Origin: Pseudomonadota bacterium
GTDB lineage: Bacteria; Pseudomonadota; Alphaproteobacteria; Dongiales; Dongiaceae
NCBI GenBank assembly: GCA_021792365.1
Contig: JAJYUT010000002.1
Coordinates: 388,313-452,312 of the forward strand
DNA: 64,000 nucleotides
Reading direction: 5' to 3'
In this document: in pieces, positions 1 to 64,000 of the stretch
Layout of the letters: every line of letters starts with the position of its first letter
Numbering within the stretch: the stretch's first letter is position 1
Translations under genes and position numbers: made by a program
Notes under the pieces: model-generated
Seen by the model: only the letters and a program-made list of their open reading frames with translations
Database searches by the model: none
What the model was told of the DNA's origin: nothing

Positions 1-557
1 CTGGTGATGAGGACGCAGGTGCAGCCGGTCTCGCTCCAGACAAGCTTATCTCCCGCCCCAGGGGCACCGTAATTGTAGTCGCCCGGCAAGAGCTTGCGCT
101 CGTCGATCCACAGCTCCCCGTCAAGGAGATGCAACTCCTCCACACCGGCATGGGTATGCGGCGGATAGCTTGCATTGGGCGCAAGCCGCACGAGCATACT
201 GACCCGGTGCCGGTCCTCGTCGGTCGCCAGCAGCTTGCATTCAATCCCAGGCGCCACCTGCTCCCAATCGGGCTCTGACCACGCTGGCGGTGGTGGCGGT
301 ACCGGCTGCTGACCCGTCTCCGCGGCGATCCGCAGCGCAAGGCGCCCCTGCAACGATTTTGCCGGTCGCAGCACATTCGTCGGCCAGGCAACGAACCGGT
401 CAAGGACCGGGGAGAGGCTCTCCAGCTCGCGCTGGCAATCCGGGCAGGACGCGATATGGGCCTCGGCCGCGGCAATCTCGCGCGCAGGCAGTGCTTGAGC
501 GGCGTAGGCGCACGTCGTCTCGCTCTGCGGGCAGCGGTTCCCGTCGGGTGTGGTCAT
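1..557 (-). CDS. ChrR-type anti-sigma factor with cupin domain (partial, C-terminus cut by window edge)
   Basis: This is probably the partner that holds the adjacent ECF sigma factor inactive until a stress signal is sensed. The first 50 residues carry a zinc-binding HxxxCxxC motif (H34, C38, C41), the hallmark of the ZAS anti-sigma domain. A later cupin segment contains PPHTH followed by EELH, as in the ChrR cupin domain. The ATG at 555-557 overlaps the TGA of the sigma gene (ATGA), so the two are translationally coupled. The last visible codon is at 3-5 and no stop is seen, so the gene continues off the left edge. In characterised ChrR proteins the N-terminal domain is sufficient for sigma inhibition and the cupin domain is needed for the singlet-oxygen response. 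The signal sensed here is not shown by the sequence. Confidence 0.85.
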   Translation of the reverse strand, partial: MTTPDGNRCPQSETTCAYAAQALPAREIAAAEAHIASCPDCQRELESLSPVLDRFVAWPTNVLRPAKSLQGRLALRIAAETGQQPVPPPPPAWSEPDWEQVAPGIECKLLATDEDRHRVSMLVRLAPNASYPPHTHAGVEELHLLDGELWIDERKLLPGDYNYGAPGAGDKLVWSETGCTCVLIT

Positions 558-1183
558 GGCCTCCCCTCCACGGCCAGCTTCTGCCGCAGCTTGTGCAGTC
601 CCGAGCGGATGCGTGTCTTGACGGTGCCGAGCGGCTGGTTCAGGCGCACCGCAGCCTCGGCATGCGTCAGTCCGGCAAAAAACGTCGTCTCGATCGCCTG
701 GCGCTCGTCCAGCGTGAGTGCTGCCACGGCGCTGCGCAAAGCCTCGCCCTGCTCGCGCAGCTCGAGCACGTCACGTGGATCGGCAGCAGGCTCCTCCGGC
801 GGCTGCTGCTTTTCGCCATCATGGCTGCGCTTCTTCCGGCTCTCCAAGCGCAGGCGATCAATCGATCGCGAGCGCGCCTGGTTCATGATCCATCCGAGCA
901 CCGTGCCGTTCGCCGCGTCGTACTGCGATGCGCGGCGCCAGACGTCATGGAAGACATCGACGGTGAGTTCTTCAGCGGTCTCCCGGTTGGCGGTGATCCG
1001 CAGGGCCAAGGTGAAGACGACGCGATGCGCCCTCTCATACAGCGCATGCAGCGCGGCCTGATCGCCCGCGGCAATCGACTGGACGAGCGCCGCCCAGTCC
1101 TGCTCCGGCACTGGAGCCTTGGACTTGGCGTACAGCACATCGCCTAGCGTTGCCGGCGATTTTTGTGTCCTCTCCTTGCTCAT
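554..1183 (-). CDS. ECF RNA polymerase sigma factor, RpoE/SigK (ECF11-like)
   Basis: A 209-residue extracytoplasmic-function sigma factor. Region 2 is visible as the AxxLxxLYERAHRVVF helix and the DVFHDVWRRA segment. Region 4 is visible as LTLDERQAIETTFF, then GLTHAEAA and LGTVKTRIRSGLHKLR, the helix-turn-helix that reads the -35 element. The protein directs RNA polymerase to stress promoters and, with the ChrR-like anti-sigma encoded directly downstream, resembles the singlet-oxygen-responsive pair of Rhodobacter. I chose the ATG at 1183. An in-frame ATG at 1204 and a TTG at 1237 also exist, but none has a strong Shine-Dalgarno sequence. A possible ECF-type promoter at 1211-1240 would place the transcript start between these candidates and favours 1183. 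Confidence 0.88.
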   Translation of the reverse strand: MSKERTQKSPATLGDVLYAKSKAPVPEQDWAALVQSIAAGDQAALHALYERAHRVVFTLALRITANRETAEELTVDVFHDVWRRASQYDAANGTVLGWIMNQARSRSIDRLRLESRKKRSHDGEKQQPPEEPAADPRDVLELREQGEALRSAVAALTLDERQAIETTFFAGLTHAEAAVRLNQPLGTVKTRIRSGLHKLRQKLAVEGRP

Positions 1184-1514
1184 GACCGACGACGGATGCC
1201 CCATTGGCCGAGATACTGCAAATTCTCCGCCGGTCAATCAAGACCGGTGATGGAAGATGCGCGCTTTTACCTCACCTGAAACCGCCGCGTCGCCCCGACC
1301 GCCAGCGAGATCTTGCAGGCATTCTTCGGCTCCGCTGCGGCGGCCGCAGGATTCAGCGCACAGCGCGCCACGCCCGACACGCGGCCCGCCGTCCCACTCT
1401 AGCCGCTGCCAGTGATGCGCGCAAATGCCGCTTCGCATGTCGGAACGTGGCGATTGAAATATCCCTGCAACGAGGCCAACCTGCACGGGCGAGTACGCTA
1501 GAGGATTTCCTTCC
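1184..1514. other. Intergenic region between the sigma gene and cydA
   Basis: This 331-base stretch separates divergent genes. Apart from the candidate ECF promoter and the CCGGTC/GACCGG inverted repeat at 1230-1247, I see no open frame with coding character, RNA gene or clear FNR-type box. The sequence just before cydA holds an AGAGGA element at about -14 that may act as ribosome binding site. Confidence 0.5.
1211..1240 (-). promoter_or_regulatory. Candidate autoregulatory ECF promoter upstream of the sigma gene
   Basis: On the minus strand a TGATTG element (1240-1235) is followed by an 18-base spacer and GTATCT (1216-1211). The -35 resembles the TGATC-type element of RpoE/ChrR sigma factors and the spacing fits, but the -10 match is loose. 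A perfect inverted repeat CCGGTC-N6-GACCGG (1230-1247) overlaps the -35. Position and autoregulation are inferred. Confidence 0.3.
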
Positions 1515-2909
1515 ATGGATCTCGATCCGGTCTTCCTCTCCCGCCTGCAGTTCGCCTGGGTGGTCGCCTGGCACATCCTGCTGCCGGCCTTTACGGTCGG
1601 CCTCGCCTCCTTTATCGCGGTGCTGGAAGGGCTCCACCTCGTCACGAAGCGCGAGATATACCTCCGCATCTCTATGTTCTGGATCAAGATCTTCTCCGTG
1701 TCCTTCGGCATGGGCGTGGTCTCGGGCGTGGTGATGCCGTTCCAGTTCGGCACCAACTGGAGCCGCTTTTCCGACGCCACGGCGGACATCCTCGGGCCGC
1801 TGCTCGCCTATGAGGGGCTGACGGCCTTTTTCCTGGAGGCCGCCTTCCTCGGCGTCCTGCTGTTCGGGCGCAGGCTGGTGCCGCCCTGGGCGCATTTCGC
1901 CGCGGCATTGATGGTTGCGGCAGGCACGCTGTTCTCCTCCTTCTGGATCCTTTCGGCGAATAGCTGGATGCAGACGCCGGCCGGCTACGATATCGTCGAT
2001 GGCCGCTACGTGCCGCGCGATTGGATTGAGATCATTTTCAACCCATCGTTTCCATACCGGCTGGCGCACACGGTGACTGCCTTCTATGTGACGACCGCGT
2101 TCGCGGTGGTCGGCGTGGCGGCGTGGCTGCTGCGCGGCGGGCGCTTCGTCACCGAAGCCCGCATCATGCTTTCCATGACGCTGTGGCTGCTGAGCGTCCT
2201 GGTGCCGCTGCAGATATTCATCGGCGATCTGCACGGCCTCAACACGCGCGAGCATCAGCCGACAAAGCTGGCGGCGATCGAGGCCCGCTGGGAGACGGCG
2301 CGCGAGGTCCCCCTCACATTGTTCGCCATTCCGGACGAAACGACGGAAACCAACCGTTTCGAAATCGACATCCCCTATCTGGCCAGTCTGATCCTGACGC
2401 ATAGCTGGGATGGGGAGATCAAGGGCCTGAAGGATTGGCCGCGCGAGGACCGCCCGCCGGTCGCCATTCCCTTCTTCGCGTTCCGGGTGATGGTCGGCAT
2501 CGGGCTGCTGATGCTGGCCCTGGTGGCGGCGAGCTGGTGGCTGCGCCTGCGCGGCCGGCTGTTCGACACGGGCTGGTTCCTGCGCGCGTGCCTGTGGATG
2601 GCGCCGCTCGGCTTCGTCGCCGTCCTCGCCGGCTGGATCACCACGGAGGTCGGCCGCCAGCCCTGGACCATCTACGGCCTGATGCGCACGGCGGATTCGG
2701 TGCCGCCCTCGCTCAGCGGCAGCCACGTGCTGTTCTCGCTGCTCAGCTACGTGACTGTGTATCTCATCATCTATCCGGCCGGCCTCCTGGTGATGGCGCG
2801 GATGGTGCGCAAGGGTCCCGATGCCGTCGAGGCCGATTCACCGATCGAGAGCGGGCGGCCCGAGCGGCCCACCCGTGTGCAGGTCCAGCCGGAGGGCGAA
2901 GGATCATGA
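1515..2909 (+). CDS. cydA: Cytochrome bd-type ubiquinol oxidase subunit I (cyanide-insensitive oxidase type)
   Basis: A 464-residue multi-pass membrane subunit that oxidises quinol and passes electrons through hemes b558, b595 and d to oxygen. Visible conserved residues are H20 (counterpart of E. coli H19), the acidic pair E100/E108 in YEGLTAFFLEAAF, H185 and M326 (in FRVMVGIG) as heme b558 ligands, K251/E256 of the quinol loop and GRQPW at 380-384. The protein is shorter than the roughly 520-residue E. coli subunit because the Q-loop is short, which is characteristic of the CioA branch. Its TGA overlaps the ATG of cydB. No cydX-like small subunit is evident after cydB. Expression under low oxygen or respiratory stress is likely but no regulator site was recognised. 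Confidence 0.95.
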   Translation: MDLDPVFLSRLQFAWVVAWHILLPAFTVGLASFIAVLEGLHLVTKREIYLRISMFWIKIFSVSFGMGVVSGVVMPFQFGTNWSRFSDATADILGPLLAYEGLTAFFLEAAFLGVLLFGRRLVPPWAHFAAALMVAAGTLFSSFWILSANSWMQTPAGYDIVDGRYVPRDWIEIIFNPSFPYRLAHTVTAFYVTTAFAVVGVAAWLLRGGRFVTEARIMLSMTLWLLSVLVPLQIFIGDLHGLNTREHQPTKLAAIEARWETAREVPLTLFAIPDETTETNRFEIDIPYLASLILTHSWDGEIKGLKDWPREDRPPVAIPFFAFRVMVGIGLLMLALVAASWWLRLRGRLFDTGWFLRACLWMAPLGFVAVLAGWITTEVGRQPWTIYGLMRTADSVPPSLSGSHVLFSLLSYVTVYLIIYPAGLLVMARMVRKGPDAVEADSPIESGRPERPTRVQVQPEGEGS

Positions 2910-3916
2910 CGGCCGTTCTCGACTTCGTCCCGATCTGGACGCTCATCCTCGGCGCCGGCATCTTCTTCTACGTGCTGCTCGACGGGTTCGACCTGGGGGT
3001 CGGCATGCTTTACGGCTTCGCGCCGGACGTGCGGACGCGCAACATCGTCATGAACTCGATCGCGCCGGTGTGGGACGGCAACGAGACCTGGCTGGTGCTG
3101 GGCGGCGTGGGGCTGCTGGCGGCCTTCCCGCTCGCCTTCGCCATCATCATCCCGGCACTCTACTTCCCGATCCTGGTCATGCTGCTGGCGCTGATCTTCC
3201 GCGGCGTCGCGTTCGAGTTCCGCTTCCGCGACGCGCCGCACCGTACCTTCTGGGATCACGGCTTCTGCTACGGCTCGGCAATCGCGGCCTTCGCGCAGGG
3301 CATGATGCTCGGCGCCTTCATCCAGGGCTTCGAGGTCGATGGGCGGCATTTCTCCGGCTCGGCCTTCGATTTCATCACGCCGTTCTCGCTGATGACGGGA
3401 GTCGCGCTCATGTTCGGCTATGCGCTGCTCGGCGCCGGCTGGCTGATCCTCAAGACCGAAGGCGAGATCCAGGACGCCGCCCGCCGCCGCGGCAGGATCT
3501 GCCTCATCGCCGTCCTGGTTGCCATCGTCGTGGTCAGCATCTGGACGCCCTTGATGAACGACGACGTCGCGCGCCGCTGGTTCGGCTGGCCCAACACCGT
3601 TTTCCTCGCGCCGGTTCCGATCGCGACCGCGCTGACCGCCATCCTCATCTGGCGCGCGTTGAGCGGCCGGTCGGAGGCGGGCGCCTTCATCGGCGCGGTG
3701 GTCCTGTTCACCCTCTCCTATATCGGCATCGCCATCAGCCTGTGGCCGATGATCGTGCCTTATCACTACGATTTGTGGGAGGCCGCCTCCTCCGCCCGCA
3801 CGCAGGCTTTCCTGCTGGTCGGCACCCTGTTCCTGCTGCCGGTGATCCTGGTCTATACCGGCTGGTCCTATTGGGTGTTCCGCGGCAAGGTGCGCGGCGA
3901 TGTCGGCTATCATTGA
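2906..3916 (+). CDS. cydB: Cytochrome bd-type ubiquinol oxidase subunit II
   Basis: A 336-residue membrane subunit that stabilises the heme-bearing subunit I. The N-terminal segment with LLDGFDLGVGML is the typical CydB signature, followed by the WDGNETWLV motif near residues 55-63 and several hydrophobic helices. The ATG at 2906 lies within the ATGA overlap with cydA, so the two subunits are translated in concert. A longer in-frame extension upstream exists but lies inside cydA and is a shadow. A GC-rich hairpin directly downstream (3926-3957) closes the operon. Confidence 0.95.
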   Translation: MTAVLDFVPIWTLILGAGIFFYVLLDGFDLGVGMLYGFAPDVRTRNIVMNSIAPVWDGNETWLVLGGVGLLAAFPLAFAIIIPALYFPILVMLLALIFRGVAFEFRFRDAPHRTFWDHGFCYGSAIAAFAQGMMLGAFIQGFEVDGRHFSGSAFDFITPFSLMTGVALMFGYALLGAGWLILKTEGEIQDAARRRGRICLIAVLVAIVVVSIWTPLMNDDVARRWFGWPNTVFLAPVPIATALTAILIWRALSGRSEAGAFIGAVVLFTLSYIGIAISLWPMIVPYHYDLWEAASSARTQAFLLVGTLFLLPVILVYTGWSYWVFRGKVRGDVGYH

Positions 3917-3925
3917 CAGAGAAGA

Positions 3926-3957
3926 GCCGGCCGGCGCGTGGGGATGCGCCGGCCGGC
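3926..3957. terminator. Hairpin terminator between convergent cydB and the RTX-like gene
   Basis: A perfect 12-base inverted repeat (GCCGGCCGGCGC at 3926-3937, complement at 3946-3957) surrounds an 8-base loop. There is no long T-run on either strand. It lies between the stop codons of two convergent genes, so it could end transcription in both directions. Confidence 0.7.
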
Positions 3958-3976
3958 AGGCTTGCACTCAGGGAAC

Positions 3977-6799
3977 TCAGTCGCTCAGGATCTGGGTCGC
4001 GGGATTGGCGACCAGATCGGTGATGTGATCGATAGAGCCGGTGCCGATTCCCTTGAAGGTGATCGAAGCGCCGCCGATCAAGTGCAGGACCACATCGTTC
4101 CCGGCCCCCTTGTCAACGATGCTGGCTACGAAATCCTCGTACTCACCGAAATTGCCGTCCCCGTCGCTGTCGCCCGCTTGCATGAAGGCGAGGATGTCAT
4201 TGTCCCGGTCGAAGTCGGTGATCACGTCATGGCCGGACAGCGCGGCGGCGTCCCAGAACTCAAACTTGTCGGCGCCGCCGCCGCCAGTCAGCGTGTCGCT
4301 GCCATGCCTGCCATCCAGGGCATCGTTGCCGTAGCCGCCCTTGAGAACGTTCTTGCCGTCGTTGCCGCTCAGGTGATTGTCGAGCGCATTGCCCGTGGCG
4401 TTCAATGCCGCGGAGCCTTGCAGGATAACGCTCTCCACATTCTGCGCGAGATTGGCGATGGAGACGGTACTGAAGACGACATCGATGCCCTGGCCGCTCT
4501 GCTCGACCACCTTGTCGCCGGCATTGTTGAAGTAATAGACGTCGTTCCCCGCGCCGCCGGCGAGCGTGTCGTTGAATGCGCTCGAGTAGATGCGATTGCC
4601 GTCGTCGGTTCCGGTGAAGTTCACCGCAGATGTCGCCTTGGTGAAGTGGTAGTCCTCGACATTGGCGAAGCCTTGCGTCAGGGCCGCGGTCGAGTAGACC
4701 ACGTCCCAGCCCTCGTTCGCGTTCTCGACGACGAGATCCTTGAGGTTGTCCACGTAGTAGCTATCCCAACCATCGCCGCCATGCATGGTATCGACACCCG
4801 CGCCGCCATCGAGAATGTTGTGCCCGGCATTCCCGACGATCAGATTGTTCCGCGCGTTCCCGGTGGCCTTCAACGCGGCGCCGTCAAGTACGAGATCCTC
4901 GACGTTGACCAAAGCGGCCAGGCTGAAATCAATCGATGCCTTGATCATATCCTGACCTTCACCGGTCAGCTCCACGAGCCTGTCGCCCGCGTTGTCCACG
5001 TAATAGAAGTCGTTGCCACCGCCGCCCTTCATGGTGTCCGCGCCGGCCCCGCCATCGATGTCGTTGTCGCCTTCGTTGCCGACGATGGTGTTCTTCCGCC
5101 CGTTGCCGGTGCCGGAGATGCCGCCCGCGCCCGAGGCGAGGGTGAGATTCTCGACGTTGGCGGCGAGTGTGATGCTCACCGAGCTGTGCACGGTGTCAAT
5201 GCCCTGATTGGCGCTTTCCGTGACCACATCACCGGCGCTGCCGACATAGTAGGTGTCGTTGCCCTTGCCGCCGATCAGGGTGTCGTCGCCGCCCTTGCCG
5301 TTCAGCGCATTGGCGCCGGCATTGCCGGTGAGGATGTTGGCGCCGGCGTTGCCCGTGAGCTTCAGGGCGCCCGTGCCCAGCAGCGTCGCGTTCTCCACAT
5401 TGGCGTATTTGGCCAGGTCGAGGCTGATGACCGAGCTGACCACGGTGTCGGTGCCCTCGCCCGGCTGCTCCACGACCACGTCCTTGGTGCTGTTCAGGTG
5501 GTACGTATCGTTAGCCTTGCCGCCCGCCAGCGTGTCGGCGCCGGCGCCGGACTTGATAATGTTGTCCAGGTCGTTTCCGGTGAAGTTGACCGCCGCCGCA
5601 ACCTTGCTGAAATCGTAGTTCTCGACGTTCGCCCAAGCGGCCCCGAGAGCGACCTTGCTGATGATGGTGTCCGTTCCCTCGCCCAGGAGCTCCATCACAA
5701 GGTCGCTCTGCGTGTCGACGTGATAGGTGTCGTTGCCCTTGCTACCCCACATCTCGTCGCCATTGGCTCCGCCATCGAGGATGTTGTCCGCGTGGTTGCC
5801 GAACAGGCCGTTGTTCAGCGCGTTGCCGGTCGCCTTCACCGCATTGCCGAGCAGCGACAGGTGCTCCACGTTGCCGAGCGCGGCAAGGCTGAAGTCGATC
5901 GTCGCGTTGATGTGGTCGATGCCCTGCCCCGCGCTCTCCACCACTACGTCGCCGGCGTTGTCCACGTAGTACACGTCGTTGCCCTTGCCGCCCTTCAGCG
6001 TGTCGGCACCGGCGGCGCCGTCGAGGACGTTGTCGGCCTGGTTGCCGGTGATGACGTTCTTGAGCGTGTTTCCGACACCGACCACGGCGGAGCCAGTGAG
6101 CTTCAGGTTTTCCACAAAGTCGTCCAGCGTCTCGTTGACCGAGCTGATGACCGTGTCCACGCCGCCATCGGCGCTCTCGAGGACATGGTCGCCGGCGTTG
6201 TCCACGTAGTAGGTGTCGTTCCCCTTGCCACCGGTCATCGTATCCGCGCCGCCGCGGCCATCGATGATGTTGGCAGCAGCATTGCCGATGATCTCGTTGT
6301 TGCCGGCGTTGCCGAAGGCGTTGATCGCGGCCGTGCCCCGGAGGCGGATTTCCTCGACATTGGCGTAGTTGTTGAGATCCGCCGTGAAGGTGGTCACGAT
6401 CGTGTCCCACTCCGGGCTGGCGTTCTCGATCACCACGTCCTTCGTGCTGTTGAGATAATAGGTATCGTTGCCCTTGCCGCCCGTCACCGTGTCCGCGCCC
6501 GCACCGCCCTTGATCACGTTGTCAAGCGCGTTGCCGGTGAAGGCGACACCGCCGGCCAGCTTGCTGAAGTCGTAGTTCTCGACATTCGCGAAGGCGCCGC
6601 TCAGGGCGACCGTGCTGATGACTGTGTCGATGCCCTGGTCAGCCAGTTCCACCACCACGTCGTTCGCGTGGTCGACGTAGTAGGTGTCGTTGCCCTGGCC
6701 CCCGGTCATCGTGTCCAGGCCGGCAAGGCCGTTGATGGTGTCGTTCTGCGCACCGCCGGTGAGATTGTCGTTGCCGTCGGTGCCGGTGATGTTCGCCAT
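3977..6799 (-). CDS. RTX-like calcium-binding repeat protein with C-terminal type I secretion domain
   Basis: A 940-residue acidic, Gly/Asn/Asp-rich protein made almost entirely of repeats related to hemolysin-type calcium-binding blocks (GGxGxDxhx). Ten long units begin at residues 37, 111, 194, 274, 356, 430, 514, 596, 678 and 752, each starting with a variant of NDTYYVDNAGD. From 843 the C-terminus resembles the type I secretion target domain (VITDFDRDNDIL) and contains an EF-hand loop at 877-888 (D877, D879, D881, N883, E888). No Sec signal is seen, as expected for type I export, but no secretion ABC transporter lies in the window. The ATG at 6799 is preceded by a strong GAGGAGGGG site; a longer frame upstream is unlikely. 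It is probably an extracellular or surface-layer-like structural protein; no enzymatic domain is visible. Confidence 0.85.
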   Translation of the reverse strand: MANITGTDGNDNLTGGAQNDTINGLAGLDTMTGGQGNDTYYVDHANDVVVELADQGIDTVISTVALSGAFANVENYDFSKLAGGVAFTGNALDNVIKGGAGADTVTGGKGNDTYYLNSTKDVVIENASPEWDTIVTTFTADLNNYANVEEIRLRGTAAINAFGNAGNNEIIGNAAANIIDGRGGADTMTGGKGNDTYYVDNAGDHVLESADGGVDTVISSVNETLDDFVENLKLTGSAVVGVGNTLKNVITGNQADNVLDGAAGADTLKGGKGNDVYYVDNAGDVVVESAGQGIDHINATIDFSLAALGNVEHLSLLGNAVKATGNALNNGLFGNHADNILDGGANGDEMWGSKGNDTYHVDTQSDLVMELLGEGTDTIISKVALGAAWANVENYDFSKVAAAVNFTGNDLDNIIKSGAGADTLAGGKANDTYHLNSTKDVVVEQPGEGTDTVVSSVISLDLAKYANVENATLLGTGALKLTGNAGANILTGNAGANALNGKGGDDTLIGGKGNDTYYVGSAGDVVTESANQGIDTVHSSVSITLAANVENLTLASGAGGISGTGNGRKNTIVGNEGDNDIDGGAGADTMKGGGGNDFYYVDNAGDRLVELTGEGQDMIKASIDFSLAALVNVEDLVLDGAALKATGNARNNLIVGNAGHNILDGGAGVDTMHGGDGWDSYYVDNLKDLVVENANEGWDVVYSTAALTQGFANVEDYHFTKATSAVNFTGTDDGNRIYSSAFNDTLAGGAGNDVYYFNNAGDKVVEQSGQGIDVVFSTVSIANLAQNVESVILQGSAALNATGNALDNHLSGNDGKNVLKGGYGNDALDGRHGSDTLTGGGGADKFEFWDAAALSGHDVITDFDRDNDILAFMQAGDSDGDGNFGEYEDFVASIVDKGAGNDVVLHLIGGASITFKGIGTGSIDHITDLVANPATQILSD
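4274..6691 (-). repeat. Higher-order tandem repeat (ABCD-ABCD-AB) inside the RTX-like gene
   Basis: Four unit types recur in order. A units are exactly 74 residues (residues 37, 356 and 678) and contain ENYDFSK-like motifs. B units are 83, 84 and 91 residues. C units are 80 and 82. D units are 82 and 82 and contain IDFSLAAL. Blocks: ABCD at 6691-5735, ABCD at 5734-4769, AB at 4768-4274. Starts are offset by 319 and 322 residues, consistent with duplication of a roughly 960-base segment. Confidence 0.8.
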
Positions 6800-7209
6800 G
6801 TTCCCCTCCTCAAGAGCCGGGCTGCCCGTTGCGGGCGCCGCTGCGTTGGCGAGGAACCTATGGTCGCGTTGTTTCTGTCGTATTTCGCGAAGCGCGTTTT
6901 TCGGTTTCAATTGTTTCAGAAAGTGGCTTTCCTGGGGAAATCAGGGACGATTGCACACCGATCTGCTTGCATTCAGGCGGGCCCGGTACGAATCGTGTGG
7001 CTTTAGGTGTTTGCGCCTATCGCCAGGGTGAGCCAAACAAGCGCGCCATAATTCGTTTCATTCGCACTCGAACCTGAACGATTATTCATTGGAATTCAGG
7101 CACTTGCTCCGGATTCAAGGGCTGAGCTAGGGTCGTGCCCACGAATCCGGCGGAGCAGCCCCGTTCACCGCGCATGCTTCGCCCGTGGGGGGATCGCGAG
7201 CTTGGGGAC
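6800..7209. other. Divergent regulatory region between the RTX-like gene and the response regulator
   Basis: This 410-base region is visibly richer in A and T than its surroundings, especially 6860-7110, which suits promoters. The RTX-like gene has a strong ribosome binding site at its start. I see no gene or RNA that I can support, and no single operator repeat that stands out. The end of the region depends on the response regulator start, which could lie as early as a GTG at 7135. Confidence 0.5.
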
Positions 7210-7968
7210 ATGACCGACGCCGGGTCAGCGGCTTTCCGCCAAGTCATCATCGTCGATGATGAGCCCGGCCTGCGCGAGATGGTCGGGGAGTATCTGTCGA
7301 ATCACGGCTTCAAGGTGCGCGGCGCGGCCAGCAGCGCGGCATTCGATGCGCTGTTCGCCGAGCAGCCCGCTGATCTGGTGCTGCTGGACGTCAATCTCGG
7401 TCCGGAGGACGGCTTCGCGATCGCGCGCCGGCTGCGGGCGGAACGTCCCCATCTTGCCATCATCATGCTGACCGCCATGGGCGAGGTGGTGGACCGCGTC
7501 GTCGGGCTGGAACTCGGCGCAGACGACTACGTGACAAAGCCGTTCGACTTGCGCGAGCTCCGGGCCCGCATCCGCACCGTCCTGCGGCGCAGCGGCGGCA
7601 AGACGTCCGCCTCGGCCGCACCCCCTGCCGGCGAACAGCGAGAGCTGGTTGCCTTCGGCGCCAAGAGCCTGGACCTGTCGAAGCGTTGCCTGGTCGATGG
7701 CGAAGGCCGCGAGGAGAAGCTGACCGCCATGGAGTTCGACCTGCTGAAGGCCTTCGCCCACCATCCCAACCGCGTGCTGAGCCGCGACCAGCTCCTCGAT
7801 CTCGCCCACCAGCGCAGCATGGACCCGTTCGACCGCAGCATCGACATCCGCGTCACGCGTATCCGGCGCAAAATCGAGGAACAGCCGGACAAGCCAGAGG
7901 TGATCAAGACCGTCCGCGGCAGCGGCTACATTTTCCTGCCCCCGAAGCCGAACGAGAGCGACCGATGA
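7210..7968 (+). CDS. OmpR/PhoB-family response regulator
   Basis: A DNA-binding response regulator of 252 residues. The receiver domain (about 10-125) shows the acidic pair D16/D17, phosphoacceptor D60 in LVLLDVNLG, T88 and K110 (VTKPF). The winged-helix output domain follows, with LTAMEFDLLKAF, NRVLSRDQLLDL and VRGSGYIF. I chose the ATG at 7210, which gives a normal length. An in-frame ATG at 7174 and a GTG at 7135 are alternatives; none has a well-spaced ribosome site. Its TGA overlaps the ATG of the histidine kinase gene, so the pair forms one two-component system. The divergent RTX-like gene is a plausible but unproven target. Confidence 0.9.
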   Translation: MTDAGSAAFRQVIIVDDEPGLREMVGEYLSNHGFKVRGAASSAAFDALFAEQPADLVLLDVNLGPEDGFAIARRLRAERPHLAIIMLTAMGEVVDRVVGLELGADDYVTKPFDLRELRARIRTVLRRSGGKTSASAAPPAGEQRELVAFGAKSLDLSKRCLVDGEGREEKLTAMEFDLLKAFAHHPNRVLSRDQLLDLAHQRSMDPFDRSIDIRVTRIRRKIEEQPDKPEVIKTVRGSGYIFLPPKPNESDR

Positions 7969-9977
7969 GAGATAAGACGAAACGCCTGCCGCAAGATGGC
8001 ACGGAAGGCGCGGCACCGCCCGCGACGGCCGGCGAGGTGCCGTATCACGCCATCCTCGATGCGATCCCCACGCGGCTCTATTACGTCGGCGCGGACGGCC
8101 GCTTCCGCTATGCCAACCAGGAATATGCCAGCTTCCTCGGTCTGCCGATGTCGGAGATCCTGGGGCGGACCGGGCGGGAGCTGTTCGGCGATGCCGCCTG
8201 GGCGGAGATCGGCCCGCTCAGCGACCGCGCCATGGCGGGCGAGACCGTGCGCTGGGAAGGCTGGGCAATGTTCCACGCCGGCCGGCGCTACACGCAACGC
8301 GTCTATGCGCCGCATCGCGGGCCGGACGGCGCGATCGCCGGATACTTCGTCTTCGTGCGCGACATCACCGAGCTGAAGCTGCGCGAGACGGAGCTGGAGC
8401 AGCGGCTCGAGGAGCTGCGCAAGAGCGAGGCCATGAAGGCGGCGATCATCGATTCCGCGCTCGACTGCGTGATCATGATCGACGAGCAGTCGCGCGTCAT
8501 CGGCTTCAATCCGATGGCGCAGAAGACCTTCGGCTACACCGTGTCGCAGGCCATGGGCCGACCGATCGGGGACCTCATCGTGCCGCCGCATCTGCGCGCG
8601 CAGCACGAGGCGGGGTTGCGCCGCTATCTCGCCACGGGTGCAGGCACTGTGCTCGGCAAGCGCATCGAGATCGAGGCCATGCGCGCGGACGGCGCCATCA
8701 TTCCGGTCGAACTGGCGATCACCGAGGTGAAGACGGAGAACGCCCGGCTCTTCACCGCCTATCTGCGAGACCTGACCCACGCGCGCGCGGCCGCGAGCGA
8801 GATCGAGCGCCAGCGCGAGGCGCTGCACCAGAGCGAGAAGCTGGCGGCGCTCGGCTCGATGCTGGCCGGTGTCGCGCATGAGCTCAACAACCCGCTCTCC
8901 ATCGTCATCGGCCATTCCCTGATGCTGGACGAGGAGGCGCGCGACCACGCGACCGACCCACGTCTCGCCAGCATCGCGGAGCGCGCCGGCAAGATCCAGG
9001 CTGCCGCCGAGCGCTGCGGTCGCATCGTGCGCACCTTCCTCTCCATGGCGCGCCAGAGCAAGGCGCAGCGGCAGGAAGTGCAACTCTCGGCACTGGTCCG
9101 CGGCGCGGTCGAGCTGCTGGCCTATGGCCTGCGCACCGGCGGGATCGAGACCAGCATCGTCGTTCCCGACGACCTGCCGCCCCTGATTGCCGACGGCGAC
9201 CAGCTTCACCAGGTGCTGGTCAACCTCATCATCAACGCGCAGCAGGCGCTGCACGACACGCCAATGCCCCGTCGGGTGGCGATCACCGCTCGGCCCGACC
9301 AGGCGGCGCGGGAAGTGGTCCTGACGGTCGCGGATAACGGCCCCGGCATTCCCGAGGCGATCCGCACGCGCATCTTCGATCCCTTCTTCACTACCAAGCC
9401 GACCGGCATCGGCACCGGCGTGGGCCTCGCAGTCTCGCGCGGCATCATCGAATCCCATGGCGGCCGGCTTTCACTCGCTCCCGCCGAACGGGGCGCGACC
9501 TTCGAGATCCGCCTGCCGCTGGGCGACGGCACAGCGGTTGCCGCGCCGGTCAACGGCGCGCCGCCCGAGCAGGCCGCGCCCATCGCGCGGCGCCGCGCGC
9601 TGGTGGTGGATGACGAAGCCGGAATCGCCGCCATGCTGTCGGAGATCCTGCGCCGGGACGGCTTCACCTGCGACATCGCCGGCAACGGCCGCGAGGCGCG
9701 CGCGCTGATCGAGCGCACGGAATCTGAAAGCGCGCGCTACGACGCGATCCTGTGCGACCTGCGCATGGCGGAAGAGGACGGCCCGACCTTCTTCCGCTGG
9801 CTCCAGCGCGCCCGCCCGGACCTCGCCAGCCGCATCGCCTTCGTGACCGGCGACACGCTCGGCCCCGCCGCCGGCCGGTTCGTCGCCGAATGCGGCCGGC
9901 CCGTGGTGGACAAGCCGTTCGTGCCTTCGGAGATCAGAAAGCTGGTCGCGCAGTTGGCGAATGGCGGCGTTGCCTGA
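7965..9977 (+). CDS. Soluble hybrid sensor histidine kinase (PAS-PAS-HisKA-HATPase-REC)
   Basis: A 670-residue kinase without membrane segments, so it senses a cytoplasmic signal. Two PAS domains occupy about 25-140 and 155-275. The HisKA dimerisation helix carries phosphoacceptor H305 (AGVAHELNNPL). The HATPase_c domain follows with the N-box LINAQQAL, DNGPGIP, FFTTKPTGIGTGVGL and a G2-box. A C-terminal receiver domain begins near 543 and has D549/D550, phosphoacceptor D598 (ILCDLRM) and K in the VVDKPF motif. The start is the ATG in the ATGA overlap with the response regulator. The extra receiver suggests either a phosphorelay step or a phosphate sink limiting output. No PAS cofactor ligand can be named from the sequence. 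Confidence 0.92.
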   Translation: MRDKTKRLPQDGTEGAAPPATAGEVPYHAILDAIPTRLYYVGADGRFRYANQEYASFLGLPMSEILGRTGRELFGDAAWAEIGPLSDRAMAGETVRWEGWAMFHAGRRYTQRVYAPHRGPDGAIAGYFVFVRDITELKLRETELEQRLEELRKSEAMKAAIIDSALDCVIMIDEQSRVIGFNPMAQKTFGYTVSQAMGRPIGDLIVPPHLRAQHEAGLRRYLATGAGTVLGKRIEIEAMRADGAIIPVELAITEVKTENARLFTAYLRDLTHARAAASEIERQREALHQSEKLAALGSMLAGVAHELNNPLSIVIGHSLMLDEEARDHATDPRLASIAERAGKIQAAAERCGRIVRTFLSMARQSKAQRQEVQLSALVRGAVELLAYGLRTGGIETSIVVPDDLPPLIADGDQLHQVLVNLIINAQQALHDTPMPRRVAITARPDQAAREVVLTVADNGPGIPEAIRTRIFDPFFTTKPTGIGTGVGLAVSRGIIESHGGRLSLAPAERGATFEIRLPLGDGTAVAAPVNGAPPEQAAPIARRRALVVDDEAGIAAMLSEILRRDGFTCDIAGNGREARALIERTESESARYDAILCDLRMAEEDGPTFFRWLQRARPDLASRIAFVTGDTLGPAAGRFVAECGRPVVDKPFVPSEIRKLVAQLANGGVA

Positions 9978-10174
9978 TCGATCACGCGGCGCAGTGGATA
10001 TCAGCCATCTGGCGCGGTGAATCGTGCGATGGCCGCCGGCGGCCGAGGCCGGCGCTGGGAGTGCGCCGCTGAGGGTGGGGCGGTTCCGGATGAGACCGTC
10101 GCTGGACGCCGGCAAGCGGCCTTCGAGGAACTTCGTCAAAATCAGGGCATTGGTCGGGCATTCAGCAGAAGGCG

Positions 10175-11224
10175 ATGCTCGTGCCCCTGGCCGCGGCCCA
10201 AGATTATCCGTTCTGGCTCAACGCCGCGATCTTTGTGGCCTCAGGCATCATCGTTTGGGTCGGCGGTACCCGCTTGACGGTTCATGTCGATCGGATCAGC
10301 ACCTTGACCGGCATCGGCCAGGCCTTCGCCGGCATGTTCCTCCTCGGCTGCATCACGTCCCTGCCCGAGGTCGCGAACACGGTTACGGCGTCCTCGATCG
10401 GCAACCCCGCCCTCGCCATCAACAATCTCCTGGGCAGCGCGACCATCAACGTCTTCTTCCTTGCCGTCGGCGATGCGTTTCTGCACCGCAATGCCCTGAC
10501 CTCGGTAGTCGCCCGTCCCTCGACGCTGATGATGAGCGTCCTGTGCATGCTCGTCCTGATCGCCGTGGCGACGGCGATTACGACCGGCGACCTGCCCGTT
10601 TTCGGAATCGGGGTTTGGGGCGCAGCCATCACCGCTCTTAGCGTCGGCTCCTTCTGGCTCGCCGCGGGCTACGGGGGGCGCAGCACCTGGCTTGTGAAGG
10701 ACGAGGAAATGGCTGATATCAAGCAGGAGAGGAGCGCAAAGGCCGAAGGCCACTCGCTGCGCGAAGCACTGGCGAAGACGGCGATTGCAGGATCGCTGAT
10801 CTTCGTGGCGGGATACGCCCTCTCCCAGACGGGAGACGCCCTGGCCGTTCAGACCGGCCTCGGAACGGGCATGGTGGGCTTTGCGCTGATCGGCCTGGCG
10901 ACCTCGCTGCCCGAGCTCAGCACCATCATCCAGTCGATCCGCATGCGCCGCTACGAGCTCGCCTTCGGGCAGGTGCTCGGAACGAACTTCGTCAATCTCT
11001 CGCTGATCGTCGTCGCCGATGCGGTGTTCGCCGGCGGGCCGGTCATGAGCGAGCTGGGCCGGTTCGAAACGGTATCGGCGCTTCTGGGCGCAGCGATGAT
11101 CGGCATCATGCTGGTGGGTCTGCTGGAGCGCCGCGACACGACGATCATGAGGATGGGATACGACTCGCTGATCGTCATCCTCCTCTTCTTCTGCGGCCTG
11201 GGCCTGTTGGCCACGATCAAATGA
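10175..11224 (+). CDS. CaCA-family sodium/calcium exchanger-like membrane protein
   Basis: A 349-residue integral membrane protein of the cation/Ca2+ antiporter superfamily. Two inverted alpha-repeats are visible: ITSLPEV (60-66) with NNLLGSATINVF (83-94), and ATSLPELST with GQVLGTNFVNLSLI in the second half. Both repeats keep the acidic residue in the SLPE motif that binds the cation. A charged cytoplasmic loop (about 175-200) separates the halves. The family exchanges Ca2+ for Na+ or H+ across the inner membrane; the ion here is not defined. It stands alone, 197 bases after the kinase gene, with the ssb gene convergent behind it. Confidence 0.85.
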   Translation: MLVPLAAAQDYPFWLNAAIFVASGIIVWVGGTRLTVHVDRISTLTGIGQAFAGMFLLGCITSLPEVANTVTASSIGNPALAINNLLGSATINVFFLAVGDAFLHRNALTSVVARPSTLMMSVLCMLVLIAVATAITTGDLPVFGIGVWGAAITALSVGSFWLAAGYGGRSTWLVKDEEMADIKQERSAKAEGHSLREALAKTAIAGSLIFVAGYALSQTGDALAVQTGLGTGMVGFALIGLATSLPELSTIIQSIRMRRYELAFGQVLGTNFVNLSLIVVADAVFAGGPVMSELGRFETVSALLGAAMIGIMLVGLLERRDTTIMRMGYDSLIVILLFFCGLGLLATIK

Positions 11225-11299
11225 CGACGGCCGCGGCGGCCGGAACGGGCGCTCCTCGCCCTGTGCAGAGCTTCTCGCGCCCGGTCGGTCCAACCTGGA

Positions 11300-11785
11300 C
11301 TAGAACGGAATATCGTCGTCCAGGTCGCCGCCGCCCGCGCCAGCCGGGGCGCGGCCCATTCTGCCGGCACCGCCGCCCGCATTGCTGTCGCTGAAACCGC
11401 CGGTATCCTCCTCGGCGCCACCGCCAGCGCCACCGCGCCCGTCGAGCATTGTCAGCTCGCCGCGGAACTTCTGCAGCACCACCTCGGTCGTGTATTTCTC
11501 CTGGCCGGACTGGTCCGTCCATTTGCGCGTCTGCAGCGCGCCCTCGAGATAGATCTTGCTGCCCTTCTTCAGGAACCGCTCGCAGATGTCCACAAGCCGG
11601 TCGTTGAAGACCACCACGCGATGCCATTCCGTGCGCTCGCGCCGCTCCCCGCTGCTCTTGTCGCGCCAGCTTTCCGAGGTCGCCAGGGACAGGTTGGCGA
11701 CGCGCGTCCCGTCCTGGGTCGAGCGGATTTCCGGATCGCGGCCCAGATTGCCGACCAGAATGACCTTGTTGACGCTGCCAGCCAT
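11300..11785 (-). CDS. ssb: Single-stranded DNA-binding protein
   Basis: A 160-residue SSB that coats single-stranded DNA in replication, recombination and repair. The OB-fold occupies residues 1-110 (start [15 protein letters not shown], then TEWHRVVVF and GSKIYLEG). A Gly-rich flexible linker follows, ending in the acidic DDDIPF tail that recruits partner proteins. The ATG at 11785 has AGGGAAG just upstream; a longer frame reaching 11863 has no suitable start. It is divergent from uvrA, an arrangement common in alphaproteobacteria, and a LexA-like box lies between them. Confidence 0.97.
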
Positions 11786-11844
11786 AGCTTCCCTGCCCTT
11801 TTTGTCGATCCGATGAAAGCGCACCTGTAGCATTCCTGGCGGGA

Positions 11845-11859
11845 GAACGCAAAGGCAAC
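11845..11859. promoter_or_regulatory. Candidate SOS (LexA) box between ssb and uvrA
   Basis: On the minus strand the sequence reads GTTG-N7-GTTC, one mismatch from the alphaproteobacterial LexA operator GTTC-N7-GTTC. It lies 60 bases upstream of ssb and 181 upstream of uvrA, both classical SOS genes. Single-mismatch matches occur by chance, so this is a suggestion. Confidence 0.4.
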
Positions 11860-12039
11860 GCACAACGCCACGTCCTACTGCCAGTTTTTGTCACCTGATG
11901 CCGCTAGAGTGCAGGACTGGGCGCGTCCGATTGTCAAAAGGCACAGGGCACCAGCGCCTTCCAGCTTTGCATTTATGGCGCTTTACAGCCCGGTGGAATC
12001 CGGGATAGTCGCTCATCTCCCGAAAGGAAACTGGCATAC

Positions 12040-14961
12040 ATGGCGACGGCGGGCGATCGGTCGAATAGGACGAATGCGGGTGGCGCAGACCTCTGGGCGC
12101 ACGGCTCTGTCTCCGTGCGCGGGGCCAAGGAGCACAACCTCAAGAACATCGACGTTGATATTCCACGTCAGACGCTGACCGTCATCACCGGCCTCTCGGG
12201 CTCAGGCAAGTCTTCCCTCGCCTTCGACACGATCTATGCCGAAGGCCAGCGGCGCTATGTGGAATCCCTCTCCGCCTATGCGCGCCAGTTCCTGGAGCTG
12301 ATGCAGAAGCCGGACGTGGAATCGATCGAGGGCCTCTCCCCCGCCATCTCGATCGAGCAGAAGACCACGTCCAAGAACCCGCGCTCGACCGTCGGCACGG
12401 TGACGGAGATCTACGACTACCTGCGCCTGCTGTTCGCGCGCATCGGCATCCCCTACTCCCCGGCCACCGGCCTGCCGATCGAGAGCCAGACCGTCAGCCA
12501 GATGGTCGACCGGATCCTGACGCTGCCGGAAGGCACGCGCATCTATCTGCTGGCGCCGATCGCCCGGGGCCGCAAGGGCGAATACAAGAAGGAGCTGATG
12601 GACCTGCAGAAGCGCGGCTTCCTGCGCGTGCGGGTCGACGGAAAGCTGTATGAGATCGGCGAGGTTCCCGCTCTCAACAAGAAGCTGAAGCACGACATCG
12701 AGGTGGTGGTCGACCGCCTGGCCGTTAAGCCGGACCTTGGAACCCGCCTGGCCGACAGCGTGGAGACCGCGCTGGAGCTGTCCGACGGGCTGCTCTTTGT
12801 CGACCCCGCCGACAAGGGCGAGCGCATCATCTTCTCCTCGCGCTTCGCCTGCCCGGTCAGCGGCTTCACCATCGACGAGATCGAGCCGCGCCTGTTCTCC
12901 TTCAACAACCCGTTCGGCGCCTGCCCGGTGTGCGACGGATTGGGCAACAAGCTCTATTTCGAGCCGGAGTTGGTGGTGCCGGACGAGAAGAAGAGCCTGC
13001 GCGGCGGCGCGATCGCGCCCTGGGCCAATTCCTCCTCGCAATATTACATGCAGGCGCTGGAAAGCCTCGCCAAACACTACAAGTTCAGCCTGACCATCCA
13101 GTGGCAGGAGCTGCCCAAGAAGATCCGCGACATCATCCTGTTCGGCTCCGGCGATGAAGCCATCACCATGAGCTTCGATGACGGGGTGCGCAGCTACAAG
13201 ACCACCAAGCCGTTCGAAGGCGTCATCACCAACATGGAGCGGCGGTTCAGAGAGACCGACTCCGCCTGGATCCGCGACGAGTTGAGCCGGTTCCAGGCCA
13301 CCTCGCCCTGCGAGGCGTGCAACGGCCGGCGCCTGAAGCCGGAAGCGCTCGCGGTCAAGATCAACGGCCTCGACATCGCCCAGGTGACGGAGTTCTCCAT
13401 CCTGCAGGCGGCTGAGTGGTTCCAGGCGCTGAGCGGCAAGCTGACGGCCAAGCAGAGGGACATCGCCGAACGCATCCTGAAGGAAATCAACGAGCGCCTC
13501 GGCTTTCTGAACAGCGTCGGCCTGGAGTATCTGACGCTGAGCCGCGCCTCGGCCACGCTCTCCGGCGGCGAGAGCCAGCGCATCCGCCTCGCCTCGCAGA
13601 TCGGATCGGGCCTGACCGGCGTCCTCTATGTGCTGGACGAGCCCTCGATCGGCCTGCACCAGCGTGACAACGACCGGCTGCTGGCGACGTTGCAGCGGCT
13701 GCGCGACCTCGGCAACACCGTGCTCGTCGTGGAGCATGACGAGGACGCCATCCGCCATGCCGACTACCTGATCGACATGGGGCCGGCTGCCGGCATCCAT
13801 GGCGGCGAGGTGGTGGCCAAGGGCACGCCGGCCGAGGTCATGCGCTCCGACAGTCTCACCGCGCAATACCTGAGCGGCCGGCGCGAGATCCCGGTACCCG
13901 GCGAGCGGCGGCCCGGCTTCGGCAACCAGGCGAAGGTCCGCATCGTCGGCGCGCGCCACAACAACCTGAAGAACATCACGGTCGATCTCCCGCTCGGTGT
14001 CTTCACCTGCGTGACCGGCGTCTCCGGCGGCGGCAAATCGACCCTGATCATCGAGACGCTGTACAACGCGCTGGCGCGCCGCCTGCACGATGCGCGCACC
14101 CATCCGGGCGAGCACGACCGGATCGAGGGCATCGAGTATCTCGACAAGGTCATCGACATCGACCAGTCACCGATTGGCCGCACGCCGCGTTCCAATCCGG
14201 CCACCTATACCGGCGCGTTCACGCCGATCCGCGACTGGTTCGCCGGCCTTCCGGAGGCGCAGGCGCGCGGCTACAAACCCGGCCGCTTCTCCTTCAACGT
14301 GAAAGGTGGCCGCTGCGAAGCCTGCGAGGGCGACGGCGTCATCAAGATCGAGATGCACTTCCTGCCGGACGTCTATGTCCAGTGCGACCAGTGCAAGGGC
14401 AAGCGCTACAACCGCGAGACGCTCGAAATAACATTCAAGGGCAAGTCGATCGCCGACGTTCTTGAAATGACGGTCGAGGAAGGCGTCGAGTTCTTCCGCG
14501 CGGTCCCGGCGATCCGCGACAAGCTGGCTATGCTGCAGCAGGTCGGTCTTGGCTACATCCATGTCGGCCAGGCTGCCACCACCCTCTCCGGCGGCGAGGC
14601 GCAGCGTGTGAAGCTGGCGAAGGAGCTGTCCCGGCGCGCCACGGGACGCACGCTCTATATCCTGGACGAGCCGACCACCGGCTTGCACTTCGAGGACGTG
14701 CGCAAGCTGCTCGAGGTGCTGCACCAGCTCGTCGACCAGGGCAACACGGTGATCGTGATCGAGCACAACCTCGAGGTCATCAAGACGGCGGACTGGATCG
14801 TCGATCTGGGGCCCGAGGGCGGCGACAAGGGCGGCCGCGTGGTCGCGGCCGGAACGCCGGAGACGGTGGCGGAGGCGCCCGCCTCCTATACCGGCCGCTA
14901 CCTGGCGCCCTATCTTGCGCCCCGGCGCGGGGCGCGGCGGTCGGGCACCCGTGGCCGCTAA
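12040..14961 (+). CDS. uvrA: Excinuclease ABC subunit A
   Basis: The 973-residue damage-recognition ATPase of nucleotide excision repair. It has two ABC modules: the first Walker A is GLSGSGKSS near 50-60 and the first signature is LSGGESQR; the second Walker A is GVSGGGKST and the second signature is LSGGEAQR. Zinc modules are visible as [16 protein letters not shown] and CEACEGDG with CDQCKGKR. Length matches the family (about 940-970). The C-terminal extension is basic ([12 protein letters not shown]). The ATG at 12040 is preceded by an AAGGAAA element. The gene ends inside the start of the downstream nucleoside hydrolase gene, suggesting a shared transcript. Confidence 0.98.
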
Positions 14962-15868
14962 GCGCTCGATCGTCGTCGACACCGATCCCGGCATCGACGA
15001 CGCGCTGGCCATCTTTCTCGCTTGCGCCTCGCCCGAGCTGGACATCCGCGCAATCACCACGGTGGCCGGCAATGTCGGAATCAACCGCACCACGCGCAAC
15101 GCGCTGCAACTGATCGGCCTTGCCGGCCGCTCCGGCATCCCGGTCCATCGCGGCGCCGACCGGCCGCTCCGCGGCACCTGGACCACCATCGAGGACATCC
15201 ACGGCCAGAACGGGCTGGGCGGCGTCACGCTGCCCGGCGCGACGGGCGCGGAATCCGGACCTGCCGTCGATGCGCTGATCGCGCTGCTCGGCAGCGCCGG
15301 ACCCGACAGCATCACCATGGTCCTGATCGGCCCGCAGACCAACCTCGCCCTCGCCCTGAGACGCAAGCCGGAGATCGCCAGGGCGATCGGCGAGATCGTG
15401 GTCATGGGCGGATCGCTCGATCCCGCGGGCGGCAACACCACGCGCTTCGCCGAATTCAACATCCATGTCGATCCGCTCGCAGCGGAGATCGTGCTGAAGG
15501 CAGGCCGGCCGATGATCTGGGCGCCGCTGGAAGTCGCGCGCCAGGCCAGCATCGATCCCCTGTGGCTCGATCTGCTGCGCGCCGTGGACCGGCCCTGCGC
15601 CGCCGCCGCTGCGGACATGCTGGATTTCTACATCCGCTCCTTCAGCCGGGGCGCCGCGCTCTATGATCCGCTCACGATCCTCGCACTCCTGGCGCCCGAG
15701 CTGTTCGACCTGCGGGCCGTCGCGCTCGAGATCGACGCGAGCGAGACGGAAACCGCCGGCCAGACCCGCTTCCGGCCAGGCGCGGGCGACGGCCGCATCC
15801 GGGTCGCCGCATCCTGCAAGGCCGACCGCGTCCGCACCCTGCTGCTGGACCGGCTGGCCGCGCTCTAA
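14951..15868 (+). CDS. Inosine-uridine preferring nucleoside hydrolase family protein
   Basis: A 305-residue enzyme expected to cleave ribonucleosides to base and ribose for nucleoside salvage. The metal-binding N-terminus DTDPGIDDA (D10, D12, D16, D17) and the [11 protein letters not shown] motif (169-179) identify the family. The position normally held by the catalytic histidine before the last conserved Asp appears to be Tyr (Y238-D239 in ALYDPLT), which may change substrate choice or activity. A GTG at 14951 is used; it overlaps the last 11 bases of uvrA. Substrate cannot be predicted. Confidence 0.82.
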
Positions 15869-15886
15869 CGACTGATGAGGCAAGAC

Positions 15887-16525
15887 ATGTACAAACTGTA
15901 TTGGTCGCCCGGCAGCGCCGCCATGGCGCCGCACGCGATGCTCGAGGACATCGGCGTGCCGCTTGAGCTGATCAAGGTCGATACTTCCAAGGGAGAGCAG
16001 CGCAGCCCGGCCTATCTCAAGGTCAACCCGCATGCCCGCGTGCCGACGCTGGTCTATGACGGCGACAAGGTCATCTATGAATCCACCGCGATCTGCCTCT
16101 TCCTGGCGGAGCGCCATCCGGAATTCGGCTTCACGCCGAAAATCGGCAGCGCCGATCGCGGCCCCTTCCTGCAGTGGATGGCGTACCTCACCAACACGGT
16201 GCAAGAGGCGTGCATGCACTGGTGGCACCCGGAGAACTTCATCGACGGCGCCGACCGGCAGGCCGACTTGAAACGGAAGGCGGAACAGAACCTGGTGAGC
16301 ATGTTCCGCTTCCTCGATGAGCATCTCGCGCAATCGGGGCCGTATCTGTGCGGTGGCAACTTCTATGCCTGCGACTACTATGCGGTGATGCTGGCACGCT
16401 GGACGCGTGCCACACCAAAGCCTGCGCACACCAATGCGCATGTCAACAAGCTGATCCGCGCAATCGTCGAGCGGCCGGGTTATGCTCGCATGTTGAAGGC
16501 TGAGGGGATCGAACAGCCGGTCTAG
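15887..16525 (+). CDS. Glutathione S-transferase family protein
   Basis: A 212-residue cytosolic GST. The thioredoxin-fold N-domain begins MYKLYWSPGSAAM, with the candidate active-site Ser/Tyr region at 4-10 and the glutathione-binding VPTLVYDGDKVIYESTAI stretch. The alpha-helical C-domain follows from about residue 90. I chose the ATG at 15887 because GAGGCAAG lies at the correct distance; an in-frame ATG at 15875 is four codons earlier. It follows the nucleoside hydrolase by 18 bases and precedes a GFA-type gene by 11 bases, so the three may be co-transcribed. Proteins of this type conjugate or reduce electrophiles; no substrate is evident. Confidence 0.85.
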   Translation: MYKLYWSPGSAAMAPHAMLEDIGVPLELIKVDTSKGEQRSPAYLKVNPHARVPTLVYDGDKVIYESTAICLFLAERHPEFGFTPKIGSADRGPFLQWMAYLTNTVQEACMHWWHPENFIDGADRQADLKRKAEQNLVSMFRFLDEHLAQSGPYLCGGNFYACDYYAVMLARWTRATPKPAHTNAHVNKLIRAIVERPGYARMLKAEGIEQPV

Positions 16526-16536
16526 GGAGGGCCAGG

Positions 16537-16935
16537 ATGGACGTGAAGAAAGGCCGTTGCCTATGCGGCCGTGTCACGTTCGAGTATCGCGGCCCGGAGC
16601 TCTGGTGCGGCCATTGCCACTGCGAGAGCTGCCGGCGCGCGACCTCTTCGCCTTTCACGACCTGGGTCGGCGTGCCAAAAAGCGCGCGCCATTTCACCGG
16701 GGACGCGCCCGGCGCGTACGCCTCCTCGCCAGGCGTCCGGCGCTTCTTCTGCACGCATTGTGGCAGTCCGATCGCCTTTGAGAGCGAGCGCTGGCCGGAC
16801 GAGACGCACCTGTATGCCGCGCTTCTGGAGAGTCCAGCGGACGTGAAACCGCAGTTCCATGTTCATGTCGCAGAGAGGTTGCCTTGGATCGTGCTGACCG
16901 ACGGCCTGCCGCAATATGATCACAGTGCCAGCTAG
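16537..16935 (+). CDS. GFA (CENP-V/glutathione-dependent formaldehyde-activating) domain protein
   Basis: A 132-residue zinc protein of the GFA fold. Zinc-binding cysteines are visible as C8/C10 (CLCG), C24-GH-C27-H-C29-ES-C32 and C72-TH-C75. The founding member was proposed to speed S-hydroxymethylglutathione formation, but most members have no proven activity. Its placement behind a GST is consistent with glutathione-related chemistry. It is convergent with the PilZ array, with 6 bases between stop codons. Confidence 0.82.
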   Translation: MDVKKGRCLCGRVTFEYRGPELWCGHCHCESCRRATSSPFTTWVGVPKSARHFTGDAPGAYASSPGVRRFFCTHCGSPIAFESERWPDETHLYAALLESPADVKPQFHVHVAERLPWIVLTDGLPQYDHSAS

Positions 16936-16941
16936 TACAGC

Positions 16942-17208
16942 CTAGTCCTGGAATTGCACGCCGACCAGGTTGTCCTTGGCCCAGCGCAGGTTGCACAGCC
17001 GCGGCGGCAGATCGCCGACCTGCAGCGTGAAGGTATGAGGCAGAAGCTGCGGGCCTGGAAGCTCGAGCCGCGCTCCGCCTTCCGAGATGTTGCGCAGCCT
17101 GCATGCGATCATCGTGCCGTCCGGGCCGACGATGCGGGCGCTCTTCAGCGCGCTGAGGCGCCGATCCTCGCGGCGCTCGCTTTCAGGATTGGAAGTCTGG
17201 CCGGTCAT
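16942..17208 (-). CDS. Small PilZ-domain protein, third of an array (degenerate c-di-GMP site)
   Basis: An 88-residue protein consisting of little more than a PilZ beta-barrel. The second PilZ motif is present as NISEGGARLEL. Aligned with its neighbours, the first motif RxxxR reads RLSAL, so the second arginine is missing and canonical c-di-GMP binding is doubtful. The ATG at 17208 gives a compact single-domain protein; the longer upstream frame lies within the preceding gene. It is the promoter-distal member of a four-gene run (RidA, PilZ, PilZ, PilZ). Confidence 0.75.
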   Translation of the reverse strand: MTGQTSNPESERREDRRLSALKSARIVGPDGTMIACRLRNISEGGARLELPGPQLLPHTFTLQVGDLPPRLCNLRWAKDNLVGVQFQD

Positions 17209-17218
17209 GGCGCACGTG

Positions 17219-17509
17219 CTAGCTCTCCGGTCCCACGAACTTGACACCAACGATGTTGTTCCGGATCCAGCGCCGCTCGCACAAGCGCACGGGCTGACCG
17301 GCGACGTGGAGCTCGAACTGGACGGGCAGCGCTTGGCGCGGGGGGAACTCCAAACGCGCGCCGCCCTGCGATAAGTCACGCACGCGGCAGACCATCACGG
17401 TCTTGCCGCCATTGAACACGGCCTTCGCGCCTTTGATGACCGGCCGCCGGTCCTGCGCGCGGCCGGAGAGTGTGGGGCTGCCCTTGCTTTCGGTCGCGGC
17501 GCCCATCAT
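17219..17509 (-). CDS. Small PilZ-domain protein, second of an array (degenerate c-di-GMP site)
   Basis: A 96-residue single PilZ domain. The second motif is DLSQGGARLEF; the first motif reads RPVIK in place of RxxxR. The start is one of two adjacent ATGs (17509 or 17506), just after a TAGGTCC site that overlaps the end of the previous PilZ gene, so translation is probably coupled. The last third (CERRWIRNNIVGVKF) matches the LRWAKDNLVGVQF and VRWAKDNIFGVRF segments of its neighbours, showing that the three genes arose by duplication. Confidence 0.75.
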   Translation of the reverse strand: MMGAATESKGSPTLSGRAQDRRPVIKGAKAVFNGGKTVMVCRVRDLSQGGARLEFPPRQALPVQFELHVAGQPVRLCERRWIRNNIVGVKFVGPES

Positions 17510-17514
17510 GGGAC

Positions 17515-17808
17515 CTATTCGTCGTCGGTCAGGAACCGAACGCCGAAGATATTGTCCTTGGCCCATCGCACCTCGCAGCGATGGATGGTGCCGCTCTGCA
17601 TCTGCAGGTCGAAGGTGCGCGGCAGCATCTGCCGGCTGGCAAATTCCAGCTTCGCGCCGCCATCCGACAGATCGAGGATCGTGCAGTCCACCAGGGACTG
17701 CCGGTCGTTCAGGAACACCCTGGCGGGCCGCATGACTTTCCTGCGAACGCTGGCACGGCGGTCGGCAAACGGATCACGTTCGGGCGTCTTGCGTTCAGGA
17801 CTGTTCAT
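17515..17808 (-). CDS. Small PilZ-domain protein, first of an array (canonical motifs)
   Basis: A 97-residue PilZ protein with both c-di-GMP motifs: R23-KVM-R27 (RxxxR) and DLSDGGAKLEF (DxSxxG). It could therefore bind c-di-GMP, unlike the two paralogues downstream. Its start codon lies inside the 3' end of the RidA gene (14-base overlap), which implies translational coupling. PilZ-only proteins usually act by binding partner proteins of motility, secretion or polysaccharide synthesis; no partner is evident nearby. Confidence 0.8.
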   Translation of the reverse strand: MNSPERKTPERDPFADRRASVRRKVMRPARVFLNDRQSLVDCTILDLSDGGAKLEFASRQMLPRTFDLQMQSGTIHRCEVRWAKDNIFGVRFLTDDE

Positions 17809-18202
17809 GGTTTTCGGCGGCGCGCGCGGCCACCCCCTCGATTTCGATCAACAGTTCCGGCGCGGCCAATCCCGCGACGATCATCAAGGTGCTGGCCGGC
17901 TCCACCGGACCCAGCAGGCGATCGCGGATCCGGCGGTAGGCGCCGATGTCACCGGCGCGGGTCAGCAGGACCGTCACCTTGACCAGGTCCTCCGGATCGA
18001 AACCCGCGGCGCGGATGCAGGCGATCAGGTTGCCGAGCGCCAGTTCCGCCTGAACCTCGAATCCCCGCCCGATGTTGCGGTCCCGGTCGCAGCCCACCTG
18101 GCCCGAGACATACAGCCAGCGATAGCCCTGCGGCGCGATGACCGCATGGGAGTACCGGCTGAACGGTGCCGACACGGTTGCCGGATTCAGGCGCTGCAGC
18201 AT
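17795..18202 (-). CDS. RidA/YjgF/YER057c/UK114 family protein
   Basis: A 135-residue RidA-fold protein. The family deaminates reactive enamine/imine intermediates or acts in related reactions. Visible family features are YSHAVIAPQGYRWLYVSGQVG, the NLIACIRAAGFDPEDLVKVTVLLT stretch and the C-terminal LIEIEGVAA strand. The catalytic Arg near residue 105 of canonical RidA is not clearly identifiable, so this may be a divergent subgroup. The ATG at 18202 follows a GGGGAGC site; it leads the PilZ array and overlaps its first gene. Confidence 0.8.
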   Translation of the reverse strand: MLQRLNPATVSAPFSRYSHAVIAPQGYRWLYVSGQVGCDRDRNIGRGFEVQAELALGNLIACIRAAGFDPEDLVKVTVLLTRAGDIGAYRRIRDRLLGPVEPASTLMIVAGLAAPELLIEIEGVAARAAENHEQS

Positions 18203-18391
18203 GGGTTGCTTAGCTCCCCTTAGCAATCCGATGATTGGCAGATTTGTCCTGCATGGCCATTGTCATGCTAGAAATTGGTTACAAAAGGCTGAATTTTCCG
18301 TTGCCTTTGCCTCAAATGGCTGCGCGGCGGCGGCCAACCCGTTGCAATCACGGGACTTGAGGCCGATCGCCGAACCGACTATGTGACGCCC

Positions 18392-19774
18392 ATGAACGCA
18401 GCCCGCCTCGCTCCCGTCCACCCACCCGTCCATATCATCGGCGCCGGCCTGGCCGGCAGCGAAGCCGCTTGGCATCTCGCCGAGGCAGGCGTGCCGGTCG
18501 TGCTGCACGAGATGCGCCCGGTGCGCGCGACCGAGGCGCACCAGACCGGCGATTGCGCGGAGCTGGTCTGCTCCAACTCCCTGCGCTCGGATGATGCGGA
18601 GAACAACGCCGTCGGGCTGCTGCATGAGGAGATGCGCCGGGCCGGATCGCTGATCCTCGCCGCGGCCGACGCGCATCGCCTGCCGGCCGGCGGTGCGCTG
18701 GCTGTGGACCGCGACGGCTTCGCACGCGAAGTGACGGAGCGCCTTGCATCCCACCCGCTGGTGGAGATCGCGCGCGGCGAGGTCGCCGGCCTGCCGCCGG
18801 AAGAATGGGACAGCGTCATCATCGCCACCGGCCCGCTCACCTCGCCCGCCTTGTCGGAGGCGATCCGCCGGGTCACGGGCGAAGATTCGCTCAGCTTCTT
18901 CGACGCGATCGCGCCGATCGTCTATCGCGAGACGGTCGACATGGACAAGGCCTGGCTGCAGTCGCGCTACGACGAAGGCGGCGCGGGCGGTGACTACATC
19001 AATTGCCCGCTGGAAAAGCCGCATTACCTCGCCTTCATCGACGCGCTGCTGACCGGCGAGAAGGCCGCTTTCAAGGAATGGGAAACCAGCACCCCCTATT
19101 TCGAGGGCTGCCTGCCCATCGAGGTGATGGCGGAACGCGGCCCGGCGACCTTGCGCTTCGGCCCGATGAAGCCGGTCGGGCTCACCGATCCGCGCACCGG
19201 GCGGCGGCCCTATGCCGTCGTGCAGCTCCGGCAGGACAATGCGCTCGGCACGCTCTACAACATGGTCGGGTTCCAGACCAAGCTGAAGCATGGCGAGCAG
19301 GTGCGCATCTTCCGCACCATCCCCGGGCTGGAGGGCGCCGAGTTCGCGCGCCTGGGCGGGCTGCATCGCAACACGTTCATCAACTCGCCCAAGCTGCTCG
19401 ACGAGAAACTGCGGCTGAAGGCGATGCCGCGCCTACGCTTCGCCGGGCAGATCACCGGCGTGGAAGGCTATGTGGAGAGCGCCGCGATCGGCCTGCTGGC
19501 CGGACGCTTCGCCGCCGCCGAGCGGCTGGATGTCGGCGTTGTCCCGCCGCCCGCGACCACGGCGCTGGGCGCGCTGCTCCGCCACATCACGGTGAACGCC
19601 AACAGCGCGAGCTTCCAGCCGATGAACGTCAATTTCGGCCTGTTCCCCGTTCTGCCGGAGCCGGACGGCCTCACGCGCGGCCAGATCCGCGAATGGAAGG
19701 CCCAGCGCAAGCCGCTCATGTCCCGCCGTGCGCTCAGCGACCTCAGGGGCTGGCTTAACAAAGAAGTAGGATAG
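18392..19774 (+). CDS. trmFO: Methylenetetrahydrofolate-tRNA-(uracil-5-)-methyltransferase
   Basis: A 460-residue FAD enzyme that forms 5-methyluridine 54 in the T-loop of tRNAs using methylenetetrahydrofolate. It shows the Rossmann motif [24 protein letters not shown] (the Cys/Ser region typical of TrmFO), YINCPL, and the conserved C-terminal [17 protein letters not shown] with GLLAGR. Length agrees with family members. A GTG at 18383 is an alternative start three codons earlier. The 165-base divergent region before it also serves the RidA/PilZ operon. Confidence 0.96.
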
Positions 19775-19820
19775 TTCCGGCAGCTTCTCCGCAGGCGATT
19801 CTGTTTCCCGGGCTTCGTGG

Positions 19821-20546
19821 ATGCTCTCGCGCTATGCCATCATCGGCTTGATGTCGCTTTTCGCTGGCCAGGCCGTAGCGGACCAGGGCCATGTCACGAT
19901 CCTGTTCCACGTCCGGCCGCCCTATGCCGAGCAGGACTCCGGCAAAAAGGTGACCGGCACCCTGGCCGATCCGGCCGTTCGCGCGCTGGAAAAGGCGGGG
20001 ATGACCGCCGACTGGATCGAGATGCCGCCCGCCCGCCAGACCGAGGAGATCAAGCGCGCCAAGAGTGCGGTCTGCGGCCTGGGCTGGTTCAAGCGCCCGG
20101 AGCGGGAGGCGTTTGCCGTCTTCACCGATGCGATCTACCGGGACCAGCCTACGGTCGCCGTCGCACGCCGGAAGGACGCGCGTTTTTCCGACGGCATGTC
20201 CCTGCGGGACAGTTTCCGTGACCGTGCGCGCACGCTGATCGTGAAGACGAGCTATTCCTACGGCGCGACAATCGATTCCTGGATCAGGGAACTGCGGCCC
20301 AACGCCGAAGACTCGACCGGCGACGACGCGCTGCTGCTCGGCATGATCGCACAGAGCCGTGTCGATTATGGCATCATGGCGCCCGAGGAGGCGGAAAACC
20401 TGCTCCGCTTCAATGCCGAGCTGCGCGCCGCGTTGCGCATCGTGCGCCTGGGCGACGCGCCCGTGGGCGAAGCCCGCCATCTGATGTGCTCGAAGACGAC
20501 GCCGGCCGAGTTGATCGCGCGGTTGAACGAAGCCCTGGCGCCCTGA
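19821..20546 (+). CDS. Small periplasmic solute-binding-like protein (family 3 type)
   Basis: A 241-residue secreted protein with a signal peptide (MLSRYAIIGLMSLFAGQAVA, cleavage before DQG). The mature part resembles bacterial extracellular solute-binding proteins of family 3: an early FHVRPPY strand, CGLGWFKRPERE and FTDAIYRDQPTVAVAR, then a second lobe. No permease or ATPase gene lies beside it, so it may be an orphan sensor or receptor domain. It starts 46 bases after trmFO, and one base separates its stop from that of the convergent lipoprotein gene. Confidence 0.7.
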   Translation: MLSRYAIIGLMSLFAGQAVADQGHVTILFHVRPPYAEQDSGKKVTGTLADPAVRALEKAGMTADWIEMPPARQTEEIKRAKSAVCGLGWFKRPEREAFAVFTDAIYRDQPTVAVARRKDARFSDGMSLRDSFRDRARTLIVKTSYSYGATIDSWIRELRPNAEDSTGDDALLLGMIAQSRVDYGIMAPEEAENLLRFNAELRAALRIVRLGDAPVGEARHLMCSKTTPAELIARLNEALAP

Positions 20547-20547
20547 G

Positions 20548-21201
20548 TCACCAGCTGGCGAGCATGCGGAGCGCCGCCCGGTACATGCCGGCATCGTGCG
20601 CATCCATGATGCAGGCGCCGCGCTCGTCCAGGGTCGCGCGCGCGGCGCAACGCTCCGCCACCTCTTCGCCCAGGCGCAGGAGTTCCGCGCTGAGGCCGGT
20701 AAAGCAGGAATTTCCAGGCTCCTCCCGCTTGCCGGCGCAGCGCCTGGTCAAGGTATCGTTCAGCCTCGTCAGCGCCTGCATGTGGGACTGCTCCGGGTTC
20801 GACCAGTCGAAATCGGCGTCCGGGTTCTCGCCGAGGGCGAGTACCCAATCGACACCCGACCGCCCGAATTGCACGCAGTCGCGCAGCGACTTGTGGTCGG
20901 GTTTGTCGCGGCAATGGCTGGCAAGGAAGCCGTAGCGGTCGAAAGCCACCAGCATCCGCGTGCTGACGCAGGCATCCCAGTCGATGTCGGCATCCTCGTT
21001 GCACGCCTCCGTCACGGCCGCGATCGCCTCGTTGGCAAGTTGCTGGACGGCAGGGCGCGATTGCCCGGCCGGTAGGGCCGCGACGTATTCGGCCGTGATG
21101 CCGCCATCCGCCGGAGCGCCGGCTGCCTCGGGCGAAGGAGGCTCGCCGGCCTGGCAGGCCGACAGGAGGCCGGCGATCAGGAGGAGCAATGCGCGTGTCA
21201 C
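20548..21201 (-). CDS. Cys-rich hypothetical lipoprotein
   Basis: A protein of 217 residues with a short lipoprotein signal ending in the lipobox LLSAC (Cys16), so it should be lipid-anchored in the envelope. The mature region contains eight further cysteines spread in pairs (EACNED, DACVST, SHCRD, DCVQF, RRCAG, NSCFT, ERCAA, GACIMD), an even number compatible with four disulfides in the periplasm. I do not recognise a domain. The GTG at 21199-21201 is chosen because it places the hydrophobic segment at the N-terminus; there is no strong ribosome site, and a TTG at 21267 is the only other candidate. Confidence 0.6.
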   Translation of the reverse strand: MTRALLLLIAGLLSACQAGEPPSPEAAGAPADGGITAEYVAALPAGQSRPAVQQLANEAIAAVTEACNEDADIDWDACVSTRMLVAFDRYGFLASHCRDKPDHKSLRDCVQFGRSGVDWVLALGENPDADFDWSNPEQSHMQALTRLNDTLTRRCAGKREEPGNSCFTGLSAELLRLGEEVAERCAARATLDERGACIMDAHDAGMYRAALRMLASW

Positions 21202-21263
21202 GTTTTGGCGGGTGCTGAATGCTCGAGGAGATTCCCTATATAGCGCGAAATGCCGGGGTAGCT

Positions 21264-22586
21264 TCAAGGGCGGGCTCCAGCGGCGGCAGCGCCGTTGCCG
21301 CGCGGCTCCTTCACGAACAGCAGCAGCAGGCCGCCGATGACGAAGAACGGCAGGATGGTGGCCATGCCCGCACGCTGGCTCTGCGCCGCGAAAGTCACCC
21401 AGCCGACCAGCATGGGACCGAGAAAGGCGGTGACCCGGCCGGCCAGGGCGAACAGGCCGAAGAATTCGGCGCGGCTCTCCGGCGGCGCGAGCCGCGACAT
21501 CAGGGAGCGGCTGGAGGCCTGCGCCGGCCCAAAGAACAGGCCCAGCCCGACGGCGAGCGCCATGAAGGAGATCTTGGATTCCACGACAAGGATGCCGCCC
21601 CCCAGCAACGTCATGCCGACCAAAGCCACGAGGATCGTCGGCTTGGCGCCGAACCAGTCGTCCAGCCAGGCGAAGGCGATCGCGCCCAATCCCGACGAGA
21701 CGTTCAGCGCAATGGCGAAGATCAGGATCTCGTCGAACGACATGCCGAAGGTGCCGGCCGCGTAGATGCCCCCGAATGCGAACAAGGTGTTGAGCCCGTC
21801 GGTGTAGAGCATCTTGCCCAAAAGGAAGATCGCGATGTTGCGATGAGCGCGCAACTGCCGGAAGGTGGCGATGAGCGTGCCGAGCCCGCTTCGCACCGCC
21901 TGGCCCAGGGGCAAGCCGGTTCCGGCCCGGTCCGGGACCAGCAGGAACAGCGGCAGCGCAAACAGCGCGAACCAGAGGGCCGCGAAGGGGCTGGTCATGC
22001 GCACATGCTCAGCGCTCTCCCGGTCCAGGCCGAACGGAGACGGGTCCGGCTGCACGAACAGCAGCAGGCTGAGCACAAGGCAGGCGAGCCCGCCGAGATA
22101 GCCGATGCCCCAACCCCAACCCGAGATGCGTCCGACGCTGCTCGCCGGCGCAAGCTCCGGCAGCATCGTGTTGTAGAAGACGAGGCCAAGCTCGAAGCCG
22201 AGGCCGGCGAGGATGAACACGATCAGGGCGAAGGTCATGCTCGATGGGTCCGGTTGGACGAACCAGAGGCTGGCGGTTCCCGCCATGCAGATCACACTGA
22301 GGATCAGCAGCCACGGCTTGCGTCGGCCGCCCTGGTCGGCAATGGAGCCCAGGATCGGCGCCAGGATGGCGGCCGCGACCGCCATCGCGCTGTTCGCCTG
22401 CCCCCACAGCGCCGTGCCCAGCTCGGGATTCGGGGCGACCGCGCTGGTGAAATACGCGCTGAACACGAAGGTGACGATGATTGTTGGAAAAGCGGAATTG
22501 CCCCAGTCGTACAGGCACCACGCGATGATGGCGGTTCTGTTTCCGCTGACAGGTTTTGAGATGATACTCTCGCGGGAGATCAGCAA
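21264..22586 (-). CDS. MFS transporter, UMF1/Atg22-like family
   Basis: A 440-residue polytopic membrane protein with about 12 hydrophobic segments. The N-terminal AWCLYDWGNSAFPTIIVTFVFSAYF is diagnostic of the Atg22/UMF1 branch of the major facilitator superfamily; the loop motif GSIADQGGRRKPWL follows. The fungal relative exports amino acids from the vacuole, but bacterial substrates are unknown. The start appears to be a TTG at 22586, as no ATG or GTG lies between it and the conserved first helix. It is divergent from the acyl-ligase fusion gene, 38 bases apart. Confidence 0.8.
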   Translation of the reverse strand: MLISRESIISKPVSGNRTAIIAWCLYDWGNSAFPTIIVTFVFSAYFTSAVAPNPELGTALWGQANSAMAVAAAILAPILGSIADQGGRRKPWLLILSVICMAGTASLWFVQPDPSSMTFALIVFILAGLGFELGLVFYNTMLPELAPASSVGRISGWGWGIGYLGGLACLVLSLLLFVQPDPSPFGLDRESAEHVRMTSPFAALWFALFALPLFLLVPDRAGTGLPLGQAVRSGLGTLIATFRQLRAHRNIAIFLLGKMLYTDGLNTLFAFGGIYAAGTFGMSFDEILIFAIALNVSSGLGAIAFAWLDDWFGAKPTILVALVGMTLLGGGILVVESKISFMALAVGLGLFFGPAQASSRSLMSRLAPPESRAEFFGLFALAGRVTAFLGPMLVGWVTFAAQSQRAGMATILPFFVIGGLLLLFVKEPRGNGAAAAGARP

Positions 22587-22624
22587 GGGACCGGACTTTC
22601 TTTCAGCGGATTGTCCACCAATGG

Positions 22625-25363
22625 ATGGGCGACGCGACCATGCCGAACCGCCATCTTAGCGATCCGCCGGCAACGAGTCTCTCCCAGGAGCCGCCGCGCG
22701 TGGAGCGGCCGCAAACCGGCGCGATGCGCACGCTCGTGGACCTGCTCGATCGCTGGCGCGGCAACAATGCGCCGGCGGTCATCGTCGACCGCGAGGGCGA
22801 GCCGGAGGTTGCGACCTATGCCTGGCTGGCGGAGACCGCGACGAAGCTTGCCGCCGGATTGCGCGCTTCAGGCATTGGGGCGGAGGATGCCGTTGCAATC
22901 CTGGCGCCGAACACGCCCGCCTGGATCGCCGCTTACTTCGGCATCGTTGCGACGGGCGCAACCGCCGTTCCGCTGGACTATCACAGCGCGGCATCCGACC
23001 TCGAAGGCATGCTGGCGCGCAGCCGGTGCCGGCGGCTGTTCGCCAGCGCCGCCGCCCTGGAGCGCTTGCCGGAATCCTGGGTCGGGGGCGCCGAAGCGAT
23101 CTACGTTCTCGACGCATTCGAAGCAGGACCGGACAAGGCGAAGAGTTGGACTGTCCTGTGCGAGAGGTCGCCCGAAGCGACCCTGCCCACGATCCAGCCA
23201 GAGATGCGGGCATCCCTGCTCTTCACCTCTGGCACGACGGGCACGCCCAAGGCGGTGCCGCTGACCCACAGCCAGTTCCTGTCCAACGTCAACGCCCTGT
23301 TCGCCGCGAATCTGGTGCAGCAGGGCGACCGGGTGCTGCTGCCGCTCCCGCTGCATCACACCTATCCCTTCACCGTTGGCATGCTGACCAGCCTTGCCAT
23401 CGGCGCGACGCTGGTCTTTCCCGGCGGCGCGACCGGGCCCCAGATCCTGCAGGCCGCGCGCAACGAGGCGGTGACGGCGATCATTGGCGTGCCCGGCCTC
23501 TATGGCGCCATGGTCAATGCCATCGAAGCCCGCATCAAACGGCGCGGCCGGCTCGCCCAATCCCTGTTCGGCGGCCTGCTCGCGCTGTCGGTCTTCCTGT
23601 GCCGCAGGTTCGGCCTGCGCATCGGGCGATACCTGTTCGCGCCCCTGCATCGGGAATTCGGCGGCAAGCTGCGCGTGCTGAGTTCCGGCGGCGCCAAGCT
23701 CGACCCGCAGATCGCCTGGAAACTGGAGGGCCTCGGCTGGCGGATTCTCACCGGCTACGGACTGACCGAGACGGCGCCGATCCTCACCTTCAACGCCCCC
23801 CATAACGCGCGCATCGGCACGGAAGGCAAGCCGATCCCCGGCGTGCAACTGCGCACCATTCCCGTGGAGGGCAGCGAATTCGGCGAGGTCATCGCCTCGG
23901 GCCCCAGTGTCTTCTCCGGCTATCTCGACAATCCCGACGCCAACGCCGAGGCGTTCGCGGAGCCTGGCTGGTTCCGCACCAAGGATCTCGGCTTCGTGGA
24001 TCAGGATGGCTACCTGCACATCGTCGGGCGCGCCAACGAGACACTGGTCCTGCCGGGCGGCAAGAAGGTGCTCCCGGAGGACATCGAGAAGCACTACGCC
24101 GCCATTCCCTTCATCAAGGAGATCGCGATTCTCCAGCACAAGAACGCGCTGGTCGCGCTGGTCGTGCCCAATCCCGAGGCGATCCGCACGCGCGGTGCGA
24201 CGCGCCTCGAAGCGCTGCTGCGCGAGGAGATCGAGCACGCCGCTCCAACGCTGCGCCCCCACGAGCGCATCTCCGGTTATGCCGTCACAATCGAGGCCCT
24301 GCCGCGCACGCAGCTCGGCAAGCTGAAGCGGCATCTCCTGCCCGGCATCTATGAGCAGGCGAAAGCCGGCAAGCGCCAGAAGCCGCAGGTCGAACTGGGG
24401 GCAGAAGACAAGGAACTGCTCGCGCGGCTGGACGTCAAGCCGATCTGGGATTGGCTGGTGGCGCGCTATCCCGATCAGCCGCTCTCGCCCGAAACCAGCC
24501 CGCAGCTCGATCTCGCAATCGATTCCCTGCAGTGGATCGAGCTCACGCTCGAATTGCAGGAGCGTTTCGGCGTGCGGCTGAACGAGGCCGCGATCGGACG
24601 CATCCTCTCGCTCCGCGACCTGCTGACCGAAGCTGCCCAGCAGCGCTCAGGCGCTGCGCCGCTCGAACCGGCGCCCGATGCCATGGCATGGGTGCGGCCG
24701 ATCGGCATCGGCCACAAGATTTTCGGCGTCGTTCTCTATGGCTTCGACGTGGCGCTCGCGCGACTGATGTTCCGCTTGGAGGTAATCGGGAAGGAGAACC
24801 TGCCGGCGGAGGAGCGCATCGTCCTGACGCCCAACCATGTCAGCTATCTCGATCCGATCCTGCTGGCCGCCGGTTTCAGCCTGCGCGATCTGCACCGCAC
24901 CTGCTGGGTCGGCTGGTCCGGCATCGTGCTGGCCGGGCCCATCATGCGGCTCATCACACGAACCGCGAACATCCTTCCGATCGATCCCGACCGCGATCCC
25001 GCCGCGACGCTGATCCTGCTTGACACCGCGTTGCAGACCAAGAAGCGCCTGGTCTGGTTCCCGGAGGGCCGCCGCTCCCCCACCGGAGCGATCACAGACT
25101 TTTTACCGGGCATCTCCCTGGTGCTGGAGCGCACCGGCGCCAAGGCCGTGCCGGTGCATATCAGTGGCGCCTACGAAGCCTGGCCGCGCTCCCGCACGCT
25201 GCCGCGCCCGCACAAGGTGACGATCCGTATCGGCACGCCGATTAGCGCGGCAGAGTTGGCCGAACGGGGGGATGGCGCGAACCGCCACGCGCGTATTGCC
25301 AACGCGCTTCAGAAGGAAGTCGCAGCCCTTGCGAGCGAGACAGCGCCCAAGACCGACGGCTAA
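22625..25363 (+). CDS. Three-domain fusion: acyl-AMP ligase, acyl carrier domain, PlsC-type acyltransferase
   Basis: A 912-residue multidomain lipid enzyme. Residues about 35-575 are an AMP-forming ligase (P-loop TSGTTGTPK at 201-209; GYGLTET at 377-383; KTDLG-like RTKDLGF at 451-457). Residues about 595-670 form an acyl carrier domain whose predicted phosphopantetheine site is S634 in LAIDSLQW. Residues about 690-900 are a lysophosphatidate-type acyltransferase with NHVSYLD (737-743) and FPEGRRS (812-818). The architecture suggests activation of a fatty acid, loading on the built-in carrier and direct transfer to a lysolipid or other acceptor, like Aas but with an internal ACP. Start ATG at 22625 or 22640. 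Its stop overlaps that of the convergent MttB-like gene. Confidence 0.88.
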   Translation: MGDATMPNRHLSDPPATSLSQEPPRVERPQTGAMRTLVDLLDRWRGNNAPAVIVDREGEPEVATYAWLAETATKLAAGLRASGIGAEDAVAILAPNTPAWIAAYFGIVATGATAVPLDYHSAASDLEGMLARSRCRRLFASAAALERLPESWVGGAEAIYVLDAFEAGPDKAKSWTVLCERSPEATLPTIQPEMRASLLFTSGTTGTPKAVPLTHSQFLSNVNALFAANLVQQGDRVLLPLPLHHTYPFTVGMLTSLAIGATLVFPGGATGPQILQAARNEAVTAIIGVPGLYGAMVNAIEARIKRRGRLAQSLFGGLLALSVFLCRRFGLRIGRYLFAPLHREFGGKLRVLSSGGAKLDPQIAWKLEGLGWRILTGYGLTETAPILTFNAPHNARIGTEGKPIPGVQLRTIPVEGSEFGEVIASGPSVFSGYLDNPDANAEAFAEPGWFRTKDLGFVDQDGYLHIVGRANETLVLPGGKKVLPEDIEKHYAAIPFIKEIAILQHKNALVALVVPNPEAIRTRGATRLEALLREEIEHAAPTLRPHERISGYAVTIEALPRTQLGKLKRHLLPGIYEQAKAGKRQKPQVELGAEDKELLARLDVKPIWDWLVARYPDQPLSPETSPQLDLAIDSLQWIELTLELQERFGVRLNEAAIGRILSLRDLLTEAAQQRSGAAPLEPAPDAMAWVRPIGIGHKIFGVVLYGFDVALARLMFRLEVIGKENLPAEERIVLTPNHVSYLDPILLAAGFSLRDLHRTCWVGWSGIVLAGPIMRLITRTANILPIDPDRDPAATLILLDTALQTKKRLVWFPEGRRSPTGAITDFLPGISLVLERTGAKAVPVHISGAYEAWPRSRTLPRPHKVTIRIGTPISAAELAERGDGANRHARIANALQKEVAALASETAPKTDG

Positions 25364-26928
25364 ACGTTGCTGTCCGGAACCGCGGCCTTCTTCTTCGCGA
25401 TGAACTCCTGCAGCGCCTCGTCGGTCGCGGGATCGAGCGCGGGCGCCTCGTATTCGGCCAGCATCTTCTTGTAGAGCTTGTTGGCGCGCTGGGCGGCGTC
25501 CTGGCGGCCTTCGGCCTCCCACTGCTCGAAGCTGTTGTTATCGGCGATGCTCGAGCGATAGAACGCCGTCTCGAAATTCGCCTGGGTGTGGGTGCAGCCG
25601 AGGAAATGGCTGCCCGGCCCTACCTCGCGGATGGCGTCGAGCGCCTGGCCGTTGTCCGAGAGGTCCACGCCCTTCGCCAGCACCTGCATCATGCCGAGCT
25701 GGTCGGCATCCATCACGAACTTCTCGTAGCCGGAGGCAAGCCCGCCCTCCAGCCAGCCTGCGCCATGCAGCACGAAGTTGGTGTTGGCGAGCAGGGTCGG
25801 CAGGAGGGTCTGCGCGCTTTCATACGCGGCCTGGGCGTCCGGCACTTTCGAGCCGCAGAGAGAGCCGCCGGTGCGGTAGGGAATGCCGAGGCGGCGCGCG
25901 AGCTGACCGCAGGCGAACGAGACCAAGGTCGGCTCCGGCGTGCCGAAGGTCGGCGCGCCGGACTGCATTGAGATGGAGCTGGCGAATACGCCGAAGATCA
26001 CCGGCGCGCCGGGCTTGTAGAGCTGGCAGGTGCCGGCGCCGGCGAGCACTTCCGCCAGCACTTGGGCGATGGTGCCCGCTGCCGTCACCGGGCTCATCGC
26101 GCCCGCCAGGATGAAAGGCGTGGTGATGCAGGCCTGGTTGGCGCGCGCATAGACCTTCATCGCGCCCAGCATCGTGCCGTCCCACACCATCGGCGAGTTG
26201 GCGTTGATGAGGCTGGTGATGACGGTGTGCGTCTCCAGGAACTTCTCGCCGAACGCGATCCTCGCCAGCTCGACCGTGTCGGCCGCGCGCTCAGGCGCCG
26301 TCACCGAACCCATGAACGGCTTGTCGGAATACTTGATGTGCGAATAGACCATGTCGAGGTGACGCTTGTTCACCGGCAGGTCCACCGGCTCGCACACCGT
26401 GCCGCCCGAATGGTGGATCGACGGCGACATGTAGGCGAGCTTCACGAAATTGCGGAAATCCTCGATGGTCGCATAGCGGCGCCTGTCATCCAGGTTGCGC
26501 ACGAAAGGCGGGCCATAGACCGGCGCGAACACGGTGTTGTTGCCGCCGATCGTTACGTTGCGCTCCGGATTGCGTGCATGCTGCACATATTCGCGTGGCG
26601 CCGATTTCTGGATGATGGAGCGCGGCAGGCCGCGCGGGAAGCGGATGCGCGTGCCCTTCACGTCGGCACCGGCCTGCTTCCAGAGCTCCAGCGCTTCCGG
26701 CTCGTCGCGGAACTCGATTCCGACCTCCTCGAGGATGGTGTCGGCGTTGCGCTCGATGACCTCCAGCCCCTCCTCGCTCAGCACCTCATAGATCGGGATG
26801 CGGCGGGAGATGAAGGGGTTCTGCACCAGCTTCGGCTTGTTGCGGAGGTGCCGCCGGGCCTCGGCGCCGCCGCCGCCACGACCGCGGCGTCCGCCGCCCT
26901 GCTCGGCGCTGGATTCTGCGATAGCCAT
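25360..26928 (-). CDS. MttB-superfamily methyltransferase (non-pyrrolysine)
   Basis: A 522-residue member of the trimethylamine methyltransferase superfamily. The family transfers a methyl group from a quaternary or tertiary amine to a corrinoid protein. Typical segments include GIEFRDEPEALELWKQAG, NSPMVWDGTMLGAMKVYA and the long barrel region GAMSPVTAAGTIAQVLAEVLAG. The frame is open through the region where true MttB uses an amber/pyrrolysine codon, so this belongs to the non-pyrrolysine branch that includes glycine betaine and related methyltransferases. The N-terminus has a Gly/Arg-rich tail (about 10-30). No cognate corrinoid protein is in the window. It is divergent from a DMGDH-like gene, supporting betaine-type substrates. 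Confidence 0.87.
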   Translation of the reverse strand: MAIAESSAEQGGGRRGRGGGGAEARRHLRNKPKLVQNPFISRRIPIYEVLSEEGLEVIERNADTILEEVGIEFRDEPEALELWKQAGADVKGTRIRFPRGLPRSIIQKSAPREYVQHARNPERNVTIGGNNTVFAPVYGPPFVRNLDDRRRYATIEDFRNFVKLAYMSPSIHHSGGTVCEPVDLPVNKRHLDMVYSHIKYSDKPFMGSVTAPERAADTVELARIAFGEKFLETHTVITSLINANSPMVWDGTMLGAMKVYARANQACITTPFILAGAMSPVTAAGTIAQVLAEVLAGAGTCQLYKPGAPVIFGVFASSISMQSGAPTFGTPEPTLVSFACGQLARRLGIPYRTGGSLCGSKVPDAQAAYESAQTLLPTLLANTNFVLHGAGWLEGGLASGYEKFVMDADQLGMMQVLAKGVDLSDNGQALDAIREVGPGSHFLGCTHTQANFETAFYRSSIADNNSFEQWEAEGRQDAAQRANKLYKKMLAEYEAPALDPATDEALQEFIAKKKAAVPDSNV

Positions 26929-27234
26929 GAACTCGCCTCTCGAAAATGGCGCGGACCGGCTCCCTAACGGGAGAGTCGGGCGGGCGCCGGGAATGCCGCC
27001 ATTTCGTCACCCGGCCCCGGTTTCCTCTAGCGGATGAGCGACAGGCGATACCCTTTCCGCGCCCCCGCTTCCATCGGCTGTGCAGGTGCAAAACAGGCCG
27101 ATTTTCGAGGGTTTATACAGCTTGGCCGCTGGGTCAGGTGTCGCACGGTATTTTGGTAATGTCGCTAACAGGCGGCAATCGGGCGGTAACCGCCCTATTG
27201 TCTGCCGGCAATACCACTTGGGAGTCGCAGGGCA
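26929..27234. promoter_or_regulatory. Divergent control region between the MttB-like and DMGDH-like genes
   Basis: A 306-base region with two clear dyads. One is CTCCC-TAAC-GGGAG (26960-26973), in the presumed leader of the MttB-like gene. The other is GGGCGG-TAA-CCGCCC (27181-27195), 40 bases upstream of the DMGDH-like start. Both could be operators or leader hairpins. I looked for a glycine or SAM riboswitch pattern and could not support one. No coding frame is convincing here. Confidence 0.5.
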
Positions 27235-29796
27235 ATGGCTGAGTTTCCGGAGAAGGCGAAGGTCGTCGTCATCGGGCTGGGCGGCATCGTGGGCGCGTCG
27301 GTCGCCCATCACCTGATCGCGCGCGGATGGGACGATATCGTCGGCATCGACAAGTCGGGAATCCCGACCGATATCGGGTCAACCGCGCACGCCTCCGACT
27401 TCTGCTACACGACCAGCCACGATTTCCTGTCCTGCTGGACGACCCTCTATTCCATCGATTTCTACGAGAAGCTGGGCCACTACGAGCGCATCGGCGGCCT
27501 TGAGGTCGCCCGCGTCGGCGACGACGCGCGCATGGACGAGATCAAGCGCAAGGTGGCTTCGGCCAAGGCCTTCGGCACGCGTGCGCGCCTGATCGGCCCC
27601 GCCGAGATCAAGAAGAAGTTTCCCCTGATCGAGGAAGAGGTGGTGCAAGGTGGCCTGTGGGACCCCGACGCCGGCCTCGTCATCCCGCGCTCCCAGACCG
27701 TCGCGGGCAAGCTGGTCGAGCAGGCGGAGCGTTCGGGCAAGCTCAAGGTCTTCGCGAACACCCCGGCCAAGTCGCTGGTCATCGAGAATGGCCGCATCAA
27801 GGGCGTGGTGACCGAGCGCGGCACCATCAAGGCGGACTACGTCGTGGTCTGCGCGGGACTGTGGGGCCGGTTGATCGCCGAGATGGCGGGCGAGGATCTG
27901 CCGGTCATGCCGGTCGACCATCCCCTCACCTTCTTCGGGCCGTATACCGAGTTCGCCGGCACCGGCAAGGAGATCGGCTGGCCGCTGCTGCGCGACCAGG
28001 GCAACTCCGCCTATATGCGCGACACCGGCGATCCGACCACCTCCGAAGGCGGCATGATCGAATGGGGCTACTACGAGGAGAAGAACCCGCGTCTCTGCCA
28101 TCCGCGCGACATCATCGAGAAGCACGAGGCGCGGCTCTCGCCCTCTCAGCGCGATCTGGACATGGAGCAGATCCTCGAGCCGCTCGAGCGCGCCATCGAG
28201 CTGACGCCGATCCTGGGTGAGCTCGGATACGAGGAGAAGCGCTCCTTCAACGGCCTGCTGCAGGTGACCGCCGACGGCGGCCCTTCGATTGGCGAAAGCC
28301 AGAAGGTTCGCGGGCTGTGGTACTCCGTCGCCATCTGGGTCAAGGACGCACCCGGCATGGCCAAGCTCGTGGCCGACTGGATGACGGACGGACGCACGCC
28401 GATTGACCATGCCAAGATAGACTACGCCCGCTTCTATCCGCACCAGATGGAACCGAAGTTCATCGAGGGCCGCTGCACCGAGGCGGCGCAGAAGGTCTAT
28501 AATCCCGCCGTCCATCCGCGCGAGCCTTACGCCACTGGCCGCAACGTGCGCCGCTCGCCGTTCCATGAGCGCGAGAAGGCGCTCGGCGGCTACTTCATGG
28601 AGCTCGGCGGCTGGGAGCGCGCCCATGGCTATGCCGCCAACGAGCACCTGCTGAAGAAATACGGCAACCGCGTGCCGGTGCGCGAGAACGAGTGGGACAG
28701 CCGCCATTTCTGGCGCGTCTCCAATGCGGAGCATCTCGCCATGAGCGAGGATTGCGGCATCGTGAACCTGTCTCACTTCTACATGTTCGATGTCGAAGGG
28801 CCGGATCACGTCGCGCTGATGGAGTGGCTGTGCGCCGCCAAGATCGGCGGCGACAACAACATCGGCAAAGGCATCTACACGCATTTCCTCGACGATGAAG
28901 GCATGGTGCGCGCGGACCTGACCGTCATCCGCATGGCCGACCGCTGCCGCGTGATCGACGGCGCCGATGCCGGGCCGCGCGACTTCCACTACGTGCGCAG
29001 GATGGCGCAGGACAAAGGCTTCGATGTAACGGTGACCGACGTGACGGAGAAATACGTCACGATCGGCATCTGGGGCCCGAACGCGCGCGTGACGCTCCAG
29101 AAGGTCGTCGAGGACCCCAACGGCCTCACGCACGAGAACTTCCCCTTCGCCGCGATCAAGCCGATCAGGATCGCCGGCAGGAACGTGATCGCCTTCCGCA
29201 TCTCCTATGTCGGCGAGCAGGGCTGGGAGCTGCACATGCGCTACGAGGACGGCCTGGCCGTCTGGGACGCGCTGCGCTCGACCGGCGTGATGGCGTTCGG
29301 TGTCGAGACCTACGCCAACAGCCGCCGCATGGAGAAGAGCCTGCGCCTGCAGAACGCGGACCTCTTGACCGAGTACAACCTGCTCGAGGCCGATTTGCAG
29401 CGCCCGAAGGTCAAGGAAGCCGATTTCCGCGGCAAGGCCAAGCACCTGGAGCATCGCGCCCGCAAGCACCAGCCGGCCATGCTGTGCACGCTGGTCATGA
29501 CCAGTAACATCGATTCCAAGGGCGTCGCGCGCTACCCGGTCGGCACCATGCCGGTGATGGATCCGCAAACCGGCGAGGCCTTGGTCGATGAGCTTGGCCG
29601 CCGCTCCTTCACCACCTCGGTCGCCTATGGCCCAACCATCGGCAAGAACATCGCCCTCACCTACCTGCCCTGGTCGTACTGCCAGGAAGGCCGCAAGCTG
29701 ATCGTGGAGTATTTCGGCGAGACCTATCCGGTCGAGGTTGCCGGCATCGGCTACAAGCCGCTCTACGACCCGGAGAACCTGAAGCCGCGAACGTGA
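27235..29796 (+). CDS. FAD-dependent dimethylglycine/sarcosine dehydrogenase-like protein with GcvT domain
   Basis: An 853-residue two-part enzyme. The N-terminal half is a DAO-type flavoprotein with GLGGIVGASVAHHL (14-27) and a GSTAHAS segment (H52 sits where related enzymes attach FAD covalently). The C-terminal half is a GcvT/aminomethyltransferase-like tetrahydrofolate domain (about 440-840), containing YVGEQGWELHM and a C-terminal barrel with GVARYPVGTMPV. Such proteins oxidatively demethylate dimethylglycine, sarcosine or similar amines and pass the one-carbon unit to tetrahydrofolate. Its opposition to an MttB homologue suggests successive demethylations of a betaine. Start ATG at 27235. 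Confidence 0.88.
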   Translation: MAEFPEKAKVVVIGLGGIVGASVAHHLIARGWDDIVGIDKSGIPTDIGSTAHASDFCYTTSHDFLSCWTTLYSIDFYEKLGHYERIGGLEVARVGDDARMDEIKRKVASAKAFGTRARLIGPAEIKKKFPLIEEEVVQGGLWDPDAGLVIPRSQTVAGKLVEQAERSGKLKVFANTPAKSLVIENGRIKGVVTERGTIKADYVVVCAGLWGRLIAEMAGEDLPVMPVDHPLTFFGPYTEFAGTGKEIGWPLLRDQGNSAYMRDTGDPTTSEGGMIEWGYYEEKNPRLCHPRDIIEKHEARLSPSQRDLDMEQILEPLERAIELTPILGELGYEEKRSFNGLLQVTADGGPSIGESQKVRGLWYSVAIWVKDAPGMAKLVADWMTDGRTPIDHAKIDYARFYPHQMEPKFIEGRCTEAAQKVYNPAVHPREPYATGRNVRRSPFHEREKALGGYFMELGGWERAHGYAANEHLLKKYGNRVPVRENEWDSRHFWRVSNAEHLAMSEDCGIVNLSHFYMFDVEGPDHVALMEWLCAAKIGGDNNIGKGIYTHFLDDEGMVRADLTVIRMADRCRVIDGADAGPRDFHYVRRMAQDKGFDVTVTDVTEKYVTIGIWGPNARVTLQKVVEDPNGLTHENFPFAAIKPIRIAGRNVIAFRISYVGEQGWELHMRYEDGLAVWDALRSTGVMAFGVETYANSRRMEKSLRLQNADLLTEYNLLEADLQRPKVKEADFRGKAKHLEHRARKHQPAMLCTLVMTSNIDSKGVARYPVGTMPVMDPQTGEALVDELGRRSFTTSVAYGPTIGKNIALTYLPWSYCQEGRKLIVEYFGETYPVEVAGIGYKPLYDPENLKPRT

Positions 29797-29971
29797 CGTT
29801 CGCCACACTGCGTGAAATCGGCACTACTTAGAGCCGTTCCAACGCGGACGTGACATTGCGTCCCGTGTCCTCCACGCACGCCGGGGGCCTTGTCACCGAC
29901 TTGTCTCTCCCAATTGCGACTGTCCCCTAGGAAAGTCGTGCTTTCGGGCCCCGGTCGGCCGGCAATCGAAA

Positions 29972-29988
29972 GGCGTGGCGATCACGCC
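29972..29988. other. Leader hairpin before PP-loop gene 1
   Basis: GGCGTG and CACGCC (perfect six-base stem, five-base loop) end two bases before the GGAGG ribosome site of the gene at 30003. It could modulate translation. The rest of the 29797-30002 gap holds nothing I can support. Confidence 0.35.
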
Positions 29989-30002
29989 CTGGAGGGCCAC
30001 AG

Positions 30003-31319
30003 ATGGGAGCTGGTACTCCGCCACTCAACGATGCCTTGCGCATTTCCGTGCGCGAACAGCGAAACACCGATTCAGTCCTCCGCATCGCCTCGTTCACGCT
30101 CGCCGCGGGACCGGTGAGTGTATTCTACAAGATCACGGGAGAAGTCCTGCCGCCGCCGCTGGAAGTTCTCGACTTCGCACTGGTGGCCGCGATCCATGTC
30201 GCGATGCGCGAAGGCCGCCCGGTGCACGTCGAAGGGCCGGTGACGGGCGCCCTCCTCCGCAGCCTTGAGGAATACCAGGAAATCTGGGCGCTGTGGCGAC
30301 GGACGTACCGGCGCGTCCAGATCAGTGCCGATCAGGTTGTGTCGTCAACGGTTATCGACGACCGGCACGGGGTGTTCGCGATCTCCGGCGGCGTCGATGG
30401 CGCCTTCGCATTGCTGAAGCATCATTCCGGTCTTGCAGGCCCGCGCAATGTGCGCCCCGCCTGTGCCATGTTCGTGCATGGATTTGACATTCCGCTTCAT
30501 GAGCAGGCCGCCTTCGGCCGGGCCCGCGACGGCATCGTCGAAATGGTTGCCCCGCTCGGCGTGCCTGTGACGATCGTGGAGACCAACTGGCGCGAAGCGC
30601 TCGGCCGGGACTGGGCCATGGATTGTCAGGTGGCACTCACCGCCTGTCTTCACCAGTTCCGGGGTGCCGCCAATGTAGGCGTCTGCGGCGCGGCCGACGA
30701 TTATGCTCATATCACCGTTCCGCTGGGCTCCAATCCGGTCACCAATCACCTGCTGTCCGGCGGCGGCTTTGACATCATGACCGAAGGCGGAGCACTCACT
30801 CGGACCGACCGCGTGCGCGCCCTCTGCGATCACCCGCAGATCGCGGCGAAGCTGCGCGTCTGCTGGGAAGGTCCAAAGACCGGCAGGAATTGCGGGCGCT
30901 GCGAGAAATGCATCAGGACCAAGCTCAACTTCATGGCGGTCGGGAGCGCGCCGCTCTGTTTCGATGGCCCACCCACCTTTCTCGACATTCTGCGTATTAA
31001 GCTGCATGAGCCGAGCCAGGTGCAGTTCCTGCGGGAGATTGTGGCCGCCGCCAAGGCAAATGATGTCCGCGGTGCATGGCTGGTCGCCTTGCGACTGGCG
31101 ATGGTGAAGAACAAGCTGGTGCTGCGATCCATGGCCCTGGAACGCCGCATCAGGAAGGTGCGTTACGTCCCGCGCACCATGCCGAGAACGGCCGATCCGC
31201 GGGACGCCACGCCGCACGGAGGCGTTTCGCCAACCTCTGCTGCCGCCAAAACGCGGATAGCTGAGCGCGGCGGCCTCAATCGCCGGGTGACGGCCGCCCG
31301 GCGGGTCACCGATTTGTAA
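30003..31319 (+). CDS. PP-loop ATPase-like protein with QueC-like zinc site, copy 1
   Basis: A 438-residue protein that I cannot name. Residues 128-134 read SGGVDGA, close to the PP-loop SGGxDS of N-type ATP pyrophosphatases but with Gly for the last Ser. Further on are C287, C297, C300 and C303 (CWEGPK..., then CGRCEKC), the same C-x(8-9)-C-x2-C-x2-C layout as the QueC zinc site. GSNPVTNHLLS (242-252) may line the active site. The N-terminal about 120 residues have no recognised fold and the last about 80 are basic and low in complexity. A GGAGG site precedes the ATG. A paralogue follows after 143 bases. I infer an adenylating amide or nitrile-forming type of chemistry; substrate unknown. 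Confidence 0.6.
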   Translation: MGAGTPPLNDALRISVREQRNTDSVLRIASFTLAAGPVSVFYKITGEVLPPPLEVLDFALVAAIHVAMREGRPVHVEGPVTGALLRSLEEYQEIWALWRRTYRRVQISADQVVSSTVIDDRHGVFAISGGVDGAFALLKHHSGLAGPRNVRPACAMFVHGFDIPLHEQAAFGRARDGIVEMVAPLGVPVTIVETNWREALGRDWAMDCQVALTACLHQFRGAANVGVCGAADDYAHITVPLGSNPVTNHLLSGGGFDIMTEGGALTRTDRVRALCDHPQIAAKLRVCWEGPKTGRNCGRCEKCIRTKLNFMAVGSAPLCFDGPPTFLDILRIKLHEPSQVQFLREIVAAAKANDVRGAWLVALRLAMVKNKLVLRSMALERRIRKVRYVPRTMPRTADPRDATPHGGVSPTSAAAKTRIAERGGLNRRVTAARRVTDL

Positions 31320-31372
31320 CGCTTCGGCCAAGCAACACGCTGCTATTTCAAACACTCCCGTTCGCACCGGCT

Positions 31373-31414
31373 TGACACGTCATGTCATTTCCGGCGCACG
31401 GAGTCCGGTGCGCC
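31373..31414. promoter_or_regulatory. Two dyads in the gap between the PP-loop paralogues
   Basis: TGACA-CGTCA-TGTCA (31373-31387) is a perfect five-base inverted repeat that overlaps a TTGACA -35-like element. It is followed by GGCGCAC-N8-GTGCGCC (31393-31414), a perfect seven-base hairpin. The first looks like an operator or promoter for copy 2, the second like a terminator without T-run or a leader hairpin. Together they suggest copy 2 can be transcribed separately. Confidence 0.45.
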
Positions 31415-31462
31415 ATTCACACCAGATCTGCGGCGCTACCTGTGGGATAGGATCGGGGGACG

Positions 31463-32671
31463 ATGACCGAGACCTTGCGCATTTCCGTCCACGAAGAACG
31501 GAACGCCCATTCGGTCGTGCGGACGGCGCTCTATCATTCGCCGGCCGGCTTGCGCCGCGTCTTCCATCAGCTCTCCGGCGACATCCTCCCGCCCCCCCTG
31601 GAAGTCTATGACTTTGCCGTCGTGGCGGTGGCATTCGCCGCCATGCGCGAAGGGCGACCGATCCATGTCGAAGGCCCGGTGACCGCGGAACTGCTGCGCA
31701 ACCTGGAGGAGTTCCAGGAGGCCTGGGCGATGTGGCGGTCGGCCTACCGGCGCGTCCAGATCACCGCCGATCAAGTCCTCCCGCCTCAGCAGATGTCGGC
31801 CCGGTGCGGCGTATTCGCCCTCTCCGGTGGGGTCGACGGCACCTTCGCCCTGTTGCGGCACCATAGCGGCCGGGCCGGCCTGCGCACCGCGCCGCCGGTA
31901 TGCGCCATGCTCGTGCAGGGGTTCGACATACCGCTGGACAATCAAGCGGCGTTCGAGCGTGCGCATGGCAGCATTTCCGACGTGATGCGCGCACTTGGGG
32001 TTCCGCTGGTCACGGTTCGCACCAACTGGCGGGAACAGCTTTGCAAGGACTGGCTCATGGAGTATCACGCCGCGCTGACTGCCTGCCTTTTCCAGTTTCG
32101 CGGACTTGCGAATGTCGGCGTGTGCGGCGCGGGCGAGGATTACTCGCAACTCGTCGTTCCCTGGGGATCGAACCCGGTCACCAATCACCTGCTGTCCGGC
32201 GGCGGATTCCAGGTGCATACGGAAGGCGCTGGATTCACCCGAACGGAGCGCGTCCGCCTGATCTGCGACTATCCCGAAATCGCCGCGAAGCTTCGCGTCT
32301 GCTGGGAAGGTCCGAAGACCGGCGGCAATTGCGGCCGGTGCGAGAAGTGCATCCGGACCAAGCTGAATTTCTTGGCCAACCGGCAGGAGCCGCTCTGTTT
32401 CGACGGCAGGCCGACCCGCGCCCAGATCCTCGGCCTGACCGCGCGCAACCAGGTCCAGCTCGCCTTCCTGAGCGAGATATTGGCGTCCGCCAGGAAGAAC
32501 GGCGCAAGCGGGCCATGGCTGGAGAGCCTTCGGCTGGCCATCGCGAAAAACCGCGTCATGCTGCCGGCCCGCAAGCTGGGGTGCCGGATCGCAAGCAGAA
32601 TCCGGCCGCTGCTCGGCAGCCAGGCCGTCGCGCGCAGATCGCGGCCCGTCCTCCAGCCTGGACAGAAATAG
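31463..32671 (+). CDS. PP-loop ATPase-like protein with QueC-like zinc site, copy 2
   Basis: A 402-residue paralogue of the preceding gene, similar over nearly the whole length. It repeats the altered PP-loop SGGVDGT (121-127), PWGSNPVTNHLLSGGGF and the four-cysteine cluster C280, C290, C293, C296. The shared N-terminal motif LPPPLEV (near 42) and NWRE (near 188) are also kept, so these are family-wide features. The C-terminal tail differs from copy 1. Its stop codon directly abuts the stop of the convergent flippase gene. The function is unknown; keeping both copies with intact motifs suggests two related substrates or a heteromer. Confidence 0.6.
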   Translation: MTETLRISVHEERNAHSVVRTALYHSPAGLRRVFHQLSGDILPPPLEVYDFAVVAVAFAAMREGRPIHVEGPVTAELLRNLEEFQEAWAMWRSAYRRVQITADQVLPPQQMSARCGVFALSGGVDGTFALLRHHSGRAGLRTAPPVCAMLVQGFDIPLDNQAAFERAHGSISDVMRALGVPLVTVRTNWREQLCKDWLMEYHAALTACLFQFRGLANVGVCGAGEDYSQLVVPWGSNPVTNHLLSGGGFQVHTEGAGFTRTERVRLICDYPEIAAKLRVCWEGPKTGGNCGRCEKCIRTKLNFLANRQEPLCFDGRPTRAQILGLTARNQVQLAFLSEILASARKNGASGPWLESLRLAIAKNRVMLPARKLGCRIASRIRPLLGSQAVARRSRPVLQPGQK

Positions 32672-34237
32672 CTAGCGCTTCAGCGCCCGCGCGCGAAACG
32701 CCTTCACATGGCTGCGGGCAATCGCCCGCGCCTCGCCGGAGATCGCGTAGATCAGCACGCCATACGTCACCATGCCGGTCGCCACGCAGATCGCAATCGG
32801 CATCAGGCCGTTCGAGAAGCGCGGCTGCAATGCATCCATGAGGGCCCACACGACGGCGCCCATGACCAGCGAAGCCAGCAGCGGCTTGGCGATCGCGCCG
32901 AGCGCGTCCTGCGGCCGCAGCCCGGAGGCGCTGCGCAGCATCCATAGCTGGAACGGCAAGGCCAGGTAGGCGCGCACGACGTTGGCGCAGGCCACGGCGA
33001 TCAGGCCGAAGGGCGCCGCGGCGAGCGCAAAAGCCACGGTGGAGACCAGTTGACCGAGGGCGAAGGTGCGCAGCGTCCCGGCCCGGCCCAGCGCCATCAG
33101 CATCGGCGAGGTGAAGCTGGACAGCGCGTAGGGCACCACCATAAGGCACATGATCTGCACCAGCGCGCCCGATGTCTCCCACTTCTCGCCGAAGATCGTG
33201 GGGATCGCCTCCGGCGCCAGCACGCCGAGCCCGACTAGCGCCGGACAGCTCAGCATCGCGCTCTTCGAAACCATCCAGCGATACGCCTTGATCAATTCCG
33301 TGCTGTCGCTCTGCAGGCGGGACAGCGTCTGCAAGGCGACGAAGTTGAACGGATTGACGGTGCCGGCGAGGACGAGCTCGGTGGTGCGCCGCGCCGTTCG
33401 ATTGAGGCCGACCGCGGCGGCGCCGATGATGGAGCCCAGGATGAGGTCCATGGCCCGGCGCGGCAGCAGGCTCAGCACCTGGTGCAGGGCGATGTTGAAC
33501 CCGAACGCCCAGATCGCGCGCAACTGCGGCACGGAGAAGTTGCGGCCGGGAAGCCAGGGATAGGCGTGCCACGACATGATGGTGTTGGCCGCCTCCGTGG
33601 CGAGGCGCTGCACCACCAGCGCCCAGATGCCCCATCCCGCGAGCGCCGCGGCGATGCCCGCCGCGCCGCCGATCGTACCGCTCACCACCGATCGCAAGGC
33701 CAGGGACTTGTGGCCGAACTCGCGCAGGCGCAGCGACAGATGCGTCGCGCCGAGCGCAGCGAGCGGCAGCACGAAGCCCAGCCCCTGCACCGGCCCGGTG
33801 GCACGGGAAAGCTCCAGCATCGCCATCACGGGCGGCGCCAGCAGCAGGACCGCAAAGGCCAGGACCAGCGACGAGACCAGGTTGGTCCAGAACACCGTGT
33901 CGGCCAGCGCCGGCGTCAACTTCTTGGCGCGCGGAATGTTCTGCACCATGCCGCCGATGGCGATGGCCCGGCCGATCTCCGCGACTGCCTGTGCGATTGC
34001 ATAGATGCCAAAGTCCGCAGGCGAGAGCAGCCGCGCGAGAACAACGAAAACGACGAAAGCGAACACCTGGTCGGACAGGATGCGCAGTATCGTCCACAGG
34101 ATCGACCAGCGCGTCTTCCTTCTCAGTGTGTCGTTGTAGGATGCGGGCTTGTCGTCGTCTGGATCGGTGGGCTTCCTCAACTCGGAGCGCCTGGTGTTCT
34201 TTTGCGGCGCCGGTGGCTTGCCCGAAAGGATCGTCAT
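32672..34237 (-). CDS. Wzx-like polysaccharide flippase (MOP/MVF superfamily)
   Basis: A 521-residue membrane protein with about 12-14 hydrophobic segments after a charged N-terminal tail of about 40 residues. The first helix and loop (FAFVVFVVLARLLSPADFGIYAIAQAV) match the polysaccharide biosynthesis/O-antigen exporter family, which flips lipid-linked oligosaccharides across the inner membrane. No glycosyltransferases, polymerase or chain-length regulator lie nearby apart from the ELM1-family gene, so it is not a full capsule locus. It is convergent with the PP-loop pair and divergent from the ELM1-type gene. Confidence 0.85.
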   Translation of the reverse strand: MTILSGKPPAPQKNTRRSELRKPTDPDDDKPASYNDTLRRKTRWSILWTILRILSDQVFAFVVFVVLARLLSPADFGIYAIAQAVAEIGRAIAIGGMVQNIPRAKKLTPALADTVFWTNLVSSLVLAFAVLLLAPPVMAMLELSRATGPVQGLGFVLPLAALGATHLSLRLREFGHKSLALRSVVSGTIGGAAGIAAALAGWGIWALVVQRLATEAANTIMSWHAYPWLPGRNFSVPQLRAIWAFGFNIALHQVLSLLPRRAMDLILGSIIGAAAVGLNRTARRTTELVLAGTVNPFNFVALQTLSRLQSDSTELIKAYRWMVSKSAMLSCPALVGLGVLAPEAIPTIFGEKWETSGALVQIMCLMVVPYALSSFTSPMLMALGRAGTLRTFALGQLVSTVAFALAAAPFGLIAVACANVVRAYLALPFQLWMLRSASGLRPQDALGAIAKPLLASLVMGAVVWALMDALQPRFSNGLMPIAICVATGMVTYGVLIYAISGEARAIARSHVKAFRARALKR

Positions 34238-34554
34238 GCACGGACCTTGTAGTGTTCACGCGCGCCGCTCCCGTCCTGGCCGCGGCGCGGGACCCTGTTA
34301 CCAGATCGCCTACCAACCGGAAAGTCGTCGCGCCGCAGGAACGGTCCGTCCTCTCACAGGTCACCGCGCCGTGCGCCGATGTCACAAGGATGAAACAGGA
34401 AGGCCAAAGTCCTCGCCGGAGATGCACGGTGAAACCACTTTCACAAAGGGGATGAAATCCTGCGCCCCTTGTCATTGCGATTCGGCATCCACACTTAAAT
34501 GCGATGCGCGCAGATGTGCGCTGACTGTTCAGGCTGAGCGATTAAGGTTCCGAC
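34238..34554. promoter_or_regulatory. Divergent region between the flippase and ELM1-family genes, with two dyads
   Basis: This 317-base region contains GTGAAA-CCAC-TTTCAC (34429-34444, perfect) and, immediately after, AAGGGG-N13-CCCCTT (34446-34470, perfect). The first resembles a repressor operator; the second is a potential hairpin in the leader. The part from about 34480 to 34554 is visibly AT-richer and probably holds the promoter of the ELM1-family gene. No gene seen. Confidence 0.45.
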
Positions 34555-35721
34555 TTGCATTCGACATTTCAGCCTACGATTTGGGCTCTTCTGACGCAGG
34601 CCCCGGGCGACAACGATCAGTGCCTGGCACTGCTGGAGGCGGTCGACCGCCCAACCGAGATCAAGCGGCTGGACTGGTCCGTGACTGATGCGGAGGAAGA
34701 GCGCGCGATCACGAAGGAATTGTTGTCGGACAGTCCCGAAGCGCGACAATGGCGCGCGATGCTCGGCTTGTGCCCGCCATGGCCGCGCCTTGTGATCTGC
34801 TGCGGGCGGCGTTCGGACCGTGTGGCGTTCTGGATCAAGGAGCAATCGGGCGGCTACACCAGGATTGTATCGATCGGTCGCCCGCGCAAGGCGGTTGCGG
34901 CCTATGACCTGGTGATCGCCCTGCCTCAGTTCTCCGTGCCCGATCGCGCAAACGTCGTAAAGCTGCCTCTGCCGATGATGCGGCAGCGGTCTTCGGCGGG
35001 CGACGCCCACGCGCACCGCGCGAGCGTTCCGGTGCCGAAGCCGTGGTTCACGATTCTGCTAGGCGGCGAGGTCAAGCAGTTCGCGACGTCGCGCCGCGTG
35101 CTGATCGAGGCCGCGCGGCTGGCCCAGATGGCGGCGCACCATCACGACGGCTCGGTCGTCATCTCCACCTCCCGCCGCACGTCGCCGGCCCTGCTGGCGG
35201 CGGTGGAAGGGGTACTGGAGCGCCCCTACGTCTATCGCTGGTCCGGCGGGACGGCGGAGAATCCCTACGAGCGGTTGCTGCGGGAATCCGCGGCCCTGTT
35301 CGTGACGGCGGACAGTGCGTCGATGATCCTCGATTGCTGCGCGTCGGGCACGCCGACCTATGTGATCGAATATCCCGAGCGATTCGAACTACGCGCCCGC
35401 TTGCGCCGCGGGATGTTCCGGCGCGTGCGCGGGGTGATCGCCCGGTTCCGTCACTGGGGCTTCCAGCAAACCGGCGATCAACTGGAGCAGGCCCAGGAAT
35501 GGCTGCACGCGCGGCACGTCCTGCGCTACCCGCGGGACCTGCGGCAGTTCCACGCCTCGATCTACGACATGGGGCTGGCCCGCCCCGTCTCGGCATACGA
35601 TCCCGCGATCCTGCCCCGGCCGCGCCGTCCGGCGAACGATCTCGTCAAGGCCTCGGGCATTCAGGCGGTGGCCGCACGATGCCGGGCGCTGCTGCGACCT
35701 CCAGCCATCGCCGCGGAATAG
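34555..35721 (+). CDS. ELM1/DUF1022 (mitochondrial fission ELM1-like) family protein
   Basis: A 388-residue protein of the ELM1 family, predicted to have a GT-B glycosyltransferase-like fold. It begins with the family signature IWALLTQAPGDNDQCLAL. The central part has LVICCGRRSDRVAFWIK and LLGGEVKQFATS, and the acidic/Ser segment VTADSASMILDCCASGTPTYVIEYP matches the nucleotide-sugar site of GT-B enzymes. The start is a TTG at 34555, preceded by AAGG at a suitable distance; an in-frame stop at 34543 excludes a longer protein. Bacterial members often sit in lipopolysaccharide or envelope loci. A hairpin with a T-run follows its stop. Confidence 0.72.
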   Translation: MHSTFQPTIWALLTQAPGDNDQCLALLEAVDRPTEIKRLDWSVTDAEEERAITKELLSDSPEARQWRAMLGLCPPWPRLVICCGRRSDRVAFWIKEQSGGYTRIVSIGRPRKAVAAYDLVIALPQFSVPDRANVVKLPLPMMRQRSSAGDAHAHRASVPVPKPWFTILLGGEVKQFATSRRVLIEAARLAQMAAHHHDGSVVISTSRRTSPALLAAVEGVLERPYVYRWSGGTAENPYERLLRESAALFVTADSASMILDCCASGTPTYVIEYPERFELRARLRRGMFRRVRGVIARFRHWGFQQTGDQLEQAQEWLHARHVLRYPRDLRQFHASIYDMGLARPVSAYDPAILPRPRRPANDLVKASGIQAVAARCRALLRPPAIAAE

Positions 35722-35735
35722 CGGTCGTCCGAATG

Positions 35736-35762
35736 CGCCCGCCGCTGCGGGCGATGCCTTTT
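35736..35762 (+). terminator. Intrinsic terminator after the ELM1-family gene
   Basis: CGCCCGC (35736-35742), a four-base loop and GCGGGCG (35747-35753) form a perfect seven-base stem followed within five bases by TTTT on the plus strand. It lies 15 bases past the stop codon. Confidence 0.65.
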
Positions 35763-35797
35763 GACGAGGCATGGCCGACCGATTGCAGTCCTGCGTA

Positions 35798-37369
35798 TCA
35801 GATCTCGTTCTTTCCCATCTTGTCCGCGATGTAGTCCGCCTGCCGGATCGCCAGCGCTACGATGGTGAGCGTGGGATTCTCCGCCGCCCCCGTCGTGAAC
35901 TGGCTGCCGTCGGAGATGAACAGGTTCGCGATGTCGTGAGTCTGGCCATGCTTGTTCACCACGCCGTCGCTCGCCTTCCCGCTCATGCGGTTGGTGCCGA
36001 GATTGTGCGTGGAGGGATAAGGCGGCGTGCGGAATGTCTGCACCGCACCCACGGCTTCGTAGACGGCGCTCCCCTGCTTGTAGGCGTGCTCGCGCATCGC
36101 GATGTCGTTGGGATGATCATCGAAATGCACGTTGGGCACCGGCAGGCCGTATTGGTCCTTCTCGGTCGCATGCAATGTGATGGCGTTCTTCTCCTGCGGC
36201 ATGTCCTCGCCCACGAGCCACATGCCGGCCATGTTGGCATAGCCTTCCATGGCGCTGCTGAAATCGCGGCCCCAGGCTCCGGGATCGAGGAACGCCGCCA
36301 TGAACGGCACGCCGAGGGAGAGCGTCTCCATCTCGTAGCCGCCGACGAAGCCGCGCTCCGGCTTGTTCTCCGCCTCGTCCTTGATGATGCCGGCCATGGT
36401 CGTCCCGCGGTGCATGTGCACGGGCTTGTCGAAGATTGCATAGACGGATCCCGTCATGTGGCGCATGTAGTTCCGGCCGACCTGGCCCGAGGAGTTCGCG
36501 AGCCCGTCGGGGAACTTCGCCGATGCCGAGTTGAGCAGCAGCCGCGGACTCTCGATCGAGTTGCCGGCGACCGCCACCACGCGCGCCTTCTGAACATGTT
36601 GATTGCCGTCTTTGTCGGCATAGAGCACGCCCGTCACCTTGCCGGAATCATTGTGCTGGATCTGCAGGGCCTGGCTGCTGGGCCGCACTTCCATGTTGCC
36701 GGTCGTCTCTCCCTTGGGGATCTCGGTATAGAGCGTCGACCACTTCGCGCCGGACTTGCAGCCCTGGAAGCAGAAGCCGATCTGCTGGCAGGCGCCACGC
36801 CCGTCGCGCGGCTGCGAGTTGATCGCCATGTTCCCGGTGTGGAAGTCCTTGTAGCCGAGCTTCTTCGCGCCGGCGGCGAGAACACGGAAATTGTTGTTGC
36901 CCGGCAGGCGCGGGATGCCGTGAGTGCCGGTGACGCCCATCTTGTCTTCCGCGCGGTCGTAATAGGGCTCCATCTCGGCGAGCGAGATCGGCCAGTCGAG
37001 CAGATTGGCGCCGGCGATATCTCCATAGGCCGATTTCACCCTGAACTCATGCTCCTGGAACCGCAGCGAAGCGCCGGCCCAATGCACCGTCGATCCGCCG
37101 ACCGCCTTCACGATCCAGGCCGGCAAGCCGGAGAAGTCCTTCGCCACGCGCCAGCTTCCCGAGGTGGTGCGCTTGTCGAGCCAAGAGATCTGGCTGAACA
37201 TGCCCCACTCGTCGTTGCTGAAATCCTCGATCTCGTGCCGGCCGCCTGCCTCCAGCAGCACGACCTTCACGCCCTTCTGCGCCAGCTCGTTGGACAGCGT
37301 TCCGCCGCCCGCGCCCGAGCCGATCACCACCACCACGCTGTCGTCGTTCAGTTCGAATTTCGCGGCCAT
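35798..37369 (-). CDS. GMC oxidoreductase, gluconate 2-dehydrogenase flavoprotein subunit-like
   Basis: A 523-residue FAD-dependent alcohol or sugar dehydrogenase subunit. The dinucleotide motif is VVIGSGAGGGTLSNEL (14-29). Other family features are GGSTVHWAG, the Cys-rich stretch CQQIGFCFQGCKSGAKW and the C-terminal catalytic His/Asn region STHNLGTNRM with GAAENPTLT. It lacks its own signal and is probably carried across the membrane with the Tat-bearing small subunit encoded 15 bases upstream. Electrons should pass to a cytochrome c; one is encoded nearby (38922). The substrate could be gluconate, sorbitol or another polyol. Confidence 0.87.
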   Translation of the reverse strand: MAAKFELNDDSVVVVIGSGAGGGTLSNELAQKGVKVVLLEAGGRHEIEDFSNDEWGMFSQISWLDKRTTSGSWRVAKDFSGLPAWIVKAVGGSTVHWAGASLRFQEHEFRVKSAYGDIAGANLLDWPISLAEMEPYYDRAEDKMGVTGTHGIPRLPGNNNFRVLAAGAKKLGYKDFHTGNMAINSQPRDGRGACQQIGFCFQGCKSGAKWSTLYTEIPKGETTGNMEVRPSSQALQIQHNDSGKVTGVLYADKDGNQHVQKARVVAVAGNSIESPRLLLNSASAKFPDGLANSSGQVGRNYMRHMTGSVYAIFDKPVHMHRGTTMAGIIKDEAENKPERGFVGGYEMETLSLGVPFMAAFLDPGAWGRDFSSAMEGYANMAGMWLVGEDMPQEKNAITLHATEKDQYGLPVPNVHFDDHPNDIAMREHAYKQGSAVYEAVGAVQTFRTPPYPSTHNLGTNRMSGKASDGVVNKHGQTHDIANLFISDGSQFTTGAAENPTLTIVALAIRQADYIADKMGKNEI

Positions 37370-37384
37370 GATTGCGATCCTTCC

Positions 37385-37900
37385 TCAGGCGTCCTGCAGC
37401 CAGTCGATGTCGTCGAAGCCGCGGTTGATGTAACCGCCGAGCTCAGCGGACGGACCTTCGTAGCCCAGCACCTTCCAGACATCCGGGTTGTTGTAGATGC
37501 CGACGACGCATTCGCCGCGCACGGTCTGGAAGGGCGCGGAGCCTTCGATATCCTTCAGCACTGCTTCCTGGCCGGCCGCGTCCAGTGTCTCGAACTTCTT
37601 CTCTTTCAGCGCGGCGGCGCCTTCCTGCAGCGAGCGCAGGAGCGCCGGATCGGCCGACGCCTTTTCATCCAGGCCGTGGATCACCTTGCCGTAGATCGAG
37701 TCGTCGAGCATGGCGTGCGGATAGGTCGCGCGCGCCATGCGCACCAGCATCGCCGCCTCGTCGCCGGTCAGCGCCTTGGTGGACATGGCCCAGGCGCCGT
37801 TGCCGCCGATGACCAGATTTCCGCCGGCCACCAGCACCATGGCGCCCGCGGCCGACGTCGTCGCCAGAAAGGCGCGACGCCCCATCACGCTCTTAGCCAT
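37385..37900 (-). CDS. Small subunit (subunit III type) of a gluconate/sugar dehydrogenase, Tat signal
   Basis: A 171-residue periplasmic subunit with a twin-arginine signal (GRRAFLAT near residues 8-15, hydrophobic stretch to about 35, AWA cleavage site). The mature domain resembles gluconate 2-dehydrogenase subunit 3, which accompanies GMC flavoproteins and is needed for their export and stability. It is first in the operon with the GMC gene 15 bases downstream. A third, triheme cytochrome subunit normally completes the complex; only a separate monoheme cytochrome is present. Confidence 0.82.
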   Translation of the reverse strand: MAKSVMGRRAFLATTSAAGAMVLVAGGNLVIGGNGAWAMSTKALTGDEAAMLVRMARATYPHAMLDDSIYGKVIHGLDEKASADPALLRSLQEGAAALKEKKFETLDAAGQEAVLKDIEGSAPFQTVRGECVVGIYNNPDVWKVLGYEGPSAELGGYINRGFDDIDWLQDA

Positions 37901-37948
37901 CTCGTTTCCTCCGCTTGTTTACGCCGCGTTTAACGCGGTCATCTCTTG

Positions 37949-38344
37949 TCAGCGATAGCGGCCGTGCCGCTGTAAAACCTCGATCTTGTAGCCGTCGGGA
38001 TCCTGGACGAAGAAGAAGCGGGCCATCAGCGCGCCCTCGCGATGGAACTCCTTGATGGGGTTCGGATTGAGGCCGTTCTCCGTGAAACGGCGATGCTCGC
38101 CATCAAGATCCGCGACCGCGATCGCGACATGGCCGTACCCGTCGCCGTGGGTGTAGGGCTCCACCCGGCCGTGATTCCAGGTCAGCTCGATTTCGAAATC
38201 GTTCTCAGGATTGCGCAGATAGACGAGCGTGAAGCCGTCGAAATCGAACCGGTCCGCCGGTGCCAGTCCGAACGCCGTGTCATAGAACCTCATCGACGCG
38301 TCCAGGTCGCGGACGCGGATCATGCTGTGGATGATCTTCGCCAT
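37949..38344 (-). CDS. gloA: VOC-superfamily protein, glyoxalase I-like
   Basis: A 131-residue protein with the paired beta-alpha-beta3 modules of glyoxalase I. The early IIHSMIRVRDLDASMRFY segment, the YGHVAIAV strand and the FFVQDPDGYKIEVLQR end closely match lactoylglutathione lyases, which convert the methylglyoxal-glutathione hemithioacetal. Metal ligands are expected at H10, E56, H76 and E128. The ATG at 38344 is preceded by GGAGAAGG; an upstream extension is excluded. The gene symbol is likely but glyoxalase activity is not proven by sequence alone. Confidence 0.8.
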   Translation of the reverse strand: MAKIIHSMIRVRDLDASMRFYDTAFGLAPADRFDFDGFTLVYLRNPENDFEIELTWNHGRVEPYTHGDGYGHVAIAVADLDGEHRRFTENGLNPNPIKEFHREGALMARFFFVQDPDGYKIEVLQRHGRYR

Positions 38345-38425
38345 GCCTTCTCCCAAGCTCGCAAGGCAAAGCTTAAGAGCGTAGCGCGCGGACGGGTGTT
38401 ATCCGATTACTACACAGCAGGTTGT

Positions 38426-38447
38426 TGCTGCACTTCGCAGTGCAGCA
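38426..38447 (-). terminator. Hairpin after the ribbon-helix-helix gene
   Basis: A perfect nine-base inverted repeat (TGCTGCACT at 38426-38434 with its complement at 38439-38447) encloses a four-base loop that reads GCGA on the minus strand, a stable tetraloop. It begins five bases past the stop of the gene ending at 38452. There is no clear T-run. Confidence 0.6.
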
Positions 38448-38451
38448 TTGG

Positions 38452-38772
38452 TCACGCCACCTTCCTTTCGCCGGCCAAGTCGTCATGCGCATATTGGACA
38501 AGTGCCATGTCCTTGTTGCGCTCGATGAAGGCGGCGCAGGTCACGCGCAGCAGCGAGGTGAAATTGCCCACCTCGCCGCGCAATTCCAGCACCTCGTCGT
38601 GCAGCGTGGCGATGAAGCGACCGGTCGACATGCCTTCGCGCTTGGCGATCTGGTCCAGGATCGACCAGAACAGGGCTTCCAGGCGGATGCTGGTGCTGAA
38701 TCCGTTCAGCCGCACGGAGCGGGTAATCGTTTGATAGATTGCGGGATCTTGGCTCGCGAACACGTGACACAT
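38452..38772 (-). CDS. Ribbon-helix-helix domain protein
   Basis: A 106-residue protein with a predicted RHH fold: a beta strand (TRSVRLNGFSTSIRLE) followed by helices (LFWSILDQIAKREGMSTGRFIATLHDEV). The pattern matches the RHH_4 family found widely in alphaproteobacteria. Members are presumed DNA-binding dimers, but few have assigned targets. It is followed by a hairpin and lies between a glyoxalase-like gene and a cytochrome c gene, all on the same strand. Confidence 0.75.
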   Translation of the reverse strand: MCHVFASQDPAIYQTITRSVRLNGFSTSIRLEALFWSILDQIAKREGMSTGRFIATLHDEVLELRGEVGNFTSLLRVTCAAFIERNKDMALVQYAHDDLAGERKVA

Positions 38773-38921
38773 GGCGGTGGCTCCTCCCAGATCGGCCCGT
38801 TTTGGGCTCGTGACGCTTGCGCTTTCCTTCCGGCAACCTGCTGCGCCGGCTCAAGGAACAGTAAACCCTTTGCGACCGCAATCAAAGTCGCCGTAGGGCC
38901 AGGGTCGAGCGGTTCAAAAGG

Positions 38922-39299
38922 TTAGCGCCGCGTCTTAAGATATTCGATGACCAGCCTGCGCTTGTCCGGATCCGCCTGCTTGTAGAGCATCACCGAACCC
39001 GGAATGACGGATTGCGGGTCGGCGAGCCATTGGTCGAGCGTAGCCTCGTCCCACACTAGGCCGCTCCCGCCCACGACGAAGGCAGGCGAATACTTGAAGC
39101 TCTCCACCTTCCCCGCCGCGCGGCCGATGACGCCGAACAGGTTGGGTCCCTGGCGCGGCCCCGCCTCCGGCGCCGCGACATGGCAGGTCCCGCAGGATTT
39201 CTTGAACTGCGCTTCGGCAGCAGCGAGATCGACCGGGGTCGCGAAGGCAACTGGGGGCAGAACAGCAAGCCAGAACGCCACGCCGGCAAAACACCGCAT
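38922..39299 (-). CDS. Periplasmic monoheme cytochrome c
   Basis: A 125-residue class I cytochrome c. A signal peptide (residues 1-20, VAFA cleavage) directs it to the periplasm. The heme is attached at C36-GT-C39-H40, and M104 in SVMLYK is the probable distal ligand. The GPNLFGVIGRAAG segment is typical of mitochondrial-like c550/c2 cytochromes. The ATG at 39299 follows a GGAGGTGG site. It may accept electrons from the GMC dehydrogenase encoded about 1.5 kb away, but the genes are separated by other genes and a hairpin. Confidence 0.9.
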   Translation of the reverse strand: MRCFAGVAFWLAVLPPVAFATPVDLAAAEAQFKKSCGTCHVAAPEAGPRQGPNLFGVIGRAAGKVESFKYSPAFVVGGSGLVWDEATLDQWLADPQSVIPGSVMLYKQADPDKRRLVIEYLKTRR

Positions 39300-39478
39300 C
39301 GCCACCACCTCCGAAACCAGATTTGCCGGTGATCCTAGCGCCGTCACCACATGCCCGGTGTTAGCCAAATACTACAATACATCGGGTAGAACGGATCGAG
39401 GACGTAACAGTACAATTTCCCTCTTGCGCGGCGCGCGTCGGCCATGGCTGGCTTTCGCTCGCTGCGAGGAGTCTTGCC

Positions 39479-40108
39479 ATGCCTGATCTTCACACCTGGA
39501 TCTCGTTCGTCGCCGCCACCGAGGCGCTGCTGATCATGCCCGGCCCCACGGTCCTGCTGGTCATCAGCTACGCCCTGGCGCAGGGGAAGCGCTCCGCCTG
39601 GGCGACGGTGCCGGGCGTGGCGGCCGGCGACTTCACGGCCATGGCCCTCTCCCTCGCCGGGTTGGGCGCTCTCCTAGCGGCCTCGGCGGAGCTGTTCACC
39701 GTGCTCAAGTTGGCAGGCGCGGCCTACCTCATCTATCTGGGCATCAAGGTCCTGCGCGCCCCCGTGCCGGAAACGCTCGATGACAACGCGCCGCGCGAAA
39801 GCGCGCCGTGGCGCATCACGGCCCACGCCTATGCGGTCACGGCTCTCAACCCGAAGAGCATCGTGTTCTACGTCGCGTTTTTCCCGTTGTTCCTGAGCGC
39901 CGACCTGCCGCTGCTGCCGCAGGTCATCGTGCTGGGCGGCACCTTCCTGGTGATGGCGACCGTCAACGCCGTCCTCTACGCCCTGCTCGCGGGCCAGGTG
40001 ACGCGCTTCCTGAAGGGTTATCGGGCGCGGAGGAATTTGAACCGCACGGCGGGCGGGATCCTGCTGGTGACCGGCGGCCTGCTCGGCCTGGCCAGGCGAT
40101 CGGCGTAG
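39479..40108 (+). CDS. LysE/RhtB-family exporter, copy 1 of 3
   Basis: A 209-residue inner-membrane protein with about six hydrophobic segments. The early MPGPTVLLVISYALAQGKRSAW motif and LNPKSIVFYVAFFPLF in the middle are signatures of the LysE/RhtB amino-acid exporters, which expel amino acids or related metabolites. GAGGAGTC upstream of the ATG is a good ribosome site and the 179-base gap before it probably holds the promoter. It is followed after four bases by a paralogue of identical length. It differs from the other two in having lost the PTD motif for PTV. Confidence 0.87.
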   Translation: MPDLHTWISFVAATEALLIMPGPTVLLVISYALAQGKRSAWATVPGVAAGDFTAMALSLAGLGALLAASAELFTVLKLAGAAYLIYLGIKVLRAPVPETLDDNAPRESAPWRITAHAYAVTALNPKSIVFYVAFFPLFLSADLPLLPQVIVLGGTFLVMATVNAVLYALLAGQVTRFLKGYRARRNLNRTAGGILLVTGGLLGLARRSA

Positions 40109-40112
40109 CACC

Positions 40113-40742
40113 ATGCCTGATCTTCACATCTGGGTCGCCTTTGTCCTCGCGGCCGAGGCGCTGCTGATCATGCCCGGTCCCACCGACATGGTGGTGGTGA
40201 GCTACGCCCTCACCCAGGGCAAGCGCTCGGCCTGGGCCAGCGTTCCGGGCGTGACGCTCGGCGACGCAACTGCGCTCATCCTGTCGCTGCTGGGGCTCGG
40301 CGCAATCCTGATGACCTCGGCAGATCTGTTCAACGCACTGAAGATCGCCGGCGCCCTTTACCTGGTATATCTCGGCATAAAGACGTGGCGCGCGCCGGTG
40401 CCGGAGACGCTCGACGACCGCCCTTCGCTGCAGCATGGCCGCTGGCGCATCATGGCACATACCTATATGGCGACCGCGCTCAATCCCGGCGGCATTGTGT
40501 TCTACGTGGCCTTCTTCCCGCAGTTCCTGAGCGCAGACAAGCCGTTGCTGCCTCAGGTCGCCGTGTTCGGCACAACCTTCATCGCCATGGGCACGCTCAA
40601 TTCGATCCTCTATGCCACGCTGGCGCTGCGGGTGCGCCGCTTCGTCACGAGCTACCGCGCGCGCAAGAACATGAATCGCGCCACCGGTGCCTTCCTGATG
40701 GCTATGGGCGGCGTCGTGGCATTGGCAAGACGCGCGGCTTGA
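40113..40742 (+). CDS. LysE/RhtB-family exporter, copy 2 of 3
   Basis: A 209-residue paralogue with MPGPTDMVVVSYALTQGKRSAW near the start, YLGIKTWRAPVPETLDD at the loop and LNPGGIVFYVAFFPQFL in the fourth segment. Only four bases separate it from copy 1, so the two should be translated from one mRNA. No ribosome site is strong; reinitiation is likely. Export of amino acids or their analogues is inferred from the family. Confidence 0.87.
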   Translation: MPDLHIWVAFVLAAEALLIMPGPTDMVVVSYALTQGKRSAWASVPGVTLGDATALILSLLGLGAILMTSADLFNALKIAGALYLVYLGIKTWRAPVPETLDDRPSLQHGRWRIMAHTYMATALNPGGIVFYVAFFPQFLSADKPLLPQVAVFGTTFIAMGTLNSILYATLALRVRRFVTSYRARKNMNRATGAFLMAMGGVVALARRAA

Positions 40743-40754
40743 GGGAGAGAGCGC

Positions 40755-41384
40755 ATGCCTGAACTTCACGCCATCGGTGCCTTCGTCACGGCCGCGGTCC
40801 TGCTGCTGGTCGTGCCCGGTCCCACCGATACCTTGGTCGTCAGCTACGTCCTGATCCGGGGCCGCCGCTCCGCGCTTGCCAGCGTGCCGGGTGTCTGCCT
40901 CGGCTATATCGCGTCGCTCAGCTTGACGCTGCTCGGCCTCGGCGCGCTGCTGATGACCTCCGCCGAGCTGTTCCATGCGCTGAAGATCGCTGGCGCCGTT
41001 TACCTCATCTATCTCGGTATCAAGACCTGGCGCGCGCCGGTGCCGGAAACCCTGAACGACGATGGGCGGCTGGCGCGCGACAAGTGGCGCATGTTCACGC
41101 AGTCCTTCATCGTGACCGCCCTCAATCCCGCCGGCATCATGTTCTACGTGGCGTTCTTTCCGCAGTTCATCGACATCGAACGGCCGCTGATGCCGCAGAT
41201 GGTCGCCCTGGGTGCGTGCTTCGTCATCCTCGGCACGCTCAACTCCGCGCTCTACGCCACCCTCGCCGTGCAGGTGCGCCGCTTCGTCCACAGCCAGCGC
41301 GCCCGCAAGAACATCAATCGCGCTACCGGCGGCATCCTGATCGCGATGGGCGGCATGATGAGTCTCGCCAGGCGCGCGGCGTAG
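40755..41384 (+). CDS. LysE/RhtB-family exporter, copy 3 of 3
   Basis: A third 209-residue paralogue, with VPGPTDTLVVSYVLIRGRRSAL, YLGIKTWRAPVPETLND and LNPAGIMFYVAFFPQFI. It begins 12 bases after copy 2 behind a GGGAGAG site. All three have the same length and the same C-terminal RAxxNxNRxxGG motif, showing recent tandem duplication. It is followed after 24 bases by a class V aminotransferase-fold gene, which may act on the same class of substrate. Confidence 0.87.
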   Translation: MPELHAIGAFVTAAVLLLVVPGPTDTLVVSYVLIRGRRSALASVPGVCLGYIASLSLTLLGLGALLMTSAELFHALKIAGAVYLIYLGIKTWRAPVPETLNDDGRLARDKWRMFTQSFIVTALNPAGIMFYVAFFPQFIDIERPLMPQMVALGACFVILGTLNSALYATLAVQVRRFVHSQRARKNINRATGGILIAMGGMMSLARRAA

Positions 41385-41408
41385 TTAAGGCAGTTCGAAG
41401 GTTCATCG

Positions 41409-42584
41409 ATGCAGACTCTCGATATCGCCCGCCTGCGCGCGGACACGCCAGCTTGCGAGAAGCTGATCTATTTCAACAATGCCGGCTCCTCCCTGATGCC
41501 GCAGCCGGTCTATCAGACCGTGCTCGATCACCTGGCGCTTGAACAGGCCATCGGCGGATACGCGGCCGAAGGCCAAGCCGAGCCATTGCTGGAGGACTTC
41601 TACGACGCGTTCGCCGCGCTGCTGAACTGCGATCGGTCCGAGATCGCCTATGTCGAGAACGCGACCCGTGCGTGGGATATGGCGTTCTACTCCCTGCCCT
41701 TGAAGGAAGGCGATCGCATCCTCACCGTGGAGGCGGAGTACGTCAGCAACTTCCTCGCCTATCTGCACCAAGCCAGGCGCCGAGGCCTGGAGATCGACAT
41801 CGCGCCGTGCGATGCCAGTGGCCAGGTCGACCTCGACGCCCTGGAGCGCCTGATCGGCCCGAAGACCAGACTGATTGCCGTCACCCACATTCCGACCCAG
41901 GGCGGCCTGGTCAATCCGGCAGAGGAGATCGGCAATATCGCGCGCCGCCACGGCATCACCTATCTGCTGGATGCGTGCCAGTCGGTCGGCCAGATGCCGC
42001 TCGACGTCCGAACGATCGGCTGCGACCTGCTGTCCGGCACCGGCCGCAAGTTCCTGCGCGGCCCGCGCGGTACAGGGTTTCTCTATGTCTCGAAAGATAT
42101 CCTCCAGCAGCTCGACCCGCCCTTCATCGATCTGCACGCCGCCACCTGGACGGACGCCCGCAGCTTCACGATGCGGCCCGACGCACGGCGGTTCGAGAAC
42201 TGGGAAAGCTATGTCGCCGGCCGCGTCGGCTTGCGCACGGCGGTACGCTATGCGCTCGAAATCGGTCTTGAGCCGATCCGCGCGCGCGTCACGATGCTGG
42301 CCGATCGCCTGCGCGCGTCACTCGCGGAACTGCCGGGCGTCACGGTGCGGGATCTCGGCCGCGTGCGCTCCGGCATCGTGACCTTTACCAAGAATGGCGA
42401 AGCGCCCCCTGAGATCCAAGCCCGCTTGCGCGCCGCCAATGTCAGCGTCTCCGTCTCGAGCAGGACGTCGGCCCAGCTCGATTTCGGGCGGCGCGGACTC
42501 AGCCAAGTGGTCCGCGCCTCGGTGCACTATTTCAATACCGAGCGCGAGATCGAGCTCCTTTGCCGGACCCTCCAGCAGGCCTAG
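41409..42584 (+). CDS. PLP-dependent enzyme of the class V aminotransferase / cysteine desulfurase fold
   Basis: A 391-residue fold-type I PLP enzyme. The Schiff-base lysine is K214 in GTGRKFLRGPRG; D188 and Q191 (LLDACQS) contact the cofactor ring; the N-terminal YFNNAGSSLMP fits the class V group. Similar proteins act as isopenicillin-N-epimerase-like, kynureninase-like or C-S lyase (EgtE-like) enzymes, so the reaction cannot be fixed. It lies directly behind the three exporters and is probably on the same transcript, hinting that the exported compound is an amino acid derivative. Confidence 0.82.
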   Translation: MQTLDIARLRADTPACEKLIYFNNAGSSLMPQPVYQTVLDHLALEQAIGGYAAEGQAEPLLEDFYDAFAALLNCDRSEIAYVENATRAWDMAFYSLPLKEGDRILTVEAEYVSNFLAYLHQARRRGLEIDIAPCDASGQVDLDALERLIGPKTRLIAVTHIPTQGGLVNPAEEIGNIARRHGITYLLDACQSVGQMPLDVRTIGCDLLSGTGRKFLRGPRGTGFLYVSKDILQQLDPPFIDLHAATWTDARSFTMRPDARRFENWESYVAGRVGLRTAVRYALEIGLEPIRARVTMLADRLRASLAELPGVTVRDLGRVRSGIVTFTKNGEAPPEIQARLRAANVSVSVSSRTSAQLDFGRRGLSQVVRASVHYFNTEREIELLCRTLQQA

Positions 42585-42664
42585 TCTGTTGACTGGCTGG
42601 CTTTGGCGGTTGGCGCGCAGTGGTGCGATGTCGGCCCAGGCCAGTCCAATAGGAGGATCATATC

Positions 42665-43069
42665 ATGGACGTGATCGCATACCTGTTCTTCGAAGGCCGC
42701 ACTGAAGAAGCGCTGGACTTCTATCAGCGCGCGCTTGGCGCAAAGGTGGAGGCGGTCCATCGTTACAAGGACAGCCCGGAGCCCGGCCACGCTCCGCCGG
42801 GGGCGGAGAACAAGGTGATGCACGCCACCTTCACCATCGGCGATACGACCGTCATGGCGTCGGATGGAAACTGCCAGGGAGCGCCGGACTTCAGGGGCGT
42901 TTCGCTGTCGCTCAACGTCGGCACGGAAGCAGAGGCGGAGCAACTTTTCGCGGCCTTGAGTGACGGCGGCCAGGTCCAACTGCCGCTGACCAAGACCTTC
43001 TTCTCGCCACGCTTCGGGATGGTCGCTGACCGCTTCGGCGTTTCCTGGATGGTGCACGTCCGCCCGTAG
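42665..43069 (+). CDS. PhnB-like VOC-superfamily protein
   Basis: A 134-residue protein of the PhnB/DUF1428-like branch of the vicinal oxygen chelate fold. Features are AYLFFEGRTEEALDFYQRALGA at the start, KVMHATFTIGDTTVMASD in the middle and the FFSPRFGMVADRFGVSWMV end, which is diagnostic. The E. coli relative sits in phosphonate loci but has no proven enzymatic role. GGAGG lies close upstream of the ATG. It is convergent with an SDR gene. Confidence 0.82.
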   Translation: MDVIAYLFFEGRTEEALDFYQRALGAKVEAVHRYKDSPEPGHAPPGAENKVMHATFTIGDTTVMASDGNCQGAPDFRGVSLSLNVGTEAEAEQLFAALSDGGQVQLPLTKTFFSPRFGMVADRFGVSWMVHVRP

Positions 43070-43078
43070 GAAGAGCGC

Positions 43079-43858
43079 CTACAACGTGCCCGGATAGGTT
43101 CCGCCGTCGACCAGGATGTTCTGCCCGACGATGTAGCCGGCGTGCTGACTGCACAGGAAGGCGCAGACCGCGCCGAATTCCTCTGGCGTGCCGAAGCGGC
43201 CGCTGGTTTCCGCGGCCTTGGCCTCCGCCAGCGCGGTCTCGACGGGCACGCGGCGGGCGCGGGCATCCGCTTCGGTCAGCTTGAGCAGGCGGTCGGTCTC
43301 GTGCGAGCCGGGCAGCAGGTTATTGATCGTAACGTTGTGCCTGGCGACCTGGCGCGACAGGCCCGCGACGAACCCGGTCAAGCCAGCCCGAGCGCCGTTG
43401 GAAAGGCCAAGCGTGGGATAGGGGCTCTTCACTGCCGCCGAGGTGATATTGACGATGCGACCCCATTGCCGCTCGACCATCCCGTCGATCACCGCCTTCA
43501 TCAGCAGGATGTGGGTGATCATGTTGTTCTGCACCGCCTGATGCCACTCGTATTCGCCCCAGTCGCGGAAGTCGCCGGCCGGCGGGCCGCCAGAATTCGT
43601 GACGAGAATGTCCGGGTTGGCGCAGGCGGACAGGAGAGCCTGCCGCCCCTCCGCCGTCGTCACGTCCGCCACCACCGAGGTGACGCGCGTGCCGCTCGCC
43701 TTGCGGATCGCCTCGGCGGTCTCCGCAAGCTGGGCCAAGTGACGCGCCGCAATCGTGACCTTCACGCCCTCGCGGGCCAGGGCCTCTGCGCAGGCCCGTC
43801 CGAGCCCCTTGCTCGCGCCGCAGACGATGGCCTTCTTGCCGGCAATTCCGAGTTCCAC
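43079..43858 (-). CDS. Atypical short-chain dehydrogenase/reductase-like protein
   Basis: A 259-residue Rossmann-fold protein of the SDR superfamily. The dinucleotide motif is CGASKGLGRACAEAL (13-27), NSGGPP replaces the usual NNAG at 88-93, and the C-terminal GGTYPG is normal. At the catalytic site S140 is kept, but the Tyr and Lys positions (spacing 13 and 4) are S153 and R157 (LSNGAR). It therefore lacks the YxxxK dyad, as in a known BKR-like divergent subgroup. Either another residue acts as acid or it is not a classical oxidoreductase. The start is a GTG at 43858 with AAGGAGGGTGAGG upstream. Confidence 0.82.
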   Translation of the reverse strand: MELGIAGKKAIVCGASKGLGRACAEALAREGVKVTIAARHLAQLAETAEAIRKASGTRVTSVVADVTTAEGRQALLSACANPDILVTNSGGPPAGDFRDWGEYEWHQAVQNNMITHILLMKAVIDGMVERQWGRIVNITSAAVKSPYPTLGLSNGARAGLTGFVAGLSRQVARHNVTINNLLPGSHETDRLLKLTEADARARRVPVETALAEAKAAETSGRFGTPEEFGAVCAFLCSQHAGYIVGQNILVDGGTYPGTL

Positions 43859-44025
43859 GCCTCACCCTCCTTCGCCCTCCGCGCCGCGCCTCCCGCCCTT
43901 TTATGTCAAGGGCTTGGAGCCGTCCATGGGGCATAAGTCCTTGGCGCTTGCCGGACCGGGCGGAACGGCCTAGGTTGCGATGCAACAGCGATATCCACAG
44001 AGAATCCGGGCCAGAGGCCGCACGC

Positions 44026-45081
44026 ATGTCCAACCGTTTCCTGCAGCTTTTGAGCAGCCGCCCCTTCCTGATGGTGGATGGCGCCACCGGCACCAACCTG
44101 TTCGCGGCCGGGCTGATGACCGGCGACGCGCCGGAGATGTGGAATTTCGAGCATCCGGAGCGGATCGAGGCGCTGCACCAGTCCTTCGTGGATGCCGGTG
44201 CGGACGTCTTCCTCACCAACTCCTTCGGCGGCACGCGCTACCGGCTGAAGCTGCACAACGCACAGGACCGGGTGCGCGAAATGAACCGCGAGGCCGCGCG
44301 TATCGGCCGCCGCATCGCCGACCGGGCCATGAAGGAGAAGGGCCGCGACATCATCGTAGGCGGCTCCATCGGCCCGACGGGCGAACTGTACGAGCCGCTC
44401 GGTCCCCTCACCATCGACGACGGTGCGGACGCCTTCGCCGAACAGGCGCGCGCTTTGGCCGAAGGCGGCGTCGACGTGCTGTGGATCGAGACCATGTCCT
44501 CCAAGGAGGAAGTGACCGCCGCGGTCAAGGGAGCCGCGGTCACCGGCCTGCCGATCGTGACGACCTGTTCCTTCGATACCAACGGCCGGACCATGATGGG
44601 CCTGACGCCGGCGGATTTCGTCGCCTTCGTGCATGAGCTCGATCCGAAGCCGGTCGCCTATGGCGCGAATTGCGGCGTCGGCGCACCGGACCTCGCGGTC
44701 ACCATCACGCAGTTGAAGGCAGCCGCTCAGCCCGGCGACGTCATCGTAGCCAAGGGCAATTGCGGCATTCCGTACTACGAGGAAGGCCATATCCGCTACA
44801 ACGGCACGCCGGAGCTGATGGCGGAATATGCCAAGGTGGTGCGTGACGCCGGCGCGCGCATCGTGGGCGGCTGCTGCGGCACCTCGCCCGATCATCTGCG
44901 CGCCATACGCGATTCGCTCGACCACTACGAGCCGGGCGGGATGCCGAGCGTCGATGGCATCGTCACGCGGCTGGGGCAGCTCACCTCCAAGGCGGCGGCG
45001 ACCTTGGGCTCGGAGCAGCCGGGCGGTCGGCGCGGCCGGCGGCAGCGGGCGAACGGCGCGGACACGCACCCCAACTTCTGA
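44026..45081 (+). CDS. Homocysteine S-methyltransferase family protein (betaine-homocysteine type)
   Basis: A 351-residue zinc-dependent methyltransferase barrel. The start motif MVDGATGTNLFAAGL and the zinc-ligand cysteines in GANCGVG and GGCCGTSPDH identify the family. It transfers a methyl group to homocysteine to make methionine. Length and sequence fit the stand-alone enzymes that use betaine or S-methylmethionine, or the MtbB/Bmt type in alphaproteobacteria. In a window with choline uptake and MttB/DMGDH-like genes, betaine is the likely donor. The C-terminal tail (about 325-351) is basic and disordered. Start ATG at 44026; it precedes argS by 30 bases. Confidence 0.85.
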   Translation: MSNRFLQLLSSRPFLMVDGATGTNLFAAGLMTGDAPEMWNFEHPERIEALHQSFVDAGADVFLTNSFGGTRYRLKLHNAQDRVREMNREAARIGRRIADRAMKEKGRDIIVGGSIGPTGELYEPLGPLTIDDGADAFAEQARALAEGGVDVLWIETMSSKEEVTAAVKGAAVTGLPIVTTCSFDTNGRTMMGLTPADFVAFVHELDPKPVAYGANCGVGAPDLAVTITQLKAAAQPGDVIVAKGNCGIPYYEEGHIRYNGTPELMAEYAKVVRDAGARIVGGCCGTSPDHLRAIRDSLDHYEPGGMPSVDGIVTRLGQLTSKAAATLGSEQPGGRRGRRQRANGADTHPNF

Positions 45082-45111
45082 CGACGAAACTACAAAAATC
45101 AGAGTCCTTCG

Positions 45112-46881
45112 ATGTCTTCTCTCAGCGGCGCGCTCACCGAGATCGTTGCGCGGGTGTTCGGTGAGTTGGGCCTGCCCGCCGAATATGGACGGGTGACGAT
45201 CTCCAACCGGCCCGATCTCGGCCAGTTCCAGTGCAACGGCGCGCTCGCCGCCGCCAAGGCCGCGAAGCAGAACCCGCGCGTGATCGCAGAGCAGGTGATG
45301 GCGAAGCTGCAAAGCCTGCCGCAATTGCGCGACATCTCGCTCGCGGGTCCTGGCTTCATCAATCTCTCGCTCTCGGACGCGGCGCTGTCCGAATATGCGA
45401 ACAAGATGGCCGCCGACGCGCGCCTCTCCGTCACGCGCCGGCGGCCGGAGATGGTGGTGCTGGATTACGGCGGCGCCAACATCGCGAAGGCGATGCATGT
45501 CGGCCATCTGCGGGCTGCCATCATCGGCGACGCGCTGCGGCGCATCTTCGGCTTCGCGGGCGACGAGACGGTCGGCGACGTCCACATGGGCGATTGGGGC
45601 CTGCAGATGGGCATGCTGATCTCGGAGATCGAGATCCGCCAGCCGCACCTGCCCTATTTCGATCGCGGATTCAAAGGTCCCTATCCGAACCACAGCCCGG
45701 TTACGGTGACCGAGCTTGAGGAGATCTATCCGACCGCCAACGCAGCCTGCAAAGCCGATCCCGCCCGGATGGAGCGCGCGCGCCAGGCGACGGCGGAATT
45801 GCAGCAGGGGCGTCCCGGCTATCGCGCGCTGTGGCAGCACTTCTTTGATATCTCCGTCGAGGTCCTGAAGCGCGATTACGGCGCGCTCGGCGTGCATTTC
45901 GACCTGTGGAAGGGCGAGGCGCATGTCGACCCGCTGATCGGCCCCATGGTCGAGAAGATGAAGGGGATGGGTCTGGCAGAGGAGGATCAGGGCGCGCTGA
46001 TCGTTCGCGTCGCCCAGCCGGACGACAAGAAGGAGATCCCGCCCCTCATCCTGGTGAAGCGCGACGGCGCGGCAATGTATTCGACCACCGACCTCGCGAC
46101 CATCGTGGACCGGGTGCACGAGCAGAACCCCGACCTCATCCTCTACATCGTGGATCAGCGCCAGCATCTGCATTTCGAGCAGGTGTTCCGCGCCGCCGTC
46201 ATGGCGGGCCTCAACGGCAAGGCGAAGATGGAGCATCTCGGCTTCGGCACCATGAACGGGCCGGACGGCAAGCCTTTCAAGACCCGGGAAGGCGGCGTCA
46301 TGAGGCTGCAGGACCTGATCGCGATGATGACCGGCGCCGCGCTCGACCGCCTGAAGGAGCAAGGCCTCGCCTCGGACTACGAGGAGGCAGAGCGGCAGGA
46401 GATTGCGCGCAAGGTGGGACTGGCCGCCCTCAAATTCGCGGACCTCAGCAACCATCGCGTCGCGAACTACGTATTCGATCTCGATCGCTTCGTGCGGTTC
46501 GAGGGCAAGACCGGCCCTTACCTGCTCTACGCCGCCGTGCGCATCAAGTCGATCCTGCGCAAGGCGGAAGCCCAGGGCGACCGGGTGGGCAAGCCCGGCG
46601 CGATCCTGCCGCCGGAGCCCGGCGAGCGCGACCTGATCCTCGCCCTCGGCGCATTGCCGGACGCGATCCAGGCAGCCTATGACGAGCGCGCGCCCAACAA
46701 GATCGCTGATTACGCCTACGGCCTGGCGCAGACCTTCAGCACCTACTACAACCAGTTCCATATCCTGAGCGAGCAGAACGAAGCCTTGCGCCGCTCGCGC
46801 CTGGAGCTTGCCGCTCTCACCCTGCGCGCGCTCGAGCTCTCCCTGTCCCTGCTCGGCATCAAGGTGCCGGAGCGGATGTAG
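45112..46881 (+). CDS. argS: Arginyl-tRNA synthetase
   Basis: A 589-residue class I aminoacyl-tRNA synthetase that charges tRNA-Arg. The additional N-terminal domain (1-110) is followed by the HIGH-type signature (NIAKAMHVGHLRAAIIG), the ArgRS-specific MGDWGLQMG segment, YIVDQRQHLHFEQVF and FKTREGGVMRLQDLI. The C-terminal anticodon domain carries FVRFEGKTGPYLLYAAVR and a NQFHIL motif near the end. As in many ArgRS no perfect KMSKS is present. It is followed after four bases by the Sir2 gene. Confidence 0.97.
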   Translation: MSSLSGALTEIVARVFGELGLPAEYGRVTISNRPDLGQFQCNGALAAAKAAKQNPRVIAEQVMAKLQSLPQLRDISLAGPGFINLSLSDAALSEYANKMAADARLSVTRRRPEMVVLDYGGANIAKAMHVGHLRAAIIGDALRRIFGFAGDETVGDVHMGDWGLQMGMLISEIEIRQPHLPYFDRGFKGPYPNHSPVTVTELEEIYPTANAACKADPARMERARQATAELQQGRPGYRALWQHFFDISVEVLKRDYGALGVHFDLWKGEAHVDPLIGPMVEKMKGMGLAEEDQGALIVRVAQPDDKKEIPPLILVKRDGAAMYSTTDLATIVDRVHEQNPDLILYIVDQRQHLHFEQVFRAAVMAGLNGKAKMEHLGFGTMNGPDGKPFKTREGGVMRLQDLIAMMTGAALDRLKEQGLASDYEEAERQEIARKVGLAALKFADLSNHRVANYVFDLDRFVRFEGKTGPYLLYAAVRIKSILRKAEAQGDRVGKPGAILPPEPGERDLILALGALPDAIQAAYDERAPNKIADYAYGLAQTFSTYYNQFHILSEQNEALRRSRLELAALTLRALELSLSLLGIKVPERM

Positions 46882-46885
46882 CGTC

Positions 46886-47626
46886 ATGGCGGTCGATCTT
46901 CCTGCGGAACTGATCGATCGCCTGCGTGCAGCCCGTCGCATCGTGGCCTTCACCGGCGCGGGCATCTCTGCGGAAAGCGGCCTTTCCACCTTTCGCGACA
47001 CGCAGACCGGCCTTTGGGCGAAGTATCGTCCGGAAGACCTCGCGACGCCGCAGGCCTTCCGCCGCAATCCGCGCATGGTGTGGGAGTGGTACGAATGGCG
47101 CCGCGGCTTCGTCGCGCAGGCCGCGCCCAATCCCGGCCACCACGCCTTGGCGCAAATCGAAGCGGCGCGGCCGGGCTTCCTCCTGGCGACGCAGAATGTC
47201 GACGGCCTGCACGCCCGCGCCGGCAGCCGGAACCTGGTCGAGCTGCACGGCAACATCCGCCGCACCATCTGCCTTGACCACCGGCATCCCGCGGAAAGCT
47301 GGGCGCCGGTCGATGAGCCGCCGCCGCGCTGCGGGCAATGTGGCGCGCCGCTGCGCCCCGATGTGGTCTGGTTCGGCGAAACCCTTCCGGAGGCGGCGCT
47401 GCGGCGTGCCCAGGAGGCGGCGGTGCAATGCGATTTGTTCCTCAGCATCGGCACCTCGACGATGGTCTATCCCGCGGCCGAGCTTCCCTTCATGGCCGGC
47501 GCCCACGGCGCGACGGTGATCGAGATCAATCCCGATTTCACGCCGCTCAGCAGGCTGGCGAACTTCGTGCTGCGCGAGAACGCCGGCACTGCCCTGCCGG
47601 CGGTTGCGAGCGCGATGCTGGACTAG
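46886..47626 (+). CDS. cobB: NAD-dependent protein deacylase of the Sir2 family (class III)
   Basis: A 246-residue sirtuin that removes acyl groups from protein lysines using NAD. It shows GAGISAESG (24-32), TQNVDGLH (102-109) and the catalytic H121 in ELHGN. Y69 and R72 (WYEWR) match the Tyr/Arg pair that lets CobB and SIRT5 accept succinyl or malonyl groups. The zinc site is unusual: C129-LD-H132 and C149-GQ-C152, so one of the four usual cysteines is His. The ATG lies four bases after argS. Its stop overlaps that of the convergent metallohydrolase gene. Confidence 0.9.
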   Translation: MAVDLPAELIDRLRAARRIVAFTGAGISAESGLSTFRDTQTGLWAKYRPEDLATPQAFRRNPRMVWEWYEWRRGFVAQAAPNPGHHALAQIEAARPGFLLATQNVDGLHARAGSRNLVELHGNIRRTICLDHRHPAESWAPVDEPPPRCGQCGAPLRPDVVWFGETLPEAALRRAQEAAVQCDLFLSIGTSTMVYPAAELPFMAGAHGATVIEINPDFTPLSRLANFVLRENAGTALPAVASAMLD

Positions 47627-48516
47627 ATCGCGGGAGTGATATCGTCCGGCGCTGCCGACCGAATGAACCTGCCCTTGGGCGAGGATGCTTGGAGGCTTGC
47701 GAACTCGGTCGCGTCATGCGAGCAGAACAGCTCGATCGCCCCGTCACGCTCGCGGCGCAGATTGCGCAGGCGCTCCTGGTTGGCAAGCCTGGCTTGGCGG
47801 TCAACCTCCATCATGCGCTGATAGAGCCGCAAGCCCACCGTGCAACGCGGCCCGTCGGGGTCCATCTCCTCGGCATCGAAATAGGCATCACCGGCGTGGA
47901 CCAGCCAACCCCGCCCTTTGGCCACAGCAACGCCGCAGTGTCCGAGGGTATGTCCGATCAGGCCGACCAGCAGGATTTCAGGCGGTAGCCCCCTAAGATC
48001 GCGCACGCAAGTAAATCCGAACCACGATTCGCCGCTCAACTGGTAGGTCTGCCATTTGACGTCCCGGTCCCATTGCTGGGGGCAATAGCGGCGCTTGGCG
48101 ATGAAACCCTGCCGCCCGTTCAGTGCGGCCGACAACTCGCGGTCGCACACATGGACGGTCGCGTGGGGAAAGTCCTCGATCCCGCCTGCATGATCGAAGT
48201 CGAGGTGGGTGAGCACGATATGCCGCACGTCGTTTGCCCCGTGACCGAGCCGCTCGACCTGCCGCAACGCCGTCTCGCTCTCGTTCAGCCTGATGCCATT
48301 GGCGGTTCGAAAGAACCCGGCGAGCCTTTCGTGCGGCCTCTGGACATCGCCCAGACCAAAACCGGTATCGACCAGCACCAGACCGTGCTGGTCGGTCTCG
48401 ATCAACAGGCACTGGCACACCAGCCTGCGCTGGGCGGCCGGCAGGCCGGCGCGATAGAACAGCAGCCGACCGCCGATCGGGCACATGGTTCCGCAATTGA
48501 TATGGTGGATGCGCAA
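47623..48516 (-). CDS. Metallo-beta-lactamase-fold hydrolase, lactonase-like
   Basis: A 297-residue enzyme of the MBL superfamily. The metal motif is THLDFDHAGG (first His, two Asp, His); later ligands are IGHTLGHCG and the Asp in HAGDAYFD, with CSHDATEF near the C-terminus. The overall form resembles the N-acyl homoserine lactonase group, but the substrate cannot be assigned. It starts with an ATG at 48516 and ends overlapping the sirtuin gene. The gap to the next gene (48517-48585) holds no feature I recognise. Confidence 0.82.
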   Translation of the reverse strand: MRIHHINCGTMCPIGGRLLFYRAGLPAAQRRLVCQCLLIETDQHGLVLVDTGFGLGDVQRPHERLAGFFRTANGIRLNESETALRQVERLGHGANDVRHIVLTHLDFDHAGGIEDFPHATVHVCDRELSAALNGRQGFIAKRRYCPQQWDRDVKWQTYQLSGESWFGFTCVRDLRGLPPEILLVGLIGHTLGHCGVAVAKGRGWLVHAGDAYFDAEEMDPDGPRCTVGLRLYQRMMEVDRQARLANQERLRNLRRERDGAIELFCSHDATEFASLQASSPKGRFIRSAAPDDITPAI

Positions 48517-48585
48517 GGCCGCGCCTCATCCGGTAATGCCTCTGCAAACACCGGACGGGCACTCGTCATTGCAGGCCGGCTGCGG

Positions 48586-49311
48586 TCAGGCCGCCATCGC
48601 CTTCGCCCTGGCCGCGTAGTGGTCGGCCAGCGCGCCCAGCGCGCCGGCGCAGTCGCCGTCGAAGGATGAGCCGTGCATCACGCCCAAGGTGCGCGGCTTG
48701 AGCGCGGCGAGCTTGCGGATCGTGGGTGCGGTGACCGGGCCGAGACTGGTGGCGTGGAACATGTCTTCCGCCGCGACGGCCGGTCCCACGATGTCGCCGC
48801 CGATGACGGCCGGGCCGTCGCCCAGATGGGTCAGGAGATCGCCGCACAGCAATGTGCCGGTCGTCTCCTCATAGACCACGCCGGCCTCCCAGCAATGCGG
48901 CACGTGCGGCGTATCGATGTAGCGCACGCGCTTGCCGCCAAGATCCAGCACTTCGCCATCGGCCAGCGCGCGCGGCGGGCGGTCGGCGAGATCGTTCAGC
49001 GACACGTCGCAGGCGACCATGCCATGCGCCACCTGCGCGCGGGGCGCCGCGGCGAGCCACTGGTTCATCGCGCCGCATTCATCCGCCTCGACGTGGCCGA
49101 ACGAGATCCAGCGCAGGCGCTCGACCGGCACGATCTTCGCGACCGCCGCGGAGACCGCCGGGAAAATACCGCGCATGCCGCAATGGAACAGGAGCGGCTC
49201 CTCCGCCTTGACGAGGAACTGGTTGAAGGTGAAGCCGGACGGCGGCATCTCCGCGAAAAAGGTCGATAGACGGTAGATGCCGTCCGCGATCTCGTTGATC
49301 CTCGTTTCCAT
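48586..49311 (-). CDS. Metallo-beta-lactamase-fold protein, ODP/flavodiiron-like domain
   Basis: A 241-residue stand-alone domain with the HxExDE motif (GHVEADECGAMN), as in flavodiiron proteins and related oxygen- or di-iron-binding MBL folds rather than hydrolases. Further ligands may be H in TPHVPHCWE, D in LLCGDLLTH and H in GVMHGSSF. No flavodoxin domain is attached. The ATG at 49311 follows GGGAGA. The gene starts 14 bases after a TetR gene on the same strand, so its expression is probably controlled by that regulator. Confidence 0.8.
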   Translation of the reverse strand: METRINEIADGIYRLSTFFAEMPPSGFTFNQFLVKAEEPLLFHCGMRGIFPAVSAAVAKIVPVERLRWISFGHVEADECGAMNQWLAAAPRAQVAHGMVACDVSLNDLADRPPRALADGEVLDLGGKRVRYIDTPHVPHCWEAGVVYEETTGTLLCGDLLTHLGDGPAVIGGDIVGPAVAAEDMFHATSLGPVTAPTIRKLAALKPRTLGVMHGSSFDGDCAGALGALADHYAARAKAMAA

Positions 49312-49325
49312 GTGTTTCTCCCAGC

Positions 49326-49940
49326 TCAATCCTTGCGCGTCACGCGCGCGTGAACGATGTCGGCAATTGCTCCGGCCGCGTCCTTGAGCGGCAGTCCCGC
49401 GCGCTGCAGCCCCCGATACACGGAGATATCGAGCAGCGCTGCGACGACGCGGATCAGGTTGCGATCGACGGCGAAGGGCGCCAGCGCGGCGCGCGTGAGT
49501 TCGATGCGGTTGTCCTCTTCCTCGGCCGCGAAATGCCGGACCGCCGGATTGCTTTCCAGGTCGTGGCGCACACGGTCGTACATCATGGCATCGCGATGAC
49601 CGAAGACGGCGTGCGCAAGGCGCGTCAGCCGTTCGCGCAGCGGCCCGACGCCGGCGAAGATCGCCTCGCCCGGCGGCGGGTGCGTCTCCGTCACCATGCG
49701 CCCGCAGGCGAGGATCGTGTCGTCGAGCGTCGGGAAATGATGGTAGACCGTGCCGACCCCGACGCCCGCTCGCTCCGCGATCTGCTTCATGGTGGTAGCC
49801 GCGATCCCCTGCTCGATGTGAAGTTCGGCTGTCGCCTGCACAATGCGGCGACGCGTTTCCTCGGCACCCTCTGCCCGACGCTTCAGTCGATATGGCCTGC
49901 GCTTCAATTCCGCCTGCAATTCAGTCGAACAATATTTCAT
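49326..49940 (-). CDS. TetR/AcrR-family transcriptional regulator
   Basis: A 204-residue regulator with the N-terminal helix-turn-helix MKQIAERAGVGVGTVYHHFPTLDDTIL near residues 51-77 and a variable ligand-binding C-domain. It is first in a two-gene unit with the ODP-type metallo-beta-lactamase-fold gene. The start at 49940 is tentative. A good TTGACT/TATTCA pair (49941-49969, minus strand) would place the transcript start at or just inside this codon, giving a leaderless mRNA or a later TTG start at 49919. It faces the regulator at 50035. Confidence 0.82.
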   Translation of the reverse strand: MKYCSTELQAELKRRPYRLKRRAEGAEETRRRIVQATAELHIEQGIAATTMKQIAERAGVGVGTVYHHFPTLDDTILACGRMVTETHPPPGEAIFAGVGPLRERLTRLAHAVFGHRDAMMYDRVRHDLESNPAVRHFAAEEEDNRIELTRAALAPFAVDRNLIRVVAALLDISVYRGLQRAGLPLKDAAGAIADIVHARVTRKD

Positions 49941-50008
49941 TGAATATATGGTCGACTAAAATGAGTCAAGCCCCAACGGATGGAGACAAATTGTCTGCAT
50001 TGACAATT
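49941..50008. promoter_or_regulatory. Promoter and palindrome in the TetR/YheO-type divergent region
   Basis: On the minus strand TTGACT (49969-49964) and TATTCA (49946-49941) are 17 bases apart, a good sigma-70-type match. Next to it AATTGTC-TGCATT-GACAATT (49989-50008) is a perfect seven-base inverted repeat with six-base spacer, typical of an operator for a dimeric regulator. The repeat lies 27 bases before the ATG at 50035. Confidence 0.55.
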
Positions 50009-50034
50009 CGTCAGGAGCGGCGCTCTATCCGCCC

Positions 50035-50661
50035 ATGATCGATCCCTTCGCCGCTCATCGCCCTGTTGCCCAGGCTATCGCGGCCCTGCTCCATCCTCAT
50101 GCGGAGGTGGTGATCCATGACCTGCGTACCGATCGCATCGTCGACATCTGGAACGCCTTCTCGCACCGGCAGCCGGGCGATGAATCGCTGCTGGGCGATG
50201 ACATCGAGCTGAGCCTCGATCGCGACGTGTTCGGCCCCTACGACAAGGCGAATGTCGACGGCGCGCGGCTCAAATCCATCACGGCCGCCTTGCGCGACGA
50301 CAAGGGCAAGCGCATCGGCCTGGTCTGCGTCAATCTCGACGTGTCGCTGTTCGATCAGGCAATCAAACTGCTCTCCGCTTTCGCCGCGCCGAGCGAGCCG
50401 CGGCCCGAAGCCATGTTCCGCCAGGACTGGCGCGAGCACATCAACCTCACCATCCGCACGTTCCTGGAGAAGAAACGCAAGGCGCTGAAGGCGCTCGACC
50501 GCGAGGAGCGGGTCGCGCTGATCGCGGAGATCGACGCCGCCGGCCTGTTCCAGGCGCGCAACGCGGTGCCCCATGTCGCCGGCGCGCTCGATGTCTCGCG
50601 CGCCACCATCTACACGCTGCTCAATGCGGCGCGCGGTTCCAGCATGAAGGCTGCACAATGA
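50035..50661 (+). CDS. YheO-like PAS/HTH transcriptional regulator
   Basis: A 208-residue regulator. The N-terminal about 110 residues form a YheO-type PAS domain (AIAALLHPHAEVVIHDLRTDRIVDIWN, with GLVCVNLDVS closing it). The C-terminus ends in a helix-turn-helix (VPHVAGALDVSRATIYTLLNAARG). It overlaps the aminotransferase gene by four bases (ATGA), so it is co-translated with the enzymes it probably controls. Related regulators govern amino acid catabolic operons. The palindrome upstream could be its own site. Confidence 0.82.
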   Translation: MIDPFAAHRPVAQAIAALLHPHAEVVIHDLRTDRIVDIWNAFSHRQPGDESLLGDDIELSLDRDVFGPYDKANVDGARLKSITAALRDDKGKRIGLVCVNLDVSLFDQAIKLLSAFAAPSEPRPEAMFRQDWREHINLTIRTFLEKKRKALKALDREERVALIAEIDAAGLFQARNAVPHVAGALDVSRATIYTLLNAARGSSMKAAQ

Positions 50662-51800
50662 CCACGCTTCCCGATTTCAACCTCGAAGTCTATCTCGGCA
50701 AGTGGGAGTTCGCCGCGCGCTGGCACATGACGCCGTCGGACGCGCAGACCCTGACGATCAAGGAGCTGCTGGCCCTCGCCGACGCGGAGGACCGTGCCGC
50801 CTGGGAGGAGTTGCCCCTGTCCTACATCGAGACCTGGGGCACGCCCAAGCTGCGCGATGCGGTCGCCGCGACCTACCAGGGCATTGCGCCGGAGGACGTG
50901 CTCGCCTTCGCCGGCGCGGAGGAAGGCCTCTATTGCGCGATGCACGCGCTGCTGACCAAGGACGATCACGCCATCGTCGTGACGCCGAATTACCAATCGG
51001 CCGAGCAGGTGCCGCTGTCGCTGTGCGCGACCGAGGGAATTGCCCTGCGCGCGGATCGCGGCTGGGATCTCGACCTCGACGAGCTGGCATCGAAGATCAG
51101 GCCCAATACCAAGCTGATCTCGATCAACTTCCCGCACAACCCGACAGGCAAGGTGATCGACCGCGCGACATTCGACGCCTTGATCGCCCTGTGCCGCAAG
51201 CACGGCATCTGGCTGTTCTCCGACGAGGTCTATCGCGGGCTGGAGCTTGACCCGGCGAAGCAGCTGCCGGCCGCCGTGGAGGCCTATGAGCGCGGCATCT
51301 CCCTGGGCGTGATGTCCAAGGCCTATGGGCTGCCCGGCCTGCGCGTCGGCTGGATCGCCTGCAAGGACCATGCGCTGCTGACCTGGATGGAGCGGCTGAA
51401 GAACTACCTCTCGATCTGCAACGCCGGGCCGAGCGAGCATCTCGCCGTCATCGCGCTCAAGGCGCGCGACAAGGTCATCGGGCGCAATCTCGCGCTGCTG
51501 AAGGTCAACATCGAGCTGGTCGAAAGCTTCTTCAACGAGTTCCCCGGCTGGTTCGAATGGCAGCGGCCTGACGGTGGCTGCGTCGCCTATCCGCGCTATC
51601 TCGGTGCGGACGGGGTGGAGACGTTCTGCAAGCGCCTGGTGGAAGAAGTGGGCGTGGTATTGCTGCCCGCCTCCATCTACCGCTCCAGCCTGACACCGAC
51701 GCCGACCGATCGCTTCCGGATCGGCTTCGGGCGCTTCCACACCAAGGCCGGGCTCAGCGTGATGCGGACCTTCCTGCTGCAGAACCGTTCCGCCGCCTGA
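50658..51800 (+). CDS. Class I/II pyridoxal-phosphate aminotransferase
   Basis: A 380-residue fold-type I aminotransferase. Key motifs are NPTG (161-164), SDEVY (188-192), the PLP lysine K221 in MSKAYGLPGLRVGW, and R229 on the same segment. The substrate-binding C-terminal Arg is not clearly placed. It lies between a PAS-type regulator and a PhzF-family gene with overlapping ends on both sides, so the three form a tight operon, probably for catabolism of a specific amino acid. Confidence 0.88.
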   Translation: MTTLPDFNLEVYLGKWEFAARWHMTPSDAQTLTIKELLALADAEDRAAWEELPLSYIETWGTPKLRDAVAATYQGIAPEDVLAFAGAEEGLYCAMHALLTKDDHAIVVTPNYQSAEQVPLSLCATEGIALRADRGWDLDLDELASKIRPNTKLISINFPHNPTGKVIDRATFDALIALCRKHGIWLFSDEVYRGLELDPAKQLPAAVEAYERGISLGVMSKAYGLPGLRVGWIACKDHALLTWMERLKNYLSICNAGPSEHLAVIALKARDKVIGRNLALLKVNIELVESFFNEFPGWFEWQRPDGGCVAYPRYLGADGVETFCKRLVEEVGVVLLPASIYRSSLTPTPTDRFRIGFGRFHTKAGLSVMRTFLLQNRSAA

Positions 51801-52693
51801 TGCAGCTGCGCTACGCCGTCGTGGACGTGTTCGCCGAGGCGCCGCTCCAGGGCAATCCGGCGGCGATCGTATTCGATGCGGATGCGCTCGACACCGCGCG
51901 GATGCAATCGATCGCGCGCGAGTTCAACCTGTCGGAGACGGCGTTCATCCTGAAGCCGCAGGATCCGGCGCACATCGCGCATGTCCGCCTGTTCACGCCG
52001 GGAAGCGAAGTGCCGTTCGCCGGCCATCCCAACATCGGCGCGGCCTTTGCACTGGCGAACGACCGGCCACTGCGCGGCGATGACCTTGTGTTCGAGGAGA
52101 AAGCCGGCCTGGTCCGCCTCCGGCTCGACCGCAATGGCGAGCGCGTCCTGGGTGCTTCGCTGACCGCGCCGCAGACCGTCTCGACCCAGGAGGCGCCGGA
52201 TGTTGCGGCTGTCGCGGCCGCGCTGAGCCTGCAGCAAACGGAGATTGTTGCCACGACGCATCAGCCGATCACCGCCTCGGTTGGGCTCGAGTTCATGTTC
52301 GTCGAAGTGCGGGACGTTGCGGCACTCGGCAAGGCTCGCTCTCACCTGCCCGCCTTCGATCTGATCCGCGACAGCCACCGCATCGAAGGCGTCCATCTCT
52401 ACGTGAAATGGCCGCGCGAGGACGGCGCGCGCATCCAGGCGCGCAATCTCTCGCCCTATGATGGTATTGGCGAAGACCCGGCCACCGGCAGCGCCACCGC
52501 TTCCTTGACCGCGCTGCTGGCGCAACTCGATCCGCGCACCGATTGCGATTTCCATCTCGAGGCCCACCAAGGCATCGAAATGGGCCGCCCCAGCCTGCTC
52601 CGCGGCTACGCGGAGAAACGCAACGGCCAAGTCGCGCCACCGCGAATCAGCGGGCGGTGCGTAAGCGTGATGCAGGGCGTTCTTACGATCTGA
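51800..52693 (+). CDS. PhzF-family isomerase/epimerase
   Basis: A 297-residue member of the PhzF fold (two-domain diaminopimelate-epimerase-like). Visible signatures are QGNPAAIV near 18-25, NLSETAFIL with the expected catalytic Glu, TPGSEVPFAGHPNIGAA, and GEDPATGSATA near 230. Family members isomerise or epimerise small carbon acids without cofactor. Its ATG overlaps the TGA of the aminotransferase by one base. Joint action on one amino acid is inferred, for example epimerisation or isomerisation before or after transamination. Confidence 0.87.
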   Translation: MQLRYAVVDVFAEAPLQGNPAAIVFDADALDTARMQSIAREFNLSETAFILKPQDPAHIAHVRLFTPGSEVPFAGHPNIGAAFALANDRPLRGDDLVFEEKAGLVRLRLDRNGERVLGASLTAPQTVSTQEAPDVAAVAAALSLQQTEIVATTHQPITASVGLEFMFVEVRDVAALGKARSHLPAFDLIRDSHRIEGVHLYVKWPREDGARIQARNLSPYDGIGEDPATGSATASLTALLAQLDPRTDCDFHLEAHQGIEMGRPSLLRGYAEKRNGQVAPPRISGRCVSVMQGVLTI

Positions 52694-52709
52694 CCCTCGG
52701 CAATCGCTC

Positions 52710-53582
52710 CTAGCGCCATTGCCTTGCTCGTTTCGATGCTTCTTTCGCCGCAAAGCGGAGGTCGCCAAAATCCGCCAGTTCACGCGCGGCCTCACGGTCA
52801 CCAGCTCGCGCTTTTGACCAAGCCAGGCGAAAGAGCTTCCCACGGTCAGAGAAAAGCAGGTCGCCGTTCTCGTCCCAGTCGGCCCAGTCCGTGCGTGGCA
52901 AGGTCAGCCGGCAGTGCCCGCTTTCATCCAAAACGTAATCCAGCAAGTACCACGGACCAGAGCGCTCACCGATGCCACGCAATATCATTCGCAAGCTGCA
53001 CGTTGCCTTCCGCCGCGCCACGCACTTTTCGTAGATCTCAGGCTCGATAAACCGCCACTTGATCGGAGCATCTCCATCGTAGTCCGTGTGCTTTCCCGGC
53101 TGCTTCAAAGTCCAACCGTCGCGCACGAGGCGCGCGTGATAGATCGGATAGTCCTCGCCACGACCGGGGCGATGGCCCAGCGGATGAACCCTCATCTGCT
53201 GGGGAAGCTGAAAGCCTTCAGCCAGCTTTCGATGCGTCGCATCGTGATTGAGAAGAAGCGAGTATTCGCTTTCGAACAACCCGCCGCCGCCCCATGTCCC
53301 CATGTTCGGCCAGAGCGCAAGAGCTGTCAGATAAGGCGGACGACTGATCGCCGTCCAAGTACCGATGGAGCCTTTGTGTTTAGCCGCCAGATAGACCAGC
53401 ATCTCGCCGGACGGCGACAGATCGCAGCGCCGCTCGAAGATCCGGCCCTTGAACCACTGCCCAGTCTCGAAGCGGTCATGTCGGCGGTCCCATTTTATAA
53501 GGAGGACCTGCTTGCTAGGCCCGCGGCGAAAGATGAGGGCGTGTCGTCCGTTCCGCGCAAGTATGACGAACAGGCTTGCCAT
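52710..53582 (-). CDS. Hypothetical protein of lower GC content
   Basis: A 290-residue soluble protein that I do not recognise. It is rich in Trp and aromatic residues and has repeated beta-like phrases (LLIKWDRRHDRF, MLVYLAAKHKGSIGTWTAIS, GPWYLLDYVLDESGHCRL, GDLLFSDRGKLFRL), which could form a WD-like or beta-propeller fold. GGGGLFESEYSLLLN and RVHPLGHRPGRGEDYPIYHARL in the middle may be functional. Codon use and base composition are visibly less GC-biased than in all neighbours, suggesting recent transfer. It lies between an amino acid operon and the HAD/choline operon, 11 bases from the HAD gene. Confidence 0.65.
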   Translation of the reverse strand: MASLFVILARNGRHALIFRRGPSKQVLLIKWDRRHDRFETGQWFKGRIFERRCDLSPSGEMLVYLAAKHKGSIGTWTAISRPPYLTALALWPNMGTWGGGGLFESEYSLLLNHDATHRKLAEGFQLPQQMRVHPLGHRPGRGEDYPIYHARLVRDGWTLKQPGKHTDYDGDAPIKWRFIEPEIYEKCVARRKATCSLRMILRGIGERSGPWYLLDYVLDESGHCRLTLPRTDWADWDENGDLLFSDRGKLFRLAWSKARAGDREAARELADFGDLRFAAKEASKRARQWR

Positions 53583-53594
53583 TCCAGGCCTCGG

Positions 53595-54290
53595 TTATAA
53601 GAGCGTCTCCAGCTCCGCGATGCTGTCGATGACCGCGTGGGCGCCGGCTTCGAGCAGCGCTTCCCTGGGCGAGACGCCGGTGAGCACGCCGATGGCGCGA
53701 CCGGCCTTTCCGGCGCGGGCCATGTGCATGTCGTGCGGGGAATCGCCGACCACGGCAAGAGCCGAGACCGGCACGCCGACCTGCCGCGCGAAGGCTTCGA
53801 CCATGCCGCCGGACGGCTTCACGCCGTGGCCCGTGTCGAATCCGCAGATGAAGTCGAGATGATGGGTGCACTTGGCGAGCTGCATGGCAGTGCGGGCCGC
53901 TTGCTCGCTGTCCATGGTGGCGACGCCCAGCCGCAGCCCGCGCCCCCGCAAGCGGCCGAAGAAGTCGCAGAGATCGAGCACCGGGACGGCGCCCTCCTTC
54001 TGGTGCTCCAGGAACATGACGTGCACGCGCCGATAGACCTCGTCCACGTCCGCGCGCTGGATGAGGCCGCACCAGACCTCCACGATCTGGCGATTGCTGC
54101 CGGCCGCGATCGGCGAGGACGGCGCGAACTTGCCCGTCACCGGATCCTTGCCGGAACTCTCCAGCAGGAACTTCGCACGCTCCGGATCGCCGCCGGCAAC
54201 CATCAGCGCGGCCTTTTCGGTCAACGCGCCCCAGCTTTTGTAGAAATCGTAGAGGGTCCCGTCCTTGTCGAACAGGATGGCGGAGATCAT
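53595..54290 (-). CDS. HAD-superfamily hydrolase, distal gene of the choline transport operon
   Basis: A 231-residue phosphatase-type HAD protein. Motif I is LFDKDGTLYD (D8 nucleophile, D10), motif II/III include VATMDS and KPSGG, and motif IV is VVGDSPHD. The cap lies between about 20 and 100. It follows choV by seven bases and so is transcribed with the choline transporter. A role in dephosphorylating phosphocholine or another choline ester is possible, but the protein has no signal peptide and this is a guess. The ATG at 54290 gives a normal length. Confidence 0.85.
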   Translation of the reverse strand: MISAILFDKDGTLYDFYKSWGALTEKAALMVAGGDPERAKFLLESSGKDPVTGKFAPSSPIAAGSNRQIVEVWCGLIQRADVDEVYRRVHVMFLEHQKEGAVPVLDLCDFFGRLRGRGLRLGVATMDSEQAARTAMQLAKCTHHLDFICGFDTGHGVKPSGGMVEAFARQVGVPVSALAVVGDSPHDMHMARAGKAGRAIGVLTGVSPREALLEAGAHAVIDSIAELETLL

Positions 54291-54297
54291 GAGTCGC

Positions 54298-55521
54298 TCA
54301 CATCGGCTGTGCGCCGTTGACCCTGGCATATTCGCTCTGCCGCAGCATGCCGCGATAGATCTCGTGCTCGCCGACGACGCCGAGCAGCTCGCCGTCGTCG
54401 CCCAGCAGGACGAGCGGCCGCTTGGTCTGCGAGCGCACCGTGACGGCGGCACGCATCGGCGTGCGATCCGTCCCGCAGACCATGGCGTGGTCGGGCAGCT
54501 TGGCGAGGTCGAGATCCGTGGCATAGGGCACCATCTCGCCCGGCTTGCCGTTGACGATGAGGTTGACCGGCTTGCCGCGCGCGTCGAGCTGGCAGCGGCA
54601 CTTGCCGGCGCGGTCGAGCTGGATGGTGGTGCCGCCCGGCTCGCGCGCCAGATCGGCAACGGGCCGCATCAGGGTGCCGCCCTTGAGCACCGTCAGCGGG
54701 TTCATCGAGGCGACGAACTGCCGGACATAGTCGTTCACCGGATTGAGGATGATCTCCTCCGGCACGCCGAACTGCACCACCCGGCCCGATTCCATGATGG
54801 CGATCCGGCTGCCGATCTTCAGGGCCTCGTCCAGATCGTGGCTGACGAACACGATAGTCTTCTTCAGCTTCTGCTGCAGTTCGATCAGCTCATCCTGCAG
54901 GTGCTCGCGGATCAGCGGGTCGAGCGCGGAGAACGGCTCGTCCATCAAGAGGATGTCGGCTTCGGTCGCGAAGGCGCGCGCGAGGCCGACGCGCTGCTGC
55001 ATGCCGCCGGACAGCTCGTGGCTGAACTTGTCGGCGAACTTGTCGAGCCGCACCAGCTTGATCTTCTCCTCGACGATGCGGTCGCGCTCGGCCCTGTCCA
55101 TGCCGCGGACGTCGAGGCCGAAGCCAATGTTGTCCCGCACCGTCAGCCAGGGCATCAGGCCGAATTGCTGAAACACCATGGAGATGCGGTTGCGGCGCAG
55201 GCGGCGCAGGGTCTCCGGTTCACAGCGCGCGACGTCGACCTCCCGGTTGCCGTCATGGACGATCACCTTGCCGCGGGTCACGGTGTTGAGGCCGTTGACG
55301 CAGCGCAACAAGGACGACTTGCCGGAGCCGCTGAGGCCCATCAGCACCAGGATCTCGCCCTCGTTCACGAAGACCGAGGCGTCATGCACCGCGACCAGGC
55401 AGCCGGTCTTGTCCAGGATGGCGTCGCGCCCCTGCCCCTGGTCGAGCATGGAAACAGCTCGCGGGGCGTTCTGGCCGAAGATGACGTCGACATGCTCGAA
55501 GCGGATGGCGTTCTGGCTCAT
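54298..55521 (-). CDS. choV: Choline/betaine ABC transporter ATP-binding protein
   Basis: A 407-residue ATPase of the osmoprotectant/quaternary amine uptake group. The nucleotide-binding domain shows GLSGSGKSS (Walker A), VFQQFGLMPWLTV, LSGGMQQRV (signature), ILLMDEPFSALD (Walker B) and VSHDLDEAL. An insertion after the first strand (about 15-50) and a C-terminal regulatory part with paired CBS-like segments fit ChoV. It energises choline import together with ChoW and ChoX; its ATG is 9 bases after choW. Confidence 0.9.
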   Translation of the reverse strand: MSQNAIRFEHVDVIFGQNAPRAVSMLDQGQGRDAILDKTGCLVAVHDASVFVNEGEILVLMGLSGSGKSSLLRCVNGLNTVTRGKVIVHDGNREVDVARCEPETLRRLRRNRISMVFQQFGLMPWLTVRDNIGFGLDVRGMDRAERDRIVEEKIKLVRLDKFADKFSHELSGGMQQRVGLARAFATEADILLMDEPFSALDPLIREHLQDELIELQQKLKKTIVFVSHDLDEALKIGSRIAIMESGRVVQFGVPEEIILNPVNDYVRQFVASMNPLTVLKGGTLMRPVADLAREPGGTTIQLDRAGKCRCQLDARGKPVNLIVNGKPGEMVPYATDLDLAKLPDHAMVCGTDRTPMRAAVTVRSQTKRPLVLLGDDGELLGVVGEHEIYRGMLRQSEYARVNGAQPM

Positions 55522-55530
55522 GCGCCGCTC

Positions 55531-56400
55531 CTAGACCTGGCCGGCGCCGGCGCGCTGCGTGGCGCGCCGCTTCAGCAGGCGGTCGAGGATGATCGCGACG
55601 ATCACGATGGCGAGGCCGGATTCGACCCCGAGCGGGACGTTGGCCTGCCCGAGGGAGCGCACGACCGGACGCCCCAATCCGCCGGCGCCGACCAGCGCCG
55701 CGATCACGACCATCGACAGCGACAGCATGATGCACTGGTTGACGCCCGCCATGATGGTCGGCAGCGCCGCCGGCAGCTTGACCCGCCACAGCAATTGCCA
55801 GCGCGTGCAGCCGAAGGATTCGCCCGCCTCTACCAGCGCAGTGGGAACCTGGCTGATGCCCAGGTAGGTGAGGCGGATCGGCGCCGGCACTGCGAAGATG
55901 ACCGTGGCGATGATGCCCGGCACCAGGCCAAGCCCGAAAAAGATCAACGTCGGCACTAGGTAAACGAACGTCGGAATGGTCTGCATCATGTCGAGGATCG
56001 GGCTCAGGAGCCGGTAGAGCCAAGGCCGCCGGGAGCAGATGATGCCGATCGGAATGCCGATCGAGAGCGAGACGAAGGTCGCGTAGAGGATCAGGACCAC
56101 AGTCTCGACCATGTCCTTCCACAGGCCGAGATTGAGGATCAGCAGCAGGCCAAGGATCACGAAGGCGACCAGCTTCCAGCTCCGCTGCAGAAGGAACGCG
56201 ATCGCCGCGCAGATCCCGACGAACGCCAGCGACGGAATCGCCAGCAGGAGGTCGACCGTTCCCTCGATCGGCACCCGCAGGCCATAGGTGATGCCGTCGA
56301 ACAGCCATTCGAAATTGCTCGTCAGCCAGTCGACGACGACCTTGGCGCCCCGGCCGATCTCGATCTTGTGCTGGGTGATGACCTGTTCGAGGCCTTCCAT
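55531..56400 (-). CDS. choW: Choline/betaine ABC transporter permease
   Basis: A 289-residue membrane subunit with about six hydrophobic segments. The ABC permease loop (EAGESFGCTRWQLLWRVKLPAALPTIMAG) couples to the ATPase. The N-terminal VVVDWLTSNFEWLFDGITYG is characteristic of ProW/ChoW. The ATG at 56400 has a GGGGGAGG site. An intrinsic hairpin between this gene and choX probably reduces its expression relative to the binding protein. Confidence 0.9.
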   Translation of the reverse strand: MEGLEQVITQHKIEIGRGAKVVVDWLTSNFEWLFDGITYGLRVPIEGTVDLLLAIPSLAFVGICAAIAFLLQRSWKLVAFVILGLLLILNLGLWKDMVETVVLILYATFVSLSIGIPIGIICSRRPWLYRLLSPILDMMQTIPTFVYLVPTLIFFGLGLVPGIIATVIFAVPAPIRLTYLGISQVPTALVEAGESFGCTRWQLLWRVKLPAALPTIMAGVNQCIMLSLSMVVIAALVGAGGLGRPVVRSLGQANVPLGVESGLAIVIVAIILDRLLKRRATQRAGAGQV

Positions 56401-56436
56401 CGCCGCCTCCCCCTGCGAACCCGTGCCGCTGCGGAC

Positions 56437-56477
56437 AAAAGAAAGGCGGCTTCGGCCCAAGTCAAGCCAAAGCCGCC
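56437..56477 (-). terminator. Attenuator-type intrinsic terminator between choX and choW
   Basis: On the minus strand GGCGGCTT (56477-56470), a 17-base loop and AAGCCGCC (56452-56445) form a perfect eight-base stem followed directly by TTTCTTTT. It would terminate part of the transcripts after choX, giving excess binding protein over transporter. Confidence 0.75.
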
Positions 56478-56490
56478 ATACCCGATCGGA

Positions 56491-57426
56491 TCAGAGCCCG
56501 AGGCTGGCCTTTACCGCAGCCACACCGTCCTGGCCGTCGAAGGTGGTGACGCCGGCGAGATACTTGTCGATCGCCTGGGGATTCTTGGACAGCCATTCCT
56601 TCCCGGCCGTCTCGCCGTCCTTGCCGTCGGCCAGGATGGCATTCATCATGTCGCCTTCCATGCCGAGGTCGAACTGCAGGTTCGACAGCAGCTTGCCGAC
56701 ATTCGGGCATTCCTCGACATAGCCGTCGCGCGTGGTGGTGTAGACGGTCGCCGGGCCGAAGCCCGCTTCCTCGACGCCCGAGAGATAGTGCAGGCTCATC
56801 TGGCCCATCACCGGGTGCGGGGTCCAGCCGAGGAACACCACCCAATCATTGTCCTTCATCAGCTTCTCGGCCTGGGTCAACATGCCCTGCTCCGAGGATT
56901 CCACCAGTTCCCAGCCCTGCAGGCCGGTCGCCGGATCGTCGATGAAGCCTTGGACGATCTTGTTGCCGTCATTGCCCGGCTCGATGCCGTAGATCTTGCC
57001 GTCGAACTTGTCCTCGTGGGCGGCAAGGTCCTTGAGGTCCTTCACGCCCGCATCGGCGACATAGGTCGGCACGACCATCCCGTAGCCCGCCCCTTCGAGA
57101 TTCGGCGTCTCCAGCCGGTCGATCGAGCCATCCTTGGTGTAGGGATCGATCTGCGAGGCCATGCTCGGCATCCAGTTGCCGAGGAACACGTCGATGTCCT
57201 TGTTCTTCATCGACTGCAGCGTCACCTCGACCGAGAGCGGCTCCGAAGTCGGCTCATAGCCGAGGCCCTTCAAGAGCACGGTCGTCAGCCCCGTCGTCGC
57301 CTGGATGTCCGTCCAGCCCACATCCGACAGGCGCACCGCCTTGCAGGATTCCGGATCGGCCGCCTGCGCAGCGGCCGCGCTCACCGCGACCATCGCGCTG
57401 GCGAGAAGAAGTTTGCGCACCATCAT
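56491..57426 (-). CDS. choX: Choline ABC transporter substrate-binding protein
   Basis: A 311-residue periplasmic protein with a signal peptide (residues 1-22, AAAQAA). The mature domain has the ligand-binding aromatic positions of choline/betaine receptors: VGWTDIQ, GNWMPSM, the EPGNDGN loop, and GWTPHPVM. Closest resemblance is to rhizobial ChoX. It captures choline and delivers it to ChoWV. The first gene of the operon, it faces betI; the start is one of two adjacent ATGs. Confidence 0.92.
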   Translation of the reverse strand: MMVRKLLLASAMVAVSAAAAQAADPESCKAVRLSDVGWTDIQATTGLTTVLLKGLGYEPTSEPLSVEVTLQSMKNKDIDVFLGNWMPSMASQIDPYTKDGSIDRLETPNLEGAGYGMVVPTYVADAGVKDLKDLAAHEDKFDGKIYGIEPGNDGNKIVQGFIDDPATGLQGWELVESSEQGMLTQAEKLMKDNDWVVFLGWTPHPVMGQMSLHYLSGVEEAGFGPATVYTTTRDGYVEECPNVGKLLSNLQFDLGMEGDMMNAILADGKDGETAGKEWLSKNPQAIDKYLAGVTTFDGQDGVAAVKASLGL

Positions 57427-57748
57427 TTTCTGAAGCCTCCCAATTTCTTGCAGCTGCGACCCTGATGCTCCCTTGCGGATCGTTTCGCCGCAGGGTCTCG
57501 CAGCGAACTGATCCGACCCGCGGTCGATGCCGGGATCGAATTCTGATGGCCCAATTCTGAGGGCCTTGAGCCTCCACGCTATCGCAGCAGCGACCGGCTT
57601 GCCAAGTTTATTTTGGTTGATCAGCCAACATAAAAAAACCTAGAGTGGGCGCCAGCCAGGCGGCGGCCAGGACGGGAACCCCACCAGGATAGAAGATCGG
57701 GGGCCAAGGGATAGAGCCGCAGCACTCACAGTTTCGAGAGGCGGTCCC
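57427..57748. other. Divergent choX/betI control region
   Basis: This 322-base region contains the long BetI-like palindrome at 57607-57634 in its AT-richest part and is otherwise free of features I can support. The stretch next to choX (57427-57560) shows no recognisable gene. Confidence 0.5.
57607..57634. promoter_or_regulatory. 28-bp imperfect palindrome, candidate BetI operator
   Basis: The left half TTTATTTTGGTTGA (57607-57620) and right half TCAGCCAACATAAA (57621-57634) match as an inverted repeat at 12 of 14 positions with no spacer, centred on TGATCA. It lies between choX and betI, where BetI would repress both sides until choline is present. Size and position fit a TetR-family operator. 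Confidence 0.65.
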
Positions 57749-58354
57749 TTGCCCAAGCTCGGCATGGAAGAGATCCGGCGTCGGCAGTTGATCGAGGCGA
57801 CCATCGCCTCGATCCACGATGTCGGCTTCTCGGAATCCAGCGTCTCGCGGATCGCCGCCAAGGCCGGCGTCTCCGCCGGCATCGTGCACCACTACTTCGA
57901 GGACAAGGGCGAGCTGCTGGAGGCGACCCTGCGGCAGCTCGGCGCCAATCTCAGCGCCTCGGTCGTGCGGCGGCTGCGCGCGGCCAACACGCCAGCCCAT
58001 CGCCTGATGGCGGTGGTGGACGGCAATCTGGGCCCGGAGCTGTTCACGCCGGAGGCGGTGTCGGCTTGGCTCGCCTTCTGGTCCCAGGTGCCGACGCATC
58101 CGCGCCTCGCCCGCATCCAGACGATCATCATTCAGCGCCTTCACAGCAATCTGGTGCATGCGCTGCGCCCGTTCCTGCGCGAGCCGGAGGTGCAGCAGGT
58201 CGCCCAGGACCTTGCCTGCCTGATCGATGGCATGTGGCTGCGCGCGGCGCTGAGCCAGTCGGGGCCGAATGGCGATGACGCGCGCCGCGCCGCCATCGAT
58301 TTCATCGTCCATCGACTCGGCATCAAGATTGGAGAAGCGCCATGGACGAGCTGA
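57749..58354 (+). CDS. betI: Choline-responsive TetR-family repressor BetI
   Basis: A 201-residue repressor. The start MPKLGMEEIRRRQLIEATI and the helix-turn-helix SVSRIAAKAGVSAGIVHHYFEDKGELLEATLR match BetI closely, as does DGMWLRAALS near the end, part of the choline pocket. It uses a TTG start at 57749 preceded by GAGAGG. In relatives it represses bet genes until choline binds. It precedes betA by 121 bases; that gap holds no gene, only a GC-rich inverted region near 58430-58452. Confidence 0.9.
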   Translation: MPKLGMEEIRRRQLIEATIASIHDVGFSESSVSRIAAKAGVSAGIVHHYFEDKGELLEATLRQLGANLSASVVRRLRAANTPAHRLMAVVDGNLGPELFTPEAVSAWLAFWSQVPTHPRLARIQTIIIQRLHSNLVHALRPFLREPEVQQVAQDLACLIDGMWLRAALSQSGPNGDDARRAAIDFIVHRLGIKIGEAPWTS

Positions 58355-58475
58355 AGCCCGAAATCCACGGGCGCCTCGTCCAAGCGACATCCAACGCGAT
58401 GTCCGATGGCAGCATGGGAGCGCCGCGTTGCGGCCGGCCCGCGCCGGCGCGTGAGAACGGGAAAAGAGTGCAAGA

Positions 58476-60143
58476 ATGAAATTCGACGGAGTCTATGACT
58501 ATCTGATCGTCGGCGGCGGTTCCGCGGGATGCGTGCTCACGAACCGGCTCAGCGAGGATCCAGCGAACAAAGTGTGCCTGCTGGAGGCAGGGCCGCGCGA
58601 TGCGTGGTGGAACTGGAAGATCCACATGCCCGCCGCGCTCATGTACAACCTGATGGACACCAAGTATAACTGGTACTACCACACCGAGCCGCAGCCCTAC
58701 ATGAACAACCGCGTCATGTATTGGCCGCGCGGGCGCGTGCTGGGTGGCTCCTCTTCGCTCAACGCGATGGTCTATATCCGCGGCCACGCGCTGGACTACG
58801 ACCGTTGGGCGTTCAAGGAGAATTGCGAGGGCTGGTCCTACCAGGAGATCCTGCCCTACTTCAAGCGCGCCGAGCATCGCGAGAAGGGCGGCGACGAATA
58901 TCACGGCGACAGCGGGCCGCTTTGGGTCCATACCGGCGACCAGCCCAACCCGCTGTTCGAGGCCTTCATCGAGGCCGCGCAGCAGGCCGGCTACGCCTAC
59001 ACCGAAGACATGAACGGCTATCGCCAGGAAGGCTTCGGCAAGATGGACATGACGATCCGCAGCGGCCGCCGCTGGTCGGCCGCCATGGCTTTCCTGCGTC
59101 CGGCCGAGAGGCGCCCGAACGTGCGCGTCGAGACCGGCGCGCTGGCCCTGCGCGTGCTGTTCGAAGGCGACCGCGCCGTTGGCATCGAGTTCGCGCAGCG
59201 CGGCCGCATCGTGCGCTACCGGGCGGAGCGCGAGGTGATCCTTTCAGGCGGCGCCATCAACTCGCCGCAACTGCTGATGCTCTCCGGCGTCGGGCCGGCC
59301 GATCACCTGAAGGAGGTGGGCGTCGAGGTGAAGCATGACCTGCCGGGTGTTGGGCAGAACCTCCAGGAGCATCTGGAGATGTATATCCAGCAGCACTGCA
59401 CAAAGCCGATCACGCTCTACAACTACACGAAACCCTGGAACATGGCGCTGGCGGGCGTGCAGTGGTTCCTGACCCGCCAGGGCGTGTGCACCTCCGCGCA
59501 TCTCGAGGCCGGCGGCTTCATCCGCTCCCAGGCCGGGATCGAGCATCCCAACCTGCAATTCCACTTCCTGCCTTCCACCGTCAACGACCATGGCCGCAAA
59601 GCCGGCACCAGCCACGCCTACCAGGTCCATATCGGCAACATGCGGCAGGAGGCACGCGGCTGGATCAAGCTGAAGAGCGCCAACCCCAAGGACCATCCGC
59701 GCCTCCAGCCCTACTACCTGCAGAGCGAGAACGACAGGCGCGAGTTCCGCGACGCGGTCAAGCTGACGCGCGAGATCTTCGCCCAGAAGGCCTTCGACCC
59801 CTATCGCGGGCCGGAGATTGCACCGGGCGCGCACCTCCAGTCCGACGCGGAGATCGACGCCTTCGTGCGCGAGAGGGCTGACAGCGCCTATCACCCGAGC
59901 TGCACCTGCAAGATGGGCACCGACGAGATGGCGGTGGTCGATCCCCGGGCCCGCGTGCATGGGTTGCAGGGGTTGCGCGTGGTCGACGCCTCGATCATGC
60001 CGTCGATCGTCAGCGGCAACCTCAACGCGCCGACCATCATGATGGCGGAGAAATGCTCCGACATGATCCTGGGCAAGCCCGCGTTGGCGAAGTCGAACGC
60101 GCCGGTGTTCGTCCATCCCAACTGGCGGACGGCACAGCGCTAG
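58476..60143 (+). CDS. betA: Choline dehydrogenase
   Basis: A 555-residue GMC-family flavoprotein that oxidises choline to betaine aldehyde and on to glycine betaine, associated with the inner membrane. Motifs are LIVGGGSAGCVLTNRL (11-26), PRGRVLGGSSSLNAMVYIRG, SGGAINSPQLLMLSGVGP and the C-terminal YHPSCTCKMG with NLNAPT (catalytic His and Asn). Length equals that of E. coli BetA. No betaine aldehyde dehydrogenase gene (betB) is adjacent, so BetA may do both steps or betB lies elsewhere. A hairpin follows its stop. Confidence 0.96.
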   Translation: MKFDGVYDYLIVGGGSAGCVLTNRLSEDPANKVCLLEAGPRDAWWNWKIHMPAALMYNLMDTKYNWYYHTEPQPYMNNRVMYWPRGRVLGGSSSLNAMVYIRGHALDYDRWAFKENCEGWSYQEILPYFKRAEHREKGGDEYHGDSGPLWVHTGDQPNPLFEAFIEAAQQAGYAYTEDMNGYRQEGFGKMDMTIRSGRRWSAAMAFLRPAERRPNVRVETGALALRVLFEGDRAVGIEFAQRGRIVRYRAEREVILSGGAINSPQLLMLSGVGPADHLKEVGVEVKHDLPGVGQNLQEHLEMYIQQHCTKPITLYNYTKPWNMALAGVQWFLTRQGVCTSAHLEAGGFIRSQAGIEHPNLQFHFLPSTVNDHGRKAGTSHAYQVHIGNMRQEARGWIKLKSANPKDHPRLQPYYLQSENDRREFRDAVKLTREIFAQKAFDPYRGPEIAPGAHLQSDAEIDAFVRERADSAYHPSCTCKMGTDEMAVVDPRARVHGLQGLRVVDASIMPSIVSGNLNAPTIMMAEKCSDMILGKPALAKSNAPVFVHPNWRTAQR

Positions 60144-60165
60144 TCGCGGCGGCTGTCAGCCGCGA
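60144..60165 (+). terminator. Hairpin directly after betA
   Basis: TCGCGGC (60144-60150) and GCCGCGA (60159-60165) form a perfect seven-base stem with an eight-base loop immediately after the stop codon. No T-run follows. Confidence 0.5.
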
Positions 60166-60234
60166 CCGGTTGCCAACATAGGATCGGCCAGCCGCCGAGA
60201 GAGGTGCGGCGCCCGGAGGTCAGCGGCTTACGGC

Positions 60235-60423
60235 TCAGTTCGAGGCCTGGAGCTGGACTTCGAGCTGCTCGGGCGTCGTGGTGGCCCAACTGTGGTGGCT
60301 CGGTCCGACATCGAACAACGTCACGGCAACGAGCACGCTCAGGCTGACGGCAACCCACAGCCAGTGCGGCTGGGATACATTTCTCCGTTGACGGGCGAAG
60401 ATGGGTTTGCGGCGCGGATTCAT
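60235..60423 (-). CDS. Small single-span membrane protein, hypothetical
   Basis: A 62-residue frame with a basic N-terminus (MNPRRKPIFARQRRN), one clear hydrophobic segment (WLWVAVSLSVLVAVTLF) and a polar C-terminal end, giving an N-in topology by the positive-inside rule. GAGG lies at a proper distance before the ATG at 60423. No homologue is recognised. A chance open frame is possible but the ordered layout and ribosome site argue for a real gene. Confidence 0.4.
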   Translation of the reverse strand: MNPRRKPIFARQRRNVSQPHWLWVAVSLSVLVAVTLFDVGPSHHSWATTTPEQLEVQLQASN

Positions 60424-61051
60424 GCGAACCTCAGAACTAGTATGTTACCCCCTCGCGTCCGGCGAACACGCCGGCCGCGGTCCTCGGCAGGTGTCTTGCG
60501 GAAGTAGCTGAGCGTCCCCGAAACGCCATCATCGCTGCGCCGAACCTTGCGAGCCCTCGCACGCACCCCGTGACGATGTGCATACCCGACAAGCGCCGAA
60601 CCTGTGAAATCGACTCTATCGCGATGTACGCGATTCGATGAGATGGAATTTCATCGAATTCATCGTGCGCGACGTAATTCTCACGAGCTTGCCACGTTTC
60701 GCACACGGGGTTTGTCACAGCACCGGCGGACACGATGGTCATAGGCCGCGGCGCCGGCTGGCCGGTCGCTCCTCCTTCCGCGTAGCACGCCTTGCCGCCG
60801 CGGCCGGTTGGGCCGAGCCCTGCTTGCGCCGACGGTGATGACCGCACAAGCCGACCCGGATGACGATCGGGAGCTTGGAGGGATCATGCGTGTGTGCGGC
60901 GCGAGACACAGGGCAACCTCTATCCATCGGTTCGACGTCAAGATGTGCTGAAGCGTGTCCAGAATGCCACCGCTCGATTAACAATCGCTTAGCGCATGGA
61001 TTGCAGTTTATCGATTTGACGAAAAAAGCGCCGGTTGCCGCGGTGCAGTGG
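60424..61051. other. 628-base region without a supported gene, with clustered dyads
   Basis: This is the longest gap. Short open frames on both strands have compositions unlike real genes, and no tRNA was seen. At 60611-60665 there is a cluster of dyads: ATCGCG-N5-CGCGAT (60618-60634), CGATGA-N9-TCATCG (60636-60656) and a direct repeat of AATTTCATCG/AATTCATCG (60648-60665). The end near 60970-61030 is AT-richer. It could hold a promoter, a small RNA or decayed sequence. Confidence 0.45.
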
Positions 61052-62326
61052 TTACCGGTCGCCCGGATCTTCGTCCTCGTAATAGAACTCCGGCAGCGGC
61101 TCCGAGCGCGGATCGAGCGCGCCGGCGATCGCCGAAGTCGACGGGACCGGCACGAATTTCGATTGCTCTTCAGCGGGTTTGGCGGCGCGCCGGCTCATGC
61201 GCCAGCGGGTATAGATCGCCAGGAACGTCGCCACGACAGCAATGAAGACGAACAGGCCCGAGGGGCCGACCGGCCCCATGACCGAGGAGGCCACCAGCGG
61301 CCCGGCCGTCGCCCCCACCGCCCAGACCAGCAGCATGCCGCTATTGGCGGCTACCATCCGGCTCCGGTCGATATAATCGAAGGCATGGGCTACGGCGGTC
61401 GGGTAGATGGTTGCCAGGAAACCGCCGAGCAGCAGATTGGCCGTGGCGAGCAGGACAAAACTGCCCTGTGCGAAGCTGAACGCGCCCATCAGGACTGCCG
61501 CGGCCACGGTCGCCAGCAGGACGCCGAACAGCACCGTCCTTCGGTCAAATTTGTCGCTTAGGCGTCCGATCGGCCATTGCAGCAGGAAACCGCCGATGAT
61601 CGGCGCCCCCATGAAGATGGAGTTCTCGAAGACGGACAGGCCAATCTGGGTCCCATAGACGGCTCCCAGGGCGTAAAGCGAGCCGCTCAGCAGCCCCGCC
61701 CCCGCCGTCACCGCCGTGCCGAGCGGGGAAGCGTGATAGAGCCCGGCCAAGCTCATGGTCTTGATGTTGCCCAGCTCCGGCCCCGCCACCCGGGTCATGA
61801 CCACCGGCACCAGCGACAGGGAGGTCAGCAGCGCGCCGAGGCAGAACAGCTCCAGCCCGGCGGTATCGTCCAGGTTGATGGCGAGTTGGCCGATGCCGCT
61901 CGAGATGTAGATGGTCAAGGTGTACATCGACAGCACCCGGCCGCGCAGCTCATTGGGGCTGCGGACGTTCAGCCAGCTCTCGATCACGGCATAGAGGCCC
62001 GCCATGCAAAAGCCCACGGCGGCGCGCATCAGCCCCCAGAGCGGGACGTCGAACACCAGGGCATGAACCATGATCGCGGCGGTCAGGGTCGCGGCGAAGG
62101 CGGCGAAGGCCCGGATATGGCCGACCCGGCCGATGATCCGCTGCGCCATGAAACTGCCGCCGACGAAGCCGGCATAATAGGCCGACATGACGTAGCCGGC
62201 GACCTGCGGCCCCACGTCCTCAAGCGCCATCCGGATTGGCAGCAGCAGACCGAGCAGGCCGATCCCGAGCGCCATCAGCCCAGCCCCGAGCAGGAGCGAA
62301 AAGACCGTACGCAGGGCGTTGATCAT
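61052..62326 (-). CDS. MFS transporter, YcaD-like
   Basis: A 424-residue major facilitator with 12 hydrophobic segments. The loop after helix 2 and the GFCMAGLYAVIESWLNVRSPNELRGRVLSMYT stretch strongly resemble the YcaD subgroup, whose substrates are not known. The second half has GGFLLQWPIGRLSDKFDRRTVL, the repeated MFS motif A. The acidic C-terminus (FYYEDEDPGDR) is unusual and cytoplasmic. The ATG at 62326 starts directly with the first membrane helix. Confidence 0.87.
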   Translation of the reverse strand: MINALRTVFSLLLGAGLMALGIGLLGLLLPIRMALEDVGPQVAGYVMSAYYAGFVGGSFMAQRIIGRVGHIRAFAAFAATLTAAIMVHALVFDVPLWGLMRAAVGFCMAGLYAVIESWLNVRSPNELRGRVLSMYTLTIYISSGIGQLAINLDDTAGLELFCLGALLTSLSLVPVVMTRVAGPELGNIKTMSLAGLYHASPLGTAVTAGAGLLSGSLYALGAVYGTQIGLSVFENSIFMGAPIIGGFLLQWPIGRLSDKFDRRTVLFGVLLATVAAAVLMGAFSFAQGSFVLLATANLLLGGFLATIYPTAVAHAFDYIDRSRMVAANSGMLLVWAVGATAGPLVASSVMGPVGPSGLFVFIAVVATFLAIYTRWRMSRRAAKPAEEQSKFVPVPSTSAIAGALDPRSEPLPEFYYEDEDPGDR

Positions 62327-62449
62327 CGAGCCACCGGCTGGCGGAGCATCAGATTGACGGGATGGAGCATGAGGTTAGGCTGGAACCACGCTTGAGTCCG
62401 GGCGGGACATAGCTTGCCGGCCATCCATGGCGCAAGAGAGAGTTTTCTC

Positions 62450-62869
62450 ATGGCGACATTCGTATTGCATCCGCAACTGGCCGCCGATGGCTTGCCCCTT
62501 GCTGATTGGCCGCTGTGCCGCGTCCTGCGGATGAACGAGGCGGCCTATCCATGGCTGATCCTGGTACCGCGTCTGACCGACGCCCGGGAGATCGTCGACC
62601 TGTCGGCCGCCGACCGGGTGCGACTGATGGATGAGATCGCTTGGGCCAGCCAGGCGCTCAAGGACCTGCGCCGCCCCGACAAGATCAATGTGGGCGCGCT
62701 CGGCAACGTGGTGCCGCAGCTTCATATCCACGTATTGGGGCGGTTCAAGGACGATCCGGCCTGGCCGGGGCCCGTCTGGGGTCACGCCGCGCCGGTCCGG
62801 CTCGAGCCGGTCGACGCAGGGCGCGAGGTCGAGGCTTGGCGCACCGCCCTCGCCCCCTACGGCGCGTAG
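62450..62869 (+). CDS. HIT-family (histidine triad-like) protein
   Basis: A 139-residue nucleotide hydrolase or transferase-type protein. The C-terminal motif reads QLHIHVLGRF with H92 and H94; the third His of the classical HxHxHxx is replaced by Leu, as in a common proteobacterial subgroup. WLILVPRLTD near 35-44 also fits the fold. Substrates of this subgroup are uncertain (dinucleoside polyphosphates are often assumed). The ATG at 62450 is preceded by GAGAGAG. Its 3' end overlaps the convergent small membrane protein gene. Confidence 0.85.
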   Translation: MATFVLHPQLAADGLPLADWPLCRVLRMNEAAYPWLILVPRLTDAREIVDLSAADRVRLMDEIAWASQALKDLRRPDKINVGALGNVVPQLHIHVLGRFKDDPAWPGPVWGHAAPVRLEPVDAGREVEAWRTALAPYGA

Positions 62870-63066
62870 CCCCGGCCGAATGGCCGGCCGGTCAGCAGCG
62901 ATACCAGATGCGCGACCATGATCAGGGCAATGGCGACCGCCAGGAACTGAACGCCGAACCACGGGACCACCGGCAGCCAGCGCCGCCCAAACGGCCGGCG
63001 CATCTGCCAGTTCGCCAAGGCGGCCACGGCCAGGGCGATGACCAGGGTCGCCACCGTCGTCTCCAT
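62857..63066 (-). CDS. Small two-span membrane protein
   Basis: A 69-residue protein with two hydrophobic segments (METTVATLVIALAVAALANW and VQFLAVAIALIMVAHLVSLL) joined by a basic loop (QMRRPFGRRWLP), giving an N-out/C-out or hairpin topology. It ends RPFGRGYAP, repeating the RPFGR motif of the loop. It begins 11 bases after the nucleosidase stop (a GTG at 63075 is an alternative, two bases after that stop), so the two are likely co-transcribed. I recognise no family. The 3' end overlaps the HIT gene by 13 bases. Confidence 0.6.
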   Translation of the reverse strand: METTVATLVIALAVAALANWQMRRPFGRRWLPVVPWFGVQFLAVAIALIMVAHLVSLLTGRPFGRGYAP

Positions 63067-63077
63067 CGTGAGCACGG

Positions 63078-63851
63078 CTACAGCACCGAGACGACGCCGG
63101 TGACCACTTCGGCGGCTGCCGGAGCGACCGCCCGCAGGAACCGGGGGAAGTCGAGATGGCTTTCCGCGCCGGCCAGGTCGCTCAAGGAACGAATGACGAT
63201 GCAGGGAATGCCGAGCAGCTCCGTCGCCTGCGCGACCGCCGCGCCCTCCATCTCCACCGCCAGGGCGGCATAGTCGCGGCGCAAGCGCTCGCGGGCCTCC
63301 TCGCTGTTGATGAACTGGTCGCCGCTGACGATCGGACCGAAGGCGATGCGCGGCGGTCGTCCGGGCTCCACGCCCAGGTCCGGCGGCAAGGGCGGCAGCA
63401 CGATGTCCTTCACTACGGCGCCGATGCGCATCAAGAGGTCGGGCGAAAGATCGAAGGCGATCCGGTCGCGCGCTTCGCCGATCGGCGGCACGCCGGGCCG
63501 GAAGTTGCGGATGCCCTGGCTGGTGAGATGGCCGTAGTCGTGCTGTATCAGGCGATCCGCGATGACCACGTCGCCGATCGCCAGCGCCGGGTCGATCCCG
63601 CCGGCGACGCCGCACACGACGACCGCGCGGCAGTCGAGCGACTTGGCGATAAGAGTCGCGATTGCCGCCGATGCGACCTTGCCGACGCCACTCTCCGCCA
63701 GGACGACGCTATGGCCTTGCAGTTCCCCGGTGACGACCTGCAGTTTCCCGATCGCCTGGGTGCCGACATCCGTCAGGCGATGAAGCAGCGCGTCCCGCTC
63801 TTCCACCAGCGGCGACAGCAGGGCGATGGGACGTTCGGGAATGGCGTTCAT
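63078..63851 (-). CDS. 5'-methylthioadenosine/S-adenosylhomocysteine nucleosidase-like protein
   Basis: A 257-residue nucleoside phosphorylase-fold enzyme that should cleave MTA or SAH to adenine and a sugar. Visible motifs are ESGVGKVASAAIATLIA, VVCGVAGGIDPALAIGDVVIAD, ALAVEMEGAAVAQ with the purine/ribose-binding Met-Glu, and IRSLSDLAG with the catalytic Asp. The ATG at 63851 gives the usual N-terminus; upstream ATGs (for example 63875) are less likely. In a window with several methyl-transfer enzymes it may recycle SAH. The final 149 bases to the right edge (63852-64000) hold no gene I can support. Confidence 0.85.
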   Translation of the reverse strand: MNAIPERPIALLSPLVEERDALLHRLTDVGTQAIGKLQVVTGELQGHSVVLAESGVGKVASAAIATLIAKSLDCRAVVVCGVAGGIDPALAIGDVVIADRLIQHDYGHLTSQGIRNFRPGVPPIGEARDRIAFDLSPDLLMRIGAVVKDIVLPPLPPDLGVEPGRPPRIAFGPIVSGDQFINSEEARERLRRDYAALAVEMEGAAVAQATELLGIPCIVIRSLSDLAGAESHLDFPRFLRAVAPAAAEVVTGVVSVL

Positions 63852-64000
63852 GGACCGGCGCTGCGGAGGGAGCATGACGGAAAACGGCGGCCCCTTCCCG
63901 CCCCTGCCGCGAAGCGCGACCGGGCGGCCCTGGGCCGCCGTCACTGTATCCGAAGCGCCAGGCTAGCGCATAGTCCGGCGTTGAATCAGCGGGCCAACGC

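What the first reader, a model, noticed from the sequence alone, without database searches (positions are those of the whole stretch)
30003..35721. Paired QueC-like PP-loop proteins beside a flippase and an ELM1-family protein: possible new envelope or natural-product system
Two tandem paralogues (438 and 402 residues) share an altered PP-loop (SGGVDG in place of SGGxDS) and a four-cysteine cluster spaced 10/3/3, close to the QueC zinc site. Neither is QueC: both have an extra N-terminal domain of about 120 residues and conserved blocks (LPPPLEV, NWRE, GSNPVTNHLLS) not known to me. Next come a Wzx-like flippase and an ELM1/GT-B-like protein. ATP-dependent modification, for example amide or nitrile formation, of a sugar or lipid that is then flipped is one reading.
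Basis: partly seen in the sequence, partly recalled or inferred. Interest (0 to 1): 0.75.

Follow-up and report, generated by a model that had tools for sequence, protein, structure and literature searches.

The report
Unnamed QueC-fold family beside glycan genes
Two neighbouring bacterial genes encode members of a widespread, still unnamed protein family that often lies beside genes for surface sugars; the proteins are predicted to fold like QueC, a tRNA-base enzyme, and would likely use ATP to change an acidic group on a surface sugar before a flippase exports it.

The parts
30003..31319 (+). PP1: predicted QueC-fold PP-loop protein, first paralogue (438 aa)
   Evidence: family hits; sub-threshold DUF6395 (20.8 bits, cut-off 25) and QueC (10.8, cut-off 22)
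30384..30401 (+). PP1 altered PP-loop SGGVDG
30861..30911 (+). PP1 four-cysteine cluster C-x9-C-x2-C-x2-C
   Evidence: invariant in the 134-row family alignment
31463..32671 (+). PP2: predicted QueC-fold PP-loop protein, second paralogue (402 aa)
   Evidence: model; fold match
31463..31798 (+). PP2 N-terminal domain (about residues 1-112), strands and helices in an RNase H-like order
31823..31840 (+). PP2 altered PP-loop SGGVDG
32300..32350 (+). PP2 four-cysteine cluster (predicted metal site)
32672..34237 (-). Wzx-type flippase, convergent with PP2
   Evidence: PF13440 E 4.3e-64; homologues beside family genes elsewhere
34555..35721 (+). ELM1-family (PF06258) protein; probably an interchangeable neighbour
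   Evidence: PF06258 E 4.7e-45; homologue only in L011 among the 88 loci then held (nine of these have short flanks that could not show it); a sulfotransferase gene stands beside the flippase in D. deserti

Best explanation
PP1 and PP2 are members of an unnamed protein family that often lies beside surface-polysaccharide genes; they are predicted to fold like QueC and QatC and would likely use ATP to activate a carboxylate on an envelope sugar and convert it to an amide (or join it to an amine) before the flippase moves the finished glycan across the membrane. Shown by calls: family membership, the conserved PP-loop aspartate and four cysteines, the neighbourhood, no match to the queuosine-pathway models searched in the window's genome. 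Predicted: the fold, with a metal (by analogy zinc) in the four-cysteine site. Inferred: ATP is split to AMP and PPi; the acceptor is an acidic sugar (a uronic acid, or the carboxylate of a pyruvate ketal made by a PF04230 enzyme such as often lies beside the family); the nucleophile is ammonia or a small amine. The two copies probably act on related acids or form a heteromer; both keep the conserved residues checked.
Against: No call shows a substrate or an activity. The PP-loop of PP1 and PP2 lacks the last serine, which helps bind the ATP phosphates in QatC (PMC13279940, section 8). Eight of 15 loci of the separate sample had none of the modelled polysaccharide families, pyruvyl transferase was in only 1 of 15 and the asparagine-synthase-like gene in none; neighbours checked around six of these eight included an amino-acid permease, a PHB depolymerase, a Hint-domain protein, a response regulator and an ethylbenzene-dehydrogenase-type protein. 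The ten window neighbours scanned have no glycosyltransferase or pyruvyl transferase. The flippase is convergent, so co-expression is not implied, and it is in a minority of loci. Foldseek alone gave no match at E<=0.001. QatC and QueC rows are tied in Z, and QatC sequence profiles hardly match.
Confidence: 0.45

Rival explanations
1. A protein-modifying ligase like QatC or Cap9: it joins a small acid to a partner protein's N-terminus, for instance in defence or on a phage tail fibre.
For: QatC is the top structural row and is aligned over most of the length; family genes lie within about 4 kb of tail-type genes on 5 of 7 tested viral contigs, with one further weak case.
Against: PADLOC gives no QatC match for PP1 or PP2. 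No PTPS/QueD and no match to the QueE model in the window's genome, so probably no de novo carboxydeazaguanine; 10 of 34 carriers lack PTPS and six of those also lack a match to the QueE model. No match in 50,697 phage records at E<=1e-3. Glycan neighbours dominate the main set.
Confidence: 0.17
2. A pseudoenzyme of glycan loci: the SGGVDG form has lost catalysis and the protein acts as a scaffold or regulator.
For: The last PP-loop serine is replaced by G or A in 133 of 195 rows. Among dereplicated genome loci a flippase lies within 3 kb in 5 of 7 rows with G, 1 of 12 with A and 2 of 42 with S, so the change goes with the flippase-linked clade.
Against: In 134 aligned sequences the PP-loop aspartate and one glycine, R260 and the four cysteines are invariant, and the first serine and other glycine nearly so; both tandem copies in four loci keep these.
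Confidence: 0.13
3. An amidine-forming enzyme like WbpG/NASAT, acting on N-acetyl groups rather than carboxylates.
For: Same superfamily and same kind of pathway; NASAT has a PP-loop and a zinc tetracysteine (PMC10607449, passages).
Against: NASAT cysteines precede the PP-loop (Cys44, 47, 79, 82; loop 122-127; PMC10607449); here they follow it. No stand-alone glutaminase subunit was among the recurrent neighbours that I identified with Pfam; a glutaminase-bearing AsnB-type gene is in 6 of 65 loci.
Confidence: 0.1
4. A sulfur-inserting enzyme like LarE, TtuA or MnmA.
Against: Lower Z than the QueC group; no sulfurtransferase among the recurrent neighbours identified.
Confidence: 0.05

Closest known systems
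QatC (qatABCD anti-phage system)
   Different: No PADLOC match; no detectable profile similarity of the N-terminal domains; cysteine spacing and PP-loop ending differ; glycan rather than defence neighbours
QueC (PF06508)
   Different: Below the Pfam cut-off (10.8 and 11.6 against 22 bits); extra N-terminal domain; no YPDC or YxQxHxxE motif in the family consensus; some carriers lack matches to other queuosine-pathway models
Cap9 (type IV CBASS)
   Different: Median length about 185 aa and carboxydeazaguanine as substrate (PMC13329287, section 7); no CD-NTase among the neighbours that I identified with Pfam
WbpG / N-acetyl sugar amidotransferase
   Same: PP-loop enzyme with a four-cysteine site in surface-glycan synthesis (PMC10607449, passages)
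   Different: Cysteines before the PP-loop; no Pfam or NCBIfam match here
DUF6395 (PF19932)
   Same: Sub-threshold match over the cysteine cluster (20.8 and 17 bits)
   Different: Below the cut-off of 25; only a 30-40 residue stretch matches

Membership tests
QueC (PF06508) | Pfam gathering score of 22 bits | tested here: not met
   10.8 and 11.6 bits
QueC (PF06508) | SGGxDS PP-loop | tested here: not met
   SGGVDG in both; S in 61 of 195 family rows
QueC (PF06508) | C(x)8CxxCxxC zinc motif (PMC13329287) | tested here: not met
   C(x)9CxxCxxC, one residue longer
QueC (PF06508) | YPDC and YxQxHxxE motifs (PMC13329287) | tested here: not met
   absent from the family consensus
QueC superfamily fold | PP-loop Rossmann-like core with C-terminal cysteine site | tested here: met
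QatC | PADLOC QatC model | tested here: not met
   no match for PP1 or PP2 at E<=1; of four other family members tested one gave E 0.023
QatC | N- and C-terminal extensions around a QueC core | tested here: met
   295 aligned residues, model 1..362, rmsd 5.1; a prediction from one aligner
QatC | N-terminal domain homologous to that of QatC | tested here: inconclusive
   profile comparison probability 0.1%; not listed, which cannot exclude it
QatC | qatA, qatB and qatD beside it | tested here: inconclusive
   no KAP ATPase or TatD among the window neighbours scanned with Pfam; qatB was not searched
N-acetyl sugar amidotransferase (WbpG) | tetracysteine before the PP-loop | tested here: not met
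   first cysteine lies 154 residues after the end of the PP-loop in both proteins
Wzx-type flippase | PF13440 cut-off | tested here: met
   217 bits against 23
ELM1 family | PF06258 cut-off | tested here: met
   154.5 bits against 27
DUF6395 | PF19932 cut-off | tested here: not met
   20.8 and 17 bits against 25
Carboxylate-activating amide-forming enzyme | ATP to AMP and PPi, amide product | not testable with these tools
   needs purified protein and substrate

The most novel reading that the evidence does not exclude
A third great use of the QueC fold, after nucleobases and protein tags: an acid-capping enzyme family of surface glycans, with the full QatC-like layout, that writes amide or even nitrile groups onto sugar acids, spread through bacteria and archaea and picked up by prophages as a gene near the tail fibres that changes the receptor glycan of the lysogen.
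Probability: 0.25. Interest if true: 0.82.

Novelty: new variant of a known kind. Interest (0 to 1): 0.58.

Why it matters
The QueC fold is known from tRNA-base synthesis and, recently, from protein tagging in phage defence; QatC's own reaction is unresolved (PMC13279940, section 8). A large related family that sits in glycan loci, also in carriers that seem unable to make carboxydeazaguanine, would give the fold a third substrate class and offer another place to learn what QatC-like layouts do. It would also give a role to many 'hypothetical proteins' in polysaccharide loci and predict a glycan modification that can be sought by NMR.

Tried and rejected
Rejected: canonical QueC; qat defence; carboxydeazaguanine as a general substrate; a conserved four-gene unit with ELM1. 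Recent foreign DNA is not suggested by base composition (cassette 66.0% GC, window 65.7%).

Literature: DUF6395 0 papers; searches on QueC-like, QatC-like, PP-loop, pyruvyl transferase, flippase and glycan terms listed no paper that I recognised as describing this family, judged from listings (20 of 33, 10 of 11, 10 of 48), so 'undescribed' means not found by these searches. Searches (WbpS; ELM1, 0 papers) were for background. Papers seen: PMC13329287 outline and sections 6, 7, 8; PMC13279940 outline, sections 7, 8 and passages; PMC13060819 outline and passages; PMC10607449, PMC7468200, PMC6025236 passages only; all others as listings.

Limits of the neighbourhood counts: the HMMs were built from clusters found in the loci, which is a best-80 list of 230; controls were 37 stretches of 40 asked (2 shorter than 20 kb) from carrier genomes. 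I dropped 18 near-duplicate loci (12 Psychrobacter-type, 4 Oxalobacteraceae-type, 1 Sulfuricurvum, 1 Aliagarivorans); some of the kept loci are cut by contig ends. Gene calling was my own simple script. In the second sample 3 of the 15 stretches are shorter than 20 kb because contigs end; its 20 controls come from 8 of the 9 genomes (none from G269; those of G223 and G426 from other contigs than the targets). The prevalence search scored at most 4 candidates a genome, so its count may be low.

Full report
What is there. The window is a stretch of a 5.43-Mb genome whose closest named relative in the protein search is Dongia deserti, an alphaproteobacterium. Between a dimethylglycine-dehydrogenase-like gene (27235-29796) and a GMC oxidoreductase gene (35798-37369, minus) lie PP1 (30003-31319 +), PP2 (31463-32671 +), a flippase (32672-34237, MINUS, PF13440 E 4e-64) and an ELM1-family gene (34555-35721 +, PF06258 E 5e-45). 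PP2 and the flippase abut tail to tail.

The family. PP2 finds 694 proteins at E<=1e-3 among 7,998 scored candidates; of the 120 listed, those with a readable source name are called hypothetical or uncharacterized. A genome scan found 230 stretches that encode relatives and kept the best 80 (79 loci) from Pseudomonadota, Cyanobacteriota, Planctomycetota, Acidobacteriota, Verrucomicrobiota, Actinomycetota and others; 18 plasmid records add Azospirillum, Gloeothece, Priestia and halophilic archaea among others. It is patchy: 10 of 398 sampled Pseudomonadota genomes at E<=1e-8, the window's own among them, and 3 of 61 relatives, own included, all in the window's genus (a fourth, 68% complete genome of the genus has none), with none in 13 other genomes of its family. 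Invariant in 134 aligned sequences: G123 D125 R260 C280 N289 C290 C293 E294 K295 C296 R298. The sixth PP-loop position is G, S or A in 95, 61 and 38 of 195 rows, with one X.

Neighbourhood. Homologue clustering and Pfam show polysaccharide pyruvyl transferase (PF04230), GT2, GT4, flippases, EpsG, WecG and nucleotide-sugar genes. Against 37 control stretches from carrier genomes: pyruvyl transferase 43 of 83 loci against 0, GT2 48 against 0, GT4 34 against 3, flippase 15 against 0, asparagine-synthase-like 13 against 0, while ABC transporters are not enriched (17 of 83 against 9 of 37). After removing 18 near-duplicates, 48 of 65 loci have at least one of the six polysaccharide-type families; pyruvyl transferase in 30 (17 within 300 bp), asparagine-synthase-like in 13 (12 within 300 bp), flippase in 10 (6 within 300 bp). 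None of the 13 asparagine-synthase-like proteins begins with the Met-Cys needed for glutamine hydrolysis, and all keep SGGxDSR. A separate Pseudomonadota sample, scanned with the same models, is weaker: 7 of 15 loci against 2 of 20 controls; flippase 6 of 15 against 0 of 20; pyruvyl transferase 1 of 15; asparagine-synthase-like 0 of 15. Eight of 15 had none; neighbours that I checked around six of those eight have no obvious glycan role by name. The window's genome has glycosyltransferases and PF04230 genes, but at other places.

Flippase, ELM1 and the pair. Flippase homologues stand beside the family gene in Dongia, Sphingomonas, Herminiimonas and a Chromatiales MAG; the family proteins of the first three (one Herminiimonas row) form one clade (support 95/86). 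ELM1 was found only in L011; D. deserti has a sulfotransferase gene beside its flippase. Tandem pairs arose more than once: the Dongia, Sphingomonas, L025, L077 and Priestia copies group by lineage. PP1 and PP2 are identical at the 33 positions compared, including the cysteines.

Probably not deazaguanine. The window's genome has no match to QueC, QueD's PTPS family or the QueE model used, although 79 of 80 sampled Pseudomonadota genomes ring for PF06508 (some of those are weak hits to other PP-loop enzymes). Ten of 34 carriers lack PTPS; of 11 genomes then searched for QueE, six have no match and also lack PTPS: G000, G003, G072, G074, G081, G085. Only one QueE model was used (it rings in 8 of 14 control genomes, over cut-off in 1), uptake of a precursor was not tested, and four of these genomes have no completeness figure.

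Viral contigs. Eight IMG/VR contigs carry a member confirmed by tblastn; a DNA pattern scan lists 12 contigs, four of them new, which I did not examine. None of 50,697 phage records has one at E<=1e-3. Of seven contigs for which I tested selected neighbours, five have tail-fibre, tail or baseplate genes within about 4 kb (L204, L205, L206, L208, L210), one weakly (L207, E 8e-6), and one (L203) has a flippase frame that overlaps the end of the family gene, plus a sub-threshold beta-helix match; L209 was not tested and has the same gene layout as L208. L206 is the Rhizobium sp. LCM 4573 locus L044. Genes beside tail fibres are a usual place for cargo that alters the host surface (recalled), which fits a glycan role, but it equally fits a tail-protein-modifying role; I did not estimate how often tail genes would lie that near by chance.

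Mechanism and verdict. A PP-loop aspartate and a four-cysteine site in a predicted QueC-like core, in loci that make surface sugars and often hold another amide-forming relative, make ATP-dependent activation of a sugar carboxylate and amide formation the best single reading. Asparagine-synthase-type WbpS amidates uronic acids in known surface glycans (PMC7468200, PMC6025236), so the product class has precedent while the enzyme class would be new. The chemistry and substrate are inferred, and the missing PP-loop serine in this clade leaves a pseudoenzyme open.

Noticed in passing
L204, L205, L206 (= L044, Rhizobium sp. LCM 4573), L208, L210: Family members on viral contigs lie within about 4 kb of tail-fibre, tail or baseplate genes, a place where prophage cargo is often found (recalled).
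   Followed up: partly
L023, L024, L027, L030, L040, L058, L059, L069, L080, L081 and others: An asparagine-synthase-like protein (about 600 aa, SGGxDSR, no Met-Cys start) lies within 300 bp of the family gene in 12 of the 13 loci that have it: a second PP-loop enzyme in the same unit.
   Followed up: partly
G000 (whole genome of the window): No match to QueC, PTPS/QueD or the QueE model used: the organism seems to lack de novo queuosine synthesis.
   Followed up: partly
L211 and L025: A tandem pair of family genes beside a PHB-depolymerase-type gene (PF06850) in two different loci, without the modelled glycan genes in reach.
   Followed up: no
L091 (Haloterrigena turkmenica plasmid pHTUR04): Archaeal member on a plasmid with glycosyltransferase, polysaccharide deacetylase and epimerase genes nearby.
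   Followed up: no
window 25360-26928 (minus) and 27235-29796 (plus): MttB-family methyltransferase (PF06253, E 1.8e-231) and a dimethylglycine-dehydrogenase-like gene lie upstream of the cassette: methylamine/betaine-type genes.
   Followed up: no
G003 (L007, L008, L009): One genome of the window's genus holds three further distant members besides the pair; one (C15) has a PF04230 gene about 1 kb away.
   Followed up: no
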